Assembly (NCBI GenBank): GCA_030593565.1
Contig: JAUVGW010000013.1
Coordinates: 1-32,492, forward strand
Direction: 5' to 3'
Origin: Phycisphaerae bacterium
GTDB taxonomy: Bacteria > Planctomycetota > Phycisphaerae > UBA1845 > UTPLA1
DNA: 32,492 nucleotides
Shown: positions 1-32,492 of the stretch, piece by piece
Numbering within the stretch: the first letter of the stretch is position 1
How the letters are laid out: each line of letters opens with the position of its first letter
Notes under the pieces: model-generated
Told to the model about the DNA's origin: nothing
Databases searched by the model: none
What the model saw: only the letters and a program-made list of their open reading frames with translations
Program-made: the position numbers and the translations under genes

Positions 1-85
1 TTGTAAGGGTAGCGGCATTCAGGAGCCGTACCTCGACACGGTGCTTCGCGAATGAAGGTACAGCCTTGTGTTGTGTTCGTCTTGA

Positions 86-183
86 GTCGACGTGCTTGTG
101 TGCCACTGCTTCAAGCAGTGTTCTATGAGGGTTGCCGCACATACAGAGGCACTGCTTGAAGCAGTGGCACACCTTGCGTCGAC
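86..183. repeat. GTGC-headed inverted pair (REPIN-like)
   Basis: GTCGACG..GTGTGCCACTGCTTCAAGCAGTG ... CACTGCTTGAAGCAGTGGCACACC..GCGTCGAC. Confidence 0.88.
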
Positions 184-239
184 CATGTGCTGAACACATG
201 CACTCGTGAACGTGCCGCCACGGTTGAAAGGTATCAACA

Positions 240-263
240 GATGGGCAGGATTGCCCATCCTAC
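240..263 (-). repeat. GTAG-headed palindrome
   Basis: Minus strand GTAG GATGGGCA-ATCC-TGCCCATC. Confidence 0.75.
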
Positions 264-293
264 GGTTGCTGAAGTTTGTGGTTGTTTGTTCCA

Positions 294-3200
294 ATGAAGC
301 GCCTGCTGAAACAAGTCTTCGCCGTCCTGTCTATTGCCGTCCTGATCGGCGCCGGCATGGTGATCTGGCATGTCTGGCCGCGCGAGCAGCGTTTCTATAG
401 TGATGCTGACACGATTCAAACGTCGGAGGAGGCCGCCGTTATTCGGGAGATTCTATGGCAGCCGCCGGTGCCGCTGTCGGCTGTCTTGAACACGGCGACG
501 GATGACTACGAGCCGCAGCTCAGTTCGGATGGAGGCGTGTTGTTTTTCGTCCGGGGCAAGGCGGGGCAGAATGCGAATATATACTACTGTCAACGAATGA
601 CGGATGGTTGGGGCGAGCCGCAACCGTTGGCGGCGGTGAATACGTCCTATGACGAACTCGGGCCGGAACTGTCCGCAGACGGGAAGACGCTGTACTTCTA
701 CAGCGATCGGCTCGGGGGCAACGGCGGTTATGACCTGTGGGTGTCGCGGCTCGGGGACAACGGGTGGCGCGAGCCGACCAATCTCGGGCCGAATGTGAAC
801 TCGCCGTTCAATGACTACGGCCCCGCCCTGTCGCCGAATGGCGTGACGTTGTATTTCTCGTCGAACCGCCCGCGGCCGGGCGACGCGAACCTGCCGACGC
901 CGTATGCGTGGTCGGCGACGCTGCGCGAGGAGCGCCATCAGCGGGATTACGATTTGTACATGACGTCGATCACGGACGGCGGCGCGGCCGCCGCGGCGCC
1001 GTTGGTCGGCCTGAATACGGAATTCAATGATGGCTCGCCGGCTGTCAGTTCCTATGGCGATTTCCTGTATTTCGCGTCGGATCGGCCGGGCGGATTCGGA
1101 CGGTTCGACCTGTATCGAAGCCGCAGGCTGCATGGCGAGCATGAACCGGTTTCAAACCTCGGCTCGACGGTCAACACACCAGCGAACGAACTCGATCCCG
1201 ACTTGAGCCTTGGCGGCTATGCGCTGCATTTCAGTTCCGATCGGGAGGTTGACGAGGGGCGAACCACCGGCGAGACGCCGGTGCCACAGTTTCGGCATAG
1301 GCCGGTGGACGGCGACGACAGCCCCGCCGACTACAACCTGTACCATACGACGTCGCGGGAGGTCTTCCGCGAAGTGCGAACGCACCGGGCGTCCATCGAC
1401 TGGGCGGGGCTGTGGCGGGAAATCGGTCCGAATCTGATGTGGGCGCTGCTCGCGCTGTTACTGACGCTGTTACTACTGGCGCTGCTGCGAGATTTTCGAG
1501 AGCGCCGAATGGGCCTGTTGACTCGCTGTCTCCTTGCGTCGCTGTTGGTGCATCTATTGCTACTGTTGTTGATGAACGTCGTGGAGGTGTCCACGGGCAT
1601 CGCGAATGTCTTGCGAGGTCGTGGGAAGATCCAGGTTGCGCTGTTGTCGAGTGCGTCGGGTGACGAGATTGCTTCCCAGATTCGCGGCGGCTTGACGGAA
1701 ATCGATATCCCGGCGCCCGTGGATTCGGCTTTGGAGCAGGCGGTTCTGGCGAGCGTGGTCGAGGCCTTCGACGCGGCGACCGAGCTGTACGTCGAGCAGG
1801 CGACGGTCGAGCTTGATGAAACACCGGTGGCCGTCGAATCGCCGCGCGATGCGTCGCAACCGGAGAATGAGCCGTTGCGACCGTTGGACGTTGACGCGCG
1901 GTCGGCGACGATTAAACCGGCGGCGATGGCGGATGTTGCCGTGCCGACGGAGGCGATGCCGATCGAGGCTGTGGAAAACCACGAGCCGACACGACCAACG
2001 GCGGTGGCGAAGCTGTCGAAGAAAGCGCCGGCGTCGGCGATCACGACGACACAGCCCGCGATACCTGTGGTCGATGTCGTGTTGAAACCTGATCGAATGG
2101 GCCTAGCAGCAGCCGAACTTGACGATCGGCCGGCATCGACTGATACGCCGCGCGATTCGCCTCGACCGACCAGCGAGCCGTTACGGTCATTGGATGTTAA
2201 CGTACATCCTGCCGCGATGGCCGCGGCGGCGACGGTGGAACTTGCCATGCCGACGGAATCGGCGCCGATCGAGATTGCCGAGAACCGCGAGCCGACGCCG
2301 GTCGTTGCCGCCGCCGCTCCCGGGCCAGTCAGGCTGGCGGCGGATGCGGCGGTCGGACGGCTTGTTGATACGCAGGCTGCGACGGGGCAGGTGCGAATCC
2401 GCCCACAGTCCGCGTCGCACGACTGGTCGGAGTCGCCGGTGTCTGATGCTACGGTGCGTCTGGCTGCGGATGCCATGCCTGTCGGGCAGGCAACCGCACC
2501 GATTTCCTTGCAGGAAGTCGATGCGTCCCGCCCGCGCCTGGATGATATCGTCATGCCTGTGGTGCCGACGGCGGCACATCTGTGGCACCGGCGTCTCGCC
2601 GGTGGTGAAGCGGCAACCGACAGGTCGCCACGGGTATGCGTGGCGCAACTGGACCGCGAACGAGCGGATGTGGCTGTGCCATCGGGAGCCGAGCCAGCAT
2701 CGTCGACGGATGAACTCGTGTTGCTACGGCCGGCCGGGCGGCCGCAGCTCGGGGCGCAACCGAGCGACGTGCTCGCAGATGCGCCGCCTCCGCGCGACGC
2801 GATGACGGCAGCCATCCCGGCGCGATTCGATCGAGCGGGGACGACTTTCGTTGCGATCGGCGACTCTGTCCGACTGGACCTGGGGCTGCCAACGGAGACC
2901 GAGCCGCCGGGCAGGCACGAGCTGCCCGGCAACGCCATTGGAACGATTCGCGGTCATATCGTCGACGTGGAATCAGGAGAACCGTTGGCCGAAGTCGCGG
3001 TGCGATTGGTGTTGCCGGATGACGACACGGTCTCCGTGACGACGGACGAGGATGGGGCCTACGAGATGATCGTGCCGTCGGTGCCGGAATTCTTCGCGTT
3101 GTCCGCGTCGCTTCCGGACTATGTGCCGGACACGGCGAACATCCCGGCGGCGATGCTGTCGGGTAGGCCGTTGACTGTCGATTTCGAGCTTGCCCGGCAG

Positions 3201-3608
3201 ACCGAATGGGTGGTCGCGCTCGAAGATGAACCGGATGTCCACCACCTTGGCAACGATCGGTTTGAGGGGCGAATCAACAGTCAGTTCCAAAAGTCCAGCG
3301 AGGGGAAGACCTTCCGCGGCAAGTTCGAAATCACGCTCAGCCAGCTTCCGCCGCATTGCACACGGGCGGAGGTGTGGCTGATGGCCAAGGGGGTGCAGTG
3401 CCCGCATCAGATTCGGATCAACGGCCGGCGGCTACGAGGCCGCCTCGACGAGTCTCCCGATGACGGCAGCTTCGGTTCGTTCCAAGCCGAATTCGATCCG
3501 TCATGGCTCGAAGCGGGGACGAACACCATCAAAATCCGCGCGGTATCGTGCAGCGGTGATTTGGACGACTTCGAATTCGTAAATGTTCAAGTCAGGTTGT
3601 GGCCGTAG
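294..3608 (+). CDS. Large membrane protein: N-terminal TM, PD40/TolB-like beta-propeller repeats, TM pair, long disordered region with an internal duplication, carboxypeptidase-regulatory-like domain, C-terminal beta domain
   Basis: ORF 276-3608; likely start ATG at 294 (MKRLLKQVFAVLSIAVLIGAGMVIW). Repeated blades such as PELSADGKTLYFYSDRLGGNGGYDLWVS, TM stretch WALLALLLTLLLLALL, GTIRGHIVDVESGEPLAEVAVRLVLPDDDTVSVTTDEDGAYEM resembles a CarboxypepD_reg domain. Confidence 0.85.
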   Translation: MKRLLKQVFAVLSIAVLIGAGMVIWHVWPREQRFYSDADTIQTSEEAAVIREILWQPPVPLSAVLNTATDDYEPQLSSDGGVLFFVRGKAGQNANIYYCQRMTDGWGEPQPLAAVNTSYDELGPELSADGKTLYFYSDRLGGNGGYDLWVSRLGDNGWREPTNLGPNVNSPFNDYGPALSPNGVTLYFSSNRPRPGDANLPTPYAWSATLREERHQRDYDLYMTSITDGGAAAAAPLVGLNTEFNDGSPAVSSYGDFLYFASDRPGGFGRFDLYRSRRLHGEHEPVSNLGSTVNTPANELDPDLSLGGYALHFSSDREVDEGRTTGETPVPQFRHRPVDGDDSPADYNLYHTTSREVFREVRTHRASIDWAGLWREIGPNLMWALLALLLTLLLLALLRDFRERRMGLLTRCLLASLLVHLLLLLLMNVVEVSTGIANVLRGRGKIQVALLSSASGDEIASQIRGGLTEIDIPAPVDSALEQAVLASVVEAFDAATELYVEQATVELDETPVAVESPRDASQPENEPLRPLDVDARSATIKPAAMADVAVPTEAMPIEAVENHEPTRPTAVAKLSKKAPASAITTTQPAIPVVDVVLKPDRMGLAAAELDDRPASTDTPRDSPRPTSEPLRSLDVNVHPAAMAAAATVELAMPTESAPIEIAENREPTPVVAAAAPGPVRLAADAAVGRLVDTQAATGQVRIRPQSASHDWSESPVSDATVRLAADAMPVGQATAPISLQEVDASRPRLDDIVMPVVPTAAHLWHRRLAGGEAATDRSPRVCVAQLDRERADVAVPSGAEPASSTDELVLLRPAGRPQLGAQPSDVLADAPPPRDAMTAAIPARFDRAGTTFVAIGDSVRLDLGLPTETEPPGRHELPGNAIGTIRGHIVDVESGEPLAEVAVRLVLPDDDTVSVTTDEDGAYEMIVPSVPEFFALSASLPDYVPDTANIPAAMLSGRPLTVDFELARQTEWVVALEDEPDVHHLGNDRFEGRINSQFQKSSEGKTFRGKFEITLSQLPPHCTRAEVWLMAKGVQCPHQIRINGRRLRGRLDESPDDGSFGSFQAEFDPSWLEAGTNTIKIRAVSCSGDLDDFEFVNVQVRLWP
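1265..1289 (-). repeat. GTGG-headed palindrome inside a CDS
   Basis: CACCGGCGAGACGCCGGTGCCACAG, read as TGETPVPQ. Confidence 0.9.
2580..2604 (+). repeat. GTGG-headed palindrome inside a CDS
   Basis: CTGTGGCACCGGCGTCTCGCCGGTG, read as LWHRRLAG(G). Confidence 0.9.
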
Positions 3609-3632
3609 TGTCGCCCCCCGCAGCCGACGTCG
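3605..3632 (+). repeat. GTAG-headed degenerate palindrome overlapping the stop codon of 294-3608
   Basis: GTAGTGTCGCCCCCCGCAGCCGACGTCG, close to GTAGCGTCGGCCCCCTGCGGCCGACG at 25612; the TAG is the gene's stop codon. Confidence 0.6.
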
Positions 3633-3792
3633 GGGTGTGTAGGTCCGCTGTCATTCCACGGGACAATCGACGTCTTGGCACGGCCCTGGGACAGCGCGAT
3701 CGGGCTCTACGTTGACGGGGGCCACCCCAAGTACCGTCTACTTCCGATTCTACTAAATGCTCTGCTCGGGCAACCGAGTACTGGTACACTTT

Positions 3793-3853
3793 GGGTGCCA
3801 CTGGCGGCTTGACCGCCAGTGCCGACACTGGCAGCAAGCTGCCAGTGGCACCC
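3793..3853. repeat. GTGC-headed inverted pair (REPIN-like)
   Basis: GGGTGCCACTGGCGGCTTGACCGCCAGTG ... CACTGGCAGCAAGCTGCCAGTGGCACCC. Confidence 0.92.
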
Positions 3854-4018
3854 GTTGATCAAAGTGAACCACTGCGGGCAACCGCTCAAGAGCTTTGCGA
3901 AATCGAAGCGCGCCGTTACGATGAGTGCCACACGGGTGTCTCGCTACGGTTCCTTCACCCACCCCACAGCCCCCTGTGTTCGGCGCGACCCGAAGGAGAC
4001 AGGACAGGTTCAATCGAC

Positions 4019-4330
4019 ATGAGCGCGACATCCGCAGCTTCCCCCAAGGCCCCGTTCCGTCACATCCTTGCCTACACGACGGGCGACGGCGCCAACTCGT
4101 TGGTCCTGAACAGCATCTTCGGCTTCTCGATGCTTTATTACACCGAGGCCCTGGGACTGGACTACAAGCTCGCCGGCCTGGCGATGTCGGTTGCAACGTT
4201 TTGGGATGCGATTGCCAACCCGGTGATGGGGCACATTACCGACAACACCCGATCGCGCTTCGGCCGCCGCCACCCCTACATGCTCGTGGGCGGCGACATC
4301 GAGATGTTCGTGGCGTTGCTGGGCGCGTAG
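4019..4330 (+). pseudogene. 5' fragment of an MFS/GPH (MelB-like) sugar-cation symporter fused to the last 11 codons of a dockerin-tail gene
   Basis: MSATSAASPKAPFRHILAYTTGDGANSLVLNSIFGFSMLYYTEALGLDYKLAGLAMSVATFWDAIANPVMGHITDNTRSRFGRRHPYMLVGG is an MFS N-terminus (D-x-x-SRFGRR motif). It runs directly into DIEMFVALLGA-stop, the C-terminus of the gene ending at 6377. Confidence 0.8.
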
Positions 4331-4405
4331 GAGGAGATTGCCCAATGGTCGCGGCAGGTCAACGACTTGGCCGACGTGGCATGTTTCTCGGATACTGGCG
4401 GAAAA

Positions 4406-4645
4406 CGCTTGACTCCGAGTTGGCGGCGTGGTATGTTTTAGTTACAAGTCCAACGCTCACATGCGCGTTCGGCGCTGCCCTGGAAGCGGGGCCGTCGGGT
4501 TGCCATGCGGTGGACGGCCACGTCGTCTGAGTGTCGTAGGTCCTTTGGTCGGGGGGCGAACAAGGCGGAGGCGGCAAATCATGAAAACGCGCGTATTGGC
4601 TTCGTTCGTCGCGGCGCTGTGGGCCGGCGGTGCGCTGGGACAGGT
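4406..4645 (+). repeat. Upstream/signal-peptide duplication, copy 1
   Basis: CGCTTGACTCCGAGTTGGCGGCGTGGTAT...AAGTCCAACGCTCACATGCGCGTTCGGC shared with 6628-6829. Confidence 0.88.
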
Positions 4646-6377
4646 GTCGCCCCCGGCCGTGATCGAGTTGGTGGCTCACGAGGGCGATCCGGCCCCGGGG
4701 ATGCCCGGTGTCACGCTGCTGTCGGTCATCCACCCGGTGATGGATGCCGCCGGCAATGTGTTGTTCCGGGGCACGCTCGGTGGCCCGGGGATTGACACGA
4801 GCAATGACACGGCGCTCTTCTACGGCCCGCCCGGCGCGGTCCAGCCGCTGATCTGGAAAGGTGAGCCGGCCCCGGATATGCCCGAAGGCTTCGTGATCGC
4901 CGAGCTACCGATCACGGCGGAGAACGTGTCCGAGGGTGCGGACGCCGAGCCCGCCTGGATCGCGTTTACCGCGGGCGTGGCCGGGCCGGGCATCGTGCCC
5001 GGTGTGAACAGCCGGGTACTGTTCGTCGGCCCGCCGGGAGATTTCCGCAAGGTCCTCCAGGCTGGCGATCAGGCTCCGAACTGTGAGCCGGGCGTGACCA
5101 TCGCCGAAGCACCCTTCGGCGGCCGGCTGAGCGACAACGGCACGCTGTATGTATCGGCCGATCTGGTCGGCTCCGGCGTCCCGTACGATAAGGCACGCTG
5201 GATCGGCACGCGGGACAACCTAGAGCTGGTGTACCGCAAGGGCATGCAGGCCCCCGGCTGCGACCCGGGCGTGGTCTTCGCCTCGGTGGACACCATCCGG
5301 CACAACGACGCCGGACAGATCGCCTTCCGCGGCCTCCTGGCCGGGATCGGCGTCACATCCGGCAATAACACGGGGCGCTGGCTGGGCGGGCCGGGGACGC
5401 TCACCAAGATTAGCCGTGATGGCGATCAGGTGCCGGACATGGACGAGGGCGTGACCTGGAAAATCGCGGCTGGTATTGTGACAACCACCAACACGCCACC
5501 CGGCCTCGCCTGGGGCGATATTGCCGAAAGCGGGGACGTTCAGGGCAAGGGCGTTACCGGCGACAACGATTGTGTACTCTTTCTGGGCGATTATGACGGC
5601 GGGCTCCAACTGATTGCCAGAGAGGGCGACCCGGCCCCCGAGGCGGGCCCCGACGTGACCTTCGCCGGCTTCGCCTACTGCTGGATCAACAACCAGGCCG
5701 AGGCGTTTTACCTGGTCAAGTACGCCGGGCCGGGCATCACCGACTCCAACAAGTGGGCGACGTATTTCGGCCCGTATGGCGCCGGTGAGCTGACGCAGCG
5801 CGACGGCGATCCGGCCCCGACCTTCCCGCCGGAGGTCACGCTCTGGCGCATCGCCGCCGCAGGTGGGCTCGCGGCCATGAACGACGTGGGTGACGTCATC
5901 ACCCCGACCCAGATCGCCGGTCCCGGCGTCACCGACGACGACAAGGTGGTCCTGTGGCTGCGCCATCGCGTTCTTCAGCGCTGGGTGCCGCTGCTCCGCA
6001 GCGGCAGCATCATCGGCGGGCGTACGGTCTATGCTCCCGACGAGTACGATTTCGGATTCGGATACTGCAACCAAACCAGCGGCGCCGACGGTGTGCGCCA
6101 GGGCATGAACGACCTCGGCATGCTGGCGATGGTGCTCGAGTTCACCGACGGCACCGAGGGCGTATTCCGCATATCCCCGCCGGTCTTCGGTGATGCAAAC
6201 TGCGACGGGACCCTCGATGGATTGGACATTGCGCCGTTCGTTCTGCTCCTGCTGGACCGCGCGGCGTACGAAGCCCAGTACCCAGGCTGCCACGGGGATG
6301 TGTCCTGCGACCTGGACGGAAACGCCGCCATCGACAGCGGCGACATCGAGATGTTCGTGGCCTTGCTCGGCGCGTAG
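4581..6377 (+). CDS. Secreted protein with about seven ~60-aa NxxGxxAF-like repeats and a C-terminal dockerin-like domain
   Basis: Signal peptide MKTRVLASFVAALWAGGALGQ; recurring EGDPAPGMPGVTL / DGDQVPDMDEGVTW / NDAGQIAFRG; C-term GDANCDGTLDGLDIAPFVLLLL...DLDGNAAIDSGDIEMFVALLGA. Confidence 0.88.
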   Translation: MKTRVLASFVAALWAGGALGQVSPPAVIELVAHEGDPAPGMPGVTLLSVIHPVMDAAGNVLFRGTLGGPGIDTSNDTALFYGPPGAVQPLIWKGEPAPDMPEGFVIAELPITAENVSEGADAEPAWIAFTAGVAGPGIVPGVNSRVLFVGPPGDFRKVLQAGDQAPNCEPGVTIAEAPFGGRLSDNGTLYVSADLVGSGVPYDKARWIGTRDNLELVYRKGMQAPGCDPGVVFASVDTIRHNDAGQIAFRGLLAGIGVTSGNNTGRWLGGPGTLTKISRDGDQVPDMDEGVTWKIAAGIVTTTNTPPGLAWGDIAESGDVQGKGVTGDNDCVLFLGDYDGGLQLIAREGDPAPEAGPDVTFAGFAYCWINNQAEAFYLVKYAGPGITDSNKWATYFGPYGAGELTQRDGDPAPTFPPEVTLWRIAAAGGLAAMNDVGDVITPTQIAGPGVTDDDKVVLWLRHRVLQRWVPLLRSGSIIGGRTVYAPDEYDFGFGYCNQTSGADGVRQGMNDLGMLAMVLEFTDGTEGVFRISPPVFGDANCDGTLDGLDIAPFVLLLLDRAAYEAQYPGCHGDVSCDLDGNAAIDSGDIEMFVALLGA

Positions 6378-6479
6378 GAGGCGTTTGGAGCATTTCACGG
6401 TTGGGTGTGGCACCGGCGTCACAGACAAATGTGAGATGCTCTAGCCAGCGGTGTTTGTTGGAGCACGTTTCCAGATGGC

Positions 6480-6552
6480 GTAGCGGCCGACGCCCCAGTC
6501 GGCGGCCGGCAATGGTTTGTGTTCGACGTCCGACACGGGGGTCGGACGCTAC
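6480..6552. repeat. GTAG-headed REP pair in inverted orientation (REPIN-like)
   Basis: Plus GTAG CG GCCGAC-GCCCCA-GTCGGC at 6480-6503; minus GTAG CGTCCGAC-CCCCGT-GTCGGACG at 6552-6527. Confidence 0.82.
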
Positions 6553-6627
6553 AGTGCGCGGGGGGAAGGGAGAAGCAGCGGCCGGGTCGGGGCCGACGGG
6601 GCTTGAGCGTCGGACATCTGCGGGATG

Positions 6628-6829
6628 CGCTTGACTCCGAGTTGGCGGCGTGGTATCTTATCAATAACAAGTCCAACGCTCACATGCGCGTTCGGCCCTG
6701 CGTTGGAAGCGGAGCCGTCCTGTCACCATGCCGTGGGCGGACGAGGAGGAGGCAGCACATCATGAACACGCGCGTATTGGCTTTGTTCGTCGCGGCGCTG
6801 TGGGCGAGTGGTGCGCTGGGGCAGGTGTA
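6628..6829 (+). repeat. Upstream/signal-peptide duplication, copy 2
   Basis: CGCTTGACTCCGAGTTGGCGGCGTGGTAT...AAGTCCAACGCTCACATGCGCGTTCGGC. Confidence 0.88.
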
Positions 6830-8537
6830 CAGGCCCGAGGTGCCGATTGAGTTGGTGGCGCATGAGGGGGATCCGGTGCCGGGGATTGCCGGCGCGACGT
6901 TCACCTGGTTCTCGCCGCCGCAGATCGACGCCGAGGGCAATGTGTTGCTGCGAGCTTGGATGGCCGGCCCCGGCATCGATGCCACAAACGACGCGGCGAT
7001 CTGGTTCGGCCCGCCGGGGGCGATCCAGATGGTCGCCCGCGACGGCGATCCGGCCCCGGACATGGCGCCGGGTGTGATCTACACCGACGTGAGCTACTGG
7101 GCGCTTGTGTCGGAGACGGGTTGGCTGGCGTTCACGGCCTGGGTGTCCGGCCCCGGCATCACGGAAGGCGAGAACGACGCGGTCGTGTTCTGTGGTCCGC
7201 CGGGGGATTTTCAAAATGCGCTACAGACCGGCGATCAGGCACCCGGCTTCTGGCCGGGCGTGGAAGTATTCGAATCCGGTTATGAGTCCCTGGGCGCGGG
7301 ATTGACGGATAACGGCACGCTCTCGATCGGCGGCGGCGTGAGGGGGGTGGACCTGCCGCCGGACGGGACGCGGGCGTACTGGATGGGCTCGCGGGACAAC
7401 CTGGAGTTGATGGTCTGGTGGGGGATGCCCGCCATCGGATGCCCCGAATGTGACCCGGGCGTCACGCTCGACTGGGAGGACCTGCTCTCGAGAAACGACG
7501 CGGGGCAGATGACGTTTCGGGGCGGGATGAGCGGGCCGGGGATCAACCCGACGAATGACGCCGGGCGTTGGCTCGGGTCCGCGGGGGTTTGGGAGATGCT
7601 GCACCGCGACGGGCAGGCGGCCCCGGAATTCGGCGAACTCGTCACGATCATCTCGGCCACGGGCTCCCTGCACCCACTTAACCGGCACGGCGACAAGGTA
7701 AACAGAATAGAGCTCCAGGGGCCGGGCATCACGGCCGACAACGACTGGGTCCTGGTCGCCGGGCAACCTGATCCCATGGAGGTCGTTATCCGCGAGGGCG
7801 ACATGGTGCCCGAGGCCGGCGAGGATGTCTATGTGCGATCGATTGGCAACGCATACATCAACGACCTGCACCACATCCTCTATCGCCTGAGATACGACGG
7901 GCCTTCCATTGATGATACGAATGAGTTTGGGATCTACTACGGGCCGTACACCGATCCGCGGTTGATCCTCCGCGACGGAGACGCTGCCCCCTACTTCGCT
8001 AGCGGCACCACATTGGTAGGCCTCGGCGGGTTGCAGAGCTTTATGGCGATGAACGACATGGGGGATTTCGCCGGCATGACTTCGACCGACAAAGCCCCCC
8101 CCGGGGGTGAGAGCGTCGTTGCTCTTTGGATTTGGCATGGTCTCACGGGGCAATACGTCCCCATCCTGGAGCCGGGTGCGCACTTCCACGGCCGAACGGC
8201 TACAACCGATACATTAGGTTGTTTGGGCGAGTATTGGAAACTCACGGGCGGCGGCGACGGCCGACCGCAGAGCTTCAACGACGGCCGGCAGTTGGCGGTG
8301 CAACTGGACTTCACCGACGGCACGCGCGGCGTGTACCGGATCGGTCCGCCCTTGCTAGGCGATACAGACGGGGACGGAGTCGTCACGCTCGCCGAGTTTG
8401 CATCGTTTGACGCGTGTATGACCGGCCCAGGCGGCGAGCAGGACGAAGGTTGCGATCCGCTGGACTTCGACCTGGACAACGACATCGACCTGGCGGACTT
8501 CCGCGCGCTTCAGGTCCTCTTCGGCGAGTCGCGATAG
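6762..8537 (+). CDS. Tandem paralogue of 4581-6377: secreted NxxGxxAF-like repeat protein with a dockerin/EF-hand-like C-terminus
   Basis: Signal peptide MNTRVLALFVAALWASGALGQ; ELVAHEGDPVPGIAGATF, NDAGQMTFRGGMSGPGI; C-term DTDGDGVVTLAEF...DFDLDNDIDLADFRALQVLFG. Confidence 0.88.
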   Translation: MNTRVLALFVAALWASGALGQVYRPEVPIELVAHEGDPVPGIAGATFTWFSPPQIDAEGNVLLRAWMAGPGIDATNDAAIWFGPPGAIQMVARDGDPAPDMAPGVIYTDVSYWALVSETGWLAFTAWVSGPGITEGENDAVVFCGPPGDFQNALQTGDQAPGFWPGVEVFESGYESLGAGLTDNGTLSIGGGVRGVDLPPDGTRAYWMGSRDNLELMVWWGMPAIGCPECDPGVTLDWEDLLSRNDAGQMTFRGGMSGPGINPTNDAGRWLGSAGVWEMLHRDGQAAPEFGELVTIISATGSLHPLNRHGDKVNRIELQGPGITADNDWVLVAGQPDPMEVVIREGDMVPEAGEDVYVRSIGNAYINDLHHILYRLRYDGPSIDDTNEFGIYYGPYTDPRLILRDGDAAPYFASGTTLVGLGGLQSFMAMNDMGDFAGMTSTDKAPPGGESVVALWIWHGLTGQYVPILEPGAHFHGRTATTDTLGCLGEYWKLTGGGDGRPQSFNDGRQLAVQLDFTDGTRGVYRIGPPLLGDTDGDGVVTLAEFASFDACMTGPGGEQDEGCDPLDFDLDNDIDLADFRALQVLFGESR

Positions 8538-8671
8538 ATGACGACTCGCCGGAGGCGGCGCCTACGTTGGAGCGCCGCCCGGCCTCGTTCGTGTGGTATG
8601 GGTGAAACTCGCGAATGGGACTGTCCGGGGATTCTCGTTCGCGTGTTCGCCGATCAGTAGAAGGGAATCAC

Positions 8672-9478
8672 ATGAAGGCTCGACTCCCCATCTGTTTCGT
8701 CATGGTCTTCGTCTCTCCTTTGTTGGTGAGCGCCGACGGAATCGTCACGCTCGACATCATATCGGATGCCGGGCCGCATGTGACACCTGGACAGACCATT
8801 GAGTGGACGATCACCGCCGCGGTCAGCACCGGTGACAATCAGGGTCTGGCCATGATCTCGACCGACCTCGTGCAGGATGCCGGCAATCCCGAGTTGTTCG
8901 ACATCCCGCCCGGCAATCGCGGCCTCGGCATGGAGGATTTCGACCGACCGGCGGGGATCAGCAATCCAGGCGCGGGTGGATCGGCCTACGGAGGAACGCA
9001 GGTCGGCGCCCCGGGCGAGATGAACCTTGCGCAGGTCGGCGGTGCTCAGAACACTTTTGGTGTGGCCGGGGCCGACATCGGCCAGGATTGCGTGGTTGAC
9101 CCCGGCGTCGGCCATGGTGGGCAAGTCATCGCGACGGGATCCTTCTCGGCGCCGGCCACGCATGGCGCGTACAGCTTTTCTTTGCAGTCAGCCGTGGCGA
9201 ATGTCCTTGACACCGTCAACCCCCCGCCGGCCTGGTCGCCGGTGAGTCCGGCCATCATTGCGATGGGTAGCCCCAGTATCAGCTTCACAGTGTGTGTGCC
9301 GGGGGATCTGAACGACACTCAGACTGTCGACCTCGGCGACATCGAGCCCTTTGTGGGCGTGGTGCTGGATCCGGCCGCCGCTTCGGATGCCGACCGCTGT
9401 GCGGCCGACCTCGATCGCAACGGCACGGTAGATGGAGGAGACATTCAGCCGCTCGTGGACGCCCTGCTGCAACGATGA
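8672..9478 (+). CDS. Secreted protein with dockerin-like C-terminus
   Basis: MKARLPICFVMVFVSPLLVSADG signal peptide; C-term GDLNDTQTVDLGDIEPFVGVVLD...DLDRNGTVDGGDIQPLVDALLQR. Confidence 0.82.
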   Translation: MKARLPICFVMVFVSPLLVSADGIVTLDIISDAGPHVTPGQTIEWTITAAVSTGDNQGLAMISTDLVQDAGNPELFDIPPGNRGLGMEDFDRPAGISNPGAGGSAYGGTQVGAPGEMNLAQVGGAQNTFGVAGADIGQDCVVDPGVGHGGQVIATGSFSAPATHGAYSFSLQSAVANVLDTVNPPPAWSPVSPAIIAMGSPSISFTVCVPGDLNDTQTVDLGDIEPFVGVVLDPAAASDADRCAADLDRNGTVDGGDIQPLVDALLQR

Positions 9479-9535
9479 TCAGCTATGAGTGCGTCCTAAA
9501 ACCTCTGTGGCACAGGCGGTTCTGTTAGAGTGCAC

Positions 9536-9576
9536 AAAAAACGAGCGGGGCCGCGACTCCGTCGGGCGCCCGCTCG
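9536..9576 (-). terminator. Rho-independent terminator downstream of the recombinase gene
   Basis: On the minus strand GAGCGGG...CCCGCTCG followed by TTTTTT, just past the stop at 9607. Confidence 0.7.
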
Positions 9577-9606
9577 CTGATGGTCTTGCGATCGGTGGGT
9601 TGTGTT

Positions 9607-10641
9607 CTATGACCTCGGGTGGCTGTCGTCGTAGTCCCGCTTGAGCTGGGCCGTGGTCACGTGCGTGTAGACCTGCGTCGTGCTGATCGACTGGTGACCC
9701 AGAAGCTCCTGCACGCTTCGCAGATCGGCGCCGTTGTTCAGCATGTGTGTGGCGAACGTGTGCCGTAGCGTGTGGGGGCTGATCGACGGGTCCAGGCCGC
9801 ACATGCTAAGGTACTTGTCGAGTTTTCTACGCACACTCCGCGTGCTGAGACGCTTGCCGTGCTTGTTGACGAACAAGGGTTCGGGCTCGAACGTGGCGGA
9901 ACGCGGATCGGCGGCACGCATTTCGAGGTATCTGCGGATGGCCATGATGGAGGTGGGGCCGATGGGCGAGATTCGTTCCTTCCGCCCCTTGCCGCGGACA
10001 CGCAGGGATTCGCCGGTCATGTCGACATCGTTGATGTTCAAGGCGACCAGCTCGCTGACACGCACGCCCGTCGAGTACAGCGTCTCGAGCATGGCGCGGT
10101 CCCGTGAACCGAGCAGCGTCGCGTCGTCCGGCGTGGTGAGCAGTTTCTGAACCTGCCCCACGTCCAGGAACTTCGGCAGCCGCTTCTCCTGCTTGGGCGT
10201 ACGGATCGTGGCGACCGGGTTCGTGGTGATGTAGCCGCGTCGCAGGCAGAACTTATAGAAGCTGCGGAGCGTGGCCAGCTTCCGGGCGGACGTCGCCTTG
10301 GAATACTCCCGCTCGTGCAGGAAGGCGAGGAAGCCACGGATCTGGTTGGCGTCGGTGCCAAGCAGCTTCTGCCGAAGCAGATCCGTCTGCGTCGAGGTCG
10401 TCGCAGGGGCTACGGCCACCATGGCGCCGCCCGGCGCCGATTGCGGCGGTGAGGCGAGCCCTGGACCTGCCGGTCCTCGCGGCGAGACGGTCGCACCGGC
10501 TGCCGCACTAGCGCCGCCCAGCAGGAATTGGCTGAACTGGTGCAAGTCGGCCGCATAGCACTTGCCGGTATGAGGCGAGAAGTGCCGCTCGAACCGGAGG
10601 TAGTTGAGGAAGTCCGTGATTAGCGGATGTTCTTGATTCAT
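9607..10641 (-). CDS. xerC: Tyrosine recombinase XerC/XerD family
   Basis: GVRVSELVALNINDVD, KGRKERISPIG, SPHTLRHTFATHMLNNGADLRSVQELLGHQSISTTQVYTHV (R-K-HxxR-H-Y set). Likely start MNQEHPLITDFLNYL at 10641. Confidence 0.9.
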   Translation of the reverse strand: MNQEHPLITDFLNYLRFERHFSPHTGKCYAADLHQFSQFLLGGASAAAGATVSPRGPAGPGLASPPQSAPGGAMVAVAPATTSTQTDLLRQKLLGTDANQIRGFLAFLHEREYSKATSARKLATLRSFYKFCLRRGYITTNPVATIRTPKQEKRLPKFLDVGQVQKLLTTPDDATLLGSRDRAMLETLYSTGVRVSELVALNINDVDMTGESLRVRGKGRKERISPIGPTSIMAIRRYLEMRAADPRSATFEPEPLFVNKHGKRLSTRSVRRKLDKYLSMCGLDPSISPHTLRHTFATHMLNNGADLRSVQELLGHQSISTTQVYTHVTTAQLKRDYDDSHPRS

Positions 10642-10813
10642 GATCGCAGGACTCATCTCGGCGAGTTTGGTCCAGTTCCTACCGCATCCCAACCTGGCCT
10701 AGGCACACTCCGCGGCCTACCCACCACAATCCAGGCTCCGGCAAGATCGCGCGGTCCAACGCACCTCACCGTTACGGACTCTCCATCCGTTGGCAACCAG
10801 AGTATCGGGCTTT

Positions 10814-11023
10814 TTAGGATCGAAGTTCATCTAACTCTAACTCTATTCGCCGCCCCATTTGATAGCTCATGACGGCCGCATCGAACCAGTCGAACTCCGT
10901 GGAACCATCTCCGGCAAGATTGGCGAACGCGCCGATCACGTCTGCCTCGTTGCCGGGGTGGTAGCGAAACAAGTATCTGTGCTCCCCCTTGACCAGGGAC
11001 AACTGCCTGATCTCCTTCATCAT
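10814..11023 (-). CDS. Small conserved-looking hypothetical protein, translationally coupled to the upstream lipoprotein gene
   Basis: 69-aa ORF whose ATG overlaps the TGA of the preceding ORF (ATGATGA). Confidence 0.55.
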   Translation of the reverse strand: MMKEIRQLSLVKGEHRYLFRYHPGNEADVIGAFANLAGDGSTEFDWFDAAVMSYQMGRRIELELDELRS

Positions 11024-11805
11024 CGAATCTCCAACGACGGATCACCTGCCAGTACTGTCCGGGCCTCTCGCTGCTGGTCCATCAGGCTGGTAATCGCATC
11101 ATGCCAGCAGAAGCGGAGGAACAGGGTCTGGCTTTTCAGATACTGCCGCCATCCAAACGCGTTATCGCCCTCACTCCGCAGCTTCGCATAACGCTCCACT
11201 GCGCGGACGATCGGCCGATGGGTGGCGTTGTAGACACGCTGCACCTGGCCCATCGGTGACAAGGCGTCGGCCATCTCCACGATTGTCATCGGTTGTGCAT
11301 GTCGCGAGGCCGTTACCGGATCCATGACCGGCGTCGCGTGATGGGTCGGTACCGCGTACATCTGCAGAGCCAAACCGACAACCGGCGTGTACGCGTCGTA
11401 TTCCATGATGCCTGCCACCAGCATGGCATCGGCGCCGATCGCCTCGGCCACCTCGATCGCGTGGGCCGGCGATTCGATCTGTTGCTTGCCCTGCATCGCG
11501 AGGAAGGCGGCCACGCGGTTCACCGGCAAGACGGAAATACCGTCAACATGGGTCAACTCCGAGGCGAGCAGGTCAGCGGCCTTCAGGGGATCCAGGCTGA
11601 ACTCCCCGCTGAAGTTCAGAATCGGAGCCACCGCGAACGTGACCGGCTCGTCGAATGGGCTGATCAGCGCCGTCTTGGTCTCGTTGTCCGAACAGCCGAT
11701 GATCGGGCTCAACACGCACAAGACGATCGCCGGAGCGAGTCTGGCACGGAGGCGACTCGCGGTACGGCGTTCAGCTAATTGCCCGTATGATCCTGTCACT
11801 TCCAT
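11020..11805 (-). CDS. Lipoprotein (LpoB/CsgG-like nucleotide-fold style), function unknown
   Basis: Start MEVTGSYGQ at 11805; lipobox-like LCVLSPIIGCSDNE; VTFAVAPILNFSGEFSLDPLKAADLLASELTHVDGISVLPVNRVAAFL. Confidence 0.7.
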   Translation of the reverse strand: MEVTGSYGQLAERRTASRLRARLAPAIVLCVLSPIIGCSDNETKTALISPFDEPVTFAVAPILNFSGEFSLDPLKAADLLASELTHVDGISVLPVNRVAAFLAMQGKQQIESPAHAIEVAEAIGADAMLVAGIMEYDAYTPVVGLALQMYAVPTHHATPVMDPVTASRHAQPMTIVEMADALSPMGQVQRVYNATHRPIVRAVERYAKLRSEGDNAFGWRQYLKSQTLFLRFCWHDAITSLMDQQREARTVLAGDPSLEIR

Positions 11806-11828
11806 GTGTCCATCGTGTGAAGCGATCG

Positions 11829-12995
11829 TTAATCTGCGAAATCCGTTTCCGTCACGGCGGCGGCGCGTCGGTCTCCCGTCTTGATCGTGGGTTCGACCAT
11901 GAGCGGCGGGCGAAACGGCCTGACGCTCCAAATGGTCTCGCTCCGCTCGAGCTTGGCCGTGAAGTAGATACGGCCGTCCACCGACCATGCCGGCGAGTAG
12001 TTGTCCCCTCGACCGTCCGTCAAATATTGAAGCCCGCGACCGTCGGCGTCGACGATACCGATGTCGGATCGACCCCCGCCGTTGATTCGCGGCTCGCTCC
12101 CCTGGACCTTCGGCATCACCGTCGAGAACGCGATTTGTGTGCCGTCGGGCGACCAAACCGGCGAGATCAACGCCGCGTCATGGCGACTGGCAATCTCGGT
12201 GGGATACAGCACTTCGTCGTTGCTGACGTCGAGCGTCCAGATGCTGAACCACCGATCGCCGCGGGCCCGCGATCGCTGGTAGGCGATCTTGTGGCCGTCA
12301 GGCGACCATTCGGGAAAAAGCCCTTCACCAATCAAGCGCTTGATGCCGGGGTTGGCGAGTTCCACAACCCATAGCTCCCCGAGATTGTCGCGCGAATTGA
12401 CGCGGCAGTAGGCCAGGCGTTTCCCGTCCGGCGACCAACTTGGGTGCAGCTCCGCGGCGGGATTGTGGGTTACCTGGGTCGGATTGCGTCCGTTCACATC
12501 CACCACCCAGACGTCCCATTGTCCCGACCGGTCGCTGACGAAGGCGATGCGCTCACCCTTTGGGCAGAACACCGGCTGAGCATCGTTGGCCGGTTCGTCC
12601 GTAATCTGCGTAACGGTGGCGCCGTAGATCGACTTGATGTACAGGTGGCTGTGCCTGGCATGACGCGTGGACGCGAAGACGAGACGTTTGCCCGCCGGGT
12701 CGACATCCGGATCGAAGTCCGCGCCTTCTGTGGCCGTCGTATGCTGCCTCAGGTCCACGGCGGCACGGCCCTCGAAGACAATGCCGGGGGTCGGATTGCC
12801 ACGGCCAAATAGACACAAATCTCTATTTTCGTCAAACGCGCGCTCCGGCTCATTCAGCGCGGCGGCGGCGCTGGGCTCGGCTTCCGATGACGAAACCTGA
12901 CGGGCAGATCCCATGCATCCAAACCCCGCAAGCCCCGAGACGAACCAGATCACACCACACGTGACGAACCACCGATTTCGCAGACAAGCCGACAT
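11829..12995 (-). CDS. TolB-like PD40 beta-propeller lipoprotein
   Basis: Lipobox-like VSGLAGFGCMG; repeats HPSWSPDGKRLAYCR, FPEWSPDGHKIAYQR, SPVWSPDGTQIAFST. Confidence 0.85.
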   Translation of the reverse strand: MSACLRNRWFVTCGVIWFVSGLAGFGCMGSARQVSSSEAEPSAAAALNEPERAFDENRDLCLFGRGNPTPGIVFEGRAAVDLRQHTTATEGADFDPDVDPAGKRLVFASTRHARHSHLYIKSIYGATVTQITDEPANDAQPVFCPKGERIAFVSDRSGQWDVWVVDVNGRNPTQVTHNPAAELHPSWSPDGKRLAYCRVNSRDNLGELWVVELANPGIKRLIGEGLFPEWSPDGHKIAYQRSRARGDRWFSIWTLDVSNDEVLYPTEIASRHDAALISPVWSPDGTQIAFSTVMPKVQGSEPRINGGGRSDIGIVDADGRGLQYLTDGRGDNYSPAWSVDGRIYFTAKLERSETIWSVRPFRPPLMVEPTIKTGDRRAAAVTETDFAD

Positions 12996-13351
12996 CAGCT
13001 CGATTCTCCGACCGTAAGGCGGCAGCAGGCCAACTCGTTTTCGGTACGCGACTTACGTAGCCGGTCCCGGCATCGCCTTTGGGCTTATCGGCTGCACGAA
13101 CACACGACATCACCAATGACTCGCGCCAAACGCGATGGCGTGTTTGTCCGATAAGCCATCGTCAATCTATCGACTTCCGATCAGGCCCGACTTGAGCTTC
13201 ACGGCACGCCGCGCAGAGATGTAACTCGTTGCGAAAACAGATATTGCAGTGCTGTCGAGCGGGTCGGCCAAGCGGCAGAAATCGCGCTGTGTGGCGCAGA
13301 TTCTGCCCGACATCGCTTGCAGTCATCTCTAGGGAAGATAGCGGCTCGGGC

Positions 13352-13399
13352 ACGCCGTTCCCGACCGCGAAAACCACCGGCGAGACGCCGGTGCCACAG
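13352..13399 (-). repeat. GTGG-headed palindrome with extended conserved body
   Basis: CGCCGTTCCCGACCGCGAAAACCACCGGCGAGACGCCGGTGCCACAG; body resembles the reverse complement of 23938-23965. Confidence 0.75.
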
Positions 13400-13413
13400 T
13401 TTTACCACGGCTG

Positions 13414-14475
13414 CTATGGTTTCTTTGAGCGAACTCCGGCCGGCGTCAGACTGTCTCGCAGCCTTGTGGCCTCGGGATGATCGGGATGGGATTGGAGCAC
13501 GCGATCGATCGATTGCAGGGCCTCGTCCAAAGCACCAAGTTCAGCCTGAAGGCGAGCCGCGAACAAAGCCCACTCGGCATTATCCGGTTCCTTCGCGCGG
13601 CCCTGCTCCACGTACTCAAACGCATCGAGAAGACCGAGGCGCTTCTCCACTTCCGCGGCCTCGCGCGCAACAACGGCCATCTCGTAGTAAACCGTCCCGT
13701 CATCAGGCTTCTCCTGTTGCTTCTGCCCCTTGAGCCCCATGACCAACTGATAGCACTCGCGAAGCTGAATATGCGCCTCCCGCTTGAACGGACTGATCTG
13801 AAGCTCCGCGACCAGCAAGCCGATTGCGCCTTCGGCCGATTCGGACGCGGTCTCATATTCCCCAGTGGAGGCGGCCACCTGTCCGAGGCGTAGCAGGACA
13901 CCCGCATCGTTTGGCGCCAGTCGACGTGCTTCCTTCGCCATCTCAACGGCCTTCTCTTTCCTTTGCAGCCGGTAGAACACAAGCGCCAAGTCCACGGCGA
14001 TCTCCGCGCGAAGCGCCTTGCCGTCTTTCTCGAGCGGCGCCAACGCGAAGGCCATCTCCAACGGCGGGACAGCCTGTCTGTGCATCAGTGAATCGCGATA
14101 GATCTTGCCGACGGCGAGATAGCCCCGGTAGTCGTTGACGGTCCTGATCACGCCCATTTCATCTTTCGGATTGTTATACGCCTCCAGTAGCCGCATCGCC
14201 TCAATGTCCCGATGCTGGGCCGCCGTTAGCAATCCTTCCGCCAACAGGATTTTGGGCATGGTCGGTTTGAGGAACTTCACTCTGCGCACGAGATCGCTCG
14301 CCTCCTGCAGATCCCCGTTTTCGATCTTCGCAATCGCTTCCTCGATCATTTCCTCAGGTACGACCGGCGGACCGGCATCTTGATCGCCCGGAACCTGGCA
14401 CCAGGCGGCATCACATGCCCAGGCCGACATCACCACAGCCACCACCGTCATCAGAACATATCGTCTCGCCGCCAT
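13414..14475 (-). CDS. Secreted TPR-repeat protein
   Basis: Signal peptide MAARRYVLMTVVAVVMSAWACDAAWCQ; helical TPR-like repeats (LAPNDAGVLLRLGQVAASTGEYETA). Confidence 0.75.
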   Translation of the reverse strand: MAARRYVLMTVVAVVMSAWACDAAWCQVPGDQDAGPPVVPEEMIEEAIAKIENGDLQEASDLVRRVKFLKPTMPKILLAEGLLTAAQHRDIEAMRLLEAYNNPKDEMGVIRTVNDYRGYLAVGKIYRDSLMHRQAVPPLEMAFALAPLEKDGKALRAEIAVDLALVFYRLQRKEKAVEMAKEARRLAPNDAGVLLRLGQVAASTGEYETASESAEGAIGLLVAELQISPFKREAHIQLRECYQLVMGLKGQKQQEKPDDGTVYYEMAVVAREAAEVEKRLGLLDAFEYVEQGRAKEPDNAEWALFAARLQAELGALDEALQSIDRVLQSHPDHPEATRLRDSLTPAGVRSKKP

Positions 14476-14716
14476 TCCAGGCCGCCTTTCTGCGGATCAT
14501 CCACACCAGATACGTCCACCGGAGCACGACGCAGGCCATCTCCAGTGATTCCGGCCCGGTCGTGTTCTCGAGTTTCCGTCCGAAGGATTATCGGCAAGAA
14601 TAGCCGGATAGTCACGCCCGACCTGGCGCCGGTCTCGATGAAACCAGACCCATCGACCGGACGGGCAGGAACGCCGCTACATTCGATGTCGTAGCCCACC
14701 GAATCTGTCATGATCA

Positions 14717-14763
14717 GAGCCGGCTCGTGCCGAGCCGGCCCGAGGCGGCACGCCCCGGCTCTG
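14717..14763. repeat. Palindromic intergenic element downstream of fliS
   Basis: GCCGGCTCG-TGC-CGAGCCGGC followed by CCGAGGCGGCACGCCCCGGC. Confidence 0.65.
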
Positions 14764-14787
14764 CCGCAAAACAGCGTTGACGGTGCA

Positions 14788-15237
14788 CTAGCCCTCGACG
14801 CTCAGCGTCTCGCCATTGCCGACAGCCGCGATCCCGGATTGGACGCCCCCGCCGGGAACAGCCTCGCGGGCTCGATCCATCAACAGCCGCCAGGTTTCTC
14901 GTTGGTGTTCGAGGATGCTCAAGGCCTCGTCGACCAGCGCCACGTCCCGCTTCATGTTCGCGTCGACCAGACGATTATAGATGAATGTATACAATCCGGA
15001 CAACTGCCTGCACAGTTCCGGATTGACTTCCGGCCGAAGCCCGTTTTCGAGTTCGAGCACGATATTCTGGGCGCGCAGAAGCTTCTCGCAACTCGTCTCG
15101 ATATCCCCCTTCTCCATCGTCTCGCGCGCCTGGCGGGCAAAGCGGATCGCGCCGTCATACAGCATCATCTGAAGCTGCTCCGGCGTCGCGGTCATCACCG
15201 CGTTTCGCAGATACTCGCCTTGTGCGTCGTGTGACAT
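14788..15237 (-). CDS. fliS: Flagellar secretion chaperone FliS
   Basis: YLRNAVMTATPEQLQMMLYDGAIRFARQARETMEKGDIETSCEKLLRAQNIVLELENGL, typical FliS motif. Confidence 0.93.
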   Translation of the reverse strand: MSHDAQGEYLRNAVMTATPEQLQMMLYDGAIRFARQARETMEKGDIETSCEKLLRAQNIVLELENGLRPEVNPELCRQLSGLYTFIYNRLVDANMKRDVALVDEALSILEHQRETWRLLMDRAREAVPGGGVQSGIAAVGNGETLSVEG

Positions 15238-15465
15238 ATCACATTACCCACCCGCGCGTCGTTCGCCGAATCACGCCGAACTCGCCTGCGGGACAACACG
15301 CTCCTCGAGCGCGAGGCGGCCGTAGCCGCCTCCCGAGGCCGCCCGTGCCAGATGCCTGCCTGACTATGCTGCATCGGTGAAAGATCGGACCCAGGTAAGA
15401 AGAAAGCGGGCTATGGGACGACATTGCAGCCAACGCCCTGCTGCATCGTTACTGGTCAAACGATA

Positions 15466-15524
15466 GGTGCCGCAGGCAGCTTACCTGCCCGCGTACACTG
15501 GCGGACAAGCCGCCAGTGGCACCC
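15466..15524. repeat. GTGC-headed inverted pair, left arm degenerate
   Basis: GGTGCCGCAGGCAGCTTACCTGCC ... CACTGGCGGACAAGCCGCCAGTGGCACCC. Confidence 0.8.
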
Positions 15525-15542
15525 TTGCACGGGGTCACAGAT

Positions 15543-15621
15543 CCGAGGCCCAAGCGTCAGCGCGGGGTCATCATGCCGCCGGGCGACAAACCCGTCGCTC
15601 ACGCTCCGGGCTCTGATCAAA
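15543..15621 (+). repeat. ~80-bp dispersed repeat, copy 1
   Basis: CCGAGGCCCAAGCGTCAGCGCGGGGTCATCATGCCGCCGGGCGACAAACCCGTCGCTCACGCTCCGGGCTCTGATCAAA; near-identical to the reverse complement of 30872-30955. Confidence 0.9.
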
Positions 15622-15639
15622 CTACTGTTCTTTGTAGGG

Positions 15640-18600
15640 CTAGGAGGCCGAGCCCGTTTGGGTGATGCTGAGGGACATGATCCCGGCCAGTGCGGTCTGT
15701 TGAGACTGAAGCTGCGCGATCACCATTTCCATGGCGTTGAACTGAGCCATCAACCGTGCTCGCCGGCCTTCGAGCAGCTTGCTCAGTTGTTCGATGCGAT
15801 TGTTCAGCATTTTCTCGGACGTCTGCATCGCCTGTTCGCGAATCGGGATGACGCCCGTGGTCGCCTCGATGAGGCCGGCGATGCCGCCGTCGATGACGCC
15901 TCCGAAGCCCGTCACGGTCGTTTCGTCTTCGTCGTCCGTCACTTCATGCGTAAACAACTCGGCGACCGCCGCGGGATTCTCCTCCCATGCCTTGCGAAAC
16001 GCATCTTCATCGAAGCTCAGCGACGACCCGCCCGTCAGTGTGATGCCTACATCTGCCAGCCGATTCATCGTCGGCGGCAACCCGTCGATCGTACGGTTGA
16101 CCAGGCCGATCAGCCGCTGCCGCGCACGCCGCGCGGTGGCGTCGCCCGTCAGGACCGCTCGTGTCTCGGTCTCGGTGTCGTAGCGAGTCAGATTGTCGAT
16201 GCTGCTGACCGCCGCATTGAATGCCGCCACGAAGCCCGACAGGTCCGACACGATGGTATCGGTGTCGCGCGAGACAGTGATGGTCACCGGCTCGTCGGCG
16301 GCCGAGACCAGATCGAGACGTACACCGGCAATGGCGTCGCTCAAGGTATTGGTCGAACTGGTCAGCACCAGGGGCGCTTCGGCGTCCGGCGAGCCGAACA
16401 GCACCTTGGCATCACGTGCATTGGTCAACGTCGCGAAATCCAGGCCTGTCGCTCCGGCGTCGATGGCCATTCCGCCGCTGATTCCCGAGTTCAAGCTCGT
16501 CAGGCTAAGGCGATAGGGCTTCGAGCCGGACCCGTCGTTGATGATGGCCGCATTTACCCGGGCTCCGCTCTCGCGGATCTTGTCGATGACATCCGTCAGC
16601 GTGTCGCCGCTGTCGATGGTAAGGCGCGTCTCGAATGTCCCGTCGATGAATGTTTTGCCGTCGGAAGCACTGCCGAGGATGCCGAGCGCTTGTGCCGTCG
16701 TCCCCCCCTCTTCGGCGACGGTCAACACACCCGTTCCGCCGGCGGAGTCTTCGAGCAGCAGGCCGTCGCCGGTCGCGTTGATGGACGCAACCACGCCGAT
16801 CGGGCGCGAGTTGATCTCGTCGATGACGTCTTGCAGCGTCACCTCGTTGCCCTGCGTCAGATCGACGACTGCGGCAGCGCCGGTGCTGTCGGTGATACGG
16901 AACTTGCCGGCCGGAACGCCGTTGGCGCCGAACGTCGAAAGACGCGAGGCGGCCGAGACGTACTGGCGTTGAAGATTGCCGCTCGCGACCTTGTCCTCTG
17001 TGCCGTCGAAGGCGATGTTGAGATCAGCGGCCACGGTCGATCCGCCCAGGTCCGCGATGACGAGTGAGCCGGTTCCGCCGCTGGAATCGGTCAACTGAAT
17101 CCCCAAGCTGGACGCAGACACCGATGCCGTGATGTCCGTGGGTGCTGCGTTGATAGCTGCGATCACATCGGCCAGCGTCTCGGCGGAAGACAGATTAACC
17201 ACGGCAACATCGCCGTTACGGTCGGTCAACTGGAGATCACCCAACTGAGTGACGCCGCTACCCCCGTTGAGCGACCGAAGCAAGGTCGTATCCAGGCCCG
17301 CCAGCAAGCGTCGTGACTCGATGGTGTTGCCGGCCACACTGCCCGCGATTCCGAGGTCCTCGGCCGCGTCGGAGCCGTTCAGCCCCTCGACGGTGAATGT
17401 ACCGCCGCCGCTTGTGACATCGGTCAGCGTCAGGCCGGGCTTGGTCGTCGAAATCGAGGCCATCACCTTAACGCCGCTACCTGTGGTGTTGTCGGCGTGG
17501 GCGTTGATGAGGCGGACGACGTCGCCGATCGTCTCGACGAAGAAAATGTCGTCGCCGGTCAGCGTGCCGGAACTCGCGGACGTGTCGATACCCAAGGCCG
17601 AGGCGGTCGTGCCGTCGGTATCTTCGATCAGCATCGAACCGTCGCCGGTGGAGTTGTCGGTAATGACGAGGTGCGACCCGCTGACGGTCACAGTCATGTC
17701 GGCCTCGGCCCAACCGGCAGCGGTGGTGACATCGCGAATCGTCTCGGCGGCCGACAGGTCGATCTCGACCTGTTCGCCGGCCCGATTGGTGACACTGATG
17801 ACGCCGAGCGAAACGCCCGCGCCTCCGTTCAATACGGACAACGGCGTGGACAGGTCTGTGAAGGTACCGTCGCCATTGTCCCGATACTCGACGCTGAGCC
17901 GCGCGGACAGGTCGTACTCGAGGGCTGTGCCGTCGGCCAGCGTGATCCGAAAATCCTTCTGAGCCTTGAGGGCGTTCACTCCGTTGCCGTCGTTGATGTC
18001 ATCGAGGCGCGTGTCGAATGCGAGCGCGACGAGGTCACCCCCTGTGATGACGCCGTCCACATGGCTGACCAACAAGCCCAGATCCGCGGCGGTGGTGCCG
18101 TTGCCGACCTCCGCTACCACGAGATCGCCGGATGTGAGGCCCGTCTGGTCTTCCAGCACGAGATGGTCGCCTTCGACGCGGGCGAGCACGTCGGCTGAGC
18201 TTTGCGAGTTGATGGCGGAGACCACATCCTGGATGGTGGAGACGGAGCGCAGGTCGATTTCGGCGCCGTTGCCCGCTCGGTCGGTGATGCGTATGTGTCC
18301 CGCCCCGACGCCGTCGCCGCCGTTGAGTGCGCTCAACGCAGTCGAACGGTTCAGCAGGGCGGCGGACGTCTCGATGGTGAAGGTGCCGGCACCCACCAGG
18401 GTCGAATCCTGCGTGGCGAATCCCGACGAGATGACCTGATGTGCCGCGGCCAGGTTGCGTACCGTGAAGGTGTACTGTCCGGGCGAGGCGCCCGTCGAGG
18501 ACGTGGCCAGCAGAATCGACTCGTCCGAGCTTGTGGTAGCGGTCTGATCAAAGGTGGAGGCCGTGGCAAGTCGTGAAGCGATGTTCTGAATCGACAGCAG

Positions 18601-18759
18601 GTTGGCGGAGATCTGAATCAGCGCGGTGCGCTGGCTGACCATCGTACTGAGGCGACCCTGCAACCGGATCAGCGGTTGCTGATGAACTGACATCAGGGCG
18701 TCAATGAGATCCGAAATGGGCAGGCCGGAAACCAGGCCGGTACTCGATATCGTTGACAT
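15640..18759 (-). CDS. fliD: Flagellar filament capping protein FliD, enlarged with internal repeats
   Basis: N-term MSTISSTGLVSGLPISDLIDALMSVHQQPLIRLQGRLSTMVSQRTAL; C-term RLADVGITLTGGSSLSFDEDAFRKAWEENPAAVAELF; several Flagellin_IN-like LNGGxGV...ITDRxG repeats; ~1039 aa from ATG 18759. Confidence 0.92.
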   Translation of the reverse strand: MSTISSTGLVSGLPISDLIDALMSVHQQPLIRLQGRLSTMVSQRTALIQISANLLSIQNIASRLATASTFDQTATTSSDESILLATSSTGASPGQYTFTVRNLAAAHQVISSGFATQDSTLVGAGTFTIETSAALLNRSTALSALNGGDGVGAGHIRITDRAGNGAEIDLRSVSTIQDVVSAINSQSSADVLARVEGDHLVLEDQTGLTSGDLVVAEVGNGTTAADLGLLVSHVDGVITGGDLVALAFDTRLDDINDGNGVNALKAQKDFRITLADGTALEYDLSARLSVEYRDNGDGTFTDLSTPLSVLNGGAGVSLGVISVTNRAGEQVEIDLSAAETIRDVTTAAGWAEADMTVTVSGSHLVITDNSTGDGSMLIEDTDGTTASALGIDTSASSGTLTGDDIFFVETIGDVVRLINAHADNTTGSGVKVMASISTTKPGLTLTDVTSGGGTFTVEGLNGSDAAEDLGIAGSVAGNTIESRRLLAGLDTTLLRSLNGGSGVTQLGDLQLTDRNGDVAVVNLSSAETLADVIAAINAAPTDITASVSASSLGIQLTDSSGGTGSLVIADLGGSTVAADLNIAFDGTEDKVASGNLQRQYVSAASRLSTFGANGVPAGKFRITDSTGAAAVVDLTQGNEVTLQDVIDEINSRPIGVVASINATGDGLLLEDSAGGTGVLTVAEEGGTTAQALGILGSASDGKTFIDGTFETRLTIDSGDTLTDVIDKIRESGARVNAAIINDGSGSKPYRLSLTSLNSGISGGMAIDAGATGLDFATLTNARDAKVLFGSPDAEAPLVLTSSTNTLSDAIAGVRLDLVSAADEPVTITVSRDTDTIVSDLSGFVAAFNAAVSSIDNLTRYDTETETRAVLTGDATARRARQRLIGLVNRTIDGLPPTMNRLADVGITLTGGSSLSFDEDAFRKAWEENPAAVAELFTHEVTDDEDETTVTGFGGVIDGGIAGLIEATTGVIPIREQAMQTSEKMLNNRIEQLSKLLEGRRARLMAQFNAMEMVIAQLQSQQTALAGIMSLSITQTGSAS

Positions 18760-18882
18760 CGCACATGGCTCCGTCGCGAGGCCGCTCCACCACACAAAAT
18801 GGGGACAGGCCGCTCTATCGTCGTGCCCACCCCTCCATTCGAGACGTGGACCGAGATGAAGAACCTAGTCCCTTTTCTTCAG

Positions 18883-19092
18883 TCAATGCTGATGAGCCTG
18901 CTTGACACCGCTGAAGGCCGATCGACTCTCCAAGCCATACGCGGACTTGTGACCGGCGCCCGCGCCATCCGACGCCTGGTTGTCGTCGCCATCCACGGGC
19001 ACGACGCGGAACCGCTTGTGACCGTCCACGTAGCAGGTCAGGACGACGCCACGTTTGTGGCACGATTCCTTATCTAGTGTACGCGCCGACAT
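18883..19092 (-). CDS. Short hypothetical ORF between flagellin and fliD
   Basis: MSARTLDKESCHKRGVVLTCYVDGHKRFRVVPVDGDDNQ; only ORF support. Confidence 0.3.
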   Translation of the reverse strand: MSARTLDKESCHKRGVVLTCYVDGHKRFRVVPVDGDDNQASDGAGAGHKSAYGLESRSAFSGVKQAHQH

Positions 19093-19325
19093 CGGATACC
19101 TCCAAACGGCGATACCGTTCACACACCGAGCCACTGGGGCACGAGCGGGACCCAACTGTTATCGGAAGATTCGGGAGGGAACTTGGGAGCCGCCGATGGG
19201 CGTCACCGGCCCCTCCAGCAGTCCACCGATGGTGCCGCGCCTGGCCACATCGTCATCAGACGACTGCCCGCGTTCTCAGCCCTGGGAGGCCCGCCGACGC
19301 CTTAGAAGCTGTTTCAGAATCCCAT

Positions 19326-19377
19326 GTGGCACCGGCGTCTCGCCGGTGGGGTCACAGGCGGGACGCCTGTGCCACAG
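19326..19377. repeat. GTGG-headed inverted pair downstream of flagellin
   Basis: GTGGCACCGGCGTCTCGCCGGTG ... CACAGGCGGGACGCCTGTGCCACAG. Confidence 0.9.
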
Positions 19378-19397
19378 TTCTGTAACAGTATCTCAGC

Positions 19398-20861
19398 CTA
19401 TCCCAGTAGCGACAGGACGATCTGCGGCGATTGGTTCGCGATGCCCAACATTTGTGTCGTGGACTGCATCATGATCTGGGCTCGCGTCAGCTTCGACACC
19501 TCCACCGCATAATCCGTGTCCCTGATGGTCGACTCGGATGCCGTGACGTTCTCGACGGCCGTTCGCAGACTGTTCAGGTTGGTCTCAACCTGGTTGGCCT
19601 GGAATCCACCGAGGCGACCGCTGAGCGTGGCGATCTGCGAGATCGCCGCGGCCACGATCAACTCCGCACCGGGAAGATTATCCTTGTTGTTAATCTCGGC
19701 GGCGCCACCTGATCCGAGCGTGTTCAAGTAGCCGCTCGTGCTGTTGCCAAGATTGGATGTCGTGATCGCCGGGATGCCGATGCTGACGAGACCGTCGGTG
19801 TTGACCTGCGGCCCGATCTGAAAATCGGCGCCGCCGCCGGTGATCGTGAACGTATCAGAGCCGATGGTCGTTCCGAAGGCCTGTGTCAATTCGGCGAGGA
19901 CATCCAAGCCGTTGCTTCGGATCTTCGCGACGAGGCCATCGACGTTGGCGGATTGGCCATTGAACGTCACGCCCGCGTCTCGCCCTGCGTCCTCGATGTC
20001 GCTTTGATCACCTTGCACAACGGTGAAGGTGCCACTGATCGCCCGCACGGAGACGAACTCGTTGCTGCCGAAACCCGAGCTGTTGAAGGCCATCCCGCCC
20101 GCGCTGAACGTGGCGGTGACGCCGGTCAGGCTCGCGGCAGCCGCGACCGCGGTCGCGATGGCTGACGCGGCCGTGCCTTCGGCGAACGTGAAGATTTCCG
20201 AACCCAAACGCCCGCGGACCTCGATGCCTGCGGCGTTGCCCGTCCCCAGAACGGCGTTGCCGGCGCCGTTGGCCGACAGACCACTGCCGCCGCCCACGCC
20301 GATGGTGATGTTCGCCGTCTGGGCCGACTGCGTCACTTGCACCGTCACCGCCTGAGTCGAGCCCGCGAATACGCGTGCGCCGAAGATCTGGAGCCGCGCC
20401 AGGTTCGTTGCATCCTGACCGCTGATGTTGTAGCCGAGACCCCCATTCAGGAGCTTCTTGCCGTTGAACTGCGTGGAGTTGGCGACCCGGTTGATGCTCT
20501 CGAGGAGAGAATCGACCTGCAACTGGTTTGCCGTGATCTCGTCATCGGACAATGCCCCCGAGTTCGCCGACCTGTCCACCAGTTCCTTGATATCGAGCAA
20601 CATGCTCGAGACCTCGGCGAGGGCGGCGTCCGCCGTGGAGATCACGTTGATCGCGCGTTCAGAGTTGGATATCGCCGTCGTCAGACCACGAATCTCTGCG
20701 CGCAGGGATTCAGACGCAATCAAGCCCGCCGGGTCATCGGCCCCCCTATTGATGCGGAGGCCGGAGCTGAGGCGCTCCAGTCTGAGATTCAGGTCGTTCT
20801 GATTGCTGATCAGGTTCCGAATGGCCTGAATGGACGAGACATTTGTATTGATGCGACTCAT
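19398..20861 (-). CDS. fliC: Flagellin
   Basis: MSRINTNVSSIQAIRNLISNQNDLNLRLERLSSGLRINRGADDPAGLIASESLRAEIRG and C-term ESTIRDTDYAVEVSKLTRAQIMMQSTTQMLGIANQSPQIVLSLLG. Confidence 0.97.
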   Translation of the reverse strand: MSRINTNVSSIQAIRNLISNQNDLNLRLERLSSGLRINRGADDPAGLIASESLRAEIRGLTTAISNSERAINVISTADAALAEVSSMLLDIKELVDRSANSGALSDDEITANQLQVDSLLESINRVANSTQFNGKKLLNGGLGYNISGQDATNLARLQIFGARVFAGSTQAVTVQVTQSAQTANITIGVGGGSGLSANGAGNAVLGTGNAAGIEVRGRLGSEIFTFAEGTAASAIATAVAAAASLTGVTATFSAGGMAFNSSGFGSNEFVSVRAISGTFTVVQGDQSDIEDAGRDAGVTFNGQSANVDGLVAKIRSNGLDVLAELTQAFGTTIGSDTFTITGGGADFQIGPQVNTDGLVSIGIPAITTSNLGNSTSGYLNTLGSGGAAEINNKDNLPGAELIVAAAISQIATLSGRLGGFQANQVETNLNSLRTAVENVTASESTIRDTDYAVEVSKLTRAQIMMQSTTQMLGIANQSPQIVLSLLG

Positions 20862-20934
20862 GGATTCCTCCCTGAACGCCCACGCTCATTTTCCCGCGAA
20901 GCGTGGATAAGCACACCACCGTGTGTGCTCCTCT

Positions 20935-20961
20935 TTATCGGTTTCACCCGTCACAACTTGA
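20935..20961 (-). promoter_or_regulatory. Sigma-28 (FliA)-type promoter upstream of flagellin
   Basis: Minus strand TCAAGTTG-N11-ACCGATAA versus consensus TAAAGTTT-N11-GCCGATAA; ~74 nt upstream of the flagellin ATG. Confidence 0.75.
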
Positions 20962-21452
20962 AGGATGAATAGCCGAATCCGAAAACAACCGTCACCCCTC
21001 CTTATTGACGCCGTTGTTTCCGGGTCTCCTCCGTCTCGCGGCGGCGGTCACATGGTTTCGCCGCTGGATGACGCGATCCGGAAGTCTCGCGCGATGGTTT
21101 CTCGCGTCTGACCGTCGTCTCTATCGGGCGGGTTATATGGTGACTTTCATTAAGCTCCGGGAATAAGCAGCCGCGCCCCGATACGATGCAGAGACCCCAG
21201 AATCACCCCGAACGCCCCATAAACACGAAGCTCGCAGGAGATCGTTGACCACATGCCCAAGAACAAAGACCTTATTGGACGTCCGGGATAGCGTCACCCC
21301 TCAAGAAGGAAGCTTCGTGCAAATCACGCTAAAAAAGGAAACAACAAATGAAGAATGGAAGCGGAAGATACAGTCCGGTCAGTAGAAAGGAACCGGCTGC
21401 TATTCACCATTCGTCCCTCGCTATTCGCCATTCCCGGCCCTGCCGGGCATGG

Positions 21453-22289
21453 CTACCCCCGGCGCAGGCGAAGCACGGCATGACCTTTCAGTTTAGAAAC
21501 CGGCTGATCTTGTTGGGAGCCGGCAAGAAGGGCGTCGATCTGCGTAAGCCGACTCGCTTCGATCGCGAGATCGGAATCAATCGATGATTTCTCGGATGCA
21601 CAAACGTTCTCGGCCGCCACCTCCAACGCGCGAAGCAGTGGATCAACCGCCTCACTGGAAAACGCCGACAGCTCCTCGCGGCAACGCATCACTTCCGCAA
21701 CCGCTGCACGGACCACCGCATGCGCCACGGCGTGACCAACGCGACCAAGCGATCTTGTCCCGCCTGTCACCGCCGACGAGAGGAATCCCACACGCGAACT
21801 GCCGAGCCGGCTCGGCTCCAGCGATCCAAGCCGAAATGTATGCGTGCAACCGTGTTCGACGTCGGGGAGCGAAGTCGCCCACGCCCCTTTGAGCAGTTCG
21901 TAACCGTCGTGCCGTGTCGCGTCGATGATCCGATCGATCGCATTGACCGCTGCGTCGACCGCCGCTTGGCCCGTATCCAGCTCCTTCGGCGACCGCCGCC
22001 GCGCGCGCCGCCCGCCAGGCCTCAATAGATCCGCTAATGCCTCCAAACACGCGGTGATTTCGCCCATGGCGGACTCGGCGTACGTCGCGGCCTCCGCGGC
22101 TCCGCGCGCAGCGCGAGCAAGTGCGCCATGCTCGAAATCCGGCCTCGGTCGATGCGCGGCTGCGGAAACGTCCTCGCCGCGTTGAACACGGAGAACCGCC
22201 GAACCGCCCCCTCCGCCTTTCGGCGCCCTACGCGGCGGACGAACGCGACCGGCCAATAATGTCGGGATATTCGAGCGTTTGCGACTCAA
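21453..22289 (-). CDS. Divergent short flagellin homologue
   Basis: N-part LRVQRGEDVSAAA aligns by eye with LRINRGADDPAGL; ELDTGQAAVDAAVNAIDRIIDATRHDGYELLKG resembles the flagellin QVDSLLESINRVANSTQFNGKKLLNG; C-part LRALEVAAENVCASEKSSIDSDLAIEASRLTQIDALL resembles LRTAVENVTASESTIRDTDYAVEVSKLTRAQIMM. Confidence 0.7.
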   Translation of the reverse strand: MSRKRSNIPTLLAGRVRPPRRAPKGGGGGSAVLRVQRGEDVSAAAHRPRPDFEHGALARAARGAAEAATYAESAMGEITACLEALADLLRPGGRRARRRSPKELDTGQAAVDAAVNAIDRIIDATRHDGYELLKGAWATSLPDVEHGCTHTFRLGSLEPSRLGSSRVGFLSSAVTGGTRSLGRVGHAVAHAVVRAAVAEVMRCREELSAFSSEAVDPLLRALEVAAENVCASEKSSIDSDLAIEASRLTQIDALLAGSQQDQPVSKLKGHAVLRLRRG

Positions 22290-22351
22290 CGATCTATCGC
22301 CTCACGTCGGCTGGTTCGCGCGTTTTGCCGTCGGGCGCCGCCATCGCGCTG

Positions 22352-23542
22352 CTATGCGGGTGTCGCGACCGTCACCGGCCGCTTCAGGACCCACGGTACA
22401 ACCGAGACCAACGGCATATCCGGAAACCGGTCCCTCAAATTGTCGTGAAGATCCTCCGCGACGCCCGGCGACAATGTCCCCACGACGATCCCGTCCACCG
22501 TCTCCGGATCAAACCGATCCTCACACAGAACAGACAGGCCGTGCCACAGCCCGACATTCACATTTTGGTCGTAAATGGCATCGATGCGGATGCTAGCGGA
22601 CCGCAACACGCTGATCAACTGCTCACAGCCTTTCCCCCGCCGCCAGATCGCGACGTTGCGCACGCGATGGTTATCGGCCCACTCCGACAGCACCTGACGC
22701 ACATCGCCCAGACCAAACAAGCTCTCAAACTGATCATTCGTCAGCGGTCGTCGCCAAGACGCGACCGCCGCGACACCCGCGCGTCCCTCGTCCAGCCCCA
22801 CGAAGTAGCCGTCCAGGGCGTTTTCCTTCTCCGCCACCCGGCGATAACGCTCGACAGTCTCCGCAATCAGATCGTCGAGACCCTCCGCCGGCGCATAGCG
22901 ATGCCACAGACGAAAGTTGTTCCGCACGAGCAGCCGTAGCATCCGGTTGTTGTCGCGATTCGCCGTGACCCTGCGGTGCCACACGAGCAGGTCCCCATGC
23001 GGCTCGACACGCCAGCCGCGCTGCCACAAGCGGCAACACAGATCGTACTCCTCGACGTAATAATCGAAATCGATCGGGAAGCCCCCTGCTTCCAGAAACG
23101 CCTCGCGACGAATCGCGCCGCCGCAGTTGAAGAAGACGCCGGGCAGCCCCCCGGCGTCGTGGCGATGCGGCACATCCGCCAGGCGCACGCGGCACGCCGC
23201 CGCGCCGAGATCAGGACGACGGTCGAACAAGGCAACGATCCCGTCCACCGTCCCGTCAGCGGGCCAGCTATCATCATCCAGCATCAACAGCGTCCGACCG
23301 CGCGCCGCCACGGCACCCACATTCCGTGCCGCCGCGCCATGGTTCGCCCCAAGTTCGATCCAGCGGACATCCGGGTGCTTCTCGCGCAACTCGACCGTCC
23401 CGTCGGTCGAACCATTGTCCACCACGATGACCTCATATCGTCGATCCGGCAAAGACTCGATCGATGTCAAGGTCTCCGCCAGCACCTCGCGACGGTTGTA
23501 CGTCGGAATGATCAAGCTGCAATCACAAGATGTGTCGTCCAT
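22352..23542 (-). CDS. Glycosyltransferase family 2 with a C-terminal Rossmann-like domain
   Basis: CSLIIPTYNRREVLAETLTSIESLPDRRYEVIVVDNGSTDGT, LLMLDDDSWP, FDYYVEEYDLCCRLWQRGWRV. Confidence 0.9.
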   Translation of the reverse strand: MDDTSCDCSLIIPTYNRREVLAETLTSIESLPDRRYEVIVVDNGSTDGTVELREKHPDVRWIELGANHGAAARNVGAVAARGRTLLMLDDDSWPADGTVDGIVALFDRRPDLGAAACRVRLADVPHRHDAGGLPGVFFNCGGAIRREAFLEAGGFPIDFDYYVEEYDLCCRLWQRGWRVEPHGDLLVWHRRVTANRDNNRMLRLLVRNNFRLWHRYAPAEGLDDLIAETVERYRRVAEKENALDGYFVGLDEGRAGVAAVASWRRPLTNDQFESLFGLGDVRQVLSEWADNHRVRNVAIWRRGKGCEQLISVLRSASIRIDAIYDQNVNVGLWHGLSVLCEDRFDPETVDGIVVGTLSPGVAEDLHDNLRDRFPDMPLVSVVPWVLKRPVTVATPA

Positions 23543-23632
23543 GTTCTAACCATCCGTCATCATCGTTCATCGTCATCGTCCGTCATCAACACCGATTCCG
23601 AGTCCCTCGCAGAAGCGGAGTACGTGTGTCGC

Positions 23633-23782
23633 GGGGTGGCATGGGTAAGCTCTGCCGCCTACGGCGGCGCTTACCCGTGTTTCTCCCCACAGGCTCGACA
23701 CGGGCCAACCAGTTCGGCTTCGCCTCACGGTCTGCCCTTTTCGCAAGGCTCAAAGGCCAGCCAAGTTGGCCCATGCCACCCC
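23633..23782. repeat. 150-bp element bounded by 13-bp inverted repeats with nested hairpins
   Basis: GGGGTGGCATGGG at 23633 and CCCATGCCACCCC at 23770-23782; nested GGGTAAGC..GCCGCC-TAC-GGCGGC..GCTTACCC. Confidence 0.8.
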
Positions 23783-23882
23783 AGTCGCACGCTAGCCCCC
23801 AGCGGAAGCGGGGGGTTAACGCGCCAATTGACAAACCTACGAATCCCTCGCTCCCGCGAGGGGCTATCAGCACGTGGCAAAA

Positions 23883-23965
23883 CTGTGGCACCGACGCCAA
23901 CGCCGGTGGTCTTCACGGGGAGCATCGGCGTCTCGCCGGTGATCCTCACGGTCAGGAACGGCGTT
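23883..23965. repeat. GTGG-type palindromes, degenerate compound
   Basis: CTGTGGCACCGACGCCAACGCCGGTGGTCTTCACGGGGAGCATCGGCGTCTCGCCGGTGATCCTCACGGTCAGGAACGGCG. Confidence 0.75.
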
Positions 23966-23974
23966 TCCGAACCG

Positions 23975-25594
23975 TCACGCCCCGGAAAGCAGGGCTTGGC
24001 GAGCCGCGGACCGCCCGCCGGTGTCCACGTCGTCACCCAATTCCACTCTGCGCGGCAGCCACCGGTGCAGCCGCTCACGCCGAACAGCCTGTGGTCCCAG
24101 TACGCCGATCTGCAGCGCCGCCACCACCGCGGCCAGGTAGGCCGACTGCATCAGCGTCGCCCCACCGGCCAACGACAACGCCGCTACCGTCAGGATGGAT
24201 TCGCCACAGCCCAGCCGGTCCACAACACCGTCCGCCAACGACGGCAGGTGCTCGCTGCACAACCGTGCGTTCCATGCCTGTGATCCACGGTCATGCGAGT
24301 GGCGATCGAACGTCACCAGCCCGCGCTTGCCCAACGTCACGAGCATCTGAATCGCCTGGGTCTGCTGCAACATCTGATAAGCAAGCGCCGACAGACCGCC
24401 GCCGAAATCATTCACGGCCACACGAAGCCTGCGTTCGGAACAACAAAGCAAGTCGAAGTCACGCAATGCCGCAAGGTTGCCCTGCGGCCCCGCGGACCCG
24501 CCGGCGATCACCGGCACGCGATGCCTGAACGGCGTACCAAGCCGACGCAGAAGGCCCGGCGTGATCATGCCGAGACCGCAATCGTAAATCACGGCTGCGT
24601 CGGCGCCCGTCGCCTCGGCCGCCAGCAGGTCCGCCACGCCGCGCTCACCCACTGAATCAAGCGGATAGATGCAGGCGCGGTTCACCTTGAACAACTTGTG
24701 CTCATCAACCAGGAACCGCGTCTTGACGGCCAACTCCGGGCGCTGTCGCACGGCTTGAACCTGAACGCCGCCGTCGGTCAATTCCCGCATCGCCCAGGCC
24801 GATAACTGATCATCTCCCAGGCTTGTCACCAATACGGGTTCGGCGCCCAAGGCCGCAAGCTGTGCGGCCACGATCGCAGCCCCGCCCAGATGATCTTTCT
24901 CGTCCAACTCGTCGAGCGACATCATCGGCGACTCACTGGCGATGTTTGTCGTGTCGCATAGGACATAACGCTCCACCACGACGTCACCCAGGACGAGGAT
25001 GCGCTTCCCCTCTACCCGGTCCAGAAGACCCATCAGACTTCCCAGCGTGATGTCGTGGCGCCGGCACACCGCCCGCAGTCGCTCAAGCCCCAGGTCGTCC
25101 GCGCGGGACATCCCTTCCGCGAGCCGACTCGAGCTGAACACCACCTGTCCGCTCGAAAAAAGCACCCGACCGCCGCCGGATTCGACAACCTCGCGCTCCG
25201 CAAGAAACCGCGGATCATCGCTCGTCGCGTATTCATGGCCCTTAACGTATACATCAGGACGGACAGCCCGCAGCAAGGCACATGCCGTCGCGCTCGGGTC
25301 GATCACCACGTAGTCCACGAATTCCAGCGCCGCCAGATTCTCGGCCCGAAGCTCCTCGGGAATGTACGGTCGCTGAGCGCCCTTATCGATCGCGGCGTCA
25401 CCCGTGATGGAAACAACCAGCACATCTCCCTGCGAACGGGCGAATTCCAGGTACCGAATATGACCGGGATGCACGATATCGAAACAACCGTGACACTGAA
25501 CGACTGTCCTCGGCGTCGCTCCCGATCCGCGCAGGTCGCTGACGACTCGTTTGAGTCGATCGACGCTGAGAATCTTGCGATGGTAATCGCTCAC
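23975..25594 (-). CDS. HldE-like bifunctional protein in reversed order: N-terminal nucleotidyltransferase (RfaE2-like), C-terminal PfkB-fold kinase domain
   Basis: N-term HGCFDIVHPGHIRYLEFARSQGDVLVVSITGDAAIDKG; C-term ILVLGDVVVERYVLCDT...GGAAIVAAQLAALGAEPVLVTSLGDD...VVDRLGCGESILTVAALSLAGG. Confidence 0.88.
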   Translation of the reverse strand: MSDYHRKILSVDRLKRVVSDLRGSGATPRTVVQCHGCFDIVHPGHIRYLEFARSQGDVLVVSITGDAAIDKGAQRPYIPEELRAENLAALEFVDYVVIDPSATACALLRAVRPDVYVKGHEYATSDDPRFLAEREVVESGGGRVLFSSGQVVFSSSRLAEGMSRADDLGLERLRAVCRRHDITLGSLMGLLDRVEGKRILVLGDVVVERYVLCDTTNIASESPMMSLDELDEKDHLGGAAIVAAQLAALGAEPVLVTSLGDDQLSAWAMRELTDGGVQVQAVRQRPELAVKTRFLVDEHKLFKVNRACIYPLDSVGERGVADLLAAEATGADAAVIYDCGLGMITPGLLRRLGTPFRHRVPVIAGGSAGPQGNLAALRDFDLLCCSERRLRVAVNDFGGGLSALAYQMLQQTQAIQMLVTLGKRGLVTFDRHSHDRGSQAWNARLCSEHLPSLADGVVDRLGCGESILTVAALSLAGGATLMQSAYLAAVVAALQIGVLGPQAVRRERLHRWLPRRVELGDDVDTGGRSAARQALLSGA

Positions 25595-25611
25595 GGAAAC
25601 AGCCTTCAGAT

Positions 25612-25637
25612 GTAGCGTCGGCCCCCTGCGGCCGACG
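25612..25637 (+). repeat. GTAG-headed palindrome
   Basis: GTAG CGTCGGCC-CCCTGC-GGCCGACG. Confidence 0.8.
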
Positions 25638-25742
25638 AGAATGTCGTGACACCGCCCCTCATTGGCATTTCATCTTTCATCCTTCTCCCTTCTCCCCCGC
25701 GCTCCCCTTCGGGTCGCAGCTAAACGTCGCGATGCAGCATAT

Positions 25743-25814
25743 TTCGACTTTCGACTTTCGGCTTTCAGCTTTCGACTTTCGACTTTCGACTTTCACCTTT
25801 CGACTTTCGACTTC
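25743..25814. repeat. Degenerate heptamer tandem repeat (TTTCGAC)n
   Basis: TTTCGACTTTCGACTTTCGGCTTTCAGCTTTCGACTTTCGACTTTCGACTTTCACCTTTCGACTTTCGAC. Confidence 0.92.
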
Positions 25815-25842
25815 ATCCTTCCTTCCGCCCCCGCCGCCACCA

Positions 25843-26595
25843 TCAGTCATCCAGGTTCAGGACCATTCTGACGCTCGTCAGCACACCGCGGACCACCAAC
25901 GTGATCATCAGGAGCAGCAGCAGCCAACCCACGGTCAGTGACAGCAACGGCCACGCCCGCTCGATGATTCCCGGCATCTGAGCCGAAATGGAGCCCACGA
26001 TCCACGCGATGACCCCCAGCGTCACAATCGCGCCGAGGTGTCCGCGGAAGTTGCCCGGCAGCGGCGCCATCCGCACGGTCAGGCAGATCATCAAATACGC
26101 AAACAGGATCACCCGCCATTGCGGCGTCTCGGCGGTCTGCACCGCGTTGAGCGTCCCCTCGGCGAGCGTGATGAGCCCGCGAAGCTGCCCCCAGAACGCC
26201 GCCAATGTCCCAGGCAGTTCGGTCGCGATCAGATCCTGGGGAACCTTGACCACCACCGGCATGCCCAGCTTGGCGATGGCGAGGTAGATCAGGGCTCCCA
26301 GGGCGACCATTGGCAGCAATGCGACGAGCACGGGACCGATAATGGGTAATTTCGGCTGCGGATCGGCGTCTGTGGCAGGTCCGCCACTGTCATCGTCCTT
26401 CATCAAGGCCGTGTGATTGACCGTCGCGCCCGTCACCAGCAGCCCGAGGATCCGCCCCAGTTGGGCGATCAGGGTACCGGGCAGCAAGACGGCGTTGACG
26501 GTTTTCGGCTTCGTGATGCCGCTCCACACATGGTGGACCGCCCAGGCCAACAACACAACCACCACCAACCAGATCGAAGCCGTCGCGTAGATCAT
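25843..26595 (-). CDS. Multi-pass membrane protein, function unknown
   Basis: Start MIYATASIWLVVVVLLAWAVHHVW at 26595; several TM helices (VLVALLPMVALGALIYLAI, LGAIVTLGVIAWIVGSI, LLSLTVGWLLLLLMITLVV). Confidence 0.7.
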   Translation of the reverse strand: MIYATASIWLVVVVLLAWAVHHVWSGITKPKTVNAVLLPGTLIAQLGRILGLLVTGATVNHTALMKDDDSGGPATDADPQPKLPIIGPVLVALLPMVALGALIYLAIAKLGMPVVVKVPQDLIATELPGTLAAFWGQLRGLITLAEGTLNAVQTAETPQWRVILFAYLMICLTVRMAPLPGNFRGHLGAIVTLGVIAWIVGSISAQMPGIIERAWPLLSLTVGWLLLLLMITLVVRGVLTSVRMVLNLDD

Positions 26596-26748
26596 TTCAG
26601 GACCTCGCGCAATTCCTGCGCTGCGCAGACTGTTCGCGCAGTTATATGAACATCGGCATTCACGATTCCGGCGGTTGAATCGCCGGCTCAGACCGAGTCC
26701 GTAACAGTTCAGGCGGGGCCATGACAGTTTAGGCGGCATTGCTCCGAA

Positions 26749-26832
26749 GGGTGCCACTGGCGGCTTGTCCGCCAGTGCCTCAACAGATAGCGCCCTACAC
26801 GGACACTGGCAGGCAAGCTGCCAGTGGCACCC
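26749..26832. repeat. GTGC-headed inverted pair (REPIN-like)
   Basis: GGGTGCCACTGGCGGCTTGTCCGCCAGTG ... CACTGGCAGGCAAGCTGCCAGTGGCACCC. Confidence 0.93.
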
Positions 26833-26874
26833 CGCCGCCGATTGTGTCATGGACCCGTTCAGGCGACCTCACGC

Positions 26875-26932
26875 TTCTGTGGCACCGGCGTCTCGCCGGT
26901 GATCCCACCGGCGAGACGCCGGTGCCACAGAA
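26875..26932. repeat. Perfect 27-nt inverted pair of the GTGG palindrome (REPIN-like)
   Basis: TTCTGTGGCACCGGCGTCTCGCCGGTG-ATCC-CACCGGCGAGACGCCGGTGCCACAGAA. Confidence 0.95.
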
Positions 26933-27163
26933 ACAATGTGGTGAAGGCGGGTCCGTGGCGCAACACGTTTGTAACGCACGTCGGCCAAAACACCTCCCGG
27001 AGCCTTCCAGGGCATCCCGATGCCGTCTTTTCGATCACCTGCGAGTTTCAGCCCTTTGCCTCTATTCCGCTCCGCACGATATGATGGATGCTTGCGGGGA
27101 GGCATCCGGAGACGACGGCTGCGGCAGACCCCGTGCGAGTCGGACGAGGCACTGAAGGATACC

Positions 27164-29311
27164 ATGGCGAAAAAGGCTTCCAAGAACAAACGAAAACGTG
27201 CCGGTTCCAGCCCGGCGGTCCGAGATGAAGGCGGTGTCAAGCAGACCGCCCCCGCTCCACCTCGAACTCCAGTCCCCGCGCACAATGCTGCCGCGACCGC
27301 TGCGCCTCTCGGTCCCTCCCCCGCGCTCTACGCGGCCGGCATCGCTTTCCTGGCGGTGGGCGCGGCCAGTTCCCTGATGCTTTCGCTCGATCACCTCGGC
27401 GGGCTGAGCCTGCCGGGTTGCGGCGAAGGCAGCGCCTGTGCCGAAGCCGCCAACAGCATCTGGGGCAAGGTCCCTATTACAGGGGACTTCGCGTGGCCGG
27501 TGTCTTTCCTTGGCTTCGCCTATTTTCTCGGGGCTCTTGTCGCCTGGATCGCCTCGGCGCGGGGTGTCACGCCTCTATTCCGCAATGTCGCACGACTCGG
27601 GGCGCTGATCTCCCTCGGATTCGTGATCGTCATCGTCGTCGGGGGCTACCACTGCTCCTATTGCCTCGCGGGGCACGCCGGCAACTTCGCCTTCTGGGTC
27701 GTCATGGAGTTGTCACGCCGATCACGCGGAACATCTCTGCGCCCCCTGGGCGCCTTAGTGTTGGTCTTCATCGTCTCCTCGGCGGCGCTCGGCGCCGCCA
27801 AGGTGCGGACGCAGCAACGCGTGGAAGCCGACCAGGAGCGGCAACGCGAGGAATCGACCGCCGAGATCATCGCCGCCACGGAACGGATGGCAGCCGCGGC
27901 CCAGGAACGCAAGGACAACGCACCATCCACCCGGGACGACTCGGCTCCGTCCAAGCCCGCGCCGCCGAGCACGCAGGCGGCCGCCGCCACCGACCCCACG
28001 GAGCCGGCACAGCCTCCCACGGTCACCGCAACCGCTCCCGCCGACGAACAGGAGACGCCTGAGAGGCCGTGGACGGGCGGTTTCCGAGGACGCTACGTGT
28101 ATGGAGCAGAAGAAGCTCCCGTCCGGCTCGTCATGATCACGGACTACCAATGCACCGACTGCAACCGGATCGAGGTGGAAGTCAGGGAGATGCTCAACCA
28201 GCGAGACGACGTGTCGCTCTCGATCAAGCACTTTCCCATGTGCAGCGACTGCAACCCTCGTTTCGAGGGCAAGCGAAACATGCATCGCAACGCCTGTTGG
28301 GCCGCACGCGCCGCCGAGGCCGCCGGCATCCTGGGCGGCAACGACGCCTTCTGGGACATGCACTTCTGGCTCTTTGACCATCATGGTAACTTCACGAGGG
28401 AGGACCTCGATGAAGGCCTCCTCGAACTCGGCTACGACCCCGCGGAATTCAAGCGGGTCATGATAGGGGATGAATCGCTCGAGCTTGTTCAGTCGGACAT
28501 CCAGGAAGCGATCTGGCTCGGCTTGCACTACACGCCGATGGTGTTCATCAACGGCGTCGAGTTGAAAGGCGTCTTCGCGAGAAACGCGGTCCCGCGAACC
28601 GTCGCGGCCGTGGGAGCCGAGAACCCGCCGCCGATGAACCACGACTATGACCAACCCCCACCAGCCGCCGACAAGTACGTCGGCGACTGGAGCGTCGCCA
28701 CCAACCGGCCAAGGCGACTCCCGGCGGATACCCATCCCTGGGCCACCGGCGCCTCCGGCGACGTGAAGGTCGACATCGTCATGTGGTCCGACTATCAAGA
28801 ACCCCACACGGCGACGGCCGACGGCATCATTCGACAATGGATGGCCGATCATCCCGATTCTCGTTACTCGTTTCGGCATTTTCCCTTCAATCCAAACTGC
28901 AATCCGGTGTTGTCGGAAAGCGCGTCGGCCAAACACCCCATGGCGTGCCGGGCCTCACAGGCGGCCGAGGCGGCCGGCAGACTCGGCGGCTTGGACGGCT
29001 ACTGGAAGATGCATGCCTGGCTGATGGAACATCAAAGCGAGGTCGGCGACGAGACGCTTCGGCAGGCCGCCGTCGACTTCGGTTTTGATGCGGACGCCTT
29101 CGTCGCCGCAATGGACGACCCGGCATCCACCGACGCCATCACCGAGGATGTCAACGCCGCAAAGCCCAACCCCAAATCCAAATCTTCGCTGCTGTACCGC
29201 GGCGGCATCCCGACGATCTACGTCAATGGGAAAGTCATCCCGCGGTGGCGACTCGAAGGCGAGAACATCCTGGAACGCATCTTCGATAAAGCCTACGAGG
29301 ACGCGAACTAG
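27164..29311 (+). CDS. VKOR-family domain fused to two DsbA-like thioredoxin domains
   Basis: VKOR features LGGLSLPGCGEGSACAEAANSIWGKVPITGDFAWPVSFLGFAYF and GGYHCSYCLAGHAGNFAFW; DsbA-like VRLVMITDYQCTDCNRIEVEVREML...YTPMVFINGVELKG; second VDIVMWSDYQEPHTATADGIIRQW...GGIPTIYVNGKVI. Confidence 0.88.
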   Translation: MAKKASKNKRKRAGSSPAVRDEGGVKQTAPAPPRTPVPAHNAAATAAPLGPSPALYAAGIAFLAVGAASSLMLSLDHLGGLSLPGCGEGSACAEAANSIWGKVPITGDFAWPVSFLGFAYFLGALVAWIASARGVTPLFRNVARLGALISLGFVIVIVVGGYHCSYCLAGHAGNFAFWVVMELSRRSRGTSLRPLGALVLVFIVSSAALGAAKVRTQQRVEADQERQREESTAEIIAATERMAAAAQERKDNAPSTRDDSAPSKPAPPSTQAAAATDPTEPAQPPTVTATAPADEQETPERPWTGGFRGRYVYGAEEAPVRLVMITDYQCTDCNRIEVEVREMLNQRDDVSLSIKHFPMCSDCNPRFEGKRNMHRNACWAARAAEAAGILGGNDAFWDMHFWLFDHHGNFTREDLDEGLLELGYDPAEFKRVMIGDESLELVQSDIQEAIWLGLHYTPMVFINGVELKGVFARNAVPRTVAAVGAENPPPMNHDYDQPPPAADKYVGDWSVATNRPRRLPADTHPWATGASGDVKVDIVMWSDYQEPHTATADGIIRQWMADHPDSRYSFRHFPFNPNCNPVLSESASAKHPMACRASQAAEAAGRLGGLDGYWKMHAWLMEHQSEVGDETLRQAAVDFGFDADAFVAAMDDPASTDAITEDVNAAKPNPKSKSSLLYRGGIPTIYVNGKVIPRWRLEGENILERIFDKAYEDAN

Positions 29312-29377
29312 AGCATTTTTCAGTTGAACAGGCGGGGTGGCGCCCGGACTACTATTGATGTTTGAATGGCTAATGAA

Positions 29378-29419
29378 GCGGCCCAAGCCCATGGATCGCA
29401 ATTCATGGGCTTGGGCCGC
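29378..29419. repeat. Perfect 16-bp inverted repeat (hairpin) between two genes
   Basis: GCGGCCCAAGCCCATG-GATCGCAATT-CATGGGCTTGGGCCGC. Confidence 0.85.
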
Positions 29420-29519
29420 ACTGGCATACTAGAAAACACCACTTTCGGCTTGACGGTCGACTGGTTATGCTTCCAGGCGACCCGCGGTTTCGTGCCGCCC
29501 AGCATCAGGAGTCATAGTG

Positions 29520-30542
29520 ATGTCACTCGTACCCATGCGCACCTTGTTGGACCACGCGGCCGAGAACGATTACGGCCTCGCCGCCTTCAATGTCAATAAT
29601 ATGGAGCAAATCCAGGCGATCATGGCCGCCGCGGAGGAGACCGGCTCGCCGGTCATCATCCAGGCCTCCCGAGGCGCGAGGCAGTACACGAACGACGCGT
29701 ATCTGCGCCACCTGATGCTGGCCGCGGCCGAGTTGCATCCAAAAATCCCGATCGCCATGCACCTGGATCACGGCAACTCGGCGGAGACCTGCTTCAGTGC
29801 GATCGAGCAAGGCTTCACGTCCGTGATGATGGACGGTTCGCTCGAGGTCGACGGCAAGTCGCCGGCGAGCTTCGAGTACAACGTCGAGGTGACGCGCCAG
29901 GTTGTCGCAGCCGCCCACGCCAAAGGCGTCACGGTCGAAGGCGAACTCGGTTGCCTCGGCGGCATCGAGGACGGCCACGGCGCAGGCATGAGCCAGGATG
30001 AGGCCATGAAGCACCTCACCGATCCCGCCCAGGCCGAGGAGTTCGTCGCGAAGACAGGTGTCGATGCCCTGGCGGTGGCGATCGGCACGAGCCACGGGGC
30101 GTACAAGTTCACCAAGAAGCCGACGGGCGACGTGCTCGTGATGAGCGTGATAGAGGATATCCATCGGCGACTGCCGAATACGCACATGGTGATGCACGGC
30201 TCATCGAGCGTGCCGCAGGAACTGCTCGCGATCATCCGCGAGTACGGCGGCGAGATGAAGGAGACCTACGGCGTGCCCGTCGAGGAGATTCAGCGCGGCA
30301 TCAAGAATGGCGTCCGCAAGGTCAATGTCGACACCGACAACCGCCTCGCCATCACGGGTGCGATCCGCAAGGTATTCGCGACCAAGAAGGGCGAATTCGA
30401 TCCGCGGAAGTACCTCGGCCCCGCCCGCGACGCGATGCAGCGCGTCTGCGTCGCCCGCATGACGGCCTTCGGCCAGGCCGGCTACGCCGGCAAGATCAAG
30501 CCTGCCACGTGCAAGGAGATGGTCGCGTTCTACGGCACGTAG
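29520..30542 (+). CDS. fba: Class II fructose-bisphosphate aldolase
   Basis: [110 protein letters not shown]. Confidence 0.96.
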
Positions 30543-30558
30543 CGATGGCGTCTGAAAG

Positions 30559-30590
30559 CATGCTCACCCTTCGGGATGAGCATGGCACCC
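30559..30590 (-). repeat. GTGC-headed palindrome after fba
   Basis: Minus GGGTGC-CATGCTCA-TCCCGAAGGG-TGAGCATG. Confidence 0.78.
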
Positions 30591-30594
30591 AGCA

Positions 30595-30627
30595 GTAGGG
30601 TGCGTCCCGGACGCACCTTTTTTCTTC
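30595..30627 (+). repeat. GTAG-headed REP after fba, identical over 33 nt to the RAYT left flank; also terminator-shaped
   Basis: GTAGGGTGCGTCCCGGACGCACCTTTTTTCTTC. Confidence 0.9.
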
Positions 30628-30871
30628 TGCCAAATTATTTGAGAAAAATTTCACGGTGCTCCCTTTGGGTCCGGCGGCGACGCTGAAATCCTCGGCGTTT
30701 GCAGCAAAAAACTGCGAACCGCCGCAAACTGCCGCAAACTTTCGGCCGCGGTGAAGGCGAGGCGGCGGTCTGCCCTTTTTCGGTTCTCGTCATGTAGTAT
30801 GGCTCAGTGTTCCGCTGGGAAGCTGTCAGCCGAGGAGGGAGCAAGGGACCGAGGGATCGAGGGATCGGGGA

Positions 30872-30955
30872 TTGAATCAGAGCCCGGAGCGTAAGCGACG
30901 GGTTTGTCGCCCGACGGCATAATGACCCCGCGCTGACGCTTGGGGCTCTGTTTTG
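30872..30955 (-). repeat. ~80-bp dispersed repeat, copy 2
   Basis: Reverse complement CAAAACAGAGCCCCAAGCGTCAGCGCGGGGTCATTATGCCGTCGGGCGACAAACCCGTCGCTTACGCTCCGGGCTCTGATTCAA. Confidence 0.9.
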
Positions 30956-30986
30956 TCAAGACTTGTTTGTAGTACATCCGCGGTTC

Positions 30987-31188
30987 GGCCCCGGAGGGGC
31001 CAAGGCGAGTAGCCAGGGGTGGAGCGAAGCGAAACCCCTGGGAACAAGACCCGCAACTCCCCAAAACCCCGGCGGGGCGGAAGATAGGGTCTGGTCGGAT
31101 CTTTCGCCCCTACGGGGCTGACTAGCTTACACGCGCTCCAACCCCACGGCTCGCGCCGTGGGCTATGTTCTTACGCCCCTCACGGGGC
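30987..31188. repeat. Cluster of short GC hairpins (compound intergenic element)
   Basis: GGCCCC-GGA-GGGGCC; CCAGGGGT..ACCCCTGG; GCCCC-TAC-GGGGC; CCCACGGC-TCGC-GCCGTGGG; GCCCC-TCAC-GGGGC. Confidence 0.75.
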
Positions 31189-31645
31189 TTTGCCGTGTTC
31201 CCCGGCATTCCGGGCATGTTCCGCTTTCGTTGCCCATGAGATTGTACTCGCACTTGACGCAATGCCCCTCCGGGATGCGACGGCGGCGCTCCAGAAACCA
31301 CAGAAGCCCCGTGGGGATGGCAACAGCAACGAATGGTAGCCAGAGCGGGATCATCAGAACCCTGATCACGACCTTGCCCTGTTTTCTGGCAACAGGCCAT
31401 TCCAAACCCCAGCGGTTGGGTCTGCGAAGGGATCCCATTTTCCAGGTCCCTGCGTCGGTCCTGCCTATTACGACAGATGACAACACCACGATGACGCCGT
31501 CTCTGCAGCCGCATGACCATCCATCACCAGTGAAGGCAAAGTACCACGCCAGACTCACTCCCCACGCCACGAGAATCAGCACGCACAGCACGAGCCCAAT
31601 CCCTTCGAGCACGCGCGCGCTACGCCGTCGTTTCCTCGCGGTCAT
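31163..31645 (-). CDS. Small membrane protein with C-terminal zinc ribbon
   Basis: Start MTARKRRRSARVLEGIGLVLCVLILVAWGV at 31645; CVKCEYNLMGNESGTCPEC. Confidence 0.65.
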   Translation of the reverse strand: MTARKRRRSARVLEGIGLVLCVLILVAWGVSLAWYFAFTGDGWSCGCRDGVIVVLSSVVIGRTDAGTWKMGSLRRPNRWGLEWPVARKQGKVVIRVLMIPLWLPFVAVAIPTGLLWFLERRRRIPEGHCVKCEYNLMGNESGTCPECRGTRQSPVRGVRT

Positions 31646-31692
31646 TTTGAATCCGCCTTGGGCAGGCCTTCGCTTCGAATGTGCCGGCGGAG
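31638..31692. repeat. 55-bp direct repeat, left copy flanking the RAYT cassette
   Basis: GCGGTCATTTTGAATCCGCCTTGGGCAGGCCTTCGCTTCGAATGTGCCGGCGGAG; 5 mismatches to 32380-32434. Confidence 0.9.
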
Positions 31693-31696
31693 CCAC

Positions 31697-31727
31697 GTAG
31701 GGTGCGTCCCGGACGCACCTTTTTTCT
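31697..31727 (+). repeat. GTAG-headed REP, left flank of the RAYT, with T-tract
   Basis: GTAG GGTGCGTCC-C-GGACGCACC TTTTTTCTT; 9-bp perfect stem. Confidence 0.9.
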
Positions 31728-32303
31728 TCATTCACCGGCGCGGCCCTCGACATCACCGAAGTCGGGCGGCTTGGCGGCTTCGCCGTCGCACGAGCACATC
31801 CAATCGTTTGCATACTCTCCCTGGCGCACCCACTTTGCGAAGCTCGAATGCGGCCACGCATGTGGACAGCTCGCAAGGCCATGCTTCACTGGATTGTAAT
31901 GGATGTAATCCAAGTGCCGACCGTAGTCGTCATCGTTGCGGATGGCGTGGTCCCAGAACCGGCGTTGCCAGACGCCGCGTTCGCCGCGCTTGCGTCGTGA
32001 CGCGCTGCGCGGTGTCTCGGTGCCGCCGCCTGCAAGGAACAGGTCCGTGAATCGCCCCTTGATCGCAGACCAGCGCATTGAGTAGCGTGTGTCATCCGGC
32101 GGCAGCGTCCAGAGACAGTGCAAATGGTCCGGCAGGATGACGATGGCGTCGATCTCGAAGGGGTGGTGGGTGAGTTCTTCTCGAAAGGCGGTTCGTAGGA
32201 AATCCAACGACGCCGGGCCGGTCAAGATCGGTCGGCGGAAGTTTGTCACGACCGTGAAGAAGAACGTCGCACCGGGTGCAATGGGACGTTGATATTGTGG
32301 CAT
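31728..32303 (-). CDS. REP-associated tyrosine transposase (RAYT, IS200/Y1-HUH type)
   Basis: TFFFTVVTNFRRPIL, IVILPDHLHCLWTLP (HUH H-x-H), VWQRRFWDHAIRNDDDYGRHLDYIHYNPVKHGLA (catalytic Tyr region). Confidence 0.93.
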   Translation of the reverse strand: MPQYQRPIAPGATFFFTVVTNFRRPILTGPASLDFLRTAFREELTHHPFEIDAIVILPDHLHCLWTLPPDDTRYSMRWSAIKGRFTDLFLAGGGTETPRSASRRKRGERGVWQRRFWDHAIRNDDDYGRHLDYIHYNPVKHGLASCPHAWPHSSFAKWVRQGEYANDWMCSCDGEAAKPPDFGDVEGRAGE

Positions 32304-32355
32304 CGTTCCGTGACGTTAGCTGGCGCCGCCGATTTGGGCAAGAAGAAAGAGAAAA

Positions 32356-32378
32356 GGTGCGTCCGGGACGCACACTAC
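32356..32378 (-). repeat. GTAG-headed REP, right flank of the RAYT, inverted
   Basis: Minus strand GTAG TGTGCGTCC-C-GGACGCACC then TTTTCTCTTTC. Confidence 0.88.
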
Positions 32379-32379
32379 A

Positions 32380-32434
32380 GCGGTCATTTTGATTCCGCCT
32401 CGGGCAGTCCCTCGCTTCGAATGTGGCGGCGGAG
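32380..32434. repeat. 55-bp direct repeat, right copy flanking the RAYT cassette
   Basis: GCGGTCATTTTGATTCCGCCTCGGGCAGTCCCTCGCTTCGAATGTGGCGGCGGAG. Confidence 0.9.
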
Positions 32435-32492
32435 TCTGAATAGTTCGCGGAAGGCCTTGAGGATCACCTTGAGGTTTGCGCCGGTTTGTTCG
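32384..32492 (-). CDS. C-terminal fragment of a gene running off the window
   Basis: Open minus-strand frame EQTGANLKVILKAFRELFRLRRHIRSEGLPEAESK-stop. Confidence 0.5.
   Translation of the reverse strand, partial: EQTGANLKVILKAFRELFRLRRHIRSEGLPEAESK

Follow-up and report, generated by a model that had tools for sequence, protein, structure and literature searches.

A GTGG-headed REP carried in frame in a Phycisphaerae protein, and a RAYT embedded in isoleucyl-tRNA synthetase as its probable mobiliser

The window, by which we mean the whole 32,492-nucleotide stretch of DNA analysed here (Phycisphaerae bacterium, assembly GCA_030593565.1, contig JAUVGW010000013.1), carries near its start a plus-strand gene at 294–3608 that encodes a PD40 beta-propeller, a membrane segment, a low-complexity linker, and a CarboxypepD_reg-like domain. 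The open reading frame spans 276–3608, its likeliest start is the ATG at 294, and it is intact, with no frameshift. Two exact copies of a 25-mer, CACCGGCGAGACGCCGGTGCCACAG, lie within this gene in opposite orientations. The plus-strand copy at 1265–1289 is in frame and read as TGETPVPQ at residue 331 of ORF 276–3608, and the minus-strand copy at 2580–2604 is read as LWHRRLAG at residue 769, just as an earlier inspection of the letters without database searches (the sequence-only reading) had described. That reading also listed three intergenic copies, of which the exact plus-strand copy at 13375–13399 is indeed single, while those placed at 19326 and 26875 are not single copies but two inverted pairs (REPINs). 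The first pair spans 19324–19377 and consists of a minus-strand copy at 19324–19348 with 1 mismatch and a plus-strand copy at 19353–19377 with 3 mismatches; the second spans 26877–26930, with exact copies at 26877–26901 (minus) and 26906–26930 (plus) separated by 4 nt. The shuffled expectation for the 25-mer in the window is 0.00. Elsewhere in the window, the adjacent paralogous genes at 4369–4880 and 6591–7064 have upstream regions that are 80–92% identical, a recent local duplication, and an intergenic array of the 7-nt unit TTTCGAC/TTTCGGC occupies 25742–25832, its motif being among the commonest 18-mers of the genome sample.

Genome-wide, 401 copies of the 25-mer are found at ≤3 mismatches (189 forward, 212 reverse) on many contigs; a control with the reversed sequence gave no genome-wide match at the same threshold. 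Read on its opposite strand, the 25-mer is CT-GTGG-CACCGGCG-TCT-CGCCGGTG, that is, a GTGG head followed by a hairpin. Known REPs consist of a 5′ GT(A/G)G head and then a GC-rich palindrome (Nunvar 2010, PMC2817692), and by its anatomy the 25-mer is a GTGG-headed REP/REPIN. Among about 190 sampled hairpins the head is GTGG on 153 and GGAG on 31. The copies are flanked in three ways, as inverted pairs (20 of which, in the genome sample, are spaced 27 nt), as composites with a sister hairpin, GGGGAGCATCGGCGTCTCGCCGGTA, and as singlets with unrelated flanks. No clean empty site that would define the exact ends of the insertion was found in the same genome. The sequence-only reading had seen that the core contains no stop in any of the six frames. 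This is correct, and it is an ordinary property, since 36% of random hairpins of the same shape and GC content share it.

Homologues of the window gene occur in 38 of the 61 genomes searched, its own genome counted, with full-length ones among the relatives. The comparison of orthologues that the sequence-only reading had proposed could thus be made at the 1265 site. TGETPVPQ is present in none of 19 aligned relatives; 18 of them have a corresponding loop that is shorter by 10 to 18 residues, and the remaining one (L045) has a loop of similar length and unrelated sequence. Because these 19 orthologues lack the peptide, the alignment identifies the 25-mer at 1265 as a derived in-frame insertion. 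LWHRRLAG falls in a linker for which there is no usable orthologue alignment, and the copy at 2580 is a candidate insertion. The proposal of a protein-invading palindrome therefore stands with respect to dispersal and in-frame insertion, at 1265 and in the seven other genes described below.

Genes were called by codon usage, with home-made predictions, in about 100 stretches of the genome (1.2 Mb, 78% coding), the majority selected for the presence of an exact 25-mer on their contig. In this sample, 138 of 192 copies are intergenic, 52 are in predicted genes, and 2 lie at edges. Pfam matches show that the hosts include UvrA, a UvrD-type helicase, a Ser/Thr kinase, a xanthine-dehydrogenase-family protein, NAD(P)H-hydrate dehydratase, an ABC-2 transporter, and glycosyltransferases, among others; UvrA carries an in-frame inverted REP pair, LWHRRSGGEVTGETPVLQ. 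In seven other genes for which a composite query returned orthologues covering the site, the REP peptide stands opposite a gap in the orthologues. For a DUF6599 gene (L092), the orthologue search gave no match spanning the REP site. Several genes contain tandem REP units of 33 nt, or 11 residues. Such in-frame units, for example repeats of GSIGVPPVK, adjoin or replace single REPs at L070 (7736–7793), L117 (4805–4862 and 6431–6488), L120 (from 4144), and L229. A kinase of another genome (L174, G011) that is orthologous to the REP-bearing kinase L077 has another REP-like peptide, GAGVSPA, at the corresponding loop, which suggests that insertions occurred there independently.

The sequence-only reading held that freedom from stops makes the palindrome tolerable wherever it lands, and two results speak against this. 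Ten other palindromic families of the genome are likewise stop-free in six frames, and only 12 of their 423 copies are in genes, as compared with 47 of 177 for the 25-mer. Stop-freeness was accordingly rejected as the cause of gene residence; the scarcity of the other REP-like families within genes makes such residence a trait of the 25-mer family. Moreover, in 13 of 18 well-supported in-gene cases the element is read in one of two of the six frames, TGETPVPQ or CGTGVSPV (P = 0.0009), both of which consist of small, flexible residues. Since the well-supported copies concentrate in two frames, selection on the REP peptide after landing is suggested. The genome sample (L060–L159) holds about twenty palindromic or dispersed repeat families in all, several of them inverted pairs with fixed spacing, and another repeat family, AGCCGGCTCGTCTCGAGCCGGC, is in genes in 7 of 50 cases.

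There are several Y1_Tnp/RAYT matches in this genome. One is a free RAYT gene within the window, at 31731–32303 on the minus strand, which lies between inverted GTAG-headed REPs, GTAGGGTGCGTCCCGGACGCACC; the unit, 31697–32378, is a textbook REPtron of another REP family, with none of 11 sampled copies in genes. This RAYT was rejected as the cognate mobiliser of the 25-mer, as the inverted REPs that flank it belong to the unrelated GTAG family. A second RAYT is not a free gene. On contig C438, a 1385-aa open frame (L219, 8056–12213) is an isoleucyl-tRNA synthetase (IleRS; TIGR00392, 835 bits) into which a complete RAYT (NF047646, 86 bits against a cut-off of 80) is inserted in frame, between VFVRFPLV and SLLVWTTTPWT. 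The insert is flanked by a perfect 24-bp inverted repeat, GGGGAGCATCGGCGTCCCGCCGGT, whose two arms are translated as GSIGVPPV and DRRDADAP. This repeat is the GGAG-headed sister hairpin found beside the 25-mer in intergenic composites. Alignment with the E. coli TnpA_REP (PDB 4ER8) shows that the HUH motif and the Tyr of the C438 RAYT are intact. In the assembly, which is 87% complete, this interrupted gene is the only clear isoleucyl-tRNA synthetase.

These observations lead us to a model, which as a whole we consider probable, in which the 25-mer REP spreads as inverted pairs and single hairpins through a RAYT that presumably cuts and rejoins the single-strand REP, a putative activity. About a quarter of the copies are in genes, and these would survive in surface loops as short flexible peptides, most of them in the small-residue frames and some amplified to 11-residue tandem repeats. 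The likeliest mobilising enzyme would be the IleRS-embedded RAYT between its translated inverted REPs, not a free gene. Residence in an essential protein would give the RAYT–REP pair steady expression, and would guard it against loss, since the majority of deletions and frameshifts would also destroy the host gene. That the embedded RAYT is active, that it mobilises the 25-mer family, and that it benefits in these two ways are our inferences. Counting against the model, the repeat that flanks the IleRS RAYT is the GGAG-headed sister, which shares 18 of 23 positions with the 25-mer, and not the exact GTGG-headed 25-mer itself, and contig C9 carries a free RAYT with a similar hairpin to one side of it.

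The C9 hairpin has 2 mismatches and lies some 30 nt from the RAYT frame. Together with the preponderance of intergenic copies (138/192) and the precedent of in-gene REPs elsewhere, it would fit an ordinary REP family moved by a free RAYT, either that of C9 or one missing from the assembly, with in-gene copies as rare surviving accidents and the embedded RAYTs a separate matter. No RAYT between two exact 25-mer copies was found among the RAYT loci of the 87%-complete assembly, and another RAYT may be missing from it. Nevertheless, only the IleRS RAYT of this genome has inverted REPs of the 25-mer hairpin type on both sides, and accidental survival does not fit with other REP-like families that almost never reside in genes (12/423). 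We therefore regard a free mobiliser as unlikely, and retain the IleRS-embedded RAYT as the preferred candidate.

The IleRS arrangement recurs in other genomes. In related genomes a RAYT is found in IleRS, either in the position just described or at another one that precedes KMSKS, or else in PurH, and REP peptides adjoin it nearly always. In a class-wide search, 71 of 103 listed RAYT matches are in frames of at least 500 aa; frame lengths here are stop to stop, so this is an upper estimate. A survey of 80 named loci and 19 more, with hosts confirmed by Pfam/NCBIfam for representatives, identified RAYTs in IleRS, ValRS, LeuRS, AlaRS, ThrRS, PurH, RdgB/Ham1, RecG, PriA, a DinG/YoaA-type helicase, an HscA/DnaK chaperone, GcvP, an SNF2 helicase, and DNA methylases. 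Embedded RAYT–REP units occupy fixed loop sites of many essential proteins in Planctomycetota, Verrucomicrobiota, and other phyla. One RdgB site is filled by a RAYT in both Planctomycetota and Cyanobacteriota, and one DUF1156 methylase site is filled in genomes labelled Myxococcota, Chloroflexota, Planctomycetota, and Bacteroidota. The IleRS site is empty in nine relatives. Searches of the ten IleRS-RAYT genomes gave no further IleRS above threshold, and those of the ten PurH-RAYT genomes no further PurH; by our reading, the weaker matches are of the size and score that other class I synthetases would give. ValRS and DinG-type helicases (L342, L345, L346, and L349–L352) carry RAYTs of another subgroup, in which the HUH motif is preceded by an additional stretch, and in the PurH of G035 (L240/L271) the RAYT is followed by a long in-frame array, HRRDACATSGEEGD.

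Of 50 embedded RAYTs, 32 have REP-like hairpins on each flank, as compared with 0.2 expected, and H58, H60, and Y123 are invariant in 15 embedded RAYTs that are 43–72% identical to the first. A strict split in which GTAG heads mark free RAYTs and GTGG or GGAG heads mark embedded ones was rejected, as GTAG heads occur with 9 of 50 embedded and 11 of 32 free RAYTs, a tendency only. On a RAYT tree with some poorly resolved parts, 24 changes are required to account for the host labels, versus 50.5 when shuffled, which we read as RAYTs probably held mostly at one host site, with repeated switches; the recurring sites could also reflect common descent and loss instead of repeated entry. The predicted structure of an RdgB–RAYT chain (6 sequences, mean pLDDT 66) has two domains, with a confident RAYT at about 220–352 lying between two RdgB strands and low-confidence linkers at 185–214 and 356–372. 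In Foldseek searches this model matched RdgB structures with a TM of 0.84 (of target) and 4ER8 with 0.66. Among the Pfam matches of 18 embedded proteins, there is no intein splicing domain and no LAGLIDADG or other homing endonuclease domain.

Conserved catalytic residues and sites, and the presence of one unit per gene, would also be expected if the embedded RAYTs were domesticated, serving their hosts by, for example, DNA or RNA binding in IleRS or PurH, and were kept by selection rather than being selfish. We think this somewhat less probable even than a free mobiliser, given that the hosts are functionally unrelated, that the inserts are patchy among close relatives, with empty sites, and that the flanks retain REP hairpins and arrays. 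Finally, although most of the genomes are metagenome-assembled and stop-to-stop frames overestimate length, it is very improbable that the fusions are only apparent, with RAYT genes beside or within broken host genes, as dozens of independent genomes, one of which is a single large contig (G311, with a ValRS–RAYT), show host domains that are divided at the insert and continue beyond it in the same frame, the interrupted gene is the only copy, and the same sites recur.

The reading we prefer is thus that the 25-mer in the window would be a satellite of a RAYT–REP unit, and that such units would persist as protein-embedded elements. More broadly, and with odds that we put a little short of even, RAYT–REP units may form a protein-invading selfish class that enters loops of essential proteins in frame, is bounded by translated REP linkers, occupies intein-like fixed sites without splicing, and seeds REPs into other proteins, the window 25-mer being one such satellite.

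The closest known system is the REPtron, that is, REP/REPIN with RAYT (Nunvar 2010, PMC2817692; Bertels and Rainey 2011, PMC3116915), with which the present family shares the GT(A/G)G head and hairpin, the hundreds of copies, the inverted pairs, and, with the sister hairpin as the flanking REP, a RAYT between inverted REPs. It differs in that the REPs of that system are extragenic (in SBW25, only 14 of 1,067 of the top 16-mers overlap genes), whereas about a quarter of the copies here are in genes, and in that the RAYT here is itself carried in frame by a host protein. In-frame GTAG/CGTC REPs within genes, uvrA and uvrD-type genes among them, have been described (Di Nocera 2013, PMC3733652). 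That paper also places intragenic REPs in a genome of the PVC superphylum, that of Opitutus terrae, and appears to describe REPs but not RAYTs within genes.

The sequence-only reading had drawn an analogy to Rickettsia palindromic elements (RPEs), which likewise are palindromes found in frame in many unrelated proteins and absent from orthologues. The analogy is apt in these respects, but the GTGG-headed REP/REPIN anatomy and the mostly intergenic location of the 25-mer depart from it. RPEs are CGTC-tagged or longer elements in Rickettsia (PMC3733652) with no RAYT link, while the present hairpins have GTGG or GGAG heads and neither a CGTC tag nor RPE sequence. Inteins and homing endonucleases also occupy fixed sites in frame in essential genes and are patchy across lineages; the embedded RAYTs, however, are in variable loops rather than active-site motifs and show no sign of removal from the protein. 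A 2018 survey (PMC6006769) set aside RAYT proteins that were longer than expected, treating them as fused genes or faulty annotations, and embedded RAYTs may be just what it lost in this way. A literature search that was thin on subscription journals and preprints turned up no account of RAYTs within tRNA synthetases, PurH, or the other hosts, and nothing on the REP peptides. In-gene REPs, even in uvrA and uvrD-type genes, are already known; the RAYTs embedded in essential proteins appear to be the new part.

RAYT transposases, which are mostly single-copy, persist for very long times. Residence in essential proteins would offer a direct answer to how they do so in many lineages, and it describes a route by which mobile DNA brings new linkers, tandem peptides, and whole inserted domains into housekeeping enzymes.
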